From NCBI RefSeq assembly GCF_003431825.1, contig NZ_CP020083.1:558001-622000 (forward strand): DNA of 64,000 bases. The letters run 5' to 3'. Position numbers and translations under genes: made by a program. The notes beneath the pieces are model-generated. The model ran no database searches and was not told where the DNA came from. It saw only the letters and a list, made by a program, of their open reading frames with translations. This stretch comes from Blastomonas fulva. GTDB taxonomy: Bacteria; Pseudomonadota; Alphaproteobacteria; Sphingomonadales; Sphingomonadaceae. This document shows positions 1-64,000 of this stretch, piece after piece; the first letter of the stretch is position 1, and each line of letters starts with the position of its first letter.

Positions 1-153
1 GCACGTCGCGACTGGCCCGACATGCCGACGGGGGCGATGAAGGCGGGCGACCGCCGCCAGAGCATCAATTTCGTGATGTACGACATTGCGGGCGAGCGCT
101 TCACACGGGTGCGCTCGGCCCGGTTCAGCTCGCAGCCGGGTCAGCCGACATGA
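1..153 (+). CDS. NTF2-like (SnoaL-type) protein, C-terminal fragment
   Basis: Only the last 50 codons lie in the window; the reading frame is open from base 1 and ends in TGA at 151-153. The residues (a GDRRQSINFVMYD stretch, then ERFTRVRSARF) line up with the C-terminal strands of the next protein (GDRYYINSCVVYD, then EYTRIRAGIFRREY), so the two look like tandem paralogues of the NTF2-like alpha+beta barrel fold. The stop overlaps the next start (ATGA), which implies translational coupling. Function unknown; NTF2-like folds serve as isomerases, dehydratases, hydroxylase subunits or ligand-binding modules. Confidence 0.7.
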   Translation, partial: ARRDWPDMPTGAMKAGDRRQSINFVMYDIAGERFTRVRSARFSSQPGQPT

Positions 154-551
154 CACAGGAAGACCGCTTTCGCGCGTATATGGCAGCGTTCAATGCCAGC
201 GACTGGGCCAATCTGGTGCCGCATTATTCGCCCGATATACGGCTGGTGATCGGCAGCGGGCGTGAGCTGATCGGACGCGATGCCATCGTCAAATTCTACA
301 CCACGGTCAAGGCGACGGCGCAGCGCACCATCGAGATCCGCAACTGTTTTGCCGATGGCAATGTGCTGGCCGCCGAGCTTGAATCCGAATTCGTCGCGCT
401 GCGCGATGCGCCGGACTTCGCGGTGCGCCCGATGATGAAAGGCGACCGCTATTACATCAACAGCTGCGTCGTCTATGATTTCGTCGGCAATGAATACACC
501 CGCATCCGCGCAGGCATCTTCCGCCGGGAGTATCGCCCGCTGAAGGCTTGA
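150..551 (+). CDS. NTF2-like / SnoaL-type small protein
   Basis: 133 aa, the usual size of a single NTF2-like cone-shaped domain. The N-terminal helix (EDRFRAYMAAFNASDW), the 'HYSPDIRLVIGSGRELIGRDAIVKFY' type segment and the final beta strands match the SnoaL/NTF2 pattern. The start at 150 overlaps the stop of the preceding paralogue, so the pair is probably one operon, possibly making a heteromer. No catalytic residue can be assigned with confidence. The only other such proteins in this window are the tandem pair at 30.1-30.9 kb. Confidence 0.75.
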   Translation: MTQEDRFRAYMAAFNASDWANLVPHYSPDIRLVIGSGRELIGRDAIVKFYTTVKATAQRTIEIRNCFADGNVLAAELESEFVALRDAPDFAVRPMMKGDRYYINSCVVYDFVGNEYTRIRAGIFRREYRPLKA

Positions 552-557
552 ACCTGT

Positions 558-581
558 CCGGCCCCTGCGCAGGCCGGGGCC
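558..581. terminator. GC-rich hairpin between convergent genes
   Basis: CCGGCC (558-563) can pair with GGCCGG (572-577), with an alternative GGCCCC/GGGGCC pairing. It lies 6 bp after the NTF2-like gene and before the 3' end of the convergent dnaB. There is no U-tract, so termination is inferred from position and shape only. Confidence 0.35.
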
Positions 582-632
582 TACAGATAATCGGAAGCAC
601 TCATACGCTGGTGCGATGTGGCGACCCTTTCC

Positions 633-2195
633 CTATTCCTCGAACCCGCCGGGCATATAATCCTCTCGGGCCAAGTCGCTGAACTTGGTGATCTCGCTTT
701 CGAAGCGCAGCTGGACGTTGCCGGTCGAGCCATGGCGCTGCTTGGCGACGATCACGGTCGCCTTGTTGGCGGTGGGGCTGAACTTGTCCTCCCACTCGCG
801 GTATTTCTGGTTGATCTCTTCGTCCGCGGCGGTCTTGGGGTCCATGATCGGGCCGTCGGGCTTGACCATCAGCCGGTAATACTCCTCGCGATAGATGAAC
901 AGCACGATATCGGCGTCCTGCTCGATCGAGCCGGACTCGCGCAAATCCGAAAGCTGCGGGCGCTTGTCCTCGCGGCTTTCCACCGCGCGGCTGAGCTGCG
1001 ACAGCGCCATCACCGGCACCTGCAATTCCTTGGCCAGCGTCTTCAAACCGCGGCTGATCTCCGAAATCTCGTTGACGCGGCCCTCGTTGCGGCCCGTGCC
1101 CTGCAGCAGCTGGAGATAATCGACGACGATGAAACCGATATCGTGCTTGCGCTTGAGCCTGCGTGCGCGGGCGCGCAGCGCGGCGATGGTGAGGCCGGGC
1201 GTATCGTCGATGAACAGCGGCAGGTCTTCGAGCTCCTGCGAGGCTGTCACCAGCCGCTGGAACTCGTTGCGCGCGATCTGCCCCATGCGCAGCTTTTCCG
1301 AGCTGATCCGCGATTGCTCGGCCAGGATACGCGTCGCCAGCTGGTCGGATGACATTTCGAGGCTGAAGAACGCAGTCTTTGCGCCGACATTCTTGTCGTC
1401 CTCGATCCCCGCCGCCTTGTCCAGCCGCCAGCGCGAGGCGGCGTTGAAGGCAATGTTGGTGGCGAGCGAGGTCTTGCCCATGCCGGGGCGCGCGGCGAGG
1501 ATCAGAAGATCGGACGGATGCAGGCCGCCGATCTTGGCGTTGAGGTCGGTCAGCCCCGTGGTCACACCCGAAACATGCCCGCCGCTGTTGAGAGCCTTTT
1601 CGACCATGCCGAGCGCAGCGCCGACCGCGACGTTGAAATGCACCGCGCCGCTGGTGTCGCCCTCTCCCTGCGCGACATTGTAGAGCGCGGCTTCCGCCTG
1701 CTCGATCTGGCCCAGGGGGTCGACCGCCTCGCTGGTGTCCATGGCCTTGTCGACCAGCGTCCGCCCGACCTGGATCAGCTCGCGCAGCAGCGCGAGGTTA
1801 TAGATCTGCTCGGCAAAGTCGCGCGCGCCGATCAGGCCGCCGGCATCGCCGGTCAACCGCGCGAGATAGCGCATCCCGCCAAGCTCGGCGAGACCTGCAT
1901 CGCTTTCGAAGAACGGCTTGAGCGTTACCGGGGTGACGGTGACGTTCTTGTCGATCAGCCGCATGATCTGCGCGTACAGCCTTTGGTGGACGCTTTCGAA
2001 GAAATGCTCCGCCTTGAGCCGCGCGCCAACCTCTTCCGCGATCCGGTTGTCGATCAGCAGCGCGCCCAGAAACGCGGCCTCCGCCTCGATATTGCGCGGC
2101 AGCTTGGCTTCGGGGGTGTCGCGCGCGATCGGGGCTGCGATCTGCGGCGGAAGCGCGGGAGGAGGAGCGGACTGGAGCAGGGTGTCTTGGGCCAT
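633..2195 (-). CDS. dnaB: replicative DNA helicase DnaB
   Basis: 520 aa from the chosen ATG at 2195 (MAQDTLL); an in-frame ATG two codons upstream (2201) is equally possible. The open frame extends further upstream, but the extra part does not resemble DnaB and would make the protein too long. The N-terminal domain (KLPRNIEAEAAFLGALLIDN, residues ~32-50) is typical of DnaB primase-interacting domains. The RecA-like helicase domain carries Walker A ARPGMGKTS (~235-243), a Walker-B-type IVVDYLQLL and a later arginine-rich loop. The hexameric helicase unwinds DNA at the replication fork and loads primase. It is divergent from the UPF0262 gene. Confidence 0.95.
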   Translation of the reverse strand: MAQDTLLQSAPPPALPPQIAAPIARDTPEAKLPRNIEAEAAFLGALLIDNRIAEEVGARLKAEHFFESVHQRLYAQIMRLIDKNVTVTPVTLKPFFESDAGLAELGGMRYLARLTGDAGGLIGARDFAEQIYNLALLRELIQVGRTLVDKAMDTSEAVDPLGQIEQAEAALYNVAQGEGDTSGAVHFNVAVGAALGMVEKALNSGGHVSGVTTGLTDLNAKIGGLHPSDLLILAARPGMGKTSLATNIAFNAASRWRLDKAAGIEDDKNVGAKTAFFSLEMSSDQLATRILAEQSRISSEKLRMGQIARNEFQRLVTASQELEDLPLFIDDTPGLTIAALRARARRLKRKHDIGFIVVDYLQLLQGTGRNEGRVNEISEISRGLKTLAKELQVPVMALSQLSRAVESREDKRPQLSDLRESGSIEQDADIVLFIYREEYYRLMVKPDGPIMDPKTAADEEINQKYREWEDKFSPTANKATVIVAKQRHGSTGNVQLRFESEITKFSDLAREDYMPGGFEE

Positions 2196-2331
2196 GCCCA
2201 TATATTCGCTGCGGACGCTGTGGCGCGCAAGGCACTGCGGCCAATAATCGTGTGGACAAGGCGCCGGACAGCGAGGCTGCCGGGTTTTTCCGCTTGCCCA
2301 GCCCCGGTGCATAGGCGAAAGACTGCGGCTT

Positions 2332-2814
2332 ATGTCCGATCCGCGCATCATCCATGTCCAGCTCGACGAGCAGACCATCCTGTGGCGAAACGCGGATATC
2401 GAGCAGGAACGGCGCATCGCCATTTTCGACCTGATCGAGGACAATTTCTTCAAGCCGCTCAAGCCCTATCCCGATGATTATGCAGGCCCCTTCCGGCTGA
2501 GCCTTGCGGTGTTCGAGGGACGGCTGGCGATCACCATCGCACGCGAGGACGGCACGCATCTCGAGACACTGGTGCTGGCGCTGGGCCGCTTCCGCCGCCC
2601 GATCCGCGAATATTTCGCGATCTGCGACAGCTATTACCAAGCGATCCGCAAGGCGACCGCGCAGGAGATCGAGACCATCGACATGGCACGGCGCGGCGTC
2701 CACAACGAGGCGGCCGAACTGCTGGTCGAGCGGCTGCAGGACAAGATCGAAATCGATTTTCCCACCGCAAGGCGGCTGTTCACGCTGATCTGCGTGCTGC
2801 ACATCAAGGGCTGA
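2332..2814 (+). CDS. UPF0262 family protein
   Basis: 160 aa, the usual length of UPF0262, a family of unknown function that is found mainly in Alphaproteobacteria. Recognisable blocks are ERRIAIFDLIEDNFF near the N-terminus, GPFRLSLAVFEGRLAI in the middle, and a C-terminal HNEAAELLVERLQDKIEIDF followed by ARRLFTLICVLHI. No signal peptide or membrane segment is visible, so it is probably cytosolic. It is divergent from dnaB and 11 bp upstream of the GH25-like gene. Family assignment is from memory of the conserved blocks; no function is inferred. Confidence 0.8.
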   Translation: MSDPRIIHVQLDEQTILWRNADIEQERRIAIFDLIEDNFFKPLKPYPDDYAGPFRLSLAVFEGRLAITIAREDGTHLETLVLALGRFRRPIREYFAICDSYYQAIRKATAQEIETIDMARRGVHNEAAELLVERLQDKIEIDFPTARRLFTLICVLHIKG

Positions 2815-2825
2815 TCAGCACAATC

Positions 2826-3518
2826 ATGCGGACATCCACCCTGAAACGCTGGACCATCGGCCTTGCGCTGCTCGCGCTGCTGCTCGCCGTGCTGGGCGGG
2901 CTGATCTGGGGCGGCATCACCGGATGGGCGCCCTCGCGCAAGGACTATCCGGTGCAGGGGCTGTACGTCAGCGCCAACGACGGCGATCTCGCCTGGCCGA
3001 CGCTCGCGGCAATGGGTGCGGATTTCGCCTATGTCCGCGCCAGCGCCGGGGGATCGACCCGCGATCCGCGCTTTGCCGCCAACATCAAGGGCGCGCGGCT
3101 CAGCGGAATGCGCTTTGGCCCGGTGCACGAATTCAGCCTGTGCGCGGGCGAGGCGCAGCAGGCCGAGCTGTTCATCACCACCGTGCCGCGCGACCCGGCG
3201 ATGCTGCCGCCGGTGGTCAGCCTGGAGCTTGACGAGGCCTGCAAGTCCCGTCCCGACCGCGCGATGCTGCTGGGCGAGCTCAACACGTTCTTGAACCAGA
3301 TCGAAAACCACAGCGGCAAGCCTGCGCTGCTGAGAATTTCATCGGAGTTCGAAAGCGCCTATCAGATCAGCGACGGGCTCGCCCGCACCGTGTGGCTGCT
3401 GGGCGATTTCGTCCCCCCCGATTATGCCGCCAAGCGCTGGGTGATGTGGCAATCGAGCAGCTTCTACCGGATCAACGGCGCGCCGCAGGGCGTGCGCTGG
3501 AATGTGGTGCGACCATGA
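2826..3518 (+). CDS. divergent GH25 (lysozyme-like) membrane-anchored protein
   Basis: 230 aa with an N-terminal hydrophobic segment (residues ~10-31), probably an uncleaved anchor placing the rest in the periplasm. The body follows the GH25 muramidase pattern: GLYVSANDGDLAWP (45-58) matches the GIDVSxxxGxIDW block, then GADFAYVRAS, LPPVVSLELD (127-136) at the DxE site, and MWQSSSF near the end. The canonical Asp of DVS is Tyr47 and the Asp of DxE is Ser132; Glu134, in the position of the catalytic acid, is kept. Activity may be altered or lost. The stop overlaps the start of cdd (ATGA). Confidence 0.7.
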   Translation: MRTSTLKRWTIGLALLALLLAVLGGLIWGGITGWAPSRKDYPVQGLYVSANDGDLAWPTLAAMGADFAYVRASAGGSTRDPRFAANIKGARLSGMRFGPVHEFSLCAGEAQQAELFITTVPRDPAMLPPVVSLELDEACKSRPDRAMLLGELNTFLNQIENHSGKPALLRISSEFESAYQISDGLARTVWLLGDFVPPDYAAKRWVMWQSSSFYRINGAPQGVRWNVVRP

Positions 3519-3961
3519 GTGACGAGACGACGACCCGCGATCTGCTGGAGGCGGCGCGCGGCGCGGCGCTGACCGCTTATGCGCCTTATTCGGGCTTTCA
3601 CGTCGGCGCAGCCTTCCGCTTCGACGATGGCACGGTGATCACCGGCAGCAATTTCGAGAATGCAAGCTATGGCCTTGCCATCTGCGCCGAGACGGCAGCG
3701 GCGATCGCCGCGAACCTGCAGGGACGCCGCACCGGGCTGGTCGAGGTTGCGATCATGGGCGGACCGCTGGACGCCGATGGCACCCTGGCGCCCACAGCCG
3801 CGCCGGTCACCCCATGCGGGCGCTGCCGCCAGGTGATGAACGAACTTGCACAACTGGGCGGGACCGATCCTGTCGTCTATTCGGGCCATGCCACCGGCTG
3901 GATCGAACACCGGCTCTCGGTGCTCTTGCCAGCCGCGTTCGGCCCGGCCAATCTGGAGTGA
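3515..3961 (+). CDS. cdd: cytidine deaminase
   Basis: 148 aa, matching homotetrameric short cytidine deaminases. The zinc site is complete: CAE (Cys57, Glu59 as proton shuttle) and PCGRC (Cys101, Cys104). The substrate block GSNFENASYG (44-53) is present. It converts cytidine and deoxycytidine to uridine and deoxyuridine in pyrimidine salvage. The start at 3515 is chosen because it begins the family N-terminus and overlaps the previous stop; the longer upstream frame is only a shadow of the GH25-like gene. dCTP deaminase follows after an inverted repeat. Confidence 0.93.
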   Translation: MSDETTTRDLLEAARGAALTAYAPYSGFHVGAAFRFDDGTVITGSNFENASYGLAICAETAAAIAANLQGRRTGLVEVAIMGGPLDADGTLAPTAAPVTPCGRCRQVMNELAQLGGTDPVVYSGHATGWIEHRLSVLLPAAFGPANLE

Positions 3962-3984
3962 ACCAGCAACCCTTACCCAACCCC

Positions 3985-4060
3985 GCTCAGCCTGAGCCTG
4001 TCGAAGGCAGCGCGCCCACGCCAGCCGCATAGCGGGGCCTTCGACAACCTCAGGCTGAGC
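3985..4060. repeat. intergenic inverted repeat (GAGCCTGTCGAAGG type)
   Basis: A 23-base left arm (3985-4007, GCTCAGCCTGAGCCTGTCGA and so on) is the reverse complement of a right arm (4038-4060) at 21 of 23 positions, with about 30 bases between. It sits between cdd and dcd. Such palindromic units are frequent in sphingomonad genomes (recalled); they may be REP-like dispersed elements and may also act as transcript ends. A degraded single-arm relative may lie inside the ygfZ gene near 53379. Confidence 0.85.
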
Positions 4061-4082
4061 GGATGCAGGAGATTTTTCAGCG

Positions 4083-4637
4083 ATGTCCATCCTTTCCGAC
4101 AAATGGATCCGCACCCAGGCGCACGACCACGCCATGATCGAGCCGTTCGTCGAGGCCCAGAGGCGTGATGGCTGCATATCCTATGGGCTTTCGTCCTATG
4201 GCTATGACGCGCGGGTGGCGGACGAGTTCAAGATCTTCACCAACGTCAATTCCTCGGTGGTCGATCCCAAGCAGTTCGATCCCGACAGCTTTGTCGACCG
4301 CAAGACCGATGTTTGCATCATCCCGCCCAACAGCTTCGCGCTGGCGCGGACGGTCGAGTATTTCCGCGTGCCACGCGATGTGCTGGTGATCTGCCTGGGC
4401 AAATCGACCTATGCGCGCTGCGGGATCATCGTCAACGTCACCCCGCTCGAGCCCGGCTGGGAGGGGCATGTGACGCTGGAGTTCAGCAACACCACCCCGT
4501 TGCCCGCCAGGATCTACGCCAATGAAGGCGCATGCCAGTTCCTGTTCCTCAAGGGCAACGAGCCGTGCGAGATCAGCTATGCCGACCGCGCGGGCAAATA
4601 TATGGGCCAGCGCGGCGTGACGCTGCCGAAACTGTGA
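4083..4637 (+). CDS. dcd: dCTP deaminase
   Basis: 184 aa, the normal family length. Diagnostic blocks are [13 protein letters not shown], the nucleotide-binding [11 protein letters not shown], and [18 protein letters not shown], which holds the catalytic Glu. The trimeric enzyme deaminates dCTP to dUTP, supplying dUMP for thymidylate synthesis. It follows cdd, so two cytosine-nucleotide deaminases are neighbours, though the inverted repeat between them may separate the transcripts. Confidence 0.96.
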
Positions 4638-4678
4638 TCCATAGAACACCGCAACCACAATCAAGCAGGAGAGAGCCG

Positions 4679-5863
4679 ATGTCGCCCAGAGAGAACCGCG
4701 AATTCGATGTGATCGTCTATGGTGCCAGCGGCTTTACCGGGCGGCTGGTCGCCGAATATCTGCAGAACACCTATGGCCAGGGCGGCGATGCGCCCAAATG
4801 GGCGGTCGCGGCGCGCTCGGCCGACAAGATGGCAGCGGTGCTTGCCGAAATGGGCCTTCCCGCCGACACGCCGGTGGTGGTCGCCGATGCCGACGCGCCC
4901 GAGACGATCGAGGCGATGGCCAGGCGCACCAAGGTCGTGCTGACCACCGTCGGCCCGTACCAGCTTTATGGCGAACCTCTGGTCGCCGCCTGCGCTGCCA
5001 ATGGCACCGATTATGTCGACCTGTGCGGCGAGCCTGCCTGGATGCGCCAGATGATCGACAAGTATGACGCCGCCGCCAAGGCCAGCGGTGCGCGCATCGT
5101 GTTTTCGACGGGTTTCGATTCGATCCCCTTCGATCTGGGCGTGCTGATGCTGCAGAAGGAATGCGTCACCCGCTTCGGCAAGCCTGCCCCTCGGATCAAG
5201 GGCCGGGTGCGGGCAATGCAGGGCACCTTCTCGGGCGGTACCGCCGCCTCGCTCAAGGCGACGATGGCCGCTGCTGCCAAGGATCCCGCGGTGCTGGGCT
5301 ATCTGGTCAACCCGTTCAGCCTGGCGGGCGGCTTCGAAGGCCCCGCCCAGCCCAAGGGCAACAAGCCCGAGCACGACGAGGCCCTCGGCAGCTGGGCCGC
5401 GCCGTTCATCATGGCGCCGATCAACACCAAGAACGTCCACCGCACCAACGCGCTGCTGGGTCACCCCTATGGCCAGGATTTCGTCTATGACGAGATGATG
5501 CTCACCGGTCCGGGCGAAAAGGGCGAGGCGATCGCCAAGCACCTCGCCACCACCGACATGATGGGCGGCGAAGGCGGCCCCAAGCCCGGCGAAGGCCCCA
5601 GCAAGGAAGAGCGCGAAAACGGTTTCTACGACGTGCTGTTCATCGCCGAGATGCCCGATGGCCAGGTTCAAACCTATGGCGTCAAGGGCGACAAGGACCC
5701 CGGCTATGGCTCGACCTCCAAGATGATCGCCGAAAGCGCGCTGTGCCTGGTGCAGGACGTGCCCGCAGGCGAAGGCGGCATTGTGACCCCGGGCGCGGTG
5801 CTGGGCGACAAGCTGGTTGCGCGGCTGGTGGCAAAGGCCGGACTGAGCTTCGCGGCGGAATGA
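4679..5863 (+). CDS. saccharopine dehydrogenase-like NAD(P)-binding oxidoreductase (trans-acting enoyl reductase family)
   Basis: 394 aa from ATG 4679, preceded by an AGGAGA ribosome-binding site at about 4667; the open frame upstream overlaps dcd and is discarded. The Rossmann motif is YGASGFTGRLVAEYL (residues ~13-27). It is followed by a saccharopine-dehydrogenase-type block (TTVGPYQLYGEPLVAACAANGTDYVDLCGE). The overall pattern matches the family that includes mycobacterial trans-acting enoyl reductases of polyketide lipid synthesis. The substrate here is unknown. No signal peptide is seen. Confidence 0.8.
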   Translation: MSPRENREFDVIVYGASGFTGRLVAEYLQNTYGQGGDAPKWAVAARSADKMAAVLAEMGLPADTPVVVADADAPETIEAMARRTKVVLTTVGPYQLYGEPLVAACAANGTDYVDLCGEPAWMRQMIDKYDAAAKASGARIVFSTGFDSIPFDLGVLMLQKECVTRFGKPAPRIKGRVRAMQGTFSGGTAASLKATMAAAAKDPAVLGYLVNPFSLAGGFEGPAQPKGNKPEHDEALGSWAAPFIMAPINTKNVHRTNALLGHPYGQDFVYDEMMLTGPGEKGEAIAKHLATTDMMGGEGGPKPGEGPSKEERENGFYDVLFIAEMPDGQVQTYGVKGDKDPGYGSTSKMIAESALCLVQDVPAGEGGIVTPGAVLGDKLVARLVAKAGLSFAAE

Positions 5864-5870
5864 TCAACGG

Positions 5871-5892
5871 ACCCTCCCCCTCGGGGGAGGGT
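5871..5892 (+). terminator. hairpin after the oxidoreductase gene
   Basis: ACCCTCCC (5871-5878) pairs with GGGAGGGT (5885-5892) around a 6-base loop, starting 7 bases after the stop codon. Only a short T run follows, so termination is probable but not certain. Confidence 0.6.
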
Positions 5893-5927
5893 TTGATGCC
5901 ATTGCTGCAGCTGCGAACAACAGATGG

Positions 5928-5957
5928 TTGAACTTTTCGCCAATTGGCGCATATAGC
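5928..5957 (+). promoter_or_regulatory. candidate sigma-70-type promoter with internal palindrome
   Basis: TTGAAC (5928-5933) and TATAGC (5952-5957) are 18 bases apart upstream of the phosphatase gene. The spacer holds the perfect 12-base palindrome CGCCAATTGGCG (5938-5949), a possible operator. No start site is known; this is read from consensus resemblance only. Confidence 0.4.
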
Positions 5958-6008
5958 AGCCGCTTGGGGCGACGCACGACACTGATCATTTGAAGAATCG
6001 AAAGCATC

Positions 6009-6782
6009 ATGCTCAAGGCCTTGCTGCGCAGAAAGCCGAAACCGGCTGCCCCGATCGATACCGCGAGACTTCCTGACGGTCGGCGTGTCTACGCGATCGG
6101 CGATGTGCACGGTCGCCGTGACCTGCTCGACCAGCTGCTCGACCAGATCGTCGCCGACGACCGCGCGCGCGGCGCCGCCGACACTCATATCGTGTTCCTT
6201 GGCGACTTGATGGATCGCGGCCCAGACAGCTCGGGCGTGATTGATCGCGCCATCGAGGTGTCGCAATCGCTGGGCGAAAACGCGCACTTCCTGATGGGCA
6301 ACCACGAAGAGGTGTATCTGGGCGCTGCCAGCGGCGACGAGAAGCTGGTGCGCTTCTTCTGCAAGATCGGCGGTCGCGAAACCATTCTGAGCTATGACAT
6401 CACGCCGCAGGACTATAACGAGCTGAGCATGGAAGAGCTCGCCGCGCGGATGCCGGCGCTGTTGACGCGCAGGCATGTCGATTTCGTGTCGGGTTTCAAG
6501 GATCGCATCGTGATGGGCGATTATGCCTTTGTCCACGCGGGCGTCCGCCCCGGCGTGCCGATCGAGGACCAGCGGCCCAAGGATCTGCGCTGGATCCGCG
6601 AGGATTTCATTATGGATGAAGCCCCGCACGACAAATTGATCGTGCACGGCCACACCATCACCGACGACGTCGAGGAATGCCCCAACCGCATCGGAATCGA
6701 TACCGGTGCCTATATGAGCGGCATGCTCACCGCGCTGTGCCTTGAAGGCGGTGAGCGCTGGTATCTCAAGACCGGACAATAG
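6009..6782 (+). CDS. PPP-family serine/threonine (or symmetrical) phosphatase, metallophosphoesterase
   Basis: 257 aa. All metal and phosphate motifs of the PPP fold are present in order: GDVHG (31-35), GDLMDRG, GNHE, HAG and HGHT. Prokaryotic members dephosphorylate phosphoproteins or, like ApaH, cleave dinucleoside polyphosphates; the length and spacing fit bacterial PrpA/B-type enzymes better than ApaH, but the substrate is not decidable from sequence. Cytosolic, with a basic N-terminus. It lies between a terminator and the M28 peptidase gene and probably has its own promoter. Confidence 0.87.
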   Translation: MLKALLRRKPKPAAPIDTARLPDGRRVYAIGDVHGRRDLLDQLLDQIVADDRARGAADTHIVFLGDLMDRGPDSSGVIDRAIEVSQSLGENAHFLMGNHEEVYLGAASGDEKLVRFFCKIGGRETILSYDITPQDYNELSMEELAARMPALLTRRHVDFVSGFKDRIVMGDYAFVHAGVRPGVPIEDQRPKDLRWIREDFIMDEAPHDKLIVHGHTITDDVEECPNRIGIDTGAYMSGMLTALCLEGGERWYLKTGQ

Positions 6783-6833
6783 CCGCCTTTAAGGTGCTTG
6801 CGCTGGCCGGAAACTTGGGCCAGCTTGGCCCGC

Positions 6834-8135
6834 ATGCACAAAATTACAACGCTGGTCGCAGCCCTGGCCCTGTTCACTGTCCCCGCGCACGCCGAGGTCG
6901 AGGCTGACCCGGCGCGGCTGCGCGCGGATGTCGAGAAACTGGTGAGCTTCGGCACTCGTCACACATTGTCCTCGCCCGACCATCCCACCCGCGGAATCGG
7001 CGCCGCGCGGCGCTGGGCGGCGGCGGAATTCGCGAAGATCGGCAAGGCCTGTGGCGGCTGCATCACCATCGAGCAGCTCGACCGGCGTTTCACCGGGCCG
7101 CGCGCACCCAATGGGGTGAATGTGGTCAACGTGCTGGGCGTGCAGCAGGGCAGCGGCGATCCCGATGACGTGATCATCATCTCCGCACACATCGACAGCC
7201 GGGTGTCGGACATCGCCGATTTCACCAGCGATGCCCCCGGCGCGAACGACGACGGATCGGGTGTCGCGCTGGTGCTCGAGGCCGCGCGGGTGCTGAGCAA
7301 GCAGAAATTCGCGCCCACCATCATCTATGCGGTGCTCTCGGGCGAAGAGCAGGGCCTGTGGGGTGGGCGGCTGATCGCGGAGACCGCCCGCGCGCGCGGC
7401 TGGCGGGTGCGCGCGCTGCTCAACAACGACATCGTAGGGAACACCGAGGGTCAGGATGGCCGCAAGGTCAGCGACCGGGTGCGGGTGTTCTCAGAAGGCA
7501 TCCGCGCGTCCGAATCGATGACCGAGGCGATGGCCCGGCGCGGCAGCGGGGGCGAGGATGACGGCCCATCGCGTGCGCTGATGCGCGCCGCACAGCGTGT
7601 CGGCAAGGCACGCGGCGACCTTGGCCTTGAAGTCTTCGGAGTGCGCAGGCCCGATCGCTTCAGCCGCGGCGGCGACCATCTTCCTGCGCTGGAGCTGGGC
7701 TATCCCGCGATCCGCTTCACCGTTGGCGTGGAAAATTACGACCACCAGCATCAGGACATCCGCCTGGAGGGCGACCGCAAGTTCGGCGACACCATCGACG
7801 AGATGGACTTTCCCTATCTCGCACGCGTGACCGCGCTCAACGTCGCGGTGATCCGCGAGCTTGCCAGCGCGCCAGCGGCGCCCGCCAGCGCGATGCTGGG
7901 AGGGGCGTTGAGCAGCGACACCCAGGTCAGCTGGGCCGAGGTTCCGGGGGCTGCGCGCTACAAGGTCTATTGGCGCAGGGCCGATGCCCGCGACTGGGAA
8001 CAATCGGCAGAAACCACCGATATCAAGATGACCCTGCCCGGCGTGATCGTGGACGATCACTTTGCCGGGGTGGCCGCGATTTCGGAAAGCGGCGCGGAGA
8101 GCGCGATCACCTTTGCGGGCCTGCCGCCCCGGTAA
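6834..8135 (+). CDS. secreted M28-family zinc aminopeptidase
   Basis: 433 aa from ATG 6834, chosen because it opens a clean signal peptide (MHKITTLVAALALFTVPAHA). The co-catalytic two-zinc site of M28 is visible: AHIDSR (His, with the conserved Asp two residues on), GANDDGSG (bridging Asp), SGEEQGLWG (catalytic Glu pair), NNDIVGNT (Asp) and GGDHLPAL (His). The C-terminal ~90 residues (VSWAEVPGAARYKVYW and on) resemble a fibronectin-type-III-like beta domain. Likely a periplasmic or exported aminopeptidase acting on peptides. Confidence 0.88.
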   Translation: MHKITTLVAALALFTVPAHAEVEADPARLRADVEKLVSFGTRHTLSSPDHPTRGIGAARRWAAAEFAKIGKACGGCITIEQLDRRFTGPRAPNGVNVVNVLGVQQGSGDPDDVIIISAHIDSRVSDIADFTSDAPGANDDGSGVALVLEAARVLSKQKFAPTIIYAVLSGEEQGLWGGRLIAETARARGWRVRALLNNDIVGNTEGQDGRKVSDRVRVFSEGIRASESMTEAMARRGSGGEDDGPSRALMRAAQRVGKARGDLGLEVFGVRRPDRFSRGGDHLPALELGYPAIRFTVGVENYDHQHQDIRLEGDRKFGDTIDEMDFPYLARVTALNVAVIRELASAPAAPASAMLGGALSSDTQVSWAEVPGAARYKVYWRRADARDWEQSAETTDIKMTLPGVIVDDHFAGVAAISESGAESAITFAGLPPR

Positions 8136-8191
8136 TTTCGCACTGGCGCAGCGCCCTGTTCATAGAGCCTGGGAAGGCGTAGGGAGACCGC

Positions 8192-8884
8192 ATGAACGAT
8201 TGCTCATCCTGCATTGTGCGAAATCGCGCGATCTGCGCCAGCCTGACCGGGGACGAACTTGCGGTCCTGGGCAAGATGGGTCGGCGGCAGAAGGTCAAGT
8301 CGGGCCACACGCTGTTGTGGGAAGGCGATGACGCGCCTGTCGTCGCCAATGTGCTCGAAGGCGTATTGAAGCTGGTCGTGTCCGCATCGGACGGGCGCGA
8401 GCAGATTGTCGGGGTGGTGTTTCCCTCCGACTTCATCGGCCGCCCCTTCGGCAAGGAAAGCCCCTATAGCGTCACCGCGATGACCGATGCCGAAGTGTGC
8501 ATCTTCAACCGCAACAGCTTTGACGATTTCGCCAGCGAGCATCCGGACCTGCAGCAGAAGCTGCTGCGCCGCACGCTCGACGAGCTCGACCGGGCGCGGC
8601 ACTGGATGATGCTGCTTGGCCGCAAGTCGGCTTCCGAGAAGGTCGCATCCTTCCTGCTCGAGATGGCCGATCGGCTGTCCGGCCAGGGCTGCAATGCCGA
8701 TGGCTCGCTCAACGGCTTCGAACTTCCCTTCGGACGCCAGCAGATCGCCGACATATTGGGGCTGACGATCGAGACGACCAGCCGCCAGCTCACCCGGATG
8801 AAGGGGGATGGCCTGCTCGCCCTGCCATCACGGCGCGAAATCGTGATCCGCAATCGCGCCGCGATGGAGGAATTGGCCGGCTAG
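8192..8884 (+). CDS. fnrL: FNR/FnrL-type oxygen-sensing transcriptional regulator
   Basis: 230 aa. The N-terminus has Cys4-X2-Cys7-X7-Cys15, and Cys103 is at the spacing of the fourth FNR ligand, so an oxygen-labile [4Fe-4S] cluster is expected. A cNMP-type beta barrel and a C-terminal winged helix follow. The recognition helix TIETTSRQL carries the E-x-x-S-R residues that in FNR read TTGAT half-sites. This matches two boxes in the window, in the ompW/ccoN gap and before hemN. SD-like AGGGAG lies just upstream of the start. Inferred activator of microaerobic genes, dimeric without oxygen. Confidence 0.9.
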   Translation: MNDCSSCIVRNRAICASLTGDELAVLGKMGRRQKVKSGHTLLWEGDDAPVVANVLEGVLKLVVSASDGREQIVGVVFPSDFIGRPFGKESPYSVTAMTDAEVCIFNRNSFDDFASEHPDLQQKLLRRTLDELDRARHWMMLLGRKSASEKVASFLLEMADRLSGQGCNADGSLNGFELPFGRQQIADILGLTIETTSRQLTRMKGDGLLALPSRREIVIRNRAAMEELAG

Positions 8885-8988
8885 CCGCTCATGACACGCT
8901 ATTGACCCACCCTGATTGCCGCCAGGCAGCGAGCCACATCCCGGCTCCGTCATGGTCAGGCAATACTGTGTCAACTCGATCTACCGCA

Positions 8989-9660
8989 TCAGAACCGGAA
9001 ACCGAGCCCTGCGCTGATCACCCAGGGGTCAAGCTCGTGCCGGGTGCGCAGAACCTCGACCCCGTTGGCGCGCCAGCTGGCGAGCGGGCGCATGAAATAG
9101 CGCTTGGCATCGACAGAGACGAACATGCCCTTGTCGTTGATCGGAACATCGACACCCGCCTGCAGTGCGGCACCTACGGTATCGTTGATCTTCTGGCTGG
9201 TCGCGCCCAGCGTTCGTGTCGTGGCGCCGGGCTTTTCGTTGATGAAGATGAAGTAGCTGGGCCCCACGCCGACATAGGGCCGAATGCCCCCTGCCTTGCC
9301 GAAATGATATTTCAGCGTGACCGTGGCGGGCACGATCTTGGCGTTGGAAACCAGGCCAGCCCCCGCCAGCGCGCCGCGTCCATCGACATCATGCTGGGTG
9401 ACTCCGGCGATCGTCTCCACCGAGATCGAATCGGCCAGGAAGTATTCGATCGCCACCGTGGGGACAAAATTGTCGTTGGCCTTGGTCTGGCTGCCCGCGG
9501 GCAGGCCGATGCGGTCCAGCTTGACGTCCCTGATCTTGCCGTCGGGCGCGACGAGCGTGCCCAGGATCTTAAAATGCACCTCACCGCTTTGCGCCATCGC
9601 CTGGCCCGGAACGGCCAGAAGCGCGGCAAGCATAGCGAACGGTACGACAGATTTTTTCAT
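8989..9660 (-). CDS. ompW: OmpW-family outer membrane protein
   Basis: 223 aa from ATG 9660, preceded by a strong AGGAGG site on the minus strand. Signal peptide MKKSVVPFAMLAALLAVPGQAMAQ. The mature part matches OmpW: a VAIEYFLADSISVETIAGV block, LKYHFGKAGGIRPYVGVGPSY, and a C-terminal GLGFRF ending in Phe, as expected for an 8-strand barrel inserted by BAM. OmpW is under FNR control in E. coli (known). Here the FNR box at 9738-9751 lies in the shared upstream region, so co-regulation with ccoN is likely. Confidence 0.9.
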   Translation of the reverse strand: MKKSVVPFAMLAALLAVPGQAMAQSGEVHFKILGTLVAPDGKIRDVKLDRIGLPAGSQTKANDNFVPTVAIEYFLADSISVETIAGVTQHDVDGRGALAGAGLVSNAKIVPATVTLKYHFGKAGGIRPYVGVGPSYFIFINEKPGATTRTLGATSQKINDTVGAALQAGVDVPINDKGMFVSVDAKRYFMRPLASWRANGVEVLRTRHELDPWVISAGLGFRF

Positions 9661-9737
9661 GTGATCACTCCTCCTTGAGTGAACGCATCCCTGGCCCCGG
9701 ATGCTGGCCAGCGCATTGATGCGGCGCAAAAATTTCG

Positions 9738-9751
9738 TTGATCGTGATCAA
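9738..9751. promoter_or_regulatory. perfect FNR box in the ompW-ccoN divergent region
   Basis: TTGATCGTGATCAA is an exact match to the FNR/FixK consensus TTGAT-N4-ATCAA. It lies 78 bp upstream of the ompW start and 82 bp upstream of the ccoN start, so it could serve both. No clear -10 element is visible at the spacing expected for a class II site, so the start points are not assigned. Confidence 0.85.
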
Positions 9752-9833
9752 TGTTTTGTGGGCCAGCCGGGTCCATCAGCAGCCGTAAGGAAGCGCAGAT
9801 CCTGATGAGTCTGCGCGCACGGGGACAAGGTAT

Positions 9834-11501
9834 ATGGATGGTTTGGTTTTAAGGGCCGGTGGCTGGCTGGGGCTGGCTTTGCTGGCACTCGCGATGGCGA
9901 TACTGGCGGTCGATTGGCCGTTTGCGGTGCACATGACGATCGTGATGATCGCTTGCCTGGCGGTATTGTGGTTCACGATCAGTCGCGCCGACTATGGCGC
10001 GATGGCGCGGGGCATGCTGAAACTGCCCGCCGATCTTGGCCAGTATGACGACGACCCGGTCCGCTGGGGTGTCATTGCGACGCTGTTCTGGGGCGTCGCC
10101 GGGATGGCCGCGGGGCTGTTCATCGCGCTGCAGCTCGCCTTCCCCATGCTCAACCTCAATTTCGAATACACCACCTTCGGACGGCTGCGGCCACTGCACA
10201 CCTCTGCGGTGATCTTCGCGTTCGGCGGCAATGCGCTGATCGCGACCAGCTTCTATGTCGTCCAGCGCACCTGCCGCGCGCGCCTCGCCTTCCCGTCGAT
10301 GGCCCGCTTCGTGTTCTGGGGCTATCAGCTGTTCATCGTGCTGGCCGCCACCGGCTATCTTATGGGGGTCACCGAAGCCAAGGAATATGCCGAGCCCGAA
10401 TGGTATGTCGATCTGTGGCTGACGGTCGTGTGGCTGTGCTACCTCGCGGTTTTCATCGGCACCATCGTGCGCCGCCGCGAGCCGCACATCTATGTCGCCA
10501 ACTGGTTCTATCTCGCCTTCATCATCACCGTGGCCATGCTCCACGTGGTCAACAACCTGTCGATGCCCGCCTCCATCTTCGGATCGAAGAGCTACTCGGC
10601 GTTCGCAGGCGTGCAGGATGCGCTGACCCAGTGGTGGTACGGCCATAACGCGGTCGGCTTCTTCCTGACCGCGGGCTTCCTGGCGATGATGTATTACTTC
10701 GTCCCCAAGCAGGCCGAGCGTCCGGTCTACAGCTATCGACTGTCGATCATCCACTTCTGGTCGCTGATCTTCCTGTATATCTGGGCAGGCCCGCACCACC
10801 TCCACTACACCGCGCTGCCCGACTGGGCGCAGACGCTGGGCATGGTGTTCTCGATCATGCTGTGGATGCCCAGCTGGGGCGGGATGATCAATGGCCTGAT
10901 GACGCTCAACGGCGCCTGGGACAAGATCCGCACCGATCCGATCATCCGCATGATGGTGATGGCGCTCGCCTTCTACGGCATGAGCACCTTCGAAGGCCCG
11001 ATGATGTCGATCAAATGGGTCAACTCGATGTCGCACTACACCGACTGGACCATCGGCCACGTCCACTCCGGCGCTTTGGGCTGGAACGGCATGATCACCT
11101 TTGCCTGTGTCTATTATCTGGTGCCGCGCCTGTGGAACCGTCCGCGCCTGTACAGCCTGCGCATGGTCAACTGGCACTTCTGGCTCTCGACCGTGGGCAT
11201 CGTGTTCTACGCCGCCGCGATGTGGGTCGCCGGCATGATGCAGGGCCTGATGTGGCGCGAATACGGAGCCGACGGATACCTCGTCTACAGCTTCGTCGAA
11301 AGCGTCGCGGCGATGCACCCGATGTACCTGATCCGCGCTGCGGGCGGCCTGCTCTATCTCGCCGGGTTCATCGTGATGATCGTCAACGTCTGGGCCACGA
11401 TCAAGGGCCATATCCGCGAGGAAAAGCCGATGACCGAGACGCCCCACAACCCCGCTGCTGACCGTCCGCTGGTCGCTGCCGCCGCCGTCAAGGGAGCCTG
11501 A
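9834..11501 (+). CDS. ccoN: cbb3-type cytochrome c oxidase subunit I
   Basis: 555 aa, about twelve membrane segments. Haem and copper ligand blocks are visible: [10 protein letters not shown] (low-spin haem His), [11 protein letters not shown] (CuB His and neighbouring residues), [13 protein letters not shown] (CuB His pair) and [11 protein letters not shown] (haem ligands). This is the catalytic subunit that reduces oxygen with high affinity. It is the first gene of an unbroken operon running to 17875, two bases before ccoO. The start at 9834 has AAGG a few bases upstream. Confidence 0.96.
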
Positions 11502-11503
11502 TC

Positions 11504-12310
11504 ATGGCCGACACCAACGCCGAACCGCGCTTCAGCCACAAGAAGCTGGAACGCAACGTCACCCTGCTGGGGCTGGGCGCGCTGGTCGCCGTCGCCATCG
11601 GCGGCATCGTCGAGATCGCGCCCTTGTTCTGGATCGACAACACCATCGAGAAGGTGGACGGCATGCGCCCCTACACCCCGCTCGAGCTGTCGGGCCGCAA
11701 CATCTACATGCGCGAGGGCTGCTATACCTGCCACAGCCAGATGATCCGTCCGTTCCGCGACGAGGTCGAACGGTACGGGCACTACAGCCTGGCCGCAGAA
11801 AGCATGTACGACCACCCGTTCCAATGGGGATCCAAGCGCACCGGGCCTGACCTTGCGCGCGTCGGCAACCGCTATTCGGACGAATGGCACCGCGCGCATC
11901 TCATCGATCCGCGCAGCGTGGTCGGCGAATCGATCATGCCGCCTTATGCCTTCCTTGCCGAGCGCGAGCTTGACGCAGGCGACATGGCCAACGACCTGAC
12001 CGCGCTGTCGCGGGTGGGGGTACCCTATGACAAGGCCGCAATCGCCGCCGCCAACGCCGATCTGAAGGCGCAGGCCGATCCGAACGCCGACGGCGCGGCA
12101 GAGCTGCAGGCGCGCTATCCCAAGGCGCAGGTCCGCGACTTCGACGGTGATCCGACCCGGATCACCGAGATGGATGCGCTGATCGCCTATTTGCAGATGC
12201 TGGGCACTCTGGTCGATGTCGAAAAGGCTGCGCCGCAAGACCAGGGCGCTGCGCCCGCACCCGCCGCCGCCGCTGCGACGTCGGCCACCGCGAAGGGAGT
12301 ACGGCCATGA
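11504..12310 (+). CDS. ccoO: cbb3-type cytochrome c oxidase subunit II (mono-haem)
   Basis: 268 aa. One N-terminal membrane anchor (~residues 20-40), then the haem c site CYTCH (73-77) and the family block [25 protein letters not shown] carries the likely Met axial ligand. The C-terminus ends in an Ala/Pro-rich tail not needed for function. The stop overlaps the ccoQ start (ATGA). Confidence 0.95.
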
Positions 12311-12465
12311 GCTACGATGAACTGCGCCACTTCGCCGACAGCTGGGGCCTGCTCGCCATGACCGTGCTGTTCCTCGGCCTTATCGCCTGGCCCTTCCGCA
12401 AGGGCGCGCGTCAGCACAACCACGACGCGGCAAACATGATCTTCAGGGACGACGACAATGTCTGA
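12307..12465 (+). CDS. ccoQ: cbb3-type oxidase small subunit CcoQ
   Basis: 52 aa: a single membrane span (residues ~13-30, [16 protein letters not shown]) followed by a short basic and acidic cytoplasmic tail, as in CcoQ/FixQ. The start overlaps the stop of ccoO and the end overlaps the start of ccoP by 8 bases. In other bacteria CcoQ stabilises the complex and CcoP association (known). Confidence 0.9.
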
Positions 12466-13405
12466 CAAATCGCGCTTGGACGAACCCACCGGCACCCACA
12501 CCGTCGGCCATGAATGGGACGGCATCGAGGAGCTCAACACCCCGCTGCCGCGCTGGTGGCTGTGGACCTTCTACGCCTGCATCGCCTGGGCAGCGGTCTA
12601 TGTGGTGCTCTATCCCGCCTGGCCGATGGTCAACAGCGCGACGCAGGGCGTGCTGGGCTGGAGCAGCCGCGGCGATCTGGAAAAGGAAATGGCGGGCCAC
12701 ACCGCGCGGCGCGCGCCGATCGTGGGCGCCATCGCCTCCATCCCGATTGCCGCCCTGCCCTCAAAGCCCGAACTGCTCGAAGCGGCGATCCAGGGCGGCA
12801 GCGCTGCGTTCAAGGTGCATTGCGTGCAGTGCCATGGCGCGGGCGGCGCAGGCGTTGTCGGCCTCTATCCCAGCCTGACCGATGACGACTGGCTGTGGGG
12901 CGGCGACCTTGCCAATATCGAGACCACGCTGATCCATGGCATCCGCAATCCGGACCATGACCAGACCCGCCTCAACGTGATGCCCGCATTTGGCCGCGAC
13001 GGCATATTGGACAGCGCCGCGATCAACGATCTGGTCAGCCATGTCCGCGTGATCAGCCGCCAGGAAAAACCCAGCGCGGCTTCCGCGCGCGGCGCCGCAT
13101 TGTTCGAGAACAACTGTGTGGCGTGCCATGGCACCAATGGCGAAGGCATTCGCGAGCTCGGCGCGCCTAAGCTGACCGATGCGGTATGGCTTTACGGCGG
13201 GAGCCGCGATGCCATCGCGAAGACCATCCACAACCCCCGCAACGGCGTGATGCCGCGCTGGAACGACAAGCTGGACGCGGTGACGATCCGCATGCTGGCG
13301 GCCTATGTCCACTCGCTGGGCGGCGGCGAGGATGCGCCCGCGCCGGTCGCGCCTGCGGCTGCAGAAGCGGCCGCCGTCCCCGACAAGGTCCCGGCCAATG
13401 GCTAA
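12458..13405 (+). CDS. ccoP: cbb3-type cytochrome c oxidase subunit III (di-haem)
   Basis: 315 aa. The N-terminal FixP domain (HEWDGIEELNTPLPRWW) precedes one membrane helix. Two haem c sites follow: CVQCH (122-126) and CVACH (220-224), with Met ligands in NVMPAFG and NGVMPRW. It passes electrons from cytochrome c to CcoO/CcoN. The tail is Ala/Pro-rich. The last codons overlap the ccoG start. Confidence 0.95.
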   Translation: MSDKSRLDEPTGTHTVGHEWDGIEELNTPLPRWWLWTFYACIAWAAVYVVLYPAWPMVNSATQGVLGWSSRGDLEKEMAGHTARRAPIVGAIASIPIAALPSKPELLEAAIQGGSAAFKVHCVQCHGAGGAGVVGLYPSLTDDDWLWGGDLANIETTLIHGIRNPDHDQTRLNVMPAFGRDGILDSAAINDLVSHVRVISRQEKPSAASARGAALFENNCVACHGTNGEGIRELGAPKLTDAVWLYGGSRDAIAKTIHNPRNGVMPRWNDKLDAVTIRMLAAYVHSLGGGEDAPAPVAPAAAEAAAVPDKVPANG

Positions 13406-14852
13406 TCCAGACGTGCTTGCAGGCAGCGAGGGCCCGCTCTACGCCGCTCGCAAGGGTGTCTACCCCAAGAAGGTGGACGGCACCTTCCGCCGCCTGAAAT
13501 GGGTGATCATGGCGGTCACCCTGGCGATCTATTACGGCACGCCGTGGATCCGCTGGGACCGGGGCCCCTATGCGCCCGATCAGGCGGTGCTGGTCGATCT
13601 GGCCAACCGGCGGTTCTACATGTTTCAGATAGAGATCTGGCCGCATGAGTTCTATTATGTCGCGGGCCTGCTGATCATGGCGGGGATCGGGCTGTTCCTC
13701 GTCACCAGCGCGGTCGGCCGTGCCTGGTGCGGCTATGCCTGCCCGCAGACGGTGTGGACCGATCTGTTCCAGCATGTCGACCGGCTGGTCGATGGCGATC
13801 GGAACGCGCAGATCCGGCTCGCCAATGGCCCGTGGACCGCCGAAAAGATCGCGAGGCGCGCGGCCAAATACGCGATCTACCTTGCCATCGCTTTCTGGAC
13901 CGGCGGCGCGTGGATCATGTATTTCGCCGACGCGCCGACGCTGACCCGCGATTTCTGGGCCGGCGATGCGGCGTTCATTGCCTATGGCACCGTTGCCGCG
14001 CTGACCGCGACGACCTTCGTGCTCGGCGGCTTCATGCGCGAGCAGGTGTGCATCTATATGTGCCCCTGGCCGCGTATCCAGACCGCGATGATGGACGAAA
14101 AATCGCTGCTGGTGACCTACAAGGACTGGCGCGGCGAGCCGCGCGGCAGCCTCAAGAAGGCGCTGGCGCATCCTGGATCGGTCGGTGATTGCGTCGATTG
14201 CAACCAGTGCGTCGCGGTCTGCCCCACCGGTATCGACATCCGCGAAGGACCGCAGATCGGCTGCATCACCTGCGCCTTGTGCATCGATGCCTGCGACACC
14301 GTGATGGCGCAGGTCGGCCGCCCGCGCGGGCTGATCGACTATTGCGCGCTCGATGATGTCGCGGTCGAAAAGGCGGGCGGCACCGCTCCGCCGGTGCTCA
14401 AGACGCTGCTGCGTCCGCGGCTGATGGTCTATCTCGGTATCTGGAGCGCGATCGGCGCGGCGATGCTGTTCTCGCTGGGCGAACGCACCCGGCTAGATCT
14501 TGCCGTCCAGCACGAGCGCAGCCCGCTGTTCGTCCAGCTGTCCGACGGGATGATCCGCAACAACTACACGCTCAAGCTGCGCAACATGGAAACCCGCCCG
14601 CGCAAGGTCGCGATCACGGTCAGCGGCCTGCCCGGCGCGCAATTGTGGACCGAGAACGGATCGCGCGAAAAAGCCAGCCAGCGGGTCTTGATGACGATCT
14701 CGCCCGACAGCGTCACCCGCGTCCGCCTGTTCGTCGCAGCGCCGTCCGAGGGCCCTGCGCGGCAGGACTTCACCATCGCCACGATCGGCCGCGATGGCGA
14801 CCCGCGCGGCGATGAAGACACCATCCAGTTCGATCGCCCGGAGGCACAATGA
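13398..14852 (+). CDS. ccoG: CcoG/FixG ferredoxin-like copper-handling assembly protein
   Basis: 484 aa from ATG 13398, which overlaps the ccoP stop; the longer upstream frame is a shadow of ccoP. Several N-terminal membrane helices include the WCGYACPQTVW motif (NapH-like). A 2x[4Fe-4S] ferredoxin region follows (CVDCNQCVAVCP, then CITCALCIDACD), and the C-terminus is an Ig-like periplasmic domain. CcoG homologues reduce Cu(II) to Cu(I) for CuB insertion in CcoN (known). Confidence 0.94.
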   Translation: MANPDVLAGSEGPLYAARKGVYPKKVDGTFRRLKWVIMAVTLAIYYGTPWIRWDRGPYAPDQAVLVDLANRRFYMFQIEIWPHEFYYVAGLLIMAGIGLFLVTSAVGRAWCGYACPQTVWTDLFQHVDRLVDGDRNAQIRLANGPWTAEKIARRAAKYAIYLAIAFWTGGAWIMYFADAPTLTRDFWAGDAAFIAYGTVAALTATTFVLGGFMREQVCIYMCPWPRIQTAMMDEKSLLVTYKDWRGEPRGSLKKALAHPGSVGDCVDCNQCVAVCPTGIDIREGPQIGCITCALCIDACDTVMAQVGRPRGLIDYCALDDVAVEKAGGTAPPVLKTLLRPRLMVYLGIWSAIGAAMLFSLGERTRLDLAVQHERSPLFVQLSDGMIRNNYTLKLRNMETRPRKVAITVSGLPGAQLWTENGSREKASQRVLMTISPDSVTRVRLFVAAPSEGPARQDFTIATIGRDGDPRGDEDTIQFDRPEAQ

Positions 14853-15322
14853 TGAGCACCCTGCCCGCAAAGAAGCTGTTCACCGGCTGGCACATGACCG
14901 CAATCCTGGTCGGGTTCTTCGCCATCGTCATGGCGGTGAACTTCACCATGGCGCGGCTGGCCTATTCGACCTTTGGCGGCAAGGTGGTCGAAAACAGCTA
15001 TGTCGCCAGCCAGCAGTACAACGATCTGCTCGCCCGCGCAGAGGTACAGGACCAGATGGGCTGGACCCAGTCGGTGTGGCTCGATCGGACCCGGCACATG
15101 CGCATCACACTGGGGCAGGATGGCCGGCCGCTTGCGATTACGAGCGCCACCGCCACGGTCAGCCACCCGCTGGGCAGCGTGCCTTCGCGCACGCTGACGA
15201 TGGTGCGCGATGGCAAGGGCGGAATGATCTCCACCGCCCCGCTGGAGCAGGGCCGCTGGCGGGTGGACCTTATCGTCCGCCACGACGCGCAGGAAGCCCG
15301 CTACCGGAGCGACGTGCGATGA
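14849..15322 (+). CDS. ccoH: FixH/CcoH family cbb3 oxidase assembly protein
   Basis: 157 aa. An N-terminal membrane anchor (MTAILVGFFAIVMAVNFTMA, ~residues 16-35) is followed by the FixH-type periplasmic domain, including SYVASQQYND, an RPL block and the terminal GRWRVDLIVRHD. It starts on the ccoG stop (ATGATGA) and ends on the ccoI start. Required with CcoGIS for oxidase assembly in other bacteria (known). Confidence 0.92.
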   Translation: MMSTLPAKKLFTGWHMTAILVGFFAIVMAVNFTMARLAYSTFGGKVVENSYVASQQYNDLLARAEVQDQMGWTQSVWLDRTRHMRITLGQDGRPLAITSATATVSHPLGSVPSRTLTMVRDGKGGMISTAPLEQGRWRVDLIVRHDAQEARYRSDVR

Positions 15323-17478
15323 ACGCGTTCGCCAGCCTCACCCCCCGCCCCGCCCCGCGGCCGGCAAACCCGCCCGCGCTGATCGAGCGCGACTTTGCCG
15401 TGCCCGATATCCGCTGCGCGGGCTGCATATCCAAGCTTGAGCAGGGCCTGGTGCGCGACTCGCGCATCCATTCGGCGCGGGTCAACTTCACCGAAAAGCG
15501 GGTGCACGTCTCGTGCACCGCCGATGCGCAGATGCCTGATCTGCTGGGCGCGTTCACCTCGCTGGGGTTCGAGGCGCATCCGATCGGCGATGGCCCGAAG
15601 GACATCGACCCCGATGCGGCAAACAGCCGCGAACTGCTGCGCGCGGTCGCGGTGTCCGGCTTTGCGATGATGAACATCATGCTGCTGTCGGTTTCGGTCT
15701 GGTCGGGGGCGGCTGGCGTGACCCGCGACCTGTTCCACTGGCTCTCGGCGATGATCGCGCTGCCGACCATCGCCTATGCAGGCCGCCCGTTCTTCCGCTC
15801 GGCCTGGCGCGCGCTTGCGCATGGCCACACCAACATGGACGTGCCGATCAGCATCGGCGTCACGCTGGCCACCGCCCTCAGCCTGTACGAGACTGCGACC
15901 CACGGCCCGCATGCCTATTTCGACAGCGCGGTGATGCTGCTGTTCTTCCTGCTGTGCGGCCGCTGGCTCGACAGCGTGATGCGGGACCGCGCGCGTGGAG
16001 GCGTCACCGCGCTGCTGCGCAACATGGGCACCGGCGCGATGGTGTTCGATTCGGATGGCTCCACCCGCTGGGTCGATGCGACCGAGCTCAACCCCGGCAT
16101 GGTCATGCTGGTGGCGGCAGGCGAGCGGCTGGCGGCCGACGGCGTGATCGTTGCTGGCGCCAGCCGGATCGACCTGTCGCTGCTCACCGGCGAGAGCGCG
16201 CCGCAGGAAGCGGGGACGGACGATGTCGTGCATGCCGGAACGCTTAACCTGGAAACTCCGATCCGGGTGCGCGTGACCGCCGCGGGCACCGACACCGCGA
16301 TCGCCGATATCGCGCGACTCATGGGCGAGGCATCGCAGGGCAAGTCGCGCTATGTCCGCATCGCTGACCGCGCCGCAAGGCTCTATGCGCCTGCCGTCCA
16401 CACGCTTGCTCTGATGGCATTTGGCGGCTGGATGCTGGCTGGCGCAGGCTTGCACGATGCGCTGCTGATCTCGGTCGCGGTACTGATCATCACCTGCCCC
16501 TGCGCGCTGGGCCTTGCCGTTCCCGCCGCGCAGATCGTGGCGGCAGGCGCGCTGATGAAGGTCGGCGTGTTGATCAAGGATGGCTCCGCGCTCGAGCGGC
16601 TGGCCGAGGTCGACCGCGCGCTGATCGACAAGACCGGCACGCTGACCTTGGGTCGCCCGGTCGCGAGCAACCTCTACGAGATTGCGCCGGAGCACCACGC
16701 GCTGCTGCTCGCGCTGGCCCGCGCGAGCCGCCATCCCTTGAGCGCCGCGCTGACCCGCGATCTGGGGGCGCAGGGAATTGCTGCGGCGGAAGTCACCCAC
16801 GTGCAGGAAACGCCGGGCTTTGGCGTCGAGGCACAATGGCAGGGCCATATCGTCACTCTGGGCCGCCCCCAGCAGGGCGATGCGGGCACCGAGCTTGCCA
16901 CCGAGCTTGCCATCGACATGCAGCCGGTCGCGTTGGTGCGCTTTGCCGATGCGCTGCGCCCCGATGCGATCGATGCCATCGCCGCGCTGAAGGCGCAGGG
17001 CATCGATGCGATGATCCTGTCGGGAGATCGCGCCGCCGCGGTTGCCCCAGTCGCGCGCACCCTGGGCCTCACCGCGATCACCGGCATGAACCCGCAGGAC
17101 AAGCTCGCTGCGATCGCACGCCACACCGGCGCCGGGCTCAAGGTGCTGATGATCGGCGACGGGCTCAACGATGGCCCCGCGCTCGCCGCAGGCCACGCCT
17201 CGATGGCGCCGGGCAGCGCCAGCGATGTCGGCAAGAACGCCTCAGACTGCATCTTCCTTGGCGACCGGCTGATGCCCGTTGCCGACACCATCCGCATGGC
17301 GCGGCGGACGCAAGCCATCGTCCGGCAGAACTTCATGCTCGCCATCGGCTACAACGTCATCGCGGTGCCACTGGCATTCGCCGGGCTGGTGACGCCGCTG
17401 GTCGCCGCGCTCGCGATGTCGGGATCTTCGCTGATCGTGGTCAGCAACGCCTTGCGCCTCAAGAGGACCTTGAAATGA
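15319..17478 (+). CDS. ccoI: CcoI/FixI copper-transporting P1B-type ATPase
   Basis: 719 aa from ATG 15319; an upstream in-frame extension overlaps ccoH and is not used. A heavy-metal domain with CAGC (Cys33, Cys36) is followed by the membrane CPC motif (393-395), phosphorylation site DKTGTLT (Asp437), a SRHPLSAAL HP motif and a GDGLND hinge (from ~residue 613). It exports Cu(I) to the periplasm for cbb3 assembly (CopA2/FixI branch). The stop overlaps ccoS. Confidence 0.95.
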   Translation: MNAFASLTPRPAPRPANPPALIERDFAVPDIRCAGCISKLEQGLVRDSRIHSARVNFTEKRVHVSCTADAQMPDLLGAFTSLGFEAHPIGDGPKDIDPDAANSRELLRAVAVSGFAMMNIMLLSVSVWSGAAGVTRDLFHWLSAMIALPTIAYAGRPFFRSAWRALAHGHTNMDVPISIGVTLATALSLYETATHGPHAYFDSAVMLLFFLLCGRWLDSVMRDRARGGVTALLRNMGTGAMVFDSDGSTRWVDATELNPGMVMLVAAGERLAADGVIVAGASRIDLSLLTGESAPQEAGTDDVVHAGTLNLETPIRVRVTAAGTDTAIADIARLMGEASQGKSRYVRIADRAARLYAPAVHTLALMAFGGWMLAGAGLHDALLISVAVLIITCPCALGLAVPAAQIVAAGALMKVGVLIKDGSALERLAEVDRALIDKTGTLTLGRPVASNLYEIAPEHHALLLALARASRHPLSAALTRDLGAQGIAAAEVTHVQETPGFGVEAQWQGHIVTLGRPQQGDAGTELATELAIDMQPVALVRFADALRPDAIDAIAALKAQGIDAMILSGDRAAAVAPVARTLGLTAITGMNPQDKLAAIARHTGAGLKVLMIGDGLNDGPALAAGHASMAPGSASDVGKNASDCIFLGDRLMPVADTIRMARRTQAIVRQNFMLAIGYNVIAVPLAFAGLVTPLVAALAMSGSSLIVVSNALRLKRTLK

Positions 17479-17636
17479 ACGGTCTGCTCGTTCTCATCCC
17501 CATCGCGCTGTTTCTCGGGCTGCTCGGGCTCGCGGCGTTCTTCTGGTCGCTCAAGCGCGGCCAGTTCGACGACATGGATGGCGCCGCGCTGCGCATCTTT
17601 GTCGAGGACGAAGAGGACAAGGCGGTGCAGCCATGA
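17475..17636 (+). CDS. ccoS: cbb3-type oxidase assembly protein CcoS
   Basis: 53 aa. One membrane helix (LLVLIPIALFLGLLGLAAFFWSL is the span, residues ~4-26), then the hallmark KRGQFDDMDGAALRIF, seen in nearly all CcoS proteins. It starts on the ccoI stop and ends on the start of the next small gene. CcoS is needed for cofactor insertion into CcoN (known). Confidence 0.95.
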   Translation: MNGLLVLIPIALFLGLLGLAAFFWSLKRGQFDDMDGAALRIFVEDEEDKAVQP

Positions 17637-17875
17637 ACCCGCTCGCAAGGGACCTGCGCGCGATCTGTGCACTGCTGATCGCCACCGCCATGATCCACGC
17701 CCCTCTCGCCCAGGCAGACGCGCAGATGATCGCGGTGAGCAACTGCAACGGCGGCATGAGCCTGCTGGTCATCCCGCAGGACGACAGCGCCCCAGGCAAG
17801 GGCGGCGGCAATGACTGCGCCAAGGCATGCCATGGCATGTGCGAGCGGCGGGGCAAGAGCCTGAAACGGGGATAG
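17633..17875 (+). CDS. small secreted Cys/His-containing protein at the end of the cco operon
   Basis: 80 aa, family not recognised. A hydrophobic N-terminus (residues ~8-30, ending LAQADA) looks like a signal peptide. The mature part has Cys38, Cys62, Cys66, His67, Met69 and Cys70 in a CAKACHGMC cluster, and a basic tail. ATG overlaps the ccoS stop (ATGA), so it is translated with the oxidase assembly genes. A periplasmic metal-binding, perhaps copper, role is an inference from residues and context only. A hairpin follows at 17868-17897, partly inside the 3' end. Confidence 0.6.
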   Translation: MNPLARDLRAICALLIATAMIHAPLAQADAQMIAVSNCNGGMSLLVIPQDDSAPGKGGGNDCAKACHGMCERRGKSLKRG

Positions 17876-18009
17876 GCCAGGCACTTCGGCCGTCCCCTGC
17901 CCCTGTACAGAGACGTGACGGTTACCCGCGATAGCCAATGGCCCGGCGCTGAGGGTTACCGATCCCGAAAACCCGGCGGCTGGCGCATTTCAGACTTTTG
18001 TAAGCAATT

Positions 18010-18021
18010 GCCCATATGGGC
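18010..18021. promoter_or_regulatory. 12-base palindrome at the start codon of the GGDEF/EAL gene
   Basis: GCCCATATGGGC is a perfect palindrome that contains the first possible ATG (18016). It could form a small hairpin hiding the start or be an operator. The preceding gap (17876-18009) shows a hairpin near its left end and no other clear signal. Confidence 0.3.
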
Positions 18022-20043
18022 ATGCCTGTTATGTCAGGCGTTGTGCAACTTTCAGCGGCAGTCAGGGCCAGAAAGGTCGTCCACGACCTGTTTGCACAGG
18101 AAACCGACGATGCCGAACTGGCGCGCGCGCAGTTCCTGTCGTTCTCCAAGCAGATGCCGTTATTGTATTTGATACTCGTTTGCAACGCAGGCGCGGTGAT
18201 GGTGGCGTTCTTTCAGCCCGATCTGATTTTCAAGACCTTCGTTCTTCCGGCGAGCATCTGCGTGATCGCACTCGTGCGTGCCGCCTGGTGGTGGCGGCAG
18301 GATGGTGCGCAGCTGTTTTCCGATGCGGAAATCGCCAAGAGCAACCGGCGAACCTGCATGCTGGCGGTCGTGATGACGCTCGCTTTCGAGTTCTGGTGCA
18401 TGTGGATCTACAGCAGCGGCGATGCCTATGCCCGCGGCCACCTCACCTTCTTCCTCGCCTTGACCCAGGTCAGCACGGTGTTCTGCCTGATGACCATGCG
18501 GGCTGCAGCGATGCGCGTCGCGGCATCGAGCACATTGTGCTTCGTCATCTTCTTCAGCGTGGTCGATGACAGCAGAATGCTGGTCGAGGCCGTGGTGCTG
18601 GGCTGCGTCGGGCTGGGGATGATGATCGTCACCCACCGCTACAATCTCGATTTCTCGAAGCTGATCCGGTCTCAGCGCGATCTGCGCAACCGCCAGGCCG
18701 AAACCGAAAAGCTCAGCGACGAGAACCGCCGGATTGCGCTCACCGATGCGCTCAGCGGCCTGCCGAACCGCCGCCAGCTGCTGGTCAATCTCGATCGCAT
18801 CGATGACCAGACGGTCGATGCACTGGACAATCTGGCCGTTCTGTTCATCGATCTGGATGGCTTCAAGGACATCAACGACACCCATGGCCACCAGGCCGGT
18901 GACAGCCTGATCCGCAGCCTTTCCGTGCGCATCCGCGAGATCTGCCCACCGCATTCGATGCTCGCGCGGGTTGGCGGTGACGAATTCGTGGTGCTGATCG
19001 AGACACCACAGGCAGCCTCGGTCGCGGCATCGATGGCAGAGCGCATCAGCAACGAAATCGCGCTTCCCGTCCTGGTCGACCGGCACGTTCTGCAGGTCGG
19101 CGCGAGTATCGGGATCGCCACCAATGCCAACGGCGCGTGCACCTCGCACGAGCTGCTGCGGCGCGCCGATACCGCGATGTATCACGTCAAGACCGGTAAG
19201 AAGGGCAAGATCGCGGTCTATGACGCCGCGCTGGACCGCGGCCGCCTGCGCCGGATGGAAATCGAGGCGGAAATCGGCACGGGGCTCGACAAAGGCGAGT
19301 TCGACGTTTTCTACCAGCCGGTCATCGATGCGCATTCCGGGCAGATCGTGGCGACAGAGGCGCTGATCCGCTGGCCGCGGCGCGCAGCCGGCGTGCTGGT
19401 GCCGCAGCAGTTCATCGAGATCGCCGAAGCCACCGGACAGATCCATCCGCTGGGCATGTTCGTGCTGGAGCGCGCCTGCAGGGACGTGGGGCCGCTGGGC
19501 GATCTCAGCCTGAGCGTGAATGTATCGCCCGCGCAGTTTCGCGACCCCGGCTTCCTGCGCCAGGTCGCGCATGTGCTGGAACAGACCCGCTTTCCTGCAG
19601 GGCGGCTGCAGCTGGAAATCACCGAGGGCTATCTGCTGTCCCAGCCCGAAACGGCGATCCGCACGATCCGGTCGTTCAAGGCCATGGGCTTGTCGATCGC
19701 GCTCGACGACTTCGGTACCGGGTTCACCAGCATCCATTATCTGCGCACCTACGGCTTCAGTCATGTGAAGATCGACAAGTCGCTGCTCGTCGATCTCGGC
19801 CCCGGCAGCAAAGCATCCTTCCTGGTTGCAGGCGCAATCAACCTGGCGCGCGGGCTGGATATGGAAGTCACCGCCGAAGGTGTCGAAACCCATGAACAGG
19901 CAGCTTTGCTCCGCGCGGCGGGTTGCGACAGGCTGCAGGGCTTCCTGTTCGGGCGGCCCATGCCGATCGCCGATCTCAGGGCCATGTGCGCGCAGGGCAC
20001 GGGCGATCTGCGTCAGGGGCCCCCGGCACTTCGGGCGCTCTGA
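18016..20043 (+). CDS. membrane-bound GGDEF/EAL cyclic-di-GMP protein
   Basis: 675 aa from 18016 (ATGs at 18022 and 18031 are also possible; none has a clear ribosome-binding site). N-terminal half: about five to six membrane helices (residues ~50-215) with no recognised sensor domain. GGDEF site: intact GGDEF (320-324), without an RxxD inhibition site just before it. EAL site: EAL (448-450) with [27 protein letters not shown] and AEGVET, the set seen in active phosphodiesterases. Both activities may therefore be present. It lies between the cco operon and hemN, so a link to oxygen availability is possible but unproven. Confidence 0.9.
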
Positions 20044-20125
20044 TCACGGCGCCAGACAAGCACCGACCAGCGCGGCGCGAGGTCATCATGCAGATTTCGA
20101 CGCCCCGTTGCGGCTTCCGCCAATT

Positions 20126-20139
20126 TTGACCCGCATCAA
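20126..20139. promoter_or_regulatory. FNR box upstream of hemN
   Basis: TTGACCCGCATCAA matches TTGAT-N4-ATCAA at nine of ten fixed positions. It ends 35 bp before the hemN start. FNR control of hemN is established in several alphaproteobacteria; here it is inferred from this site and the FNR-type protein at 8.2 kb. Confidence 0.75.
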
Positions 20140-20174
20140 AGACCGGCATCGTCCGATGGCATAAACCATGCCTC

Positions 20175-21518
20175 ATGTGGACCTTTCACCCCGATCTGCT
20201 CGCCCGGCCCGTGCCGCGGTATACCAGCTACCCGACGGCGGCGGATTTTGTCGATGAGGTGGGGGCGGAGCAATATGCAGGTGCGCTTGCCGGAATGGCG
20301 TCGGCGACCCCGCTGTCGCTGTATGTCCACATCCCCTATTGCGACCAGATCTGCTGGTATTGCGGGTGCAACACGGGAGCTGCCAACCGCAAGCACCGGC
20401 TGACAGACTATCTCACCGCACTGCGCGCCGAGATCGCGATGGTCGCCAAGCGGCTGGGCGGACGTGGGCGCGTTCAGCATATCGCCTTTGGCGGGGGCAG
20501 CCCCAACGCGATCACTCCTGTCGATTTCGTGCGCCTGCTCGACCGGATCATGACCGTGTTCGATTGCAGCGACCCGGAGATATCGATCGAGGTCGATCCG
20601 CGCACCTTCACGCTGGAATGGGCGCGTGTGCTGGCCTCGTCGCAGGTCAGCCGGGTGAGCATGGGAGTGCAGACCTTCTCGCCGAGGATCCAGGCGGCAA
20701 TCGGCAGAGTGCAGCCGCTCGAGCATATCGAACAGGCGGTGATGAGCTTGCGGATGCGCGGCATCGATTCGATCAATTTCGATCTGATGTACGGCCTACC
20801 CGGCCAGACGCTCGACGATCTCGACGGCACGCTGGAACAGACCATCCGCCTCGCCCCCAGCCGTATCGCGCTGTTCGGCTATGCACATCTTCCCACCATG
20901 ATCCCGCGGCAGAAGCGGATCGATGCGAGCAACCTGCCCGATGACCGGCAGCGTTTCGAACAGGCCGCGTTCGGCTACCTGCGGCTGCGCGATGCTGGCT
21001 ATGTCCCGGTCGGGTTCGATCATTTCGCGCTGCCATCGGATCCGCTGGCGGTCGCCGCACTGGAGAACCGCGTGAACCGCAATTTCCAGGGGTTCACCCA
21101 TGACGGCGCATCGACGCTGCTGGGCTTCGGGGCGAGCGCGATCAGCATCCTGCCCGGGCTGATCGTGCAGAACGAGAAGAACGCCGGACCCTATCGCGCG
21201 CTGGTCGGCGCAGGCCAGCTGCCCGCCTCGCGCGGGGTCGCGCCCGATGCGCAGGACAGCGCCCGGTCCGCGATCATCAACGCCATCTTGTGCCGGGGCC
21301 GCGTGCGTCTGGCCGATGACCTGCTCCCTCCTGCCCGCGCCGCTCTTGCCGAGTTCGAACGGCGCGGGCTCCTTTTCTGGGATGCCGACATGCTCGTGCT
21401 CAACCCCGGATCAGAACCCTATGCCCGCGTGATCGCGGCGCAGTTCGACGGCTATCGCGGTGCGATTCATCCGCGTGGCGGACCTGTCAGCTTGCATTCC
21501 GCCGCGCCTGCCTGTTGA
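20175..21518 (+). CDS. hemN: oxygen-independent coproporphyrinogen III oxidase (radical SAM)
   Basis: 447 aa, normal HemN length. The N-terminal RYTSYPTA motif and the radical-SAM cluster motif YCDQICWYCGCN (Cys56, Cys60, Cys63, with Cys65) distinguish it from HemW. GGGSPNAI, an EVDPRTF block, GVQTFSP and DLMYGLPGQT follow. It decarboxylates coproporphyrinogen III to protoporphyrinogen IX without oxygen, giving haem for the cbb3 oxidase under low oxygen. A single gene with an FNR box upstream. Confidence 0.95.
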   Translation: MWTFHPDLLARPVPRYTSYPTAADFVDEVGAEQYAGALAGMASATPLSLYVHIPYCDQICWYCGCNTGAANRKHRLTDYLTALRAEIAMVAKRLGGRGRVQHIAFGGGSPNAITPVDFVRLLDRIMTVFDCSDPEISIEVDPRTFTLEWARVLASSQVSRVSMGVQTFSPRIQAAIGRVQPLEHIEQAVMSLRMRGIDSINFDLMYGLPGQTLDDLDGTLEQTIRLAPSRIALFGYAHLPTMIPRQKRIDASNLPDDRQRFEQAAFGYLRLRDAGYVPVGFDHFALPSDPLAVAALENRVNRNFQGFTHDGASTLLGFGASAISILPGLIVQNEKNAGPYRALVGAGQLPASRGVAPDAQDSARSAIINAILCRGRVRLADDLLPPARAALAEFERRGLLFWDADMLVLNPGSEPYARVIAAQFDGYRGAIHPRGGPVSLHSAAPAC

Positions 21519-21525
21519 GGTTATA

Positions 21526-21561
21526 CAGGCAGCGCGGGCGCGAATCGCGCGCGCCTGCCTG
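21526..21561 (+). terminator. hairpin after hemN
   Basis: CAGGC(A) at 21526 pairs with TGCCTG ending at 21561, with an inner GCGCG/CGCGC stem. It lies 7 bp after the hemN stop. There is no T-run, so this may end or only stabilise the transcript. Confidence 0.4.
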
Positions 21562-21583
21562 AACCAACCGGGGGAGCCGAGCC

Positions 21584-22216
21584 ATGACGACATCCGAGGC
21601 GCAGTCCAATTATGCTGGCGTGTTCGGCAACCGCATCGGCTTTGGCCAGCGGCCGGCCTTGCTGCTGATCGATTTCGTCCAGGCCTATTTCGACCGCGAT
21701 TGCGTGCTCTATGCCGATGTCGAGGATGCGCTGGCCAGCGCCATCCGGGTGCGCGACGCCGCACGGTCGGCGGGGATTCCGGTCATCTACACCAACGTCG
21801 TCTATCATCCGAGCCTGCTGGATGGCGGGCGCTTCATGCAGAAGACGCCGCTGCTCAAGGTGTTCGTGGAGGGCTCGCCGATGGGGGCCTGGCCCAAGGG
21901 GCTCGAACCCAGCGCCGACGAGTTCGTGATCTCCAAGCAATATCCCAGCGCGTTCTTCGGCACCTCGCTGGCAGCGACGCTGACCGCGATGGGTGTGGAC
22001 AGCGTGATCCTGACCGGGCTTTCCACCAGCGGCTGCGTGCGCGCGACCTGCGTCGACACCTCCAGCCACGGCTTCATCCCGATCGTTGTCGCCGATGCCT
22101 GTGGTGATCGTCACCAGGCCCCGCATGAGGCCAACCTGTTCGACATGAACGCCAAATATGCCGATGTCGTCAGCGAAGCCGAGGTGCTGGAGCATCTGGC
22201 AGGGCTGAAGGGCTAG
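21584..22216 (+). CDS. isochorismatase-family cysteine hydrolase (N-carbamoylsarcosine amidase-like)
   Basis: 210 aa. The catalytic triad of the family is visible: Asp30 (LLLIDFVQAY), Lys118 (ISKQYPSAFFGT) and Cys151 (STSGCVRAT). The FGTSLAATL and SGCVRATCVD contexts resemble N-carbamoylsarcosine amidase and related amide hydrolases more than isochorismatase. Preceded by GGGGGAG. It converges on the CoA-transferase gene of the hydantoinase cluster; a shared role in cyclic amide breakdown is possible, but the gene lies outside that operon. Confidence 0.82.
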   Translation: MTTSEAQSNYAGVFGNRIGFGQRPALLLIDFVQAYFDRDCVLYADVEDALASAIRVRDAARSAGIPVIYTNVVYHPSLLDGGRFMQKTPLLKVFVEGSPMGAWPKGLEPSADEFVISKQYPSAFFGTSLAATLTAMGVDSVILTGLSTSGCVRATCVDTSSHGFIPIVVADACGDRHQAPHEANLFDMNAKYADVVSEAEVLEHLAGLKG

Positions 22217-22233
22217 CGCTTCACCATTTCAGT

Positions 22234-22314
22234 CGTCACCCCCGCGAACCCGGGGGTCCCGCTTCCTTGCCAAGTCTGCGCAAAAGCGGGATTCCCGCGT
22301 TCGCGGGAATGACG
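22234..22314. repeat. intergenic inverted repeat (CGTCA-CCCGCGAAC type) between convergent genes
   Basis: A 31-base arm (22234-22264) and its near reverse complement (22284-22314) flank a 19-base spacer. Each arm also has an internal GGG/CCC hairpin. It ends one base before the CoA-transferase stop codon (22316-22318). Similar units are widespread between sphingomonad genes (recalled); here it may serve as a bidirectional transcript end. Confidence 0.8.
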
Positions 22315-22315
22315 G

Positions 22316-23527
22316 TTACACCGCGCCTGCAGCCTTCAACTCGGCAATCGCGGCCTCGTCCAGCCCCAGTAGGTCCCCATAGACCTGCGCGTTGTGCTCG
22401 CCGATGCTCTGCGGCGCGAGGGTGCGGATGCTGCCGGGCGTGTCGGAGAGCTTGGGGAAGCTGTTCTGCATCGCGAACTTGCCCCACCGCGGGCTGTCCA
22501 CTTCGACCAGCGCATCGCGCGCCTTGAAATGCTCGTCCTGCAACATGTCCGCCGCGCCATAGATCTTGCCTGCGGGGACACTGTATTCGATCATCAGCGC
22601 CTCGACCTGCGCCACGGTCAGCGTCCTGGTCCAAGCCTCGATCAGCTCGTCGAGCTCGGTCTGCCGCTCGCCGCGCGCCAGATGCGTGGCATAGCGGGGA
22701 TCGGTGGCAAGTTCGGGCCGCCCCATCGCGGCGCACAACCGTGCGAACACCGCATCCTGGTTGGCGCCGATCAGATATTCGCCATCGCTGCACTGATAGA
22801 CGTTGCTGGGCGCGACGCCTTCCAGGATCGATCCGGTCCGCTGGCGAACATGGCCACCGACCATATATTCGGGCACCAGGCTTTCCATCACCTGTAGCAC
22901 CGCCTCATAAAGCGCGCTGTCGACGACCTGGCCCTTGCCGGTGCGCTCGCGCGCATGCAGCGCGGCAAGCGCGCCCATGCAGCCATAGGTCGCAGCCAGG
23001 CTGTCGCCGATCGAAACCCCCATGCGGCTGGGCGGACGATCGGGATCGCCAACGATAGCGCGCCAGCCGCCCATCGCCTCGCCGATGCCGCCAAAGCCCG
23101 CGCGCGACGAATACGGCCCGGTCTGGCCATAGCCCGAAACGCGCACGATGATCAGCCGCGGGTTGATCGCATGCAGTGCGTCAGGCCCCAGACCCCATTT
23201 CTCGATCGTGCCGGGCTTGAAGTTCTCGATCAGGATATCGGCCTGCGCGGCCAGCTTGCGCACGATCTCCTGGCCTGCCGGAATGCGCAGGTTGGCGCTC
23301 ACCGATTTCTTGTTGCGGGCGACGACCTCCCACCACAATTTGTGCTCGCCATGGCCCCAGGCACGCATCGGATCGCCGCCGACCTTTCCGCCTTCGGCTG
23401 GAGGTTCGACCTTGATCACTTCTGCGCCCATGTCGCCCAGCAGCTGGCCGCAGAACGGTCCCGCGATCAGCTGCCCCAGTTCGATGACACGGATGCCCGC
23501 CAGAGCCCCCCGGTTTTCTTCGCTCAT
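22316..23527 (-). CDS. CaiB/BaiF (class III) CoA-transferase
   Basis: 403 aa, the family length. N-terminal GIRVIELGQLIAGPFCGQLLGDMGAEVIKVE is typical but shown here only in part; the catalytic Asp is Asp175 in GVSIGDSLAAT. NLRIPAGQEI and ILIENFKPGTIEKWGLG blocks are also present. It transfers CoA between carboxylic acids. It is last in the operon after hyuB (12-base gap), so it probably activates an acid produced by the hydantoinase step or consumed by the HMG-CoA-lyase-like enzyme. Confidence 0.88.
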   Translation of the reverse strand: MSEENRGALAGIRVIELGQLIAGPFCGQLLGDMGAEVIKVEPPAEGGKVGGDPMRAWGHGEHKLWWEVVARNKKSVSANLRIPAGQEIVRKLAAQADILIENFKPGTIEKWGLGPDALHAINPRLIIVRVSGYGQTGPYSSRAGFGGIGEAMGGWRAIVGDPDRPPSRMGVSIGDSLAATYGCMGALAALHARERTGKGQVVDSALYEAVLQVMESLVPEYMVGGHVRQRTGSILEGVAPSNVYQCSDGEYLIGANQDAVFARLCAAMGRPELATDPRYATHLARGERQTELDELIEAWTRTLTVAQVEALMIEYSVPAGKIYGAADMLQDEHFKARDALVEVDSPRWGKFAMQNSFPKLSDTPGSIRTLAPQSIGEHNAQVYGDLLGLDEAAIAELKAAGAV

Positions 23528-23539
23528 CGAATGTGTCCC

Positions 23540-25417
23540 TTATTCTGCGGCGATGGCGTGATGAGCCCAGCGCGGCTGGATCGGCGCGGGAAGCCCGGTT
23601 TCGGCAAGGCAGTTGGCGCGAAGCTGCTCGATGCTCGGGCCATAATCGAACAGCGGCAGGTCGGGCCGTTCGCTGCGCATCTGGGTGCGCAGGGCTTCGG
23701 TCGCCGCCGCATCGAGCACGCCATCGGCATCGGCGATGACGCCATAGGCCTTGGCGCCTTCCGATGTGACCAGACCCTGGCGGATTTCCTTGGCCACCAG
23801 CTCGGCTGCGCGCTCGAGCGGATCGCCCCAGCCGCCGCCGCCCCAGGTGATGAAGTGGAGGACGTCGCCCGCCTCGATCGCCAGATCCTCGACCTTGTTG
23901 CCGACGATGCTCTGCGTGCCATCGGGCTTTTCGAGGATCTTGCGCGCCCTTGCCCCCGGCTTGCCGCCGTTGACTCCCCAAGGCGGAACGAACCAGCGGT
24001 CGTCATGGATCGCGATGACGCCCGGCTCGAGGAAGCGATAGGTCATGATGATGCCGTTGCCGCCGCGGTGCAGGCCTGCACCGCCGCTGTCGGGCACGGT
24101 TTCATAGCGTTCGATGACCAGCGGGAAGTACCGCTCGAGGAACTCGTTGGGCACGTTGGTGAAGCCCGGCCACAGCGAATGGCCATCGGGCCCATCGCCC
24201 ATCGGCCGCCCCGGAATCCCGCCAAAGCCGATCTGGAACAGCTGGAACCACTCGCCTTGTCTGTCGGTGCCCGCATAGAACAGATGCGGCGACGACGAGA
24301 AGCCGGCGGCGTTGAGGAACTCGGGGGTCTTCTGGCCGAGCAACCCGCCCAGGATATCGAAGATGCGGCCCAGCGCATGGGTGCGGCCCGAGAGCGCGGC
24401 AGGGTAGCGCGGCTTGAGCAGCGATCCTTCGGGAATGCGCACCTCGATCAGATCGTAGAACCCGTCGTTGAACAGGATCTGCGGATCGAAGACCATGATC
24501 ATGTAGATGCCGAAGAACATCTTGAACATGTTCTCGTTGAGCAGGAAGTTGATCGAAGCCTGGCTCTGCGGATCGGTGCCGTCGAAATCGAGGATGACCT
24601 TGTCGCCGTCGCGCCACATCGTGCATTTGAGCTTGTACGGCCCATAGCCCATGCCGTCGTCGCAGATATAGTCCTCGAAGCTCACCGGCTCCTCGCTGAT
24701 CGCCTGGGACAGCAGGATCTTCATCGCGCGGTGGTTGCGCGCCAGCAGCTCCTGCGTCGCCGAGACATAAGTGTCGACGCCGAAGCGCTCGCTCATCTCG
24801 ATGACGCGGCGCGCGGCGACGCGGCACGAGGCGATCAGTGCGTTGAGGTCCGCCGCGCACCACGCAGGCGTTCGGCTCTGATGCAGCACGAGCTTGACGA
24901 GGTCCTCGTTGTAAACGTCCTTCTTCCAGATCTTGACCGGGGGAATGCGCACGCCTTCCTGGAAGATGTTGGTTGCATCGATCGGCATCGATCCGGGCAC
25001 CTTGCCGCCGATGTCGCTCTGATGGCCGAACATCGCGGTATAAGCCAGCAGACGGCCGTCCTTGAACACCGGCAGCAGTACCAGCCAGTCGTTGCAATGG
25101 CTGATCGCGCCGCCGACCGAATAGGGGTCCGACAGGAAGATCATGTCGCCATCCTCGAGCGTGCCGTCATAGCCCTCGAGAAATCCACCGATGAAGCTGC
25201 CGAACTGGCCGACAATCATGCGGCCAAGATGGTCGGCGATCAGCGGAAAGGCATCGCCCTGCTCGCGAATGCCGGGTGACATCGCGGTGCGCACCAGGGT
25301 CGCGTCCATCTCGATGCGCGCGTTGCGCAGCGCGTTCTCGATGATGTCGAGGCTGACCGGATCGATGGTCTTGGTTTCGAACGGGGTGTCGTTGGTCTGG
25401 ATGATCGTTGCGGGCAT
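23540..25417 (-). CDS. hyuB: hydantoinase B / oxoprolinase family subunit
   Basis: 625 aa from ATG 25417 (MPATIIQTND), chosen because it begins 4 bases after the hyuA stop. Family blocks include DPVSLDIIENALRNARIEMD, SPGIREQGDAFP, FLSDPYSVGGAISHCND, and a C-terminal GGGGWGDPLER. With HyuA it forms an ATP-dependent enzyme opening cyclic amides such as hydantoins or 5-oxoproline, or carboxylating ketones in the acetone carboxylase branch. The exact substrate cannot be read from sequence. Confidence 0.9.
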   Translation of the reverse strand: MPATIIQTNDTPFETKTIDPVSLDIIENALRNARIEMDATLVRTAMSPGIREQGDAFPLIADHLGRMIVGQFGSFIGGFLEGYDGTLEDGDMIFLSDPYSVGGAISHCNDWLVLLPVFKDGRLLAYTAMFGHQSDIGGKVPGSMPIDATNIFQEGVRIPPVKIWKKDVYNEDLVKLVLHQSRTPAWCAADLNALIASCRVAARRVIEMSERFGVDTYVSATQELLARNHRAMKILLSQAISEEPVSFEDYICDDGMGYGPYKLKCTMWRDGDKVILDFDGTDPQSQASINFLLNENMFKMFFGIYMIMVFDPQILFNDGFYDLIEVRIPEGSLLKPRYPAALSGRTHALGRIFDILGGLLGQKTPEFLNAAGFSSSPHLFYAGTDRQGEWFQLFQIGFGGIPGRPMGDGPDGHSLWPGFTNVPNEFLERYFPLVIERYETVPDSGGAGLHRGGNGIIMTYRFLEPGVIAIHDDRWFVPPWGVNGGKPGARARKILEKPDGTQSIVGNKVEDLAIEAGDVLHFITWGGGGWGDPLERAAELVAKEIRQGLVTSEGAKAYGVIADADGVLDAAATEALRTQMRSERPDLPLFDYGPSIEQLRANCLAETGLPAPIQPRWAHHAIAAE

Positions 25418-25421
25418 GGGT

Positions 25422-27479
25422 TCAGTTCCCCGTCTTGAGGGTGATGAGGATATTGCCGACCGCATCGACCGTGCCGGTGCAGTCCGCTTCGATCAGCGTG
25501 GTCGAATCCATCTCGATGACGATCGCAGGCCCGGGGATCACGTCGCCTGCCAGCAGCTTCGACCGATCGTAGATGACAGCGGGCATCATTGCGCCGTTCA
25601 TCCACAGTTCGTGGTCGCGCAGCTTGGCCGCGGACGGGTCGCCGTTGCCCTGCGGCAGCGTCGCGGCGGGCAGGTCGAGCGCCTGCCCCATCGCGACCGC
25701 GCGCAGGTTCACGATCTCGTGCTCGCTATCCATGTTGAAGGTGAACAGCCGGTGGTGTTCCTCGTCGAAGCGCCCGGTGAGCCATTCGACGCCGTGGGTG
25801 TGCAGGTCGTCGCGGGTGACCGCCATCGGCACCTCGAATGCTTGCCCGGCATAGCGCACATCGACCTCGAAGGTGATCGTGACGTCCTCTTTCGCGACGC
25901 CTTCGGAGACCAATTCGTCGCCGATCTGGGTCGCCATCTCGTCGAGGATGCCGCCCAGTTCCTCCAGCGTCGTCTGCGATGCCAGCCGCGAGAAGCTGCG
26001 CGCGGTTTCGGTGCGCATCCGCGTGGTCGCATCGCCCAGCGCGCACAGCACACCGGGGCTGACGGGAGAGACCGCAGGCCAGCTTCCCATCAGCCGGGCA
26101 ACCGCGTTGACATGCAGCGGGCCCGCGCCGCCAAATCCCATCAGCGCGAAATCGCGCGGGTCATATCCCTGCTGCACCGAAATCATGCGCAGCGCGCCGA
26201 ACATGTTCTCGTTGACGATATCGATGATGCCGCGCGCCGCGGCATACAGATCGATCTTGAGCGCATCGGCGATGGTCTGCACCGCCTTTTTCGCGCCCTC
26301 GCGGTCGAGCTTGAAGGTCCCGCCGAGCAGCGCCTCGGGCAGATAGCCCAGCACGACATTGGCGTCTGTCACGGTGGGCAGCTCGCCGCCCTTGCCATAG
26401 GCCACCGGCCCTGGCACCGCGCCTGCCGATTGCGGGCCGACACGCAGCGCGCCGGTCAATTCAGGCACATAGGCGATCGATCCGCCGCCCGCGCCCACGG
26501 TCTTGACGTCCAGCGCCGAGGCACGGACCGAAAGATGCCCAACCTCGGTGGTGCGTACGCGGCGTGCCTCGAGGTTCTCGATCAGCGCGACATCGGTCGA
26601 GGTGCCGCCGACATCCAATGTCAGGATGTTGCGGATCCCGGCGTTCTTTCCGACCCAGATCGCCCCGGTAACGCCGCCTGCAGGACCCGACATCAGCAGC
26701 GACACGGGATGCTCTTCGGACTTTTCCGACGACATCAGCCCGCCGTCGGAGCGCAGCAGCGCCAATTTGCCCGCCATCCCCGAGTCGCGCAGGCGGCTGC
26801 GCAGGTTGCGGACATAACGGCCCACCACCGGGCGCACCGCAGCGTTGGCGACGGTGGTCAGCGTGCGTTCGTATTCCTGCATTTCGGGCAGCACGATATG
26901 GCTGAGCGAAATCGGCACGTCGGGCATGATCTCGGCAGCGAGCTCGGCGACGCGGCGTTCGTGCGCGCCGTTCAGATACGCGTTCATCAGGCTGACGGTC
27001 AGCGCCTCGACGCCTTGGCGCTTCAGCGTCTCGAGCGCCGCGCGGATATCGGCATCGTCGGTGGCACGCACCTCTTCGCCTTGCGCCGACATGCGGCCCT
27101 TGACCTCGACCGTATCCTCGAGCGCGGCTAGCGGCGTCGGCTTGGGCCACACGATCCAGCCGGCAAGGCCTCCGGGGACGAAGCTCCGCGCGATCTGCAT
27201 CACCTGGCGGTAACCCTCGGTAACGATCAGGCCGACGCGCGCGCCCTTGCCCTCAAGCACCGCGTTGGTCGCGACCGTCGTTCCATGGAGGAATATCTCG
27301 ACATCGGCGGGCGTGATCCCCGCGCTGCCGCAGATCGCCTGCACGCCGACAAGAATGCCTTCCGAACTGTCATGCGGGGTGGAAGGAGTCTTGTGCCGCC
27401 AGAAGGCACCTGTTTGTTCGTCGAACAGCAGCAGATCGGTAAAAGTCCCGCCGACATCGACGCCCAGCCTGTAACTCAT
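25422..27479 (-). CDS. hyuA: hydantoinase A / oxoprolinase family ATPase subunit
   Basis: 685 aa. The ASKHA-type nucleotide fold begins with LGVDVGGTFTDLLLFD; a second phosphate loop is LTLDVGGTSTDVALI, and the HGTTVATNAVLEGKG and MGFGGAGPLH blocks are typical. Partner of the downstream hyuB. It follows the HMG-CoA-lyase-like gene by 57 bases in the same direction, so it is likely part of one transcript starting at the TTGTATACAA operator. Confidence 0.92.
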   Translation of the reverse strand: MSYRLGVDVGGTFTDLLLFDEQTGAFWRHKTPSTPHDSSEGILVGVQAICGSAGITPADVEIFLHGTTVATNAVLEGKGARVGLIVTEGYRQVMQIARSFVPGGLAGWIVWPKPTPLAALEDTVEVKGRMSAQGEEVRATDDADIRAALETLKRQGVEALTVSLMNAYLNGAHERRVAELAAEIMPDVPISLSHIVLPEMQEYERTLTTVANAAVRPVVGRYVRNLRSRLRDSGMAGKLALLRSDGGLMSSEKSEEHPVSLLMSGPAGGVTGAIWVGKNAGIRNILTLDVGGTSTDVALIENLEARRVRTTEVGHLSVRASALDVKTVGAGGGSIAYVPELTGALRVGPQSAGAVPGPVAYGKGGELPTVTDANVVLGYLPEALLGGTFKLDREGAKKAVQTIADALKIDLYAAARGIIDIVNENMFGALRMISVQQGYDPRDFALMGFGGAGPLHVNAVARLMGSWPAVSPVSPGVLCALGDATTRMRTETARSFSRLASQTTLEELGGILDEMATQIGDELVSEGVAKEDVTITFEVDVRYAGQAFEVPMAVTRDDLHTHGVEWLTGRFDEEHHRLFTFNMDSEHEIVNLRAVAMGQALDLPAATLPQGNGDPSAAKLRDHELWMNGAMMPAVIYDRSKLLAGDVIPGPAIVIEMDSTTLIEADCTGTVDAVGNILITLKTGN

Positions 27480-27536
27480 TCCTTCACCCCTTGGCTTGCC
27501 GGGCTATCGCGCCGCGGCAGGTTGATGTGTTGCCCG

Positions 27537-28442
27537 TCAGGCTGCGGCCCGTGCCACCAGCGACGGGAGTTCGCGTCCCAATACCTCTGCCATGCAGCGG
27601 TTGGCGGCGATCACCGCGTCCAGATCCATGCCGTGTTCGATCCCCGATTGCTGCGCGAGATAGATCAGGTCCTCGGTGGCGATGTTGCCGGTGGCCTTGG
27701 GCGCGAACGGGCAGCCGCCCAGCCCGCCCAGGCTGGCATCGAGCGTGGTCACGCCCGCCTGGATCGCCGCCCAGGCATTGGCGATGCCGGTGCCGCGCGT
27801 GTTGTGGAAATGCGCGCGCAACCGCACATCGGTCGGCACGAACTCGCGCAACCGGCCATACAGATCGGTCACCTGTGCAGGCACGCCGACGCCGATTGTG
27901 TCCGCCAGCGCGATCTCCGCAGGCCCTGCCTCGAGAACGGCTTTTGCGATATCGACGATGCGCTGCGGCGGCACGTCGCCTTCGAACGGACAGCCGAACG
28001 CCGCGGAAATCGTCACCTGCGCGACCAGCCCTTCGGCCTTGGCAAAGCGGATCATCTCGCTGGCTTCGGCGATCCCCTCGGCGACGGTCTGCCCCTGGTT
28101 CTTCTGGCCAAAGGTGTCGGTGGCGACGATGACGCAGCCGATCTCGTCGACGCCGCGGCGTCCGCCCTCGCGGGTGGCCAACGCGCGCAGCACGCCGCGC
28201 TTGTTGAGCGTGAGGCCGATGTACGAAACATCGTCGCGGTCGGGGAGCCCGGCGATGACGGCTTCGGCGTCCGCCATCTGCGGCACGCGCTGCGGATGAA
28301 CGAAGCTTGCAACCTCGAGCCGCCGCACACCGGCATCGATCATCGCGCCGACCATCGCCAGCTTGTCAGCCGTCGATACGATGTCGGGCTCGTTCTGCAG
28401 GCCGTCCCGTGGGCCGACTTCAACGATCTGAATGTGTCTCAT
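27537..28442 (-). CDS. hydroxymethylglutaryl-CoA lyase family protein
   Basis: 301 aa from ATG 28442 (MRHIQIVEVG); a TTG at 28460 would lie inside the operator palindrome and is less likely. DRE-TIM lyase motifs are complete: GPRDGLQNE (catalytic Arg/Asp), AHFHNTRGTG (metal His pair) and GGLGGCPFAPKATGN (catalytic Cys). It may cleave HMG-CoA or a related 3-hydroxy-3-methylacyl-CoA such as a citramalyl-CoA. First gene of the minus-strand operon with hyuA, hyuB and a CoA-transferase, so a substrate other than leucine-derived HMG-CoA is quite possible. Confidence 0.85.
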   Translation of the reverse strand: MRHIQIVEVGPRDGLQNEPDIVSTADKLAMVGAMIDAGVRRLEVASFVHPQRVPQMADAEAVIAGLPDRDDVSYIGLTLNKRGVLRALATREGGRRGVDEIGCVIVATDTFGQKNQGQTVAEGIAEASEMIRFAKAEGLVAQVTISAAFGCPFEGDVPPQRIVDIAKAVLEAGPAEIALADTIGVGVPAQVTDLYGRLREFVPTDVRLRAHFHNTRGTGIANAWAAIQAGVTTLDASLGGLGGCPFAPKATGNIATEDLIYLAQQSGIEHGMDLDAVIAANRCMAEVLGRELPSLVARAAA

Positions 28443-28449
28443 CGTGGAG

Positions 28450-28461
28450 TTTGTATACAAA
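28450..28461. promoter_or_regulatory. GntR-type operator palindrome, lyase-hyuAB side
   Basis: TTTGTATACAAA is a perfect palindrome with the TTGTATACAA core. It ends 7 bases upstream of the lyase ATG (28442), where a bound repressor would block the start of the operon. The same core recurs at 29292-29301, on the other side of the GntR gene. Confidence 0.75.
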
Positions 28462-28495
28462 ATGATTTTTCCCGTCCAGCCACGTTAGTTGGCGT

Positions 28496-29197
28496 TCAGT
28501 CGTTTGCGCGCTGCTGCTGCTCTTTTCTCCGCAGGGCGGTTATGCTGAAGGCATGGAAGGCGCGGCGGATGTGGCTGGTCATCACCGCGCGCGCCCAGTG
28601 TGAATCGCGCGCGATGAAGGCCGCGATCAGTTCGCGGTGGTCGCGCGCCGACTGCAGCAGCTCCCCTACCCGGTATTGCTTGGCGGTGCGGCTGACCACA
28701 GGCTGCTCGATCAGCATCGGCAGCATCGCGCTTAACCGGGGCGACCGCGCCGCCTCGAGGATGATGTCGTGAAAGGCGCGGTTGTGCGCCAGAAACGCCG
28801 CCACATCGGGGGGATTTGCTGAAACCGCCTCATCCAGCAGATCCGAAATCCGGGCGATCTCTTCCAGCTGCCGCGCGGTGATGTTGCGCGCTGCGCGACT
28901 GGCGGCATGCCCCTCCAGCATGCCGCGCAGCACGAACATCTCGTCGATGTCGTCGGCCGACCAGTCGGCGACGAACAGCCGCTTGGAATCGCTGCGCACG
29001 ATCAACAACTCGTTCTCAAGCCTGCGCACCGCCTCGCGCACCGGGGTGCGCGACACGCCCGAGATTCGCGCCAGCTGCTCCTCGGTCAGCTGCTCGCCAG
29101 GCTCTGCATGTCCGGACAGAACGAACTGGCGAATCTTGTCATAGGCAATATCGGAAGCGCGCGGTGACGCAGCTTTTTCCATTGTTTTCAATCCCAT
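28496..29197 (-). CDS. GntR family (FadR/FCD subfamily) transcriptional regulator
   Basis: 233 aa (MEKAASP, five codons in, is an alternative start). The winged helix is at residues ~18-75, with EQLTEEQLARISGVSRTPVREAVRRLE. The C-terminal FCD domain is alpha-helical with the metal/ligand residues of the family, e.g. HNRAFHDIIL and a later DHRELIAAF. It lies between two divergent operons, both carrying TTGTATACAA, the operator shape expected for FCD-type GntR proteins. It is probably a ligand-released repressor of this island. Confidence 0.9.
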   Translation of the reverse strand: MGLKTMEKAASPRASDIAYDKIRQFVLSGHAEPGEQLTEEQLARISGVSRTPVREAVRRLENELLIVRSDSKRLFVADWSADDIDEMFVLRGMLEGHAASRAARNITARQLEEIARISDLLDEAVSANPPDVAAFLAHNRAFHDIILEAARSPRLSAMLPMLIEQPVVSRTAKQYRVGELLQSARDHRELIAAFIARDSHWARAVMTSHIRRAFHAFSITALRRKEQQQRAND

Positions 29198-29290
29198 CCC
29201 TTTGCCCGGCGTTCGTCAGGGTCCCTCGCCGGGCTGTTGCCACTTTGCATCATGCGGGCTTCAACTGAATTTGCCTATTGACGATAGACA

Positions 29291-29302
29291 TTTGTATACA
29301 AT
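29291..29302. promoter_or_regulatory. GntR-type operator palindrome, racemase-TonB side
   Basis: TTTGTATACAAT contains the same TTGTATACAA core (29292-29301) as the site at 28451-28460. It lies between the gntR start and the plus-strand operon, 59 bases before the racemase-like ATG, and could also give autoregulation of gntR. The rest of the gap (29198-29361) shows no other clear element. Confidence 0.75.
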
Positions 29303-29361
29303 AGCGTCAACCTGTAATGGATCGATGAGGGGGTGCTCACGATCCGGGAAGAGGGGTTTGC

Positions 29362-30114
29362 ATGCCGGACGATTGCCGAATCAAAGTCATCGTTCCCATC
29401 CCCATGGATGCTGCAGGCGTAGCCTCGCGCGCGGCGCAGCTTCCTGCCGATTTAGTCCGCCCCGGCTTCACCCCCGAGTTCGTCGCGGTGCCCTGGGGCG
29501 CGGCGTTGGGCGACAGCTATCACGACATGCTGCTGATGGACTGGACCGTGTTCCAGAGCGGGATCACCGCCGAGGAAGAGGGCTATTCCGGCGTGTTGAT
29601 CGATACGGTGAGCGATTCGGGGCTGCGCGCGCTACGCTCGCGGCTGACCATCCCGGTGATCGGCCCGGGCGAAGCAGCCTTTGCCGCCGCAATGATGCTG
29701 GGCAAGAAGTTCACCGTGCTCACCATGTGGCCCGAATGGTTTCCGCTCTACCAGAAGACGCTGACCGAATACGGCCTGTGGGACCGCGTCGCCTCGCTGC
29801 GATCGATCAACACACGTCCCGATGTCACCGAACTGCTCGCGGGCAAGGAAGAGGTGATCTTCGACAAATTGAAGGCAGAGGCGACCCGCGCGATGGAGGA
29901 GGACGGCGCAGATGTCATCGTGCTGGGCTCCACCACCATGCACCAGTCGGCGGCGTTCCTTGCGGCAAATCTGCCGATCCCGGTGATCAACCCCGGCCAG
30001 ATCGCGTGGAAGTTCCTCGAAAGCCTGATCGAATGCGGGCTGACGCACAGCAAAAAGGCGTTTCCGATGCCGGAAGTGCCCAAGGATGCAGACATAAGGA
30101 AGGGTTGGTTCTGA
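29362..30114 (+). CDS. Asp/Glu/hydantoin racemase superfamily protein lacking both catalytic cysteines
   Basis: 250 aa with the racemase double-domain pattern: VIVPIPMDAAG at the start, TVSDSGLRALRSRLTIPVIGPGEAA where hydantoin racemases have the first catalytic Cys, and VIVLGSTTMHQ where they have the second (LGCAGM). Here both positions are non-Cys (TVSDSG, LGSTTM); the only cysteines are near the N-terminus (DDCRI) and in LIECGLTH. It may be an isomerase or decarboxylase with different chemistry, or a binding protein. First gene of the plus arm of the GntR island, sharing its stop with the next start (TGATG). Confidence 0.75.
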   Translation: MPDDCRIKVIVPIPMDAAGVASRAAQLPADLVRPGFTPEFVAVPWGAALGDSYHDMLLMDWTVFQSGITAEEEGYSGVLIDTVSDSGLRALRSRLTIPVIGPGEAAFAAAMMLGKKFTVLTMWPEWFPLYQKTLTEYGLWDRVASLRSINTRPDVTELLAGKEEVIFDKLKAEATRAMEEDGADVIVLGSTTMHQSAAFLAANLPIPVINPGQIAWKFLESLIECGLTHSKKAFPMPEVPKDADIRKGWF

Positions 30115-30545
30115 TGGCAGACTGGTCACCCGGATGCGGAGGCCAAGCGCCTTTGCCGTATCCGTTTTACATCGACATCGTCACCAAGCGCTATTTCGAC
30201 GGTGTCGACAACAAGAACATGGACCAGGTGCTCAACTGCTTTGCACCCGATGCCACGCTGACCGAAGTCACCTCGAACACCGTGCACCAGGGTCGCGAAG
30301 CGATCCGCGCGATGTTCATCAAGCTTTTCGCCGATTTCGAGCAGATCTGGCACGGCAATTTCGTGCATGTCGCCGACCCCGTATCGAATGCTGTGTGCTC
30401 GCAGTTCACCGTGCTGATCACGCCCAATGGCGGTGAGCAGCTCCGCTACGAGAACTGCAACCGCTTCTACCTCGAGGACCGGCTGTTCAAGGATGTGTAT
30501 GTCTACATGAGCGGCGACAATCTGCTGAAAGAAGGGGACGCCTGA
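30114..30545 (+). CDS. NTF2-like (SnoaL-type) protein
   Basis: 143 aa from ATG 30114, which overlaps the previous stop; a much longer open frame upstream is not coding in this phase. The pattern is a single NTF2-like domain: YIDIVTKRYFDGVDNKNMDQVLNCFAPDATLTEV, GREAIRAMFIKLF, then beta strands ending DVYVYMSGDNLL. It ends in TGATG onto a paralogue. Such proteins are often isomerases or dehydratases; a catalytic role in the same pathway is inferred from operon position. Confidence 0.8.
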   Translation: MADWSPGCGGQAPLPYPFYIDIVTKRYFDGVDNKNMDQVLNCFAPDATLTEVTSNTVHQGREAIRAMFIKLFADFEQIWHGNFVHVADPVSNAVCSQFTVLITPNGGEQLRYENCNRFYLEDRLFKDVYVYMSGDNLLKEGDA

Positions 30546-30943
30546 TGCAATATGCACCCACACTCAGCCGTGACGAGCTGATCACCTTCGCCACGCAGAC
30601 CTATTTTGCCAGCGTCGATGCTAAGGACATGGCCGCCACGCTTGCCTGTTTCCATGACGAGGCGCTGTTCACCGTCCAGACCAGCTTTACCACCCACGCC
30701 GGCAAGGCCGAGATCGAGCGGATGTTCGTCGATTTCTTCGGCGCATGGGAAACGATCGTCCACCGCGACTTCACCTGCACCGTCGATGAGACCAACGGGC
30801 GGATAGCCGCGAGTTTCATCGCCGATCTGACCGCCGCCGATGGCAGCGTGACCAGCCTTACCAACACCAATTTCTGGCGCCTGCGCGACGGCAGGTTCCA
30901 GGAAGTCCATGTTTATATGAGCGGAGCCAATGTGCTGGTCTGA
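30545..30943 (+). CDS. NTF2-like (SnoaL-type) protein, paralogue of the preceding gene
   Basis: 132 aa. It matches the upstream protein in layout and in signature residues (YFASVDAKDMAATLACFHDEALFTV, GKAEIERMFVDFFGAW, EVHVYMSGANVLV), so the pair arose by duplication and may form a heterodimer. It is coupled to the upstream gene by TGATG. About 70 bases then separate it from the TonB-dependent receptor gene, in the same direction. Confidence 0.8.
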   Translation: MQYAPTLSRDELITFATQTYFASVDAKDMAATLACFHDEALFTVQTSFTTHAGKAEIERMFVDFFGAWETIVHRDFTCTVDETNGRIAASFIADLTAADGSVTSLTNTNFWRLRDGRFQEVHVYMSGANVLV

Positions 30944-31015
30944 CGACCACATTTGAACAGCCGCCAAAACAGCATCCGGTTCGGGGGAACCAAAGCACTT
31001 CAGGGAGTTCACAGC

Positions 31016-33532
31016 ATGCGCCTATCCAGCCTCTTTGCCGCAGCATCGGCTACCGTTCTTGCCAGTGCGCTGGCGACGCCTGCGCTCGCCCAGGCCACCG
31101 ACCAGACCGAAGCGGTGGACGATTCGGTTATCATCGTCACCGCGCGCCGCCAGAATGAAAGCCTGGCCGATGTCCCGGCTTCGATCACGGTGTTCACCGC
31201 CGACTCGATCCAGAAGACCGGGGTCGAGACCGCCGACCAGTTCGTCCAGCTGACCCCGGGCGTCACCATCGTCACCGGTACTGCGGAAGCCGGCGACACC
31301 CAGATCAACATCCGCGGCATCAACGGCGCGCGCGACGCGGAAAGCTCGGTCGCTCTGGTCGTCGATGGCATCCTCAAGACCAACACCGCGCAGCTCAACC
31401 AGAACCAGGGCACATTGAGGCAGATCGAAATTCTCAAGGGTCCGCAGGGCGCGCTGTATGGCCGCAACGCGGCAGCCGGCGCGATCGTCATCCAGACGCT
31501 GAAGCCCGGCGACACGCTCGAGGCGGGGATCGAATTGAGCGCCGCAGAACAGCAGACCTATCGCGGCAACGCCTTCATCTCGGTGCCCTTGGGCGAAAAC
31601 GCCGGGTTCGTGCTGTCGGGATCGTATTTCAAGACCGACGGCTTCTATCGCAACATCTTCCTGAACAACTCCAAGACCATCGACGACCAGGAGATCTGGT
31701 CGGTCGACGGCCGCTTCGTCGCGCAACTGGGCGACCGCACCGAGATCGACGCCAAGGCGCGCTATTCGGACCTGACCGGCGCCTCGATCAACTTCAACGC
31801 AGCGTTCCACCTGCCCAATTTCGCGGGTGCCAACCCGGCGTTCTTCGAGGATGTGAACCGGCACCCGTTCAACTTCTACAACAACATCCGTCCGACCAAC
31901 GACCAGACGACGTTCGATGCCTCGATCAAGCTCGAGCATGAGTTCGATTTCGCCAAGCTGACCCTGTGGGGCCTGTACAGCGATGTCGACCAGTCGCTGA
32001 CCGCCGATGGCACCTCGGCAGACTTTGCCCGCTTCACCTTCCCGGGCGCGACCGCGGCATCGCGTGCGGCCTCCAACGCCTGCTTTGCCAGCACCGCACA
32101 GCTGCGGGGCTTCCCGGTCAACCAGCCCGGCTTCATCGGTGCAACCCCGGTGCCGTTCATCTTCGCACCCGCGACCGGATCGACATTCGGCCCGTACAGC
32201 CCGACCACCTGCGATGGCACCCAGTATCAGATCCGCCAACAGGAGGATTTCAGCGGCGAAATCCGCCTGTCGTCGAACGGCGATGGCCCCTTTAACTGGC
32301 AGCTGGGCGGCTATTATCTGAACATCAGCCGCGACGTCGGGGTCAGCCTGGGCGCGGATCTGGGCCAGGGGATCATCCGCCAGCTCTACAACGCACCCAA
32401 CACGACCAACCCGACCACCCAGCTGTATTTCGACCGGTTCAGCACCGACGTCTATGCCGCTTTCGGATCGGCGGACTACAACTGGAACGATGTCATCAAC
32501 ATCGGCCTGGCGCTGCGCTATGACATCGAGGATCGCAGCGTGTCCAACCGCGTGCCTCTGGTCACCGATCCGTTCACCGGCGGCCCGATCAACCCCGGCC
32601 AGGCGCGCGGCCCGATTGCCGACAAGTCGGCCAGCTACAAGCAGCTCCAGCCCAAGCTGACCTTCCGCTGGGCGGTGGCAGACAACGTCAACCTCTATGC
32701 AAACTGGGGCATCGGCTTCAAGGCGGGCGGTTTCAACAACTCGGGCTCGGCAGCGGTGATCGACCAGTCGTTCAACCAGTTCATCGGCTCGAACGTCCGC
32801 ATCACCGACAATTACCGCAAGGAAAAGTCGAGCGCGTTCGAGGGCGGTATCAAGGGATCGGTGTTCGACGGCAAGGTCACCTTCGATCTGGCCGGCTATT
32901 ACACCGATGTCGATGACATGCAGTTCTTCGAGTTCTTCGTCGGCGGCTTTGGCCTGCTGCGCGTGGTGTCGAACATCGACGAGGTGCAGATCTACGGCGC
33001 CGAACTCAACCTCAATGCAGAGGTGACCCCGGGCTGGACGATCTTCGGTGCGCTCAACGTCACCGAAAGCGAGATCAAGGCCAATGCCTCGCGTCCGCAG
33101 ACGGTGGGCAACAAGTCGCCCTCGACCGCGGATTACACCATCAACCTGGGCACGCAGATCGTCGCTCCGATCTCGCGCAGCTTCGATCTGGTCGCACGCG
33201 CCGATTATCGCATCACCGGTCCGACCTGGTTCCACACGCTGCAGGAAGACAGCGTGCCGACCATCTTCAGCGGGCTGCTGCCGGGATCGGCGTTGGCGCT
33301 GCCCGCGTTCGTCGGCGATGCGGACTATTCGGTCACCCGCCGCCAGGCATTCGGTGTGCTCGATGTGCGCGCCGGGCTAGAGGGCGAAAAATGGCGCGTG
33401 ACGATGTTCGCCGACAATGTGCTCAACCGGCGCTATCTCAACGAGGTGATCACCGCGGCCGAATTCGGCGGATCGTTCATCTCGCCGGGCGGGTTGCGCC
33501 GCCTCGGGGTCGAAGTCGCCTACAAGTTCTGA
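31016..33532 (+). CDS. TonB-dependent outer membrane receptor
   Basis: 838 aa from ATG 31016, with AGGGAG upstream and a signal peptide (RLSSLFAAASATVLASALA, ending at PALAQA). A TonB-box-like DSVIIVTARR is followed by the plug domain (VPASITVFTADSIQ, GINGARDAESSVALVVDGI, LKGPQGALYGRNAAAGAI) and a 22-strand barrel ending VEVAYKF. It resembles the substrate-specific receptors common in sphingomonads rather than siderophore receptors; its position after the racemase-like and NTF2-like genes suggests uptake of the island's substrate. Confidence 0.93.
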   Translation: MRLSSLFAAASATVLASALATPALAQATDQTEAVDDSVIIVTARRQNESLADVPASITVFTADSIQKTGVETADQFVQLTPGVTIVTGTAEAGDTQINIRGINGARDAESSVALVVDGILKTNTAQLNQNQGTLRQIEILKGPQGALYGRNAAAGAIVIQTLKPGDTLEAGIELSAAEQQTYRGNAFISVPLGENAGFVLSGSYFKTDGFYRNIFLNNSKTIDDQEIWSVDGRFVAQLGDRTEIDAKARYSDLTGASINFNAAFHLPNFAGANPAFFEDVNRHPFNFYNNIRPTNDQTTFDASIKLEHEFDFAKLTLWGLYSDVDQSLTADGTSADFARFTFPGATAASRAASNACFASTAQLRGFPVNQPGFIGATPVPFIFAPATGSTFGPYSPTTCDGTQYQIRQQEDFSGEIRLSSNGDGPFNWQLGGYYLNISRDVGVSLGADLGQGIIRQLYNAPNTTNPTTQLYFDRFSTDVYAAFGSADYNWNDVINIGLALRYDIEDRSVSNRVPLVTDPFTGGPINPGQARGPIADKSASYKQLQPKLTFRWAVADNVNLYANWGIGFKAGGFNNSGSAAVIDQSFNQFIGSNVRITDNYRKEKSSAFEGGIKGSVFDGKVTFDLAGYYTDVDDMQFFEFFVGGFGLLRVVSNIDEVQIYGAELNLNAEVTPGWTIFGALNVTESEIKANASRPQTVGNKSPSTADYTINLGTQIVAPISRSFDLVARADYRITGPTWFHTLQEDSVPTIFSGLLPGSALALPAFVGDADYSVTRRQAFGVLDVRAGLEGEKWRVTMFADNVLNRRYLNEVITAAEFGGSFISPGGLRRLGVEVAYKF

Positions 33533-33544
33533 CACTACGCTCCT

Positions 33545-33584
33545 GGCCACCGTTGCCCGCATACTTGCGCAGGCGGCGGTGGCC
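33545..33584. terminator. hairpin between the TonB receptor and DUF423 genes
   Basis: GGCCACCG (33545-33552) pairs with CGGTGGCC (33577-33584), with further partial pairing inside. It lies 12 bases after the receptor stop and before the convergent DUF423 gene end, so it could serve both strands. Confidence 0.55.
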
Positions 33585-33605
33585 TTCCCCTTTATGAGCG
33601 GCCCT

Positions 33606-33938
33606 TCAGGCCTTGGCGTAGATCCAGGCCGCCCAGAGCCAGCCTGCGATCAGCAAAGTGCCGCCGATCGGGGTGACCGCGCCCAGCCAGCGCGGCGCAC
33701 CCAGCGCCATCAGGTACAAAGTCACCGCAAAAACCGCAGAGCCGGCCAGCAGGGTGAGCGCAGGCCCCCGCGCCACGCCCATGATCGCCAGCGCCGCGAC
33801 CGCGTGGACCAATTGATACATGCCGCCGGTGCGCAGCCATTCGGCCTGCTGCTCGCCCGCGGCGGCATGCGCGCCGAACGCGCCCGCCGCCACCGCAAGG
33901 GCTGCCGACACGGCAGCCAGAACCGCGATCATCATCAC
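33606..33938 (-). CDS. DUF423 family membrane protein
   Basis: 110 aa with four hydrophobic segments. The start region AAGAFGAHA and [14 protein letters not shown] are characteristic of DUF423 (YgdD-like) inner-membrane proteins of unknown function. Its start overlaps the stop of the PLP-enzyme gene (ATGA), so it is the last gene of a minus-strand series. Confidence 0.88.
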
Positions 33939-35032
33939 AGAATTCCCCGTTCTTGCTTATTTTGGCCGTTCTGCCCCAGCAGCGCGGCGATATGGTCAGC
34001 CGAGCGCAGCCAGTCGATGCCGCAACCCGAAAGCCAGGCATCGTCATAATAGGTGCCGCCATACCGCTCGCCGCCATCGCACAGCAAGGTGACGATGCTT
34101 CCGGTCTCGCCTGCGGCCGCCATCTCTTCGATCAGCGCAGCGCAGGCGACGAGATTGGTGCCGGTCGATCCGCCCACGCGCCGTCCGAGCCGATCGGAGA
34201 GCGCGCGCATCGCGCCAATGCTGGCGGAGTCTTCCACCGCGATCATCCGGTCGATCACGCCAGGGATAAAGCTGGGCTCGACGCGCGGGCGGCCGATGCC
34301 CTCGATCCTGCTGGCGCAGCCCTCGGGCAGCACCGTTGCCGATCGGTCGTAATAATGGCGGTGGAATACCGAATGCTCAGGATCTGCAACGCACAGCCGC
34401 GTGGGGTAGCGCTGATAGCGCAGATAGCGGCCGATCGTGGCCGATGTGCCGCCGGTGCCCGCGCCGCAGACAATCCAGTCGGGAACGGAGTGCTCCTCCT
34501 GCGCCATCTGCGCGAAGATGCTTTCGGCGATGTTGTTGTTGCCGCGCCAGTCGGTCGCGCGCTCGGCGTAGGTGAACTGGTCGAGATAATGCCCCCCGGT
34601 TTCCTCGGCCAGCCGGTGCGCAACATCGTAGACCGTGCGCGGATCATCGACCATGTGGATCTCACCGCCCTGGAAACGGATCGCATCGAGCTTGGGCGCG
34701 GCGGTTGTCGCGGGCACCACCGCGATGAAGCGCAGCCCCAGCATCCGTGCGAAATACGCTTCGCTCACCGCGGTCGAGCCCGACGACGCTTCGATCACGC
34801 AGCTTTCGGGGCCGATCCACTCGTTGCACAAGGCATAGAGAAACAATGAGCGCGCCAGCCGGTGCTTGAGGCTGCCCGTGGGGTGCGAGCTTTCGTCCTT
34901 CAGATACAATGTGATGCCGGGATAACGCGGCAGGTCGAGCCGGATCAGGTGCGTGTCGGCCGAGCGGTTGTAGTCCGCTTCGATCCGCCGCACCGCCTCG
35001 TCCAGCCAGCCGCGCGGGCACAGATCGCTCAT
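33935..35032 (-). CDS. PLP-dependent cysteine synthase/cystathionine beta-synthase-like enzyme
   Basis: 365 aa, fold type II. The PLP Lys is Lys56 in SLKHRLA, with [10 protein letters not shown] as the substrate (Asn/Ser-loop) block and [12 protein letters not shown] as the phosphate loop. It is longer than CysK and lacks CBS domains; related proteins are annotated as cysteine synthase-like or cysteine desulfhydrase-like, so the reaction is uncertain. Overlaps at both ends with its neighbours (M3 peptidase stop, DUF423 start), showing operonic organisation. Confidence 0.85.
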
Positions 35033-37074
35033 TCGGCAACGTCCTGCAGCCCGTGCCGCACCAGCATCGCCACCGGATCGGGATCACGGCCGCGGAACGC
35101 GCGGAAGCTTTCCGCCGCAGGCCGGGTCGCGCCGCGCGCCAGCACCTCGGCGCGGAAGCGATCGCCGGTAGCGCGGTCGAGCAGGCCCGCTTCGGCAAAT
35201 GCCATGAAGCCGTCCGCCGCAAGCAGTTCGGCCCACAAATAGCTGTAATAGCCCGCCGCATAGCCGCCGGCGAAGATGTGGCTGAACGCGTGCGGGAAGC
35301 GGTGCCATTCGGGCGGGCGGATCACCGCCACCTCGTCGCGCACCGCCTCGATCACCTCGATCGGATCACTGCCCATGGTGCCCAGATGCAGCAGCATGTC
35401 GAACAAGGCGAACTCGATCTGGCGGATCAGGAACAGCCCCGCCTGGAAATGCCGCGCCTTGACCAGCCGGTCGAACAGATCGCCGGGCAAGGGCTCGCCG
35501 GTGCGGTGGTGGCCCGACATCGCGGTGAGCACGCTGCGGTCCCAGGCGAAATCCTCCATCAACTGGCTGGGCAATTCGACCGCGTCCCATTCGAAACCGT
35601 TGGTGCCCGCGATGCTGGGCCGGTCGACCTGGGTCAGCAGCAGATGCAGGCAATGGCCGGTCTCGTGCAGCAGCGTGCCGACGTCGCTGTGGCTGAGCAG
35701 CGAAGGCGCATCGGCCCCGGCGGGCGAGAAGTTGCACACCATATAGGCGACCGGAACCTGACTGAGATCGCCATCGCTGCGCCTCGGTCGTGCCTCGCCC
35801 ATCCACGCGCCGCCGCGCTTGCCGGGCCTTGCGAACAGATCGAGATACAGGCCCGCGACCACGCTGCCGCTTTCATCGACGACATCGAAGAAGCGCGCGT
35901 CGGGGTGATAGAGCGAGGCGTGGGACCGCTCGGCCAGCGTGATGCCGAACAGCCTGGCGAGCAGGTCCTGCCAGCCCGCCATCACGCGTTCGACCGGGAA
36001 ATAGGCGCGCACCTCGGCCTCGTCGACCGCGTACAGCGCCTGACGCAGCCTGTTCGAAGCAAAGCCGACATCCCAGGGCTGCAGGTCGGCGATGCCGAGC
36101 TTTTCGGCGGCGAAGGCCCGCAGTTCGTCGAGGTCGCGCTGGGCGGCGGGGCGTGCACGGCCCGCGAGATCGCGCAGGAAGCTCAGCACCGCGCCGCCGT
36201 CCGAGGCCATCTTGGTGGCGAGCGACCATTCGACCGGATCGGCAAAGCCCAAAAGCTGAGCTGCCTCTCGCCGCAGCTCAAGGATCCGCGCGATGCGCTC
36301 GGAATTGTCGAACTCGCCCGCATTTGGTCCCTGGTCGGAGGCGCGGGTGCCGAAGGCGCGGTAGACGCGCGCGCGCAAATCGCGGTTTTCGGCGAAGGTC
36401 AGGATCGCATTGACGGATGGCATCTGCAGCGTCACCCGCCAGCCCGCCTCTCCCTTGGCGGCAGCAGCGGCGGCGAACATCGCCTTGTCGGTGTCCGAGA
36501 CACCCGCAAGCTCGCCTTCGTCGGTGATCAGTTCGCCCCAGGCGTCGGTCGCATCGAGCACCGCGCTACCGAAGGTGTTGGACAGCGACGACAGCTCGAC
36601 CGAGATCTGCTCGAACCGCTGCCGCGCATCGGCCTCCAGCGCGACGCCCGAGAGCCGGAAATCGCGCAGCGCATGCTCGACCGCCACGCGATCGGCCTGG
36701 GCCAAGGCGGCAAACTCGGCCGTCTGCGACAGCGCGGTGAACACGTCGAACAGGTCGCGATTCTGCCCGACCTTGATCGCGTTGGTGACCAGCCGCTGCT
36801 CGCCTTCCTGATAGGCGGCGCGCAATTCAGGAGAATCCGCCACGGCATGAAGGTGCGACACCGCCGCCCAGATCGCGCTGAGCTCGGCTTCGGCGCGCTC
36901 GAACGGCAACCAAGCGTCGGCGAAGCCTGCAGGCTGCGTGGTCGTCAGCGTTTGCACCGTCGCGGCGTGGCGCGCCAGCGCCTCGTCGAGCGCAGGCGCG
37001 ATCTGGTCGGCGGTGATTTCGGCAAAGCGCGGCAGCGCGCGCGTATCGAGCAGGGGGTTGGGGCTATCGATCAT
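35029..37074 (-). CDS. prlC: M3-family metallopeptidase (oligopeptidase A-like)
   Basis: 681 aa from ATG 37074. The zinc motif HETGH is in [14 protein letters not shown], with the later Glu of the family further on. The C-terminal block [18 protein letters not shown] and [22 protein letters not shown] match oligopeptidase A/thimet-type enzymes. It degrades short peptides, including cleaved signal peptides, in the cytosol. No signal peptide. Stop overlaps the start of the PLP-enzyme gene. Confidence 0.9.
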
Positions 37075-37127
37075 GCCTTCCCCATAGCCCAAATCGGCGG
37101 GCGGTCAGGCAAAAAAATCGGGTTTCG

Positions 37128-39203
37128 TCAGCCGTCCTGAAGCTCGCGCAGCATCGCTGCTGCCTGCGGCCGCTCCGGAAACGCGCCAAGCGCCAGCGAC
37201 GCCCTGAGCGCGCCCACCGCCTGCGCGGTCTTGCCCGCCTCGGCATAGGCCTGCGCCAGATGATAGCGCAGCCAGGGATTGCGCGGATTCTTGGCGCCCG
37301 CCTTTTCGAGCATCTCGACCGCGACCATCGCCTGGCCGCCCTGCCCGGTCAGCGTCAGCCCGCGCATGTGGGTGGCAAGCGTGTTGGCGGGCTGGACGCG
37401 ATAGGCCAGCCGCGCGTCATGCGCGGCGGTGGCCTCATCGCCGCTGCGCAGCCGCGCCAGCGCCAGGTCGGCGAGCAGCAGCGGCTGGTTGTTGCCCAGC
37501 CGCGCGTGCAGCGCGCCCAGCGTCATGATCGCGCCGGGCCAGTTGCCGCGATCGATATAGGCGTTGGCGAGCAATCGCAGCCCACCTGTATTGGCGGGGC
37601 TGTAGCCGACGAACCGCACCAGCAGCGCATCTGCCTCATCGGCGCGGCCGGTTTCGCGCAGCGCCAGCGACAGGCGGCGGACCACGGGTTCGGACAGCCG
37701 GATTTCGGCCGCGCGCCGGTACAGCGGCAGCGCGGCTGCGGCATTGCCCGCAGCAAAGCGCACATCCCCTAGCAGCATCTGCGCATCGGGCACGCCGGGG
37801 TTCGCCTCGGCCAGCGGCTCGGCAAACTCGGCCGCCTGCACAAAGTCGCCATTGGCCACCAGCATGCGGACATAGGGGATCACCGCGCGGGCATCGCGCG
37901 GTGCGGCGCGCGCGGCATCGGCGAGCATCCACGGCTCGTCAGCCTCGGCCAGCCGCACCATCGGCGCGGTATCGGGCTCGGCAGCACGCGCGAGATAATC
38001 GGTCGCCTGTGCCCCCTCGCCGATCGCCTCGAGCGACCGCGCGACCAATGTCAGCAGATAGGCGCTGGTGCCGCCCTGGTTGGACACGCCACGGAATCGC
38101 GCGAGCAATGTCTCGTGCTCGCCTTCGGCATAGAGCGCGCGCGCCAGCAATTCCGAGGCGCGGCGGTTATACGGCTGGGCATCGGCGAGCTTCTCGAACC
38201 GGTCGATCGCCTGGCGATAATTGCCCAGCTGGAACTCGACTACGCCTTCGACCTGCATCACCGCGGGCACACGCTCCAGCGCGCCGCCGGTCTTCTGGAT
38301 CAGGTTGCGCGCCAGGCTGTATTTGCCTGCGCGCGCGGCCAGCACCGCCTGCAGGAAATAGCCGCGCGGATTGTCCGGCTGCAGCGCCACGATCTGCCGC
38401 GCGGCGGCCAGCATGTCGCGCATCCGGCCCATGTCGCCCAGCGTCGCTGCATATTCGCCCAGCACGCTGACATCATTGGGATCGATGCTGAGCGCACGCT
38501 CGAACCAGGGCAGCGATGCGGCCAGTCCATACTGGCTGCGCACCAGCTCGCCGCGCAGCTGCAAGGCGCGAACATTGCCGCCATTCAGCTTGACCGCATG
38601 ATCGGCCGCCTCGACGCCGCCCGCCTGATCGCCCGAAGCGACGCGGAAGCGCGCGATATCGGTCCACAGCATGCTGTCGTCGGGCGCAAATTGCAGTGCG
38701 CGGTCGAACGAGGCGCGCGCGGCATCCATGTTGCCCAGCGCCAGATGCGCGCGGCCCGATGTGCGCGCAGCAAACCCTGCATCGCCCGCCGGCACGGGGC
38801 CTTCGCTAAGCCAGGCGAGCGCGGCATCGGCGCGGCCCTGCAGCAGCAGGGCTTCGGCCATCGGCGCGCGCACGATATCGCGATCGGCGCCCAGTTCGAT
38901 CGCACGGCCGAGCTCGGCTTCGGCGCCGGCGGCATCGAACAGCGACAGGAAAACGCGCGCCTGCGCGATCCGCGCGGCAGGCAGGCGCGGCGCAGCCTTT
39001 ATCGCGTTCATCAGCTCGATCCGCGCGGCGCGGTTGTCGCCGCGCGCGCGATACTCCTCGGCGCGCGCCATCGCCTGACGCGCAGCGCCAAGGTCTTCTG
39101 CCTGCAAGCGCGTGGCCGGACCGCCCAGCATCAGCGCGCAGGCGACCAGCGCCAGCGTCAGCCGGCGGCCAGGACCGGATCGAGGTTCAGCTCTGGATGT
39201 CAT
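37128..39203 (-). CDS. prsT: XrtA/PEP-CTERM-system TPR-repeat protein PrsT
   Basis: 691 aa. An N-terminal hydrophobic segment (LTLALVACALMLGGPATRLQA is the core) acts as a signal peptide, then tandem TPR units cover nearly the whole protein (e.g. ARASFDRALQFAPDDSMLW, AASLPWFERALSIDPNDVSVL). It overlaps the end of prsR by 17 bases and follows prsK and the sugar transferase. That gene order defines the PrsT family beside exosortase A systems. Likely periplasmic, helping exopolysaccharide or PEP-CTERM protein export. Confidence 0.85.
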   Translation of the reverse strand: MTSRAEPRSGPGRRLTLALVACALMLGGPATRLQAEDLGAARQAMARAEEYRARGDNRAARIELMNAIKAAPRLPAARIAQARVFLSLFDAAGAEAELGRAIELGADRDIVRAPMAEALLLQGRADAALAWLSEGPVPAGDAGFAARTSGRAHLALGNMDAARASFDRALQFAPDDSMLWTDIARFRVASGDQAGGVEAADHAVKLNGGNVRALQLRGELVRSQYGLAASLPWFERALSIDPNDVSVLGEYAATLGDMGRMRDMLAAARQIVALQPDNPRGYFLQAVLAARAGKYSLARNLIQKTGGALERVPAVMQVEGVVEFQLGNYRQAIDRFEKLADAQPYNRRASELLARALYAEGEHETLLARFRGVSNQGGTSAYLLTLVARSLEAIGEGAQATDYLARAAEPDTAPMVRLAEADEPWMLADAARAAPRDARAVIPYVRMLVANGDFVQAAEFAEPLAEANPGVPDAQMLLGDVRFAAGNAAAALPLYRRAAEIRLSEPVVRRLSLALRETGRADEADALLVRFVGYSPANTGGLRLLANAYIDRGNWPGAIMTLGALHARLGNNQPLLLADLALARLRSGDEATAAHDARLAYRVQPANTLATHMRGLTLTGQGGQAMVAVEMLEKAGAKNPRNPWLRYHLAQAYAEAGKTAQAVGALRASLALGAFPERPQAAAMLRELQDG

Positions 39204-40596
39204 ATTGCCTGAGCAGATCGTACAATGTCGGCCGGCTGATGCCCAGCAGCTTGGCCGCGCCAGAGATATTGCCCTCGGTCCGCGCCAGCGCGTGGCGGAT
39301 CGCCTTGCGGTCGGCGAGTTCGCGCACCGCCTTGAGGTTGAGGAATTCAGGCGTTTCGGGTTCGGCGCGTTCCAGATCCAGGTCCTCGGCGCGGACCAGC
39401 CGGGTTTCGGCCATGATCACCGCCCGCTTCACCCGGTTTTCCAGCTCGCGCACATTGCCCGGCCAGTGCCAGGCATCGAGCATCTTGAGCGCATCGGGGG
39501 CAAAGCCCTTGACCACCGGGTTCATCTCGGCGGCGAACCTGCCCAGAAAATGCTTGGCGAGCAGCACCGCATCGCCGGGTCGTTCGGCGAGCGCCGGGAT
39601 GGTCACGACGATCTCCGCCAGCCGGTAGAACAGGTCCTCGCGAAAGCGCTCCTCGGCGATCATCTTTTCCAGGTTCTGGTGCGTCGCACAGACCACGCGG
39701 GTGTCCACGGGAATCGCATTGCGCCCACCGACCCGCTCGATCACGCGCTCCTGCAGGAAGCGCAGCAGCTTGACCTGAAGCGGCAGCGGAATGTCGCCGA
39801 CCTCGTCGAGGAACAAAGTGCCGCCCTCGGCCTGTTCGATCTTGCCGATGGTGGTCTTGATCGCGCCGGTAAACGCGCCCTTTTCATGCCCGAACAGTTC
39901 GGATTCGAGCAGGTTTTCGGGAATTGCAGCGCAGTTGATCGCGACAAAGGCCTTGGCCCGGCGGTTGCTCTTCTCGTGCAGACCGCGCGCGAACAGCTCC
40001 TTGCCGGTGCCGCTGGCACCCAGCAGCATCACCGAAACATTGGTGTTGGCGACACGCTCGATCATCCGCGCGGCCTTAACCATCTGCGCATCGGCGGTGA
40101 TCATGCCGCCCAAGACGGTATGGTCGTCGCCCGATTTCTGGCTGAGTCGCGCATTCTCGCGCTCGATCTGCTGGACGTTGAGCGCACGGCGCACGATCAG
40201 CGCGAGATCATCGATCTCCACCGGCTTGCGATAGAAATCATAGGCCCCCTGCGCGATCGCATCGCGCGCGCTCTGCCGCTCGCCATGGCCTGAGGCGATG
40301 ATCACCTTGGTGTCGGGCTTGAGCCGCAGGATCTCCGCCAGCGTGGCAAAGCCTTCGCTGACGCCATCGGGATCGGGCGGCAGGCCGAGGTCGAGCGTGA
40401 CGACATCGGGCTCCTCGTAGCGCAGCAGGTCGATCGCGCTTGCGCGATCGCTGGCGCACAGCACCTCGAAATCGTCGAACGCCCATTTGAGCTGGCGCTG
40501 CAGGCCGACATCGTCCTCGACCACCAGCAGTCGCGGCAGCCTGGGCTGGCCCCTGCCGCCGCCGTTGAGCGCTGGATTGGGGGTGAGGTCATTCAT
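39187..40596 (-). CDS. prsR: PEP-CTERM-system sigma-54-dependent response regulator PrsR
   Basis: 469 aa. Receiver domain with phospho-acceptor Asp69 (VVTLDLGLPP), AAA+ domain with Walker A GASGTGKELFAR and the sigma-54 contact loop GAFTGA, and a C-terminal Fis-type helix-turn-helix (ISGAAKLLGISRPTLYDLL). It is two bases downstream of the prsK stop. In other bacteria PrsR activates PEP-CTERM genes from sigma-54 promoters (known); no such promoter was found in this window. Confidence 0.93.
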   Translation of the reverse strand: MNDLTPNPALNGGGRGQPRLPRLLVVEDDVGLQRQLKWAFDDFEVLCASDRASAIDLLRYEEPDVVTLDLGLPPDPDGVSEGFATLAEILRLKPDTKVIIASGHGERQSARDAIAQGAYDFYRKPVEIDDLALIVRRALNVQQIERENARLSQKSGDDHTVLGGMITADAQMVKAARMIERVANTNVSVMLLGASGTGKELFARGLHEKSNRRAKAFVAINCAAIPENLLESELFGHEKGAFTGAIKTTIGKIEQAEGGTLFLDEVGDIPLPLQVKLLRFLQERVIERVGGRNAIPVDTRVVCATHQNLEKMIAEERFREDLFYRLAEIVVTIPALAERPGDAVLLAKHFLGRFAAEMNPVVKGFAPDALKMLDAWHWPGNVRELENRVKRAVIMAETRLVRAEDLDLERAEPETPEFLNLKAVRELADRKAIRHALARTEGNISGAAKLLGISRPTLYDLLRQYDIQS

Positions 40597-40598
40597 TG

Positions 40599-42719
40599 TC
40601 AGATTACCTTTGCAGCCAGGTGCGGCTCTTCGGCCCCGCCCTGGTCATTCTCTATCCGGGTGGCGAGCGGCAGGTGAACGGTGAACCGGCTGCCCTCGCC
40701 TTCGCGGCTTTCCACCTCGATCCGGCCATGCATCGCTTCCACCAGCAGCCGCGCCTCATAGGCGCCAATGCCAAAGCCATCCGCCTTGCTCGAGATGAAC
40801 GGCTTGAACAGTTTGGCGCGGACGAACTCAGCAGACATTCCCGCCCCATGGTCGACGATCTCGATCACCCCGTTGAGGCCGTCGCGCGACAGGCTGACAT
40901 ACACCGGGCTTTCAGGCTCGCTGGCGTCGATCGCGTTCTGGATCAGATGGCCCAGCACCTGTTCGAGCTGGACGGGATCGGCCATCAGCGTCATGCGCGG
41001 CGCACTGCTGGCGACGAGCTTGTGGCCCTGGGCCTTGTCGGCGATGACCGCGCGCACGATGCGTTCAGCATCGATCGCGCGGATGCCGTCCCCGGTCGAT
41101 CGCGCATAGCCGGTGAGGCGGCGGATCAGCGTGTTCATCTTGCCGACCGAGTTCTGCAGCGTCGCAATCATGTCGGCGCGGAATTCGGGGTTGTCGGCAT
41201 GCCGCTCGGCATTGCGCGCGACCAGGCTCAATTGGCTGACCAGGTTCTTAATGTCGTGCATCACGAAGGCCATGCGGCGGTTGAACTCGTCGAACTGGTC
41301 CGCCTCGCGCAAGGCTTCCTGGCTGCGCGCCTCGGCAAGATAGCTCGCCAGCTGCCGCCCGACGAGGCGCAGCAGATCAAGATCCTCCCAGTCGAGCTGC
41401 CGCTCAATCAGCGGGCGCGACAGCACCACGAGCCCGGCCAGCCTGTCGAAATGCACCAGCGGCACGATCGCCCACGCATTGCTTTCGGCGATCACCCAGT
41501 CGGGGATCGCGCGCCGGTCGGTCAGCGTGTCCTTGCCTGAGCGCAGCGCGTCGAGCTCGACGATGCGGCCCGTCGCCTGGAAATAGCCGATCGTGCCTGC
41601 GGTGCACGCCTGCGCAGGGACATCGGCAGTGGGCCAGTTGAACCGCGCCTGCAGCTGCAGCCGTCCGCCCTCGGTGGGGGCGAGCAGCAGCCCCGCCGGG
41701 CTGTCGCTGATATCGGCCGCCGCCTTGATCACGCGTTCGTGGAACGGCGCGGTGCCATCGCCGGGCCTTCCGATGGTTTCGGTAAAGCGGATCCATTCGG
41801 CGCGGTAATCATAACGGTGCTGGAAGAAATGCTTGGTCGCCTTGACCTTGAACCAGGCACGGAAGCGGTCCGACGGCAGCAAGGCCAGCGCAGCGAGCGA
41901 CATGCCCAGCACCAGCAGCAGCTGGGCGCCCGAGGCCACCGTCCCGCCGACCGACCGCAGCATCTGCGCGACCGCGATCATCGTCACCAGATAGCCCAGA
42001 ATCGCGAACACCGAGAGCGAGCGATAGGCGACCTTGCGCGACAAGGTGAGCTTCCACCCGCCCGGGCGGTTGGCCGCGAGCGCGAAGAACGGCACCGCCA
42101 GGATCATCATCACTCCGCGCAGCGCCACCAGATCCGCAGGCAGGGCGCGGCCCAGATAACCCACGGTATAGAGGTTGAGATCGTACAGCCACATCGCGGC
42201 AAGCGCAGTCAGCGGCAGGCGCAGGCTGGCGCGGGTCTCGGCATCGGCAACCGAATAGAGATTGTTCGCCAGAACCAGCGCGCCGACGACGAAGATCATC
42301 CGCAGCAGCATCGCGGCGGAATAGCCGAGCTCGTCGAGCTGCGGCACGCCCCGGTTGGCGACATGCCAGACATCGACCAGAGGCTGGGCGACCAGCACCA
42401 CGACGAGCACCATGTACACGGCCGTGACCGTGCGCGGCTGCGCGCGGGCGGAGCGGACCATCTGGAACAGGAACGCCAGCCAGGCAAGGTTGCGCATCGT
42501 CTCGCCCAGCCCGGCAATGGCATGGTTCCCGCCCATGCTGGCTGCGGCAAAGGCCCACAGGCTGGTCGCCAGCAGCGCCAGCAGCAGCGCGGCATCACCG
42601 AGCGAGGGGCGCGTATCGCGCAGGCCCGCCCAGCGCCGCAACAGCCAGGCCGCCACCAGCATGGTCAGCGCCGCTGCGGCGGAATGGCCCCAGAGCCCTA
42701 TGTCATGCCAGTTGGCCAT
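40599..42719 (-). CDS. prsK: PEP-CTERM-system membrane histidine kinase PrsK
   Basis: 706 aa. The N-terminal half has about nine to ten membrane helices. A GAF-like region follows (around ISDSPAGLLLAPTEGG), then the kinase core: H box FVMHDIKNLVSQ, N box GHLIQNAIDAS and G boxes VDHGAGM and GFGIGAYEA. Cognate sensor of PrsR. It begins 4 bases after the sugar transferase stop. The signal sensed is unknown. Confidence 0.92.
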   Translation of the reverse strand: MANWHDIGLWGHSAAAALTMLVAAWLLRRWAGLRDTRPSLGDAALLLALLATSLWAFAAASMGGNHAIAGLGETMRNLAWLAFLFQMVRSARAQPRTVTAVYMVLVVVLVAQPLVDVWHVANRGVPQLDELGYSAAMLLRMIFVVGALVLANNLYSVADAETRASLRLPLTALAAMWLYDLNLYTVGYLGRALPADLVALRGVMMILAVPFFALAANRPGGWKLTLSRKVAYRSLSVFAILGYLVTMIAVAQMLRSVGGTVASGAQLLLVLGMSLAALALLPSDRFRAWFKVKATKHFFQHRYDYRAEWIRFTETIGRPGDGTAPFHERVIKAAADISDSPAGLLLAPTEGGRLQLQARFNWPTADVPAQACTAGTIGYFQATGRIVELDALRSGKDTLTDRRAIPDWVIAESNAWAIVPLVHFDRLAGLVVLSRPLIERQLDWEDLDLLRLVGRQLASYLAEARSQEALREADQFDEFNRRMAFVMHDIKNLVSQLSLVARNAERHADNPEFRADMIATLQNSVGKMNTLIRRLTGYARSTGDGIRAIDAERIVRAVIADKAQGHKLVASSAPRMTLMADPVQLEQVLGHLIQNAIDASEPESPVYVSLSRDGLNGVIEIVDHGAGMSAEFVRAKLFKPFISSKADGFGIGAYEARLLVEAMHGRIEVESREGEGSRFTVHLPLATRIENDQGGAEEPHLAAKVI

Positions 42720-42723
42720 CGGT

Positions 42724-44109
42724 TCAACGCGCGCCGTCCGGCCACAGCACCACCCGCAGCGTCTGCAGGATGATCAGCAGATCGAGAAACGGGGTATAGT
42801 TCTTGGCATAATACAGGTCGTATTCGAGCTTGTGCCGCGAATCCTCGACCGAGGCGCCATAGGGATAATTGATCTGCGCCCAGCCGGTGATGCCCGGCTT
42901 CACCATGTGCCGCTCGTTGTAATAGCGCATCTGGGTTTCCAGGCTGGCCACGAACTCGGGCCGTTCGGGGCGCGGGCCGACAAAGCTCATGTCGCCCTTG
43001 AGCACGCTCCACGCCTGGGGCAGCTCATCGATCCGCACCTTGCGGATGAAACGCCCCAATCGCGTGACGCGCGGATCGTTCTTCTGCGCCCATTGCGCGC
43101 CATCGACCTCGGCATCGATCCGCATCGAGCGCAGCTTGATGATTTCGAATGGCTGGCCATAGAGCCCGACGCGTTCCTGCTTGAAGAACGCAGGCCCCTT
43201 GCTGTCGAGCTTCACCAGCAGCGCGAAGAGCAGGATGATCGGCGCGGTCAGCGCGAGCAGGATGGAGCTGACGACCAGATCGAACAGCCGCTTGGCGATC
43301 GTCGAAATGCGCCGTCCTGCGGAAAATCCGTCGGAAAAGATCAGCCAGCTGGGATTGACGGTGTCGAGATCGACGCGGCCCGTCTCGCGCTCCAGAAACG
43401 TCGACAGATCGTTGACATGCACGCCTGTGGTCTTGATCCTGAGCAGGTCGTTGACCGGGAGCGCGTTGCGCCGCTCCTCGAGCGCCAGCACCACCTCGGT
43501 GACGTTGAGATTCTCGACATGCTTGGCGAGGTTCTTGATCGCATCGCGGTTGATCGCTTCCTCGACCACCAGCGCGCCATCGTTCATCGCGACGAAGCCG
43601 ACCAGCACGAAACCGGCGTCGGGTCGGTCGGCCAGATCCTGCACCCGCTGCGCGCGCTTGCCTGCGCCCAGCACCATCAACCGGCGCTTGAACGCGGTGG
43701 TGCCCAGCAACCCGCCCAGCAGGATGCGAATGCCGATCAGGAACAGGATCGACAGGCCCATCGCGTACAGGCTGTTCGATCGCCACAGGGTGGCTCCGGG
43801 CAGGATGAAATAGGTGACCGAGAGGAAGATCACGCCCAGCGAGACCGCCACCAGCAGCCGCGCCGCGGCAAAGCGGATCGATTGCAGCGCATCGGGTCCA
43901 TAGACCCCGACCGCGATCATCGCCATGTGGACGAGCAGCGCGAAGGTGATGATCGGCATCGGCCGCTGCGAGAGCGGCTCGATGTCCATCCCGATCTCGT
44001 GCGCGCGCCAAACCCAGCCGATTTCGGCCGCGAGACCCAGCAGCGCGAGGTCGAAGAAGCCGAGCAACAGCACCGCGTGCGGCACGTAATGTTTGAAGAG
44101 CCTGAACAT
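42724..44109 (-). CDS. XrtA/PEP-CTERM-system sugar transferase (TIGR03013-type undecaprenyl-phosphate glycosyltransferase)
   Basis: 461 aa. About five membrane helices, a CoA-binding-like linker (LMVLGAGKRAQRVQDLADR), then the bacterial sugar transferase domain: KRLFDLVVSS, KQERVGLYGQPFEIIKLRSM, DELPQAWSVLKGDMSFVGPRP (catalytic region), PGITGWAQINYPYG. It starts polysaccharide synthesis by moving a sugar-1-phosphate to undecaprenyl phosphate. First gene of the four-gene prs block. Confidence 0.92.
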   Translation of the reverse strand: MFRLFKHYVPHAVLLLGFFDLALLGLAAEIGWVWRAHEIGMDIEPLSQRPMPIITFALLVHMAMIAVGVYGPDALQSIRFAAARLLVAVSLGVIFLSVTYFILPGATLWRSNSLYAMGLSILFLIGIRILLGGLLGTTAFKRRLMVLGAGKRAQRVQDLADRPDAGFVLVGFVAMNDGALVVEEAINRDAIKNLAKHVENLNVTEVVLALEERRNALPVNDLLRIKTTGVHVNDLSTFLERETGRVDLDTVNPSWLIFSDGFSAGRRISTIAKRLFDLVVSSILLALTAPIILLFALLVKLDSKGPAFFKQERVGLYGQPFEIIKLRSMRIDAEVDGAQWAQKNDPRVTRLGRFIRKVRIDELPQAWSVLKGDMSFVGPRPERPEFVASLETQMRYYNERHMVKPGITGWAQINYPYGASVEDSRHKLEYDLYYAKNYTPFLDLLIILQTLRVVLWPDGAR

Positions 44110-44248
44110 GGCTGCGGCTATAGCCGGTCAGTCGTGAAGTGTCGGTTAATTTTACAGCCGCAACTGGGCCATCGCCGCTGATTTTCGATCAAAGTGTCAA
44201 AGGTCTTTACGCCTTTTGTGCCGGACCTGCTGCCTGGCGTGCAGGAGA

Positions 44249-44264
44249 ACGGGCCTGCGCCCGT
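44249..44264 (-). terminator. small hairpin downstream of the 99-aa membrane protein gene
   Basis: ACGGGC (44249-44254) pairs with GCCCGT (44259-44264). It lies 23 bases beyond the stop of the minus-strand gene at 44288; no long T-run follows. The rest of the 44110-44248 gap shows no confident promoter. Confidence 0.35.
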
Positions 44265-44287
44265 GCCCCGCAACGGCTGTATTCGGC

Positions 44288-44587
44288 TTACTCCCCGATC
44301 TTCTGTGCGGCTTCCTGCGCGGCATCGCCGACCTTCTGCGCGGCGTTGCCGACCTCTCCGGCGGCGCCAGCCACCGCATCGGTGCGAACTTCCCCCTGCT
44401 TCATGAACTGGAACGCGAAGAACCCGCCTACCACCAGCACCAGCAGCACCAGCGCCATCATGATGCCCGATCCGCCACCCGAGCGGCTTTCGATGACGGT
44501 GGTGTGGGTCTGTGCCGGCGCGGGGGCCGCTGTGCCCGGTGCGGGCTGTTCGGTCACGATGGTTTCGGTGCGATCGGTCGGTGTCAT
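44288..44587 (-). CDS. small single-span membrane protein, unknown family
   Basis: 99 aa. A Pro/Ala/Thr-rich N-terminal 40 residues with no signal peptide, one membrane helix (IMMALVLLVLVVGGFFAFQFM, residues ~42-62), then an Ala/Gly helix with repeats (VGNAAQKVGDAAQEAAQKIG) that could pair as an amphipathic coil. Topology is probably cytoplasmic N-terminus and periplasmic tail. Family not recognised. It stands alone between the prs block and the regulator gene. Confidence 0.6.
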   Translation of the reverse strand: MTPTDRTETIVTEQPAPGTAAPAPAQTHTTVIESRSGGGSGIMMALVLLVLVVGGFFAFQFMKQGEVRTDAVAGAAGEVGNAAQKVGDAAQEAAQKIGE

Positions 44588-44665
44588 AGCATATCCCCAA
44601 ACACGTGATGTGTGGGGCGCTTACGTGCCGGACAGCAGTAGGTTCCGTCCGCCGGAGCCTGACGG

Positions 44666-46063
44666 TCAGTCGGTGACGAAGTCGAAGGGCGTGACCCCGC
44701 GTTCGCGATCGTCGAATTTGAGCCGGATCCCGAGCGGCGGCTTGGAGCGCTGCGGGCAATCGCCGCGCTTGCACATCGCGCAGCCCGGTCCGATCCGCGT
44801 CGCGCCGGCCGCGCTCAGGTCCAGCCCGCGCGCATAGCACAACGTCGCTGCCTGATCGATCGCGACGCCCAGCCCGATCGCGAATTCCGCCGTGGTGCCG
44901 CCCGCGCCATAGCCCGCGCCCTGCACGCTGCGCGCCAGCGTCAGCCAGCGGCTGGCATCTTCCAGCTCGACCAGTTGCACCTGCACCTGGCTGGGGCGCG
45001 AAAAGGCCTGGTGCAGGTGCCACAGGGGGCAGGTCACCTCCGTATCGGCGAGCGGGGCGCGGTTGGCGCCGCCAAAGCGCTTCGAGACTTGGCCGGCGCG
45101 ATCGACCCGGACCATGAAGAAGCCGAGGCCCCGCTGGCCGACGCGCTGCAGCGTGGTCAGCCGGTGCGCGACATGCTCGAACCCCGCGCCGAAGCGCCGC
45201 TGAAGCAGCAGCATGTCATAGCCCGATTGCTCGCACGCGCGCAGGAACCGGCCATAGGGCATCATCAGCGCTGCGGCAAAATAGCTGAAGATATGCCGCT
45301 GGTAGAGGCGCTCGGCGGTGCGATCGCCGAACTGCGCGCCTGCGACCAGCGCATTGACATCGGCGCGGTATTCGAGCTGACCGAGCAGATAGGCCGCCTG
45401 GAAAGTGCGCGAGGCCATGTCGAGCATTTCGGACAACTGCAGCTGCCGGGCATGCAGGTCGAGCCGCCGCAGCCGCCCGGGCATCACGTTTTCGGGCAGG
45501 ATGCGGATCGCCAGCTGGTGCTTGGTGCGCAGCCGCTCGGCGATCGCGGAATACAGATCGCCGCTCTGCAGCCGCAGGGCATCGGCCAGTTCCTCGGCGG
45601 CGTGATCGAGATCGGCGAAATGGTTGCGCCAGCGTTCGATTTCGCTTCGCACCCGCGCCACCGGATCATCGACCGCGCCCGCCACGGGACCTGCGCCAGC
45701 CCCGCCCTGCACCCGGTCGAACAACCGCGCGAACGCGGCTGCGGTGCCCGGCGAGGACACCAGCCAGTCCTCGATCTCGCCAGGCTCGATCCCCAGATCG
45801 GCAAAGGCAGGGTCGGCGAGCCGCCGCCGCATCGGCCCCAGACCGCCGCCCGGCTCGTCGCCGGTGAGATCGCGCGGATCGACATCGAACCGCTCGGCCA
45901 GCGCCAGCATAAGCCGCGCGCTGACCGGGCGCAGGTTGCGTTCGAGCAGGTTGAGGTAGCTGGGCGAGATGTCCAGCCGCTCGGCCATCGCGGCCTGGGT
46001 GAGACCGGCATTGCGGCGCAGACGGCGGAGCGCGGGGCCCGCGTGAAGGGAGGCATCGACCAT
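44666..46063 (-). CDS. XRE-family regulator with ImmA/IrrE-like and ScfR/RamB-type C-terminal domain
   Basis: 465 aa from ATG 46063 (MVDASLHAG), taken because the helix-turn-helix begins just after it; a longer open frame lies upstream. HTH: GLTQAAMAERLDISPSYLNLLERN (residues ~20-43, core cited). The middle has the ImmA/IrrE-like region without a HExxH motif. The C-terminus has the Cys-rich DUF2083 part (GCAMCKRGDCPQR). Related proteins control glyoxylate bypass or propionate genes via acyl-CoA sensing (RamB, ScfR); here no target gene is adjacent. Candidate GTGACA-type sites lie upstream. Confidence 0.8.
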   Translation of the reverse strand: MVDASLHAGPALRRLRRNAGLTQAAMAERLDISPSYLNLLERNLRPVSARLMLALAERFDVDPRDLTGDEPGGGLGPMRRRLADPAFADLGIEPGEIEDWLVSSPGTAAAFARLFDRVQGGAGAGPVAGAVDDPVARVRSEIERWRNHFADLDHAAEELADALRLQSGDLYSAIAERLRTKHQLAIRILPENVMPGRLRRLDLHARQLQLSEMLDMASRTFQAAYLLGQLEYRADVNALVAGAQFGDRTAERLYQRHIFSYFAAALMMPYGRFLRACEQSGYDMLLLQRRFGAGFEHVAHRLTTLQRVGQRGLGFFMVRVDRAGQVSKRFGGANRAPLADTEVTCPLWHLHQAFSRPSQVQVQLVELEDASRWLTLARSVQGAGYGAGGTTAEFAIGLGVAIDQAATLCYARGLDLSAAGATRIGPGCAMCKRGDCPQRSKPPLGIRLKFDDRERGVTPFDFVTD

Positions 46064-46083
46064 CCGAAAAGCGTGTAATAATC

Positions 46084-46156
46084 GTGACAAAATGACAAGC
46101 CGAAACCCGGATATGGTCGCAATATTCGCGATTTTTCTGTCAATTTGTAGTGTCAC
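46084..46156. promoter_or_regulatory. inverted GTGACA-type sites upstream of the XRE regulator
   Basis: GTGACAAAATGACA (46084-46097) and its opposed relative ending TGTCAATTTGTAGTGTCAC (46138-46156) share GTGACA and AAATTGACA-like parts in inverted orientation, about 40 bases apart. They flank an A/T-rich region that could hold promoters for both the regulator and the RNA candidate on the plus strand. An autoregulatory operator is an inference. Confidence 0.4.
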
Positions 46157-46365
46157 CTTGCGCGGGCACAGCTAGGGGTTTGGGCGAGACACGCGGTGGC
46201 CAAGACATAGCAGGAGAGGATGGGGGTGAGCGGGGCAACCCCGCCACCCTTGCTTGCCCAGACCGGCCCCGCGATGCCCGCCCCTTTGCCCGCCCTTGCC
46301 CGGGCCCGAGCTTTCCTGGGGAGGAAAGACATGCCGCCGGTGGCCCTGCCTCCGGCGGCATTTTC
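46157..46365 (+). ncRNA. candidate structured small RNA ending in a strong terminator
   Basis: This is the only gap over 300 bases in the window (46064-46456). Visible elements: GCGGGCA (46162-46168) can pair with TGCCCGC (46275-46281), enclosing TGGGC (46181-46185)/GCCCA (46256-46260) and a hairpin GGGTG-A-GCGGGG / CCCCGC-CACCC (46224-46249). Then CTTTCC/GGAAAG (46311-46328) and a terminator. No convincing protein covers it: the 49-aa frame at 46220 is low-complexity. It is not the SRP RNA, tmRNA or RNase P by their conserved sequences. Function unknown. Confidence 0.4.
46331..46364 (+). terminator. strong Rho-independent terminator
   Basis: ATGCCGCCGG (46331-46340) pairs perfectly with CCGGCGGCAT (46352-46361) and is followed by TTT. 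No annotated plus-strand gene lies just upstream, which is the main reason for proposing a small RNA here. Confidence 0.85.
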
Positions 46366-46456
46366 ATGAAGTCTCTCCGCCAATCGCTACGGACTGTTAA
46401 CCGGACCCTGCTATGCCGAGGTCCGTTTGCGACATCATCGGGATTTGGTCAGGTTT

Positions 46457-46816
46457 ATGCTCAAAGAGGTCATGCTGGGATCGGGCGGCATCATGCTGGC
46501 TGCCGCGATATTTGCCTCATCGGTGACGACCGGCACCGGCCCTGTGCCAGCTGCACCTGCACAACCCGCACCCGTGGCCGCACCCGTGGCCGCACCGCCG
46601 CCCCCGGCAGCGGTGGCCTCGGCCCCGCGTCCTGCGGCGGTCTTCCCGGAAGATACCGGCGATGTCGACTTCGGCGCGCCGATGATCGAGGCCGTGCCGG
46701 TCGAAACCGGCCTTGCCGACCCCGCCGTCAACACCGCCGTTCCCGACAGCGCGGAGGCCGGAGGTGGGCGCCAGTTCAACGCAAAGCCTGGCCGCGCCTA
46801 TCCCATCCCTCGCTGA
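46457..46816 (+). CDS. Ala/Pro-rich secreted or anchored protein, unknown
   Basis: 119 aa from ATG 46457. An N-terminal hydrophobic stretch (LGSGGIMLAAAIFASSV) looks like a signal peptide or anchor; a Pro/Ala-rich linker (~residues 25-60, with APVAAPVAAPPPP repeats) precedes an acidic then basic tail. Family not recognised. Weak ribosome-binding site (AGG). The composition is low-complexity, so coding status is likely but not certain. Confidence 0.5.
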   Translation: MLKEVMLGSGGIMLAAAIFASSVTTGTGPVPAAPAQPAPVAAPVAAPPPPAAVASAPRPAAVFPEDTGDVDFGAPMIEAVPVETGLADPAVNTAVPDSAEAGGGRQFNAKPGRAYPIPR

Positions 46817-46840
46817 ACGCCGTCGCCGCCGCCGTTTATT

Positions 46841-47446
46841 CTAGAGGCAGGCGCGGGTGAGGTAATTGCGGGTTTCCGCGCCGATCAGCGCGGCATGGCC
46901 GTAGGCGGGATGGGTGATCTGAACCATCGCGACATTGCCTGCATCGTGCCATGCGGCAAGCGCAGCGTCGTCCATCGCGAAGTGCAGGAAGTGCACCGCG
47001 CTCGCCTTGCCCGACGCGCTGGTCCGCTCGACATCCTGTTCGGGGCGCGCGGCGATCCGCACATTGCCGATGGTCAGGAAAATGTGGCTCTCCACCCCGC
47101 CGATCGTCCGCAGGAACGCATCGCGCCGCTCGGGATTCTCGATCTCGAACATCAAGGTCGCGGTCAGCTCGCTGCCATTGGGGACCATCGGGTTGTACGC
47201 AGCCAGTTCGTCGGCGAGCTGCTCATCGCCGCCTTTTTCGATCCGCAGCATCTCCTGGATCTGCAGCCACATGCTGTCCCAGCTCTCGAAGGTAATCATC
47301 GCGTGCGGGCCGATGGCCAGCCGCGAGTACTTCTTGGCAAGGATGCTCTCCTGGCGCTTGTCCTTGCGGATCAGCTCATAGTCGGCAAGATCCATGATGT
47401 CGTCACGGGTGATGGAACGGCGATCCTTGGGCATGATTGTTTCCAT
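46841..47446 (-). CDS. DUF3501 family protein
   Basis: 201 aa from ATG 47446 (a start at 47434, MPKDRRS, is also possible). Family blocks: YELIRKDKRQESILAKKYSRLAIGP, MLRIEKGGDEQLADELAAYNP, and TATLMFEIENPERRDAFLR. DUF3501 has no known function. It follows the Fe-S protein gene by 5 bases and is probably co-transcribed with it; the same pair plus rubrerythrin is a recurring gene set (recalled). Confidence 0.87.
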   Translation of the reverse strand: METIMPKDRRSITRDDIMDLADYELIRKDKRQESILAKKYSRLAIGPHAMITFESWDSMWLQIQEMLRIEKGGDEQLADELAAYNPMVPNGSELTATLMFEIENPERRDAFLRTIGGVESHIFLTIGNVRIAARPEQDVERTSASGKASAVHFLHFAMDDAALAAWHDAGNVAMVQITHPAYGHAALIGAETRNYLTRACL

Positions 47447-47451
47447 GTGGT

Positions 47452-48795
47452 TTAAAGTCCGTAGGCCTTGGCCATCAGCTCGACGGGATGGCCGATCCGC
47501 TCTGGCACCTTCTTGGAGCCGCCCATCTCCATCGTCTGCTTGAGATGCTCCCCGGCGAGCGGGCATTCGCTTACCATATAGTCGGGCGAGGTCTTTTCCA
47601 GCGCGCGCACCGTGGGCCGCGCCAGCTTCACCGCGGTGTCGAAATTCTGGGAGTAGATGCCCCATTTGCCGCCATGGCCCGAGCAGCGTTCGGTCATCAC
47701 GGGCTTGGCTTCAGGGATGAGCTTGAGCATCTCCATCGCCTTGGGGCCCATGTTCTGCGCGCGCGAATGGCAGGCGAAGTGCACGCCGATGCTGGCGTCC
47801 ATCGCCTCGACCGGGGTCAGCCCCGCGGTCTTGGAGAGCTTGACGATATATTCGCTGATGTCGTGGGTGGCCGCCGACAGCTTGGCGATGTCGGCATTGT
47901 CCGGCTCGATCAGCGGCCATTCGAACTTCATCATCAGCGCGCAGCTCGCGGTGATCGCGACGACGTCATAGCCCTGGTCGATCAGCGGCGCGAAATGCGC
48001 GGCGACGCGTGCGGCGGCGCTGGCGACAGCGGGGATATCGCCGTTCTCGAGCTTTGGCATGCCGCAGCATTCGGGATGCTCGATACGCACCTCCACCCCA
48101 TTATGCGCCAGCACCTTGACCGCGGCCTCACCCGGGGTCTGGTCGTTGAACTGGTCGTAGCAGCTCGCATAGAGCGCGACGCGGCGGCCGAAGCCGGGGG
48201 CATCGGGATTGGGCGCGCGCACCAAAGCGGGTGCGCGGTTGGTGAACGGAATGTCGGCAAATGCGGGCAGATGCGCGCGAGCATCGATCCCCAGCATCGA
48301 TTGCATGATGCCGCGTGTCGTGGCGTTGCCGCCATCGGTGGCCCAGTTGGCGACATCGGAAAAGACGCTGCCCAGTTTGCCGTTGCGGTCGGTCTGCGCG
48401 AGCAGGCTGTCGGCTTTCGAGGTTTGCCCCTTGCGATGCTCGACCGCGCGATAGCGCAGCATCAGGTGCGGGAAATCCAGGTCGAACTCGTGCGGCGGCA
48501 CATAGGGGCATTTGACCATGAAGCACATGTCGCACAATGTGCAGGCATCGACGACCTGGCCGATCTGCCCCGCGTCGAGATCCTCGACCTCTTCATTGGG
48601 GCTCTCGTCGATCATGTCGAACAATTTGGGGAAGCTGTCGCACAGGTTGAAGCACCGGCGGCAGCCATGGCAGATGTCGAATACCCGGCGCATCTCGGCA
48701 TCGAGCGCGGCCTCGTCGTACCAGCTCTCCTCGCGCCACGGCAAGGCATGCCGCGTCGGCGCGTCCAGACTGCCTTCCTTGTACCCGGTTGCCAT
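47452..48795 (-). CDS. (Fe-S)-binding CCG-domain protein (GlpC/heterodisulfide reductase-like)
   Basis: 447 aa. Two [4Fe-4S] ferredoxin sites at the N-terminus ([11 protein letters not shown] and [13 protein letters not shown]) and two CCG-type regions at the C-terminus ([14 protein letters not shown], and ACHSRAQ with ERCSGHGG). No membrane segment. Such proteins pass electrons to or from a redox partner. Adjacent rubrerythrin and DUF3501 suggest an electron path to rubrerythrin, a peroxide reductase with no rubredoxin domain of its own here; this is an inference. Confidence 0.87.
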
Positions 48796-48812
48796 ATGCT
48801 ATCACCCACAAA

Positions 48813-48948
48813 ATCCTCCCCGATACGGGGAGGGGGACCGCGAAGCGGTGGAGGGGCAGCGGGATCGCACGAACGAACGATCGCCGCGGGACATCGCATC
48901 CCCCTCCGTCAGCGCTGCGCGCTGCCACCTCCCCGGTGCGGGGAGGAT
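48813..48948. repeat. intergenic inverted repeat (CCTCCCC..GGGGAGG type)
   Basis: Outer arms ATCCTCCCC (48813-48821) and GGGGAGGAT (48940-48948) are inverted, with nested CCCC/GGGG and GACCGCGAAGCGGT hairpins inside. It lies between the Fe-S protein gene and rubrerythrin. Repeats of this make are common in sphingomonad intergenic DNA (recalled); no ORF or RNA gene is seen in it. Confidence 0.7.
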
Positions 48949-48960
48949 GTACGAAGTCAG

Positions 48961-49002
48961 AAAAATGGCCTGCCCACCGCGCCGGAACGCAGCGGACAGG
49001 CC
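48961..49002 (-). terminator. Rho-independent terminator of rubrerythrin
   Basis: On the minus strand a GGCCTGTCC...GGGCAGGCC stem (48967-49002) is followed by ATTTTT (48961-48966 read in reverse). It lies 21 bases after the rubrerythrin stop, so rubrerythrin is probably a single-gene transcript separate from the Fe-S/DUF3501 pair. Confidence 0.75.
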
Positions 49003-49023
49003 GAGTTGTCGTTCAACTGAAAC

Positions 49024-49449
49024 TCAGGCTTCGGCCAGCAGCGCGTCGAGCGTCTTCTGGAACTTGCCGGCATGGCTCTTTTCCGCCTTGGCGAGCGTTT
49101 CGAACCAGTCTGCGATCTCGTCGAAACCTTCGTCGCGGGCGGTCTTGGCCATGCCCGGATACATATCGGTATATTCGTGGGTTTCACCCGCGATCGCCGA
49201 CTTCAGATTGTCGACGGTGCTGCCGATCGGCTCGCCCGTGGCAGGATCGCCGCACTCTTCGAGAAATTCGAGATGGCCATGCGCATGGCCGGTTTCGCCT
49301 TCAGCGGTCGAGCGGAACACCGCTGCGACGTCGTTATGGCCTTCGATATCGGCCTTCTGGGCGAAATACAGGTAACGGCGGTTGGCCTGGCTTTCACCGG
49401 CGAACGCATCCTTGAGGCTCTGTTCGGTCTTCGATCCCTTGAGTTCCAT
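49024..49449 (-). CDS. rubrerythrin (erythrin-type, without rubredoxin domain)
   Basis: 141 aa, only the four-helix di-iron domain. Metal ligands appear in [31 protein letters not shown] and [12 protein letters not shown] (the Glu and His pairs). The C-terminal rubredoxin domain of classic rubrerythrins is missing, so electrons must come from another protein, perhaps the CCG-domain protein next door. It reduces hydrogen peroxide. An inverted repeat and an A/T-rich region lie upstream (49450-49560). Confidence 0.9.
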
Positions 49450-49535
49450 GGTTCATCCTCAGCTTGGTTTTTGGCCTGAAGCCCAAGGATTACGGGCAGG
49501 TTTGGCATTATTCCATGTGATTTTATCGCACAGCT

Positions 49536-49554
49536 TGATCGAGAAAATCGATCA
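49536..49554. promoter_or_regulatory. TGATCGA-N5-TCGATCA inverted repeat upstream of rubrerythrin
   Basis: Perfect 7-base arms with a 5-base spacer, about 90 bp before the rubrerythrin start and in a locally A/T-rich stretch. It could be an operator for a redox or iron regulator. The same 240-bp gap also serves the divergent HU gene, so either gene could be the target. Confidence 0.4.
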
Positions 49555-49686
49555 CTGTAATTGATATTAGTTCTCAGTTACGACCAATCGTCGTCATTTT
49601 GGAGGAAATTGCCCGCAATACCCGTGACGAGCCGCAAATCTGTCGCTAAACCCCCGCCACCGAATCCAATCAGAAGGACGTTACCC

Positions 49687-49962
49687 ATGAATAATGCTGA
49701 CCTTGCAGAGAAGATTGCCACCGACCACAACGTCACCAAGGCTGACGCGCGCAAGCTGGTTGACGGCGTGTTCGCCGCCATCGCCGATGCAGCTGCTGCC
49801 GGCGAAGAAATCTCGATCAACGGCTTTGGCAAGTTCAAGGTGAAGTCGACCCCGGAACGTGAAGGCCGCAACCCCGGCACCGGCGCGACCATCACCATCA
49901 AGGCATCCAAGAAGCTCGGCTTCACCCCCGCAAAGGCGGTGAAGGACAAGCTGAACGGCTAA
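49687..49962 (+). CDS. HU-family DNA-binding protein
   Basis: 91 aa from ATG 49687, with AGAAGGA upstream. Typical HU: VTKADARKLVDGVFAAI helix, ISINGFGKF, an arm region EGRNPGTGATITIKASKKLGFTP (core PGTG) and a short C-terminus. A homodimeric nucleoid protein that bends DNA. It is followed by a clear terminator. The upstream gap has no confident promoter call. Confidence 0.93.
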   Translation: MNNADLAEKIATDHNVTKADARKLVDGVFAAIADAAAAGEEISINGFGKFKVKSTPEREGRNPGTGATITIKASKKLGFTPAKAVKDKLNG

Positions 49963-49989
49963 TCTGCCCGTTCCCTTGGGATTTCACGC

Positions 49990-50017
49990 AAAGCCCCGCC
50001 CTCACCGGCGGGGCTTT
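49990..50017 (+). terminator. Rho-independent terminator after HU
   Basis: AAAGCCCCGCC (49990-50000) pairs with GGCGGGGCTTT (50007-50017) around a 6-base loop, 27 bases after the HU stop. It is a textbook stem ending in CTTT. The long open frame of the next gene reaches into it, which argues for a later start of that gene. Confidence 0.88.
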
Positions 50018-50078
50018 GTCGTTCCGGGCAGCGCGCCAAAGCCGCAAGGCGGCCCGGCTATCCCCAGCCAGCTTGCCG

Positions 50079-51590
50079 GTGCAGTTGCAACTCGCCGGGC
50101 ATGGCGATAGGGCCACAGGCGTGGGCGCATCGATCGACATTGGCCGGGATGAGACAGGACAGCCTGTCTGCATCGACATGGAAGAGCTGCTGGCGACACG
50201 GCTGCTGGTGCAGGGCAATTCGGGCTCGGGCAAATCGCATCTGCTGCGCCGGCTGCTCGAGGAAAGCGCAGGGCTGGTCCAGCAGGTGATCATCGATCCC
50301 GAGGGCGATTTCGTCACCCTGGCCGACGCCTACAGCCATGTCGTGATCGATGCGGGCGACTATAACGAGCGCGAGATTGCGCGGATCGGCGCGCGCATCC
50401 GCGAACACCGCGCCTCGGTGATCCTCAACCTCGAACAGCTCGAGCTCGAAGCGCAGATGACCTGCGCCGCCGCCTTCCTCAACGCATTGTTCGATGCCCC
50501 CCGCGAGCACTGGTACCCGGCGCTGGTGGTGGTCGACGAGGCGCAGATGTTCGCGCCTTCGGTCGCGGGCGATGTCCCCGATCCGGTGCGCCGCGCCAGC
50601 CTCAGCGCGATGACCAACCTGATGTGCCGCGGCCGCAAGCGTGGCCTCGCCGGCGCCATCGCCACCCAGCGTCTCGCCAAGCTTGCCAAGAACGTGGCCG
50701 CCGAAGCCAGCAACTTCCTGATGGGGCGCACCTTTCTCGACATCGACATGGCGCGCGCCGCCGATCTGCTCGGCATGGAGCGCCGCCAGGCCGAGCGCAT
50801 CCGCGACCTGCAGCGCGGCTGCTTTCTGGGGCTGGGTCCTGCGATCTCGCGCCGCCCGGTGGCGATCCGCATCGGCGCGACTCAGACCGTGTCGCGCACC
50901 GGCACCCACACGCTGCTGCCGATGCCCGAGGCCGAGCCGCAGGACATGCGCACGATGCTGTTCGCCGAGATGGAGGCCGACGCCCTGCCCCCCGCCCGCC
51001 CGGCCCGCCCGCGCCCGATCGCAGCCGACGAACTGATCCGCGCGATCGCCGAACCCGAGCCGACGACCCAGCCTGCGATCTTCACCGCGCGCCAGGAGGC
51101 CGAGGACGCCGCCGACGCGATCGACAGCGAGGCGGTGATCGTGGCGGTCCTGCGCGATATGCTCGCCGAGGCCAGCGCCTCCACCCAGCCCGATGCGCTG
51201 CTCTATCAGGATTTCTCGGTGCGCTGCCGGATGCAGCGGCTGGTGCGCGCGCCGCTCGATCTGGAAGGCTTCCGCCAGCGGCTGGCGCTGGCACGTGGCG
51301 GAGTATTCGATCCTGCCGACCCCGCCTGGGCACCCGCGATCGATGCCGCCGCGCGGCTTCCGCAGGACATGTACGCCCCCTTCCTGCTGATCGCCCGCGC
51401 CGCGATGGAAGGCCAGCCCTGCCCCGACGATGCCGCCCTGGGCCGCGCCTATGGCACCAGCTCGCCGGGGCGCATCCGGCGGCTGATCGATTACATGGAA
51501 AAGCAGGGCGTCATCGTCGTGCGCGCCGATTTCGGCGGGCGGCGATCGGTGGGGATTCCAGAGCTCGGGCTGAGCACCGGGGTGGAGTAG
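50079..51590 (+). CDS. HerA-like ATP-binding protein (DUF853/helicase-type)
   Basis: 503 aa from GTG 50079; the frame is open from 50016 inside the HU terminator, and no ATG precedes the conserved region, so the start is uncertain (TTG at 50073 also fits). Walker A is GNSGSGKSHLLRRLL; Walker B-like ALVVVDEAQMF, then an arginine-rich TNLMCRGRKRGLAG motif. The C-terminal part is a helical, winged-helix-like domain (YGTSSPGRIRRLIDYMEKQG). Related to HerA-type DNA translocases; the cellular role is unknown. Confidence 0.8.
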   Translation: MQLQLAGHGDRATGVGASIDIGRDETGQPVCIDMEELLATRLLVQGNSGSGKSHLLRRLLEESAGLVQQVIIDPEGDFVTLADAYSHVVIDAGDYNEREIARIGARIREHRASVILNLEQLELEAQMTCAAAFLNALFDAPREHWYPALVVVDEAQMFAPSVAGDVPDPVRRASLSAMTNLMCRGRKRGLAGAIATQRLAKLAKNVAAEASNFLMGRTFLDIDMARAADLLGMERRQAERIRDLQRGCFLGLGPAISRRPVAIRIGATQTVSRTGTHTLLPMPEAEPQDMRTMLFAEMEADALPPARPARPRPIAADELIRAIAEPEPTTQPAIFTARQEAEDAADAIDSEAVIVAVLRDMLAEASASTQPDALLYQDFSVRCRMQRLVRAPLDLEGFRQRLALARGGVFDPADPAWAPAIDAAARLPQDMYAPFLLIARAAMEGQPCPDDAALGRAYGTSSPGRIRRLIDYMEKQGVIVVRADFGGRRSVGIPELGLSTGVE

Positions 51591-51598
51591 GCCTGCTG

Positions 51599-51669
51599 GT
51601 CACCCTCACCCTTCCCTCTCCCGGTGGGAGAGGGAGGGAGGCGCGAAGCGCCGGAAGGGTGAGGGTGAC
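51599..51669. repeat. three-hairpin inverted repeat between convergent genes
   Basis: Perfect 17-base arms (51599-51615 and 51653-51669, GTCACCCTCACCCTTCC and its complement) enclose CTCTCCC/GGGAGAG and GGCGC/GCGCC hairpins. It lies between the HerA-like gene and the convergent dihydroorotase gene and may act as a bidirectional terminator. Repeats of this composition are common in sphingomonads (recalled). Confidence 0.8.
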
Positions 51670-51680
51670 CGGCGGCGATA

Positions 51681-53009
51681 TCAGAACTCGGTCGCCTCGA
51701 ACCGCACCGGCTCGCCGATTGCGCTGTCGGCCAGCGTGTCTTCCCACATCACCCGGTTGCCACGGATGACCGTTCCGATCGGCTTGCCGGTGAGCTCCAT
51801 GCCGGTGAACGGGCTCCAGCCGCAGCGCGATTGCAGCCAGTCCTCGGTCACCGTCCACTTTTTCTTGAGATCGACGATGGTGAAATCGGCATCATAACCC
51901 GCCGCGATCCGTCCCTTGCCGACCAGCCCGAAGATCCGCTGCGCGCCCGCAGACGTCAGATCGATCAGCCGCTGCATCGACAGCCGCCCATGGTGCATGT
52001 GATCGAGCAGCAGCGGCAGCAGCGTCTGCACCCCGGGCATGCCGCTGGGCGTGTCGGGATAGGTCTTGGCCTTTTCCTCGATGGTGTGCGGAGCGTGGTC
52101 CGATCCGATGACATCGGGAACGCCCTGCGCCAGCCAGTTCCACAGCCCGTCGCGGTGCGCGCCGCTGCGGATCGGCGGGTTCATCTGCGCATAGGTGCCA
52201 AGCCGCGGATAGGCCTCTTCCCCCGCAAGCGTCAGATGCTGCGGGGTCAGCTCGCAGGTGGCGATGTCCTTGTGCTGCGCGATCAGTTCGAGCTCCGCCG
52301 GGGTGGTGATGTGCAGGATATGGATCCGCCGCTTCGCCGCGCGCGCCAGCTTCAGGATGCGCTTTGTCGCCAGCATCGCGCTTTCGTCGTCGCGCCAAAC
52401 CGGGTGCGACGAAGGGTCGCCGGTGACGCGGTAACCGGCGCGCTCGTTCATCCGGAACTCGTCCTCGGCATGGATCGCGACGCGGCGCTTGCCGCTCGCG
52501 AGCACGCGCGCAAGCGCGCCATCGTCCGCCACCAGCAGATCGCCGGTCGAGGCACCCATGAAAATCTTGACCCCCGCCGTGCCGGGGATCCGCTCCAGCT
52601 CGGCGAGCATCGGTGCGTTGGCGCTGGTTGCACCGACATAGAACGCATGGTCGCACCACATCCGGTGGTGCGCGCGCGCCAGCTTGTCGGCGACCCGTTC
52701 GGCGGTATCGGTGTTGGGCTTGGTGTTGGGCATCTCGAACACCGCCGTGACCCCGCCCATGACGGCGGCGCGGCTGCCCGATTCGAGGTCTTCCTTGTGC
52801 TCCAGCCCTGGCTCGCGGAAATGGACCTGGCTGTCGATCACCCCGGGCAGAACGTGCAGGCCGGTGCAGTCGATGACCTCGCCCGCATCGGCAGCGAACG
52901 CCCCGATCGCTGCGATCTTGCCACCGATGACGCCGATATCCGCCGCCACCGGGCCACCGGGCAGGTACACCGTGCCGTTCTTGATGATAAGGTCGAAGCT
53001 TCCCGTCAT
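51681..53009 (-). CDS. pyrC: dihydroorotase (type I)
   Basis: 442 aa. Zinc ligands in DSQVHFREPG, the KIFMGASTG carbamylated-Lys region, HILHITT and GSDHAPH; MPNTKPNT is also diagnostic. It cyclises carbamoyl-aspartate to dihydroorotate in pyrimidine synthesis. The type I form usually partners PyrB; no pyrB is in the window. It is divergent from ygfZ, with 47 bp between the starts. Confidence 0.92.
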   Translation of the reverse strand: MTGSFDLIIKNGTVYLPGGPVAADIGVIGGKIAAIGAFAADAGEVIDCTGLHVLPGVIDSQVHFREPGLEHKEDLESGSRAAVMGGVTAVFEMPNTKPNTDTAERVADKLARAHHRMWCDHAFYVGATSANAPMLAELERIPGTAGVKIFMGASTGDLLVADDGALARVLASGKRRVAIHAEDEFRMNERAGYRVTGDPSSHPVWRDDESAMLATKRILKLARAAKRRIHILHITTPAELELIAQHKDIATCELTPQHLTLAGEEAYPRLGTYAQMNPPIRSGAHRDGLWNWLAQGVPDVIGSDHAPHTIEEKAKTYPDTPSGMPGVQTLLPLLLDHMHHGRLSMQRLIDLTSAGAQRIFGLVGKGRIAAGYDADFTIVDLKKKWTVTEDWLQSRCGWSPFTGMELTGKPIGTVIRGNRVMWEDTLADSAIGEPVRFEATEF

Positions 53010-53056
53010 GTCCGTCTCCGCTTGATTAGTTGCGGTTGATACGCATGTAGTTGTCT

Positions 53057-53794
53057 ATGTCCAGCCATAGCACATTGACCCAGCGCGCGCTCGTCCGCCT
53101 CTCCCCCACCGACCCGGCCGAAGACGTGCGCGGCTTTCTGCAGGGGCTGGTGACGCAGGACATGCGGCGGGTGTTGCCCGGAAACCCGCAATATGGCGCG
53201 CTTTTGAGCGCCCAGGGCAAGACTCTGTTCGACTTTCTGCTGTGGGATGACGGGGCAGATGTGCTGATCGATTGTGCGCGCGATGCGGCAGGTGACCTTG
53301 CAAAACGGCTCACTCTCTATCGCCTGCGTCGCAGGATTTCTATCGCCCGGGAAGAAACCTTGTGCGTCCACTGGTCGCCCGAGCCGGTCGAGGGCGCCAG
53401 CCCCGACCCCAGGCTTGCCGCGCTGGGCTGGCGCTGGCTGGCCCCGGAGTCGGGTGACACAGGCGCGGACGAACGCTGGCGCGCGCACCGGCTGGCGCTC
53501 GGCGTTGCCGAAGGCGCCGGCGAGCTGGGTGATATCCTGTGGTTGGAGACCAATGCGGTGGAACTCAACGGGGTGAGCTTCGACAAGGGTTGCTATGTCG
53601 GCCAGGAAAACACCGCGCGGATGAACTGGCGTCAGAAGGTCAACCGCCGGATCGTCGTGCTGCCGATCGCAGCGGCCGACCCCAAGCGCCAGAAGATCGC
53701 GCACGAGGACCTGGGACTGTCGGTCGAGCACCGCCGGACCGAGGATCTTGCCGCGCTCGACCTGCCGCAATGGCAACGCGCGGCGCTTGCCTGA
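53057..53794 (+). CDS. ygfZ: folate-binding Fe-S cluster repair protein YgfZ (GcvT-like)
   Basis: 245 aa from ATG 53057; a TTG two codons upstream (53051) is also open. Signature KGCYVGQE (with FDKGCYVGQENTARM) identifies the YgfZ/IscA2-type family, which uses tetrahydrofolate to support Fe-S enzyme assembly. FLQGLVTQD at the start is typical. Residues ~110-117 (PEPVEGASP) resemble the peptide encoded by the CCTGAGCCTGTCGAAGG repeat seen at 3985-4007, so a repeat fragment may be inserted in frame. Confidence 0.85.
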   Translation: MSSHSTLTQRALVRLSPTDPAEDVRGFLQGLVTQDMRRVLPGNPQYGALLSAQGKTLFDFLLWDDGADVLIDCARDAAGDLAKRLTLYRLRRRISIAREETLCVHWSPEPVEGASPDPRLAALGWRWLAPESGDTGADERWRAHRLALGVAEGAGELGDILWLETNAVELNGVSFDKGCYVGQENTARMNWRQKVNRRIVVLPIAAADPKRQKIAHEDLGLSVEHRRTEDLAALDLPQWQRAALA

Positions 53795-53881
53795 CCCTTT
53801 CGCGGCATAAAGCAACATTTGATAATCTTGGAATTTTATCGTATAACCGCCTTATCCCCATAAGTCAGTCAGGCTGATTCC

Positions 53882-54529
53882 ATGTCTCGCCCCCTCAATG
53901 ACCATGATGCCATCCGCGCCCAGCTCATGGATGCGGCCGAGGAAATGGTTCGCGCGCGCGGCGCGATCAACCTGTCGCTGAGCGAGGTCGCCGCGGCCTG
54001 CGGGATGTCGCAATCCAGCTTCTATCGCTATTTCCCCTCGAAGGAGGCGTTCTTCGAAGCGATCGCCGGGCGCTGGTTCGAGGAGCTCAACCAGATCATG
54101 GAAGAGGTCGTGGCATCGGACCTGCCGCCGCGCGAAAAGCTGTTCCAGTTCTTTGCCCGCCGCGTCGCGGTCAAGCGCGCGCGGTTTGAAGCAGACCCGG
54201 CGCTGTTCAAGGCGAACATGGATCTGGGCGAAGAGCACTGGGAGGTCATCCGCGGCTATGTCGACCTGGCCGACCATTATATGGCAATGATCCTGGGCGA
54301 AGCGATGGCCGAAGGCTATTTCCCGGGCTACGATCTCGACCATGTCGTGTCGCTGACCAACCTGATGGTCCAGCCGTTCTGCAACCCGACGGTGATGATG
54401 GACATGATCCGCATCGCAACCCCGGACAATTTGCGGATTGTCATCGACACATTGTTCGAGGGGCTTGCCGTCCATCAGGCAGCGTCATCCGATGCTACCA
54501 ATGTGACCGCACTGCGCGCGATTTCGTGA
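53882..54529 (+). CDS. TetR/AcrR family transcriptional regulator
   Basis: 215 aa. The N-terminal HTH is INLSLSEVAAACGMSQSSFYRYFPSKEAFFEAIA (core motif SLSEVAAACGMSQSSFYRYF); the rest is a helical ligand and dimer domain. No efflux pump or catabolic gene is adjacent, so the target is unknown; the neighbours are ygfZ upstream and a tRNA downstream. The A/T-rich 90 bp upstream has GATAA..TTATC, a possible self-operator. Confidence 0.88.
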   Translation: MSRPLNDHDAIRAQLMDAAEEMVRARGAINLSLSEVAAACGMSQSSFYRYFPSKEAFFEAIAGRWFEELNQIMEEVVASDLPPREKLFQFFARRVAVKRARFEADPALFKANMDLGEEHWEVIRGYVDLADHYMAMILGEAMAEGYFPGYDLDHVVSLTNLMVQPFCNPTVMMDMIRIATPDNLRIVIDTLFEGLAVHQAASSDATNVTALRAIS

Positions 54530-54612
54530 TCTCTTCGCCCCCTTGCCAATCGACATCGCTTCTGGCAATGGGGCGCTCCGCACTGGCCGCCGCAACCGGC
54601 AGAGCCGCAGGC

Positions 54613-54687
54613 GGGCGCGTAGCTCAGTGGTAGAGCACACCCTTCACACGGGTGGGGTCGCAGGTTCAATCCCTGCCGCGCCCACCA
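54613..54687 (+). tRNA. tRNA-Val (CAC)
   Basis: 75 nt with an encoded CCA. Acceptor GGGCGCG pairs with CGCGCCC; D arm, TTCAATC in the T arm, and the anticodon stem CACCC/GGGTG around loop TTCACAC giving CAC. The Val assignment follows from the anticodon. Confidence 0.95.
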
Positions 54688-54763
54688 TCTTTCCGATCCT
54701 CTGGAACAGATGGTCACGTCGATCGGGATAACCGCGCGACGGGCAACTTTACGTCTGTTCGCC

Positions 54764-55054
54764 TCAGTCGAACAATTCCTCGAAGAACGATTTCTTGCGC
54801 TTACGATCAGGATAAGGCGAGCTGCCATGGTGGCTGCCGGGATGCTGGCGTTGGGCATAAGGGTCGGCGCGGGCTGGTTGCGGGGCAACAGGGGCAATCT
54901 GAGCACTGCGTTCGATGATCTTGTCGAGCTCGCCACGATCAAGCCATACACCGCGGCAGGTCGGGCAATAGTCGATCTCGATACCCGAACGTTCGCTCAT
55001 GACCAGCGTGGTGCCGTCGAGCGGGCAGGCCATGGCAGTCTGGTGGTCTTTCAT
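54764..55054 (-). CDS. zf-TFIIB domain protein
   Basis: 96 aa. The zinc ribbon is CPLDGTTLVMSERSGIEIDYCPTCRGVWLDRGELD, i.e. C-X-x-D-G.. and YCPTCRGVWLD (core cited), typical of the small zf-TFIIB family of unknown function. The C-terminal half is Pro/His/Lys-rich and disordered. MAC at residue 8 is an alternative start. The adjacent stretch 55055-55206 has no clear feature. Confidence 0.8.
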   Translation of the reverse strand: MKDHQTAMACPLDGTTLVMSERSGIEIDYCPTCRGVWLDRGELDKIIERSAQIAPVAPQPARADPYAQRQHPGSHHGSSPYPDRKRKKSFFEELFD

Positions 55055-55206
55055 CGTCGGGTTCTCCTGTAACGCAGTCCATCAAGAAGATAGGCCGGGC
55101 GATCGATCTGACAACCAAGGATCCGCCGAAACAGCTGCGGGCCGACGGGTGGGCCCGCTCATCCGCGCCGCTGGTCTTTTCGGCAACGGCAATGTCGCGC
55201 GCGGAT

Positions 55207-56163
55207 CTACCCGGTCAGCCGTGGCGTCCTGGGGCTGCGCGCGCGCATCGCGATGACCAGGCCGATCATGCCCAGCACCGCGCCGCCAGCGGCCAGCGCG
55301 CTCCAGACATAGCCTTCAAACAGGGTGGAGAGGATCATCGCCACCACCGGGACGAGCACGCTGCTATACGCAGCGCGGGCCGGGCCGATGTCGCGGATCA
55401 GCGCGAAATACATCGGGAAGGTCACCACCGAGCCCAGCAGCCCCAGATAGACGATCCCGCCCAGATACGCAGTGCGGGTCTCGATCACAGGCGGGCCGTA
55501 CAGCGCCCAGCCCAGCACCGCATTGCCCAGCGCGCCCCAGAGCATCGCCCAGGCGAGCAGCGAGAGGATCGGCATGCGCCGCACCCGCTCGGCCGATTGC
55601 ATGACATTGGCGATCGAGGCCGACAGGATCGCGCACAGCGCCAGGCCCAGCCCCTTCATGACATCGCCAAGGTCCGCGGGCATCGCGCGATATTCCTGCA
55701 CGAACAGCAGCGCGATCCCCGCCAGCGCCACCCCGGTGCCGAGCACGAATCCGCCCGCGATCCGCTGCCCCAGGAACACCCGCGACAAAATCGCGTTGGG
55801 CACCATCAGCATCGCAAACAGCACCGCGAGCAGCCCTGAGGTGATATACATTTCCGACCGGTAGACGAAGTTGAAATTGGCCGAGAACTGGAACAGCCCC
55901 AGCGCGAGCGCGATCAGCTGCCCCTGCCGGTCGAGCTTGAGCGGCGCGCCGCGCCACCAGGCGAGCGCGAACATGCCGATCGCCGCCACCCCGAAGCGGT
56001 AGCTGACCGACCAGGTCGGCGGAACGCTGGAAATCTGGTCCTTGATCACCAGCCAGGTCGATCCCCAGATCAGCGACACCAGCAGGAACGGCACCAGCAC
56101 CCTCGCCGACAGCATCGAGGGTTCTTCGCGTATCTCGGGCGCGGCGGCGGCAGGGCTCGCCAT
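55207..56163 (-). CDS. EamA/DMT-family transporter
   Basis: 318 aa from ATG 56163, which overlaps the stop of the aldolase gene (TAATG). About ten membrane helices in two EamA repeats: the first begins LLVSLIWGSTWLVIKDQ, and the second ends GAVLGMIGLVIAMRAR. Such permeases export amino acids or metabolites. Coupling to the threonine-aldolase-like gene suggests export of a related amino acid; this is inferred. Confidence 0.88.
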   Translation of the reverse strand: MASPAAAAPEIREEPSMLSARVLVPFLLVSLIWGSTWLVIKDQISSVPPTWSVSYRFGVAAIGMFALAWWRGAPLKLDRQGQLIALALGLFQFSANFNFVYRSEMYITSGLLAVLFAMLMVPNAILSRVFLGQRIAGGFVLGTGVALAGIALLFVQEYRAMPADLGDVMKGLGLALCAILSASIANVMQSAERVRRMPILSLLAWAMLWGALGNAVLGWALYGPPVIETRTAYLGGIVYLGLLGSVVTFPMYFALIRDIGPARAAYSSVLVPVVAMILSTLFEGYVWSALAAGGAVLGMIGLVIAMRARSPRTPRLTG

Positions 56164-57179
56164 TACAGGGCAGCGATGGCGGCGGCGAGCGGCGCGACGG
56201 TAGCGGCGTCCTGATCCCAGGCGGTGACGAAGCGGGCCTCGCCGCCCTCCTCGGTCATCTCGCCCCAATCGTAGAATTCAAACCCCTGCGTGCGCAGCGA
56301 CGCGGCCTCGCCAGCGGTGAGCCGGACGAACACCTCGTTGGCCTCGACGGGATAGAGCAGCCGGTCGCCGGCGGCCTGAGCGATCGCCTGCGCGCCGGCA
56401 TTGGCGGCAGCCGCGTTGGCGAGCCACAGATCGTCCTCGAGCATCGCCAGCAACTGCGCGGCGAGGAACCGCCCCTTGGACTGCAACTGCCCTGCGCGCT
56501 TGCGCAAATAAGGCAGCTCGCGCGCCAGTGTCGGCTCGAACACGATGATCGCTTCGGCGTTCATGCCGCCGTTCTTGACGCAGCCGAAGCTCAGCATGTC
56601 GACGCCTGCGCGCCAGGTGATGTCCGCAGGGTGCGCGCCGGTGCTGGCCACCGCATTGGCAAAACGCGCGCCGTCCATGTGCAGCTTGAGGCCCTTGGCC
56701 TTGCACAGATCGCCGATCGCGGAGACCTGCTTGGGCGTGTAGACGAGGCCATATTCGCTGGCGTTGGTGATCGAGACGCAGGCGGGCTGGACCTGATGGA
56801 CGTCGTCGCGGATGTTGCCCAGCACCCGCGCAATGTCGTCGGGCGCGAGCTTCGCTCCCTCGCCATCGGCCAGAATCAGCTTGGCACCGTGCATGAAGAA
56901 GCCGGGCGCGCCGCATTCGTCCTGCTCGATATGCGCCATCTTGTGGCAGATCACGCCCTTGTGCGGCGGGCACAGCGCCGACAGCGCGAGTGCGTTGGCC
57001 GCGGTGCCGGTGGCAACCCAGAGCGCGCGCACGCGGGTGCCGAAGACCTGGCTGAACCGGTCGTCGAGCGCCTGGCTGAGCGCGTCGCCATCATAAGGCG
57101 AATCGAGCTGGTTGGCAGCGATGATCGCGTCCATCACCTGCGGGTGGACCGCAGCGGCATTGTCGGAAAAGAATTTCAT
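56163..57179 (-). CDS. ltaE: low-specificity L-threonine aldolase family (beta-eliminating lyase)
   Basis: 338 aa from ATG 57179. PLP Lys is Lys202 in SFGCVKNGGMNAEA and the ring-stacking Asp is Asp169 in LHMDGARF. The SDNAA start and GTAANALAL block fit the family. It cleaves threonine or allo-threonine to glycine and acetaldehyde; some relatives act on other beta-hydroxy amino acids, so specificity is not certain. Operon with the EamA transporter downstream. Confidence 0.85.
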   Translation of the reverse strand: MKFFSDNAAAVHPQVMDAIIAANQLDSPYDGDALSQALDDRFSQVFGTRVRALWVATGTAANALALSALCPPHKGVICHKMAHIEQDECGAPGFFMHGAKLILADGEGAKLAPDDIARVLGNIRDDVHQVQPACVSITNASEYGLVYTPKQVSAIGDLCKAKGLKLHMDGARFANAVASTGAHPADITWRAGVDMLSFGCVKNGGMNAEAIIVFEPTLARELPYLRKRAGQLQSKGRFLAAQLLAMLEDDLWLANAAAANAGAQAIAQAAGDRLLYPVEANEVFVRLTAGEAASLRTQGFEFYDWGEMTEEGGEARFVTAWDQDAATVAPLAAAIAAL

Positions 57180-57226
57180 GGCTCGCTCTGGTAATGGTCC
57201 GCAGGCCAAGGTCAAGCCGCCGGTCC

Positions 57227-58981
57227 CTAAAACTCAAGGTTCCAGGCGAGCGCAAAGGACAGGCCATCGTCCTGGATGTCGCGGCTGCCGGTGACCGGCG
57301 CATCGATCAGTGCATGGCCATAGATTACGCGCGCGGTCAGCGACGGCGCCGGGGTCCAGGCGATCGCGGCGCCGATGCTGGCGAGCTCGCGCGGAACCGG
57401 CTGGAATGCGGCATCGGCGTTGCGCGCCAGCGCGCCATCGGCAAAGATCGAGGGCGTGAAGCTGCCCCAGCGCAGCCCCAGCGGACCCCTCGCGCCCGAG
57501 CCCAGCATCAGTGGCCTCGCCAGCTCCACCGATCCGGTTAACCCCCGGTCGGCGAGCAGCAGGCTCTCGCGATAACCGCGCACGCTCTGGCTGCCGCCAG
57601 CGACGAAGCGCTCGCCGGCATAGAGCGCACCTTCGCCATATTGCCCGGCGAGCCGCGCACGCAGCTCGAACCCGCTGCGGCCCAGACGGCGGGCGTGGCT
57701 GATCTGGCCCGACCAGCTGCGAAACCTTGGCGATGGAGCAACGATGCCGACGACGTCCGATCGGCTGCCCTCGATCCCCCGGGTGAAGCGGGCCTGCGCG
57801 ATCCACACGGTGCCCGAGCTGCGCCGGGTCCATTCCGCGCCCAGCCGCAGCGCGGTGTATTCCGCAAGACCGCGCACCGATCCGGGGCTGAACGAAAAGG
57901 GCTGGCCAAGCAGGAAGGTGCGGGTCTCGCGGTGGATCAGCCCTGCGCGCAGCACCAGCGACTGCGCGCTGGTTTCCGCGCCGCCATCGATCGAGGCGGG
58001 CGACAGCGGACGCTGCCACACGGTGAGCCCGAAGCCGCCTTCGACGAACCAGTCGCGCGCGCGGATGTTGAGGTTGCGAAGCGGTGCATCGACCACCGCG
58101 GCGCGGTTGTACCCGCCGCGCACGTCGAGCGTGAGCGCGGGGTGGACGAACGGTGCGGAATAGTCCGCCAGCACATCGGGGAGTCCGGCGGTGAGCCCGG
58201 CATCGAACGCGATCCGGTCGCCGGGCATCAGCGCGTTGCGTACCGCCAGCCCGGTGCCGAAGCGCAGACCCCCCACCGCGGGCGAGCGGCTGTTGGCGAT
58301 GCTCGCCTGCACCGCAAAGCGCGGGGCGGGATCGACCAGCAGCGCCAATCGCGCCTCGCCGGGCCGGGTGCCGGGCTGCAGATCGGCCTTCACCGTCGCG
58401 ATCGCATCATCGGCGGCGAGCGTGCGGAAATCGCGCTCGATGGCGAGGCCATTGAGCGGCCAGACGCGCGCCGAGGGCATCCGCGCCAGCACATAGCGCG
58501 CGCTCAGTCCGCGCCGGTGTCCGTCCTGCCACTCCACGGCCACGCCCGCCTCACCCAACCGCCCCGCCACCAGCCGCAGCACCAGCGGCGATGCACCGGT
58601 CGGATCGGTCGCAGGGTCGATCAGCACGCCCGAATTGACAAAACCGTTGCGGACATAGGCCAGGCTGATCTGCTGGACGGCGGCGGCAATGCGGTCGAGC
58701 GGCACCGGGGTTTGGATCAGCCCGTTGGCGATTACCTGCTCGCGCACCCACTGCCCGTCGAGCCGGTCGCCCTTGCGATAGCGGACCTGAAAGCCGCCAA
58801 AGTCGAGCCCATCGCTGTCCGTGGTCGCAATGGCGATGGCGCCAGGCTCGGCATGCACCTCGACCGCGCAGAAGGTTACGATCCCCGCATCGGCGGCCGA
58901 TGCTGCCGCTGCGGGATCGCACGGCGGTGCGACAGGCTGCGCGGCCTGCAGCGCGAGCGCCAGCGCGAGGGTCAACGGCAT
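57227..58981 (-). CDS. TpsB outer-membrane transporter (ShlB/FhaC/HecB family)
   Basis: 584 aa from ATG 58981; the stop of the tpsA gene (58972) lies inside its first codons. Signal peptide MPLTLALALALQAAQPV. POTRA-like region (residues ~50-200) ends before a 16-strand barrel. The hallmark VRGY is in GSQSVRGYRES. It would translocate the adjacent TpsA-type protein across the outer membrane. Last gene of the three-gene operon. Confidence 0.9.
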   Translation of the reverse strand: MPLTLALALALQAAQPVAPPCDPAAAASAADAGIVTFCAVEVHAEPGAIAIATTDSDGLDFGGFQVRYRKGDRLDGQWVREQVIANGLIQTPVPLDRIAAAVQQISLAYVRNGFVNSGVLIDPATDPTGASPLVLRLVAGRLGEAGVAVEWQDGHRRGLSARYVLARMPSARVWPLNGLAIERDFRTLAADDAIATVKADLQPGTRPGEARLALLVDPAPRFAVQASIANSRSPAVGGLRFGTGLAVRNALMPGDRIAFDAGLTAGLPDVLADYSAPFVHPALTLDVRGGYNRAAVVDAPLRNLNIRARDWFVEGGFGLTVWQRPLSPASIDGGAETSAQSLVLRAGLIHRETRTFLLGQPFSFSPGSVRGLAEYTALRLGAEWTRRSSGTVWIAQARFTRGIEGSRSDVVGIVAPSPRFRSWSGQISHARRLGRSGFELRARLAGQYGEGALYAGERFVAGGSQSVRGYRESLLLADRGLTGSVELARPLMLGSGARGPLGLRWGSFTPSIFADGALARNADAAFQPVPRELASIGAAIAWTPAPSLTARVIYGHALIDAPVTGSRDIQDDGLSFALAWNLEF

Positions 58982-61725
58982 CCTCCGTCGGCGGCAGGCT
59001 GGGCACCCTCCAGCGCCAGCGGGCCGACGGCATCGATCGCAAGGCGGCTGACCGATCCGCTGCTGCGCGCCGCGCGACACTGGCCCGCAAGCACGCCCGC
59101 CGCATCGCCGAAGCTGATGTCCGGCGTGTCGATACCGCTGCTGACGTTGCCGACCTGGCTGTCGACCACCAGATCGCCATCGACCAGCAACAGATTGCTG
59201 TTGTCTGCCGATCGGATGAAGAAATCGGTGGCGAGCTGGACGTTCGCGCCGCGCTGCTGCCCCAAAGCCTCGATCCGCCCGCCATCCGCGATCAGCGCAT
59301 AGGGGCGGCTGATCGTGATCTGCCCGCCGGTGCCGGGGCCCGACGACGTCGCGATTCCCGCCGGGGTCGCCCCGCCCGCGAGCCGCAGGATGCCGGTGTC
59401 GGGAAGCTGCAGGTCGATCCGCCCCGCCGCGCCAGCCAGCGAGCTGGTGGTGATCAGCCCGCCCGGCCCCAGAGTGATACGCGGCGCGGAAACCATGATG
59501 TTGCCCGCTGCGCCGCTGCCGGCTGCGCTGTTGGTGCTCGCCACCCGGCTGCCCATACCTGTGATGGTGATACTGTCTTCCGCCACCAGCGCGACGCCGC
59601 CGGCGGTGGTGGCATTGGCCGATCCAGTGGTGACCTCCGCCCCGTCGGCCAGCGCGATCTGCCGCGCGATGAGCACCACGGTGCCCGCCTGGCCGGGCGC
59701 AAGGCCGCCCGCATCCGAGCTGATCCGGCTCCCGGCGCCGAGCAGGATGCGATCGGCGGCCACCGTGACGGCTCCCGCATCGCCAAAGCCCTGGGTCGCG
59801 GTGGAGATGGTGCCTCCCGCCATGGTAAACGTGTCGGCGACGGCGAGCGTGATCGTCCCCGCCCTGCCCGGACCCGGCACGATCCTCAGCACCGGATCGA
59901 GGTCGGGATCGGCCTCGAATTCCTCGCGCGATGGCGGAACCTGCAGCACCTGGGCCGAAGAGGTGATCTCCGCCTCGCCCGACATCGATATCCTGCCAGC
60001 CGTGATGGCGATGTCTCCGGCATTGCCCAGGCTCGCGCTGGAGGTCGTGATTGTGCTGCGACCGATCATCTCGAGGGAGTCCGTCACGATCGATATGCGG
60101 CCCGCAGAGCCGGTATAGTCGCTCAGCCGGGTGAATTCCTGCGCGCGCGGCAACTCGGTCTGTGAGGAGATCGATGGCCCCCCCATGTCGTCGACCATCC
60201 GGATCGCCCCGGCGCGGATGGTGATCGAACCGGCATCCCCCAGCCCCTGGCTGACCGATTGGATGCCGCCGAAACCGGTTAACTCGAGCAGGCCGCGTAC
60301 CGTGATGTCGATCGATCCGGCGGCGGTGGAGCTGGCGGTGCCGGTGGAAACCAGCCCCAGACCGATCGCCATGCTGTCGGCGCGGATGGTGATGCTGCCC
60401 GGCCCCGATGCGGTGCTCGACTGGCTCTGCGCGAGGATCAACCCTGTGCTGTCGATCTCGATCCGGCCGGCGTCTATCACGATGTTCCCCGTCGTGCCGG
60501 TGGGCATGGTGTCGCCGGTCGCCTGGAACAGCGTGGTCGACAGCAGGCCGATTTCGGTGATCTTCAGCAGCCGCGACCGGACCACGATATCCCCCACCGA
60601 CTGGCCGGGTGCGGACAGGCCGGTCGCGGTGACGCTGCCGCCATCGATATGCACCACATCGCCGTCGAGCAGGATTGTGCCCCCGCCGCCTGCCAACATC
60701 GATTCGGTTCGGATCGCGCCTTGGCGGCGCACGATCAGATCGCTGGCGCGAACCCGGATGTCGCCGCCGCGTTCGGCCAGCCCCGCCACGCCGCTAACGC
60801 GAAGTTCACCGCTGACAAGATCAACTAGGTCGGCGCGCACGTCGATCGCGGGCCGTCCGCTGGCGCTGGTGATCACGCCGATCTCGCTGAACGTGTCGAG
60901 CCGCAGGCTGCCCGCGGCCAGCGCGACATGGCCGCCGGTGTCGATGAAGATGCTGCTGTCGTCGAGATCGATGCGTCCGCCGCGCAGGCCCTGGTCGGGC
61001 GCTACGGATATCCCGACATTGCCCCGCCCCTGCCCCACCGCGCGCAGCGCCAGCGTGCTAGCGGCAAGGCTTGCGCTGGCAAATGTGATGTCGCTGGCGC
61101 TCAGCGTCAGGCGGCTTGCCGCCACCCCCCGCGCCAGCCCGTCGCCCAGTTCGCCGGTGGCCAGGAAAGCGATCGGCTGGTTGTTTCCGCCCAGAAAACC
61201 GAAGCGCGCAGGGTCTGCCATGCTGAAGGTCGAGCCCGATGCGGTGCCTGATACCAGCACGGTACCGTCTGCAAAACCGAGCTGGTGCGCGGTCGAAAAA
61301 TGCGCGGTGCCGCCGACATCGACGAACGCGCCATCGCCGAAGACGATGCCCGCCGGGTTGATGAAGTAAAAGTCCGCCCCCGGCATCGCGCTCGCGTCGA
61401 TAGTCCCCGCGATGAAGGAGCGCTCGCCGCCGGTGACGCGGTTGATGACATTGCGGATGGTAGCTGAATCGCTCGCGGTCCAGCGCGCGATGTCGCCCGG
61501 GCCAAGGCTGAAGCGCGCAAAGCTGTGGAACAGGTTGTCGCCCGCCCGCACCCCGCCGCCGATGGTCGTGGTCGCCCCGTCGGTGGTGGCGGTCGTGCCG
61601 GTGCTGAGCGAGGGCAGCGTATCGGGGGCGATCGCGGTCTGCGTGGTCAACGCGTCCTGCGCCGCCACGGGCATCGCGCCCGCCGCGAGCGCCAGCGCCG
61701 TACTAGTGATCAGCCAGCGTCTCAT
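58972..61725 (-). CDS. TpsA-type filamentous protein (FhaB N-terminal domain)
   Basis: 917 aa from ATG 61725, signal peptide MRRWLITSTALALAAGAMPVAAQ. The two-partner secretion domain follows, with RFSLGPGDIARW, NRVTGGERSFIAG and NPAGIVFGDGAFVDVGGTAHFSTA (core cited), then beta-helix repeats rich in DIxV/GxGGxI to the C-terminus. There is no clear toxin tail. It overlaps the CHAT gene stop at its start (ATGA) and the tpsB start at its end. It is likely exported by the TpsB protein and exposed on the surface. Confidence 0.9.
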   Translation of the reverse strand: MRRWLITSTALALAAGAMPVAAQDALTTQTAIAPDTLPSLSTGTTATTDGATTTIGGGVRAGDNLFHSFARFSLGPGDIARWTASDSATIRNVINRVTGGERSFIAGTIDASAMPGADFYFINPAGIVFGDGAFVDVGGTAHFSTAHQLGFADGTVLVSGTASGSTFSMADPARFGFLGGNNQPIAFLATGELGDGLARGVAASRLTLSASDITFASASLAASTLALRAVGQGRGNVGISVAPDQGLRGGRIDLDDSSIFIDTGGHVALAAGSLRLDTFSEIGVITSASGRPAIDVRADLVDLVSGELRVSGVAGLAERGGDIRVRASDLIVRRQGAIRTESMLAGGGGTILLDGDVVHIDGGSVTATGLSAPGQSVGDIVVRSRLLKITEIGLLSTTLFQATGDTMPTGTTGNIVIDAGRIEIDSTGLILAQSQSSTASGPGSITIRADSMAIGLGLVSTGTASSTAAGSIDITVRGLLELTGFGGIQSVSQGLGDAGSITIRAGAIRMVDDMGGPSISSQTELPRAQEFTRLSDYTGSAGRISIVTDSLEMIGRSTITTSSASLGNAGDIAITAGRISMSGEAEITSSAQVLQVPPSREEFEADPDLDPVLRIVPGPGRAGTITLAVADTFTMAGGTISTATQGFGDAGAVTVAADRILLGAGSRISSDAGGLAPGQAGTVVLIARQIALADGAEVTTGSANATTAGGVALVAEDSITITGMGSRVASTNSAAGSGAAGNIMVSAPRITLGPGGLITTSSLAGAAGRIDLQLPDTGILRLAGGATPAGIATSSGPGTGGQITISRPYALIADGGRIEALGQQRGANVQLATDFFIRSADNSNLLLVDGDLVVDSQVGNVSSGIDTPDISFGDAAGVLAGQCRAARSSGSVSRLAIDAVGPLALEGAQPAADGGCR

Positions 61726-64000
61726 CGCCAGCTCCCCACCAAAGTGAACGCGCTCCAGATGCCGGGATCGGCCCATTGCCCGTCCAGCCCCCGCGCCAGA
61801 TCGACCTGCGCCATCTGCAGCGCACGGGCGCGGCCGACGCCCGCGCGATAATGCCTGTAGAACGCCTCCATCAGCGCCGCAGTCCCCGCATCATCGACCT
61901 CCCACAGCGATGCCAGCGCGCTCGACGCGCCCGCCTCGACCGCTGCGCCTGCCAGCCCCATCGCCTGGTCGTCATCTCCCACAGCGGTCTCGCATGCGCT
62001 GAGCACCAGCAGCTGCAGCGCTTCGCCGCGCAGCTGGTTGGCGCTCAGCATTGCGCGCAGATCCGGCAGCGTGATCGCTTCGCCATTGGCGACGATGAAC
62101 GAGCGTTCGGTGCGGCCGTTGAACGCGGCATGCGTGGCCAGATGCAGCACGCTCGCTGGACGCCGCGCCAGCGCGCCTGCGAGCGATGCGCGGTTGAAAT
62201 CGGTGAGCAGCACGCCGTCGCTGCCCGCCGCCATCGCCGCCTCCGCCGCGGTGCCCTCCAGCCTGCTGAACCGCCCGACGGCAAGCTCCATCTCCTTTTC
62301 CAGCGAGGCTGCGATGATCGACGGGTCGACATCGCGCCTGCCGGGCGCGGCAAAGCTGAGCGCGGGAACCACGGCAAGCTGCACCCGCTCCATCAGGAAG
62401 GTGCCCTTCGCATCCATCAGCGCGGCAAAGCTGATCTGGCGCAGCGCCCCATCGGGAACGATCACCAGCGTGCCGCCAAGCTGCAACTGGTCTGCGATCG
62501 GCGCGATCAGCGCCGCATAAAGCGCGCGCGATGCCGCCTCCCAGTCGCTGCTCTCGCCGCTCAGCGATGCCGTCATCCGCTGCGCGAGCGCGGTGATCTG
62601 GGCGCGGTTGATGCTGCGATCGGGCGGCATCCGGCGATAGCGGCGCTCGCCCGCCCCCGTGCCCTGACCGCCGGTGGCATAGATAAGCTCGACCCGGTCT
62701 TCGAGCAGCAGCGGATAGAGCAATATCTCGCCCGGCAGCAGATCGGCGGGCGTCACCGGATTGCGCAGCGGCACGCACTCGGCACCCAGGCTGTTCTGCA
62801 GTTCGGCCGAGCGATAGGCCTCTGCGATCCGCTGCGCCTGCCCCAGCGTGTTTGCGTCATCCCCCGCGAATGCGAGCGTGGTGGCGATCGCGCGCTCGAA
62901 CACCGGGCGCACCACCAGATCGAACCGGCTTTCCTCGCTCAAGGGATCGACCGGCATCAGTACGGTGCGCACCCGCTCTAGGGCCCGATACGCGGCGAGC
63001 ACATGCTCGCCTGCGCGTTCGGGCTCGGCATCGGCGAGGGTGAGCCTGTATTGTGGCAGATGCTGGGGCAGCGGCTGCTGGCTTTCGATAAACACCGCCT
63101 TGCGCAACGCCGCCCGCGCTGCCGCACCCTCCCCTTGCGCCAGCGCGATCCGCCCCTGCAGCGCGGCAAGCGCGGCTGCATCACCCGATCCTGTCTGTAC
63201 CAGATAGGCGTATGATTGTACGCCATCACGAACCATATCGGTGTTGCACAGCCCCGCATCGCACGCCAGCATCAGCAGAGAGCGGAGCAGCGCAGCGCGT
63301 TCGGATGTGTCCGCGATACCGGCGGCCGAGCCGAGGCCCGTCGCCAGATGCGCGGCAACATCGGCCTTGCGTGCCTTTTCCAACCGCGCCAGCCGCAGCG
63401 CGGAGAGCGCCGTCAGCCGCGCATCGCCTGCCAGCACGGCGCGGTAGAGCGCACAGGCAAACGCGGCCTCCAGCCTGCGGCCGCCTGCCTCGCCAATTGC
63501 TGCAGGATCACCGCATCCAGCCACGGCCCGTGTCTCGCCCGCGCGCCGGATTGCGCCGCCGCGCTTGCGCACGCCCGGCTGGCTGGGCGGCGCGCCACCG
63601 GCCTGGGCCAGCGCTGCCTCCCACGCGGCGCGCGCGGCGAGCGGAGCGTCGCCGGCCCGGTCCGCCAGCATCAGCGCGGTGCGCAGAAAATCCTGCGCGC
63701 GCGACTGGCTACCCGAGCGCGCGCGGCGCATCGCCTCGCCCGCGACGAGGCAATATTCCGCGATCTGCCGGATGTCGGCAGCCGCCTGCACTGAAGAATC
63801 CGCCGCAGCGGCGAGCAGCAGCGCGAGCGCCGCATCCGCGCCATCCGCGCCGCCGCGCATCAGCGTTCGGGCCCGGTTGGTCTGCTCTGGCAACGCAAGG
63901 GCAGCACCGGCGGCAGGCGCTGCGGCCTCGCACAGCGCGATCACCTGCGGCACGGAGGGCGCAACCTCTCCCACACCGCCCAGCGCAGCCACCATCACCC
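61722..64000 (-). CDS. CHAT-domain protease, N-terminus outside the window
   Basis: At least 759 codons; the frame runs off the right edge, and the first residues visible are not a signal peptide. The N-terminal part is alpha-helical with TPR-like repeats. The C-terminal CHAT (caspase-like) domain has both active residues: His in VLHLATHAAFNGR and Cys in LVLSACETAVGDDDQAMGL, then SSALASLWEVDD. Stop overlaps the tpsA start. Operon context with TpsA/TpsB points to a secreted-protein processing or surface-sensing role, but no substrate is known. Confidence 0.85.
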   Translation of the reverse strand, partial: VMVAALGGVGEVAPSVPQVIALCEAAAPAAGAALALPEQTNRARTLMRGGADGADAALALLLAAAADSSVQAAADIRQIAEYCLVAGEAMRRARSGSQSRAQDFLRTALMLADRAGDAPLAARAAWEAALAQAGGAPPSQPGVRKRGGAIRRAGETRAVAGCGDPAAIGEAGGRRLEAAFACALYRAVLAGDARLTALSALRLARLEKARKADVAAHLATGLGSAAGIADTSERAALLRSLLMLACDAGLCNTDMVRDGVQSYAYLVQTGSGDAAALAALQGRIALAQGEGAAARAALRKAVFIESQQPLPQHLPQYRLTLADAEPERAGEHVLAAYRALERVRTVLMPVDPLSEESRFDLVVRPVFERAIATTLAFAGDDANTLGQAQRIAEAYRSAELQNSLGAECVPLRNPVTPADLLPGEILLYPLLLEDRVELIYATGGQGTGAGERRYRRMPPDRSINRAQITALAQRMTASLSGESSDWEAASRALYAALIAPIADQLQLGGTLVIVPDGALRQISFAALMDAKGTFLMERVQLAVVPALSFAAPGRRDVDPSIIAASLEKEMELAVGRFSRLEGTAAEAAMAAGSDGVLLTDFNRASLAGALARRPASVLHLATHAAFNGRTERSFIVANGEAITLPDLRAMLSANQLRGEALQLLVLSACETAVGDDDQAMGLAGAAVEAGASSALASLWEVDDAGTAALMEAFYRHYRAGVGRARALQMAQVDLARGLDGQWADPGIWSAFTLVGSWR

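Follow-up and report, generated by a model that had tools for sequence, protein, structure and literature searches.

The window, by which we mean the whole stretch of 64,000 nucleotides analysed here (G000:C1:558001-622000, from Blastomonas fulva), holds at one end a compact unit of three genes on the reverse strand. These encode a TPR-CHAT protein of the caspase-like protease type, a putative secreted filament (TpsA) and its predicted outer-membrane transporter (TpsB); the features are collected in Table 1. The first-pass annotation had described the genes as overlapping, and both overlaps are present in the sequence: the stop codon of CHAT overlaps the start codon of tpsA in the letters ATGA, and the tpsA stop (58974-58972) falls within the start region of tpsB, whose ATG is at 58981. 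An alternative tpsB start is a TTG at 58975 preceded by GGAGG. For tpsA, the ATG of the overlap is the start used by homologues (917 aa, P0001), rather than the first ATG of the open reading frame.

Table 1. Positions within the window of the genes and features of the three-gene unit
Feature	Position	Strand	Basis
TPR-CHAT putative protease gene	61722..64000 + 19 nt beyond window end (G000:C1:622001-622019)	-	Pfam CHAT
His626 codon, extra His of TPS-linked CHATs	62142..62144	-	alignment column
His630 codon, predicted catalytic	62130..62132	-	invariant in alignment
Cys676 codon, predicted catalytic	61992..61994	-	invariant in alignment
CHAT stop/tpsA start overlap, ATGA	61722..61725	-	sequence
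tpsA, 917 aa predicted secreted beta-helical filament protein	58972..61725	-	TPS domain, TIGR01901, beta-helix model
TpsA TPS secretion domain	60952..61611	-	Pfam PF05860
Conserved TpsA C-terminal tail, residues 858-917, modelled as disordered	58975..59154	-	pLDDT and conservation
tpsA stop/tpsB start overlap	58972..58981	-	sequence
tpsB, 584 aa predicted outer-membrane transporter, ShlB/FhaC type	57227..58981	-	Pfam ShlB; weak CdiB match

The CHAT gene, which the first-pass annotation had wished to see completed, is whole in the genome: it encodes 765 aa and begins with an ATG at G000:C1:622019, 19 nt outside the window. As to whether it starts inside another operon, a point raised by the same annotation, the start does not lie within another gene, but a gene recognised by eye as mutS lies upstream on the same strand, with 84 nt between the mutS stop and the CHAT ATG. 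Because a consensus scan of this gap for promoters and terminators found none, the unit may be co-transcribed with mutS. The gene next downstream of the unit appears by eye to be aldolase-like. The closest named relatives of the TpsA and CHAT proteins are from Blastomonas (each 96% identical), and in the B. fulva genome as a whole CHAT matches and TPS systems number four each, with two of the CHATs adjoining a TPS system.

Each of the three proteins has a Pfam match above the curated cut-off. The CHAT protein scores 175.7 bits against Pfam PF12770 (curated cut-off 24); its model (pLDDT 86.2) contains a large TPR-like helical part and matches in fold the RNA-activated protease Csx29 and also the anti-sigma factor DdvA. 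TpsA carries a TPS domain (PF05860, 99.6 bits against a cut-off of 33.5; TIGR01901, 53.4 against 29.1), and its model is a beta-helix (pLDDT 81.2) for which Foldseek returns EtpA, HxuA and HMW1. The TPS domain is all that Pfam finds in it, and no toxin domain, in line with the first-pass view that TpsA lacks an obvious toxin tail. TpsB matches ShlB (PF03865, 64.8 bits against 22.7), with POTRA_2 (PF08479) at only 14.2 bits, below the cut-off of 24, and CdiB (E 0.022) is its sole match among PDB sequences; TpsA is predicted to be exported by the adjoining TpsB. NCBIfam gives no family above cut-off for CHAT, for TpsB, or for two proteins found at related loci and absent from the window operon, a CHASE2-nucleotide cyclase and the small protein c3. 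Among the PADLOC defence models, TpsA and TpsB have no match and CHAT has a marginal one of 13.7 bits to BovA.

Linkage of CHAT proteins to two-partner secretion

The first-pass annotation had looked to conserved co-occurrence of these genes as its own test, and they do co-occur, both within the family and across phyla. In 119 genomes of the same family, with 121 CHAT, 80 TPS and 120 ShlB matches, 56 CHATs have a TPS or ShlB match no more than 25 kb away, where about three would be expected by chance if genomes of 3.3 Mb are assumed; every one of the 56 is on the same strand as its partner. Counted per genome, 48 have both CHAT and TPS or ShlB, 12 CHAT only, 28 TPS or ShlB only and 31 neither (Fisher p 2.7e-4). 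Since the genomes are related, the family cases are not independent. For a broader view, a TpsA profile was run against public genomes without regard to CHAT; it gave at least 545 relatives, of which the 80 best were taken. A CHAT is nearby at 44 of these 80 loci (40 on the same strand, 4 on the opposite strand only; binomial 1.7e-8), and the other 36 have none in the flanking DNA examined. With a stricter score, 43 of the best 80 loci have a CHAT, distributed as 20/32 in Pseudomonadota, 17/27 in Cyanobacteriota, 5/12 in Thermodesulfobacteriota, 1/5 in Nitrospirota and 0/4 in four further phyla, and where more than 5 kb is available on both sides the count is 31 of 48. The order CHAT-TpsA-TpsB of the window recurs at 7 of these 43 loci and differs elsewhere. 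In the literature searched, which covered few subscription papers, nothing joins CHAT with two-partner secretion or with CHASE2; one paper places CHAT proteins near ECF54 sigma-factor genes (PMC8999054).

In some organisms the two functions are joined in a single chain. A Desulfococcaceae locus (L161) has one frame of 1557 residues that runs from a signal-peptide-like start through a TPS domain, repeats, a tail motif and a TPR-like part to CHAT, and no TpsB match occurs in the flanking DNA examined. The second half of this protein has 332 relatives, and among the 120 of them that were listed, 91 combine TPS and CHAT in one chain, always with TPS first (91/91). The CHAT dyad aligns in 90 of the 91, the remaining one being gapped at the His; a narrow dyad pattern, which had given 57/91, was set aside as too strict. 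Some of the listed CHAT proteins (P0276, P0284, P0285, P0294 and P0302) carry an OmpA domain (PF00691), which points to the envelope. The first-pass annotation had suggested that the protease could process the filament or else act on a target once the surface is touched. Because the fusions place the protease domain on the filament polypeptide, they favour a CHAT that acts at or on the filament; the second role is also possible.

Could the genes simply be neighbours by chance or through a shared genomic position? Within the family, 65 of the 121 CHATs and 39 of the 80 TPS matches do stand apart, and the non-independence of cases from a single family adds some room for this reading. Against it are the excess over chance expectation, the full co-orientation and the linkage in four phyla, and the gene fusions already contradict it. 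We regard it as extremely improbable and conclude from gene positions and fusions that the pairing is not due to chance.

The CHATs concerned are also distinguishable by sequence. An alignment was made of 160 CHAT domains, among them every fifth fusion. Both residues of the His/Cys dyad are there in all 55 TPS-linked, all 43 unlinked and all 44 cross-phylum CHATs and in 17 of the 18 fused ones (one row gapped), and the window protein aligns with His630 and Cys676, as expected from the first-pass remark that both residues are intact. Four residues N-terminal of the catalytic His, 51/55 linked, 44/44 cross-phylum and 15/18 fused domains have an extra His, which none of the 43 unlinked CHATs of this alignment has. 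In a FastTree phylogeny, two label changes suffice to divide the CHATs of the family into linked and unlinked. By this quick method, which yields some long branches, the window CHAT belongs to a group of 66 rows (support 97) that holds the cross-phylum and fused CHATs, and it stands apart from the 51 other linked CHATs of its own family. Judged by alignment and tree, the TPS-linked CHATs are a distinct subfamily. Domain and dyad identify the window protein as a member of the CHAT protease family, and it is probably proteolytic.

Filament tail, export and further partners

The last 60 residues of the window TpsA (858-917) are modelled at pLDDT below 50 and are conserved despite this modelled disorder: among 36 sequences, C883 is invariant and C916 is present in at least 90%. 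Filaments of the HMW1 type are anchored through a C-terminal Cys loop, and the spacing of C883 and C916 is wider than in the HMW1 loop. In the larger CHAT-linked TpsAs of the family, the C-terminus carries a different motif, VTGxGNxxLW, learned unsupervised on 14 proteins. At a 1% shuffle threshold, 14 of 16 held-out CHAT-linked TpsAs contain it, versus 0 of 27 CHAT-less rows, in a split made by genome, so that one genus may stand on both sides; short TpsAs were left out, as was a single badly called gene. A cruder tail pattern, drawn by eye, gives 22/35 versus 0/28. Frames cut by a sequence edge were left out of both tests, and the 27 and the 28 CHAT-less rows each count one protein twice. 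VTGxGNxxLW was considered for the window TpsA and rejected, as the window lineage ends differently; the tail motif of that lineage occurs in CHAT-less TpsAs as well and is not CHAT-specific.

Export of the CHAT proteins was assessed with a strict home-made signal-peptide test, which none of 60 genes judged cytoplasmic by eye pass; it replaced a first scan from any early Met that was positive for 128 of 286 control genes. The strict test is passed by 39/55 linked CHATs, 15/23 unlinked CHATs, 26/35 TpsAs and 29/50 TpsBs. The pass rate is similar for linked and unlinked CHATs, so export is not special to the TPS pairing. The window CHAT has a hydrophobic N-terminus but no Lys or Arg before the hydrophobic stretch, and it fails the test; when the demand for Lys or Arg is dropped, 43 of 47 close relatives pass, in a looser scan with high background. 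We therefore infer its export from the relatives and the fusions.

Two further proteins accompany the pair in part of the family. The CHASE2-nucleotide cyclase is encoded at 23 of 56 CHAT+TPS loci but at none of the 45 loci with CHAT only and none of the 36 with TPS only. The small protein c3, which has no Pfam match, is encoded at 24, 1 and 0 loci of the same sets; 18 of 20 c3 proteins are positive in the signal-peptide test. The 45 CHAT-only loci are those read out of 65, in shorter stretches than the linked ones (median 14.9 kb versus 20 kb); the 36 TPS-only loci are drawn from 39 matches, after leaving out two in the genome of the window and another that fell in a gene already matched. Among the best 80 cross-phylum loci, Pfam-verified CHASE2 proteins occur at 11 of the 44 with a CHAT, either with cyclase or kinase domains or, at two loci, fused to CHAT. 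One further CHAT locus has a cyclase without CHASE2, and at 4 of the 36 CHAT-less loci there are cyclase matches by profile score alone.

A possible third partner in two-partner secretion

We suggest, at a probability of roughly 40%, that an exported TPR-CHAT protease serves as a third partner of two-partner secretion and acts at the base of the filament. TpsB would export the beta-helical TpsA, whose conserved and unstructured C-terminal tail would remain at the TpsB pore. The caspase-fold protease would itself be exported to the periplasm and could dock on this tail by way of its TPR solenoid. Once secretion is complete, or on contact at the surface, CHAT would cut the filament base, so that the filament is freed or reset; the fused TPS-TPR-CHAT proteins would be a one-chain version of the same arrangement. 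The proposal builds on what can be read directly from the sequences, namely the association and co-orientation of the genes, the natural fusions, the intact dyad, the distinct CHAT subfamily and the conserved tail. The signal peptides of linked CHATs, the tag of the larger CHAT-linked TpsAs and the fold match to Csx29 also speak for it. The periplasmic place of the window CHAT, its docking, proteolysis, substrate and trigger would follow from the model. Against it stand the result of the strict signal-peptide test for the window CHAT, the similar pass rate of unlinked CHATs, the 65 of 121 family CHATs and 36 of 80 TpsA loci without the partner in the DNA examined, the presence of the window lineage's tail motif in CHAT-less TpsAs and the lack of the tag in the window TpsA, and no cut site was found.

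The strongest rival is that the target of the protease is not TpsA but a membrane sensor: the filament would sense contact and trigger a periplasmic CHAT, which would act on the CHASE2-cyclase, a CHASE2-kinase or a small periplasmic protein in a form of signalling across the envelope. The near-restriction of the cyclase and c3 to CHAT+TPS loci speaks for such signalling, as do the cross-phylum CHASE2 proteins with their two fusions to CHAT and the fold match to DdvA. The window operon has neither CHASE2 nor c3, however, the cyclase is absent from 33 of the 56 family loci, and cyclase-profile matches also occur at CHAT-less loci; we consider this reading rather unlikely. Carried further, and just as tentatively, the same observations might describe a relay across the envelope, with the filament as antenna, TPR-CHAT as the trigger at its base and an inner-membrane CHASE2 enzyme producing a second messenger. 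Such a relay would be a widespread, unnamed system, of which the window holds the minimal three-gene form and the TPS-TPR-CHAT fusions the one-chain form.

It is also conceivable, though unlikely, that CHAT is an effector, which the filament would carry as payload or release to act on other cells or surface proteins. The toxins of CdiA sit at its C-terminus, and this is where CHAT is found in the fused TPS proteins; the stand-alone CHAT, however, has no TPS domain with which to enter TpsB, and the gene that follows the window unit is the aldolase-like one. Finally, the large TPR-like part, together with the lack of a known substrate, would suit a scaffold or chaperone that keeps TpsA at the pore without proteolysis. 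This seems to us quite improbable in view of the dyad, which is kept in all linked and cross-phylum CHATs and in all but one of the fused ones.

Comparison with known systems and significance

With the two-partner (type Vb) adhesins FhaB/FhaC, HMW1, HxuA and EtpA, the window system has in common the TPS domain, the beta-helix and a transporter of the ShlB/FhaC type; unlike them, it adds a TPR-CHAT protease that is co-encoded, or elsewhere fused. FhaB is reported to be processed by different proteases, SphB1 and DegP among them. The layout of TpsA and TpsB is like that of CdiA and CdiB, and TpsB resembles CdiB weakly. The window TpsA differs from CdiA in that Pfam finds no toxin domain and the C-terminus is instead the conserved tail. 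Compared with Csx29 of the type III-E CRISPR system (Craspase), the window CHAT has mutS and tpsA as immediate neighbours rather than a Cas7-11 effector, its relatives mostly have signal peptides, and it carries the extra His; compared with DdvA, it is without an anti-sigma part as judged by Pfam and sits in a secretion operon.

To our knowledge, the CHAT proteases with a known job act inside cells, as in Craspase and SAVED-CHAT. A large and conserved subfamily of CHATs tied to two-partner secretion, with its natural fusions and its extra His, would locate such an enzyme in the envelope or at the cell surface. The pairing bears on the anchoring, release and read-out of long filaments, and the three-gene form of B. 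fulva would provide a minimal model of it.

Other two-partner secretion systems of the genome

The genome of B. fulva encodes a second, larger TPS-CHAT system (loci L006 and L050), in which the genes are ordered TpsB, TpsA and CHAT, and the products of the latter two measure 2712 and 1032 aa, respectively. Another TPS system of this genome, at locus L117, is without CHAT; its TpsB gene lies downstream of TpsA, and the surrounding genes differ.

Positions of additional TPS systems and CHAT fusions
Feature	Position	Remarks
Second TPS-CHAT system	G000:C1:1481158-1493452	B. fulva
TPS system without CHAT	G000:C1:1236000-1253000	B. fulva; L117
CHAT-CHASE2 fusion	L153:6353-8707	cyanobacterial, near TPS genes
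CHAT-CHASE2 fusion	L188:198-2666	cyanobacterial, near TPS genes

Domain combinations on single chains

CHAT is combined with CHASE2 in one protein at two loci, and among the matches listed it is joined to DUF928 (PF06051) in P0173, P0287 and P0290. Also among the matches listed, P0047 and P0082 carry TPS and ShlB domains on a single chain, as if tpsA and tpsB had been fused.

C-terminal tag of the larger TpsA proteins

The larger CHAT-linked TpsAs of same-family genomes (L038-L093) share a C-terminal tag, VTGxGNxxLW, which a motif search of the same-family set did not find in the family's CHAT-less TpsAs. It could serve as a signal for docking or for sorting.
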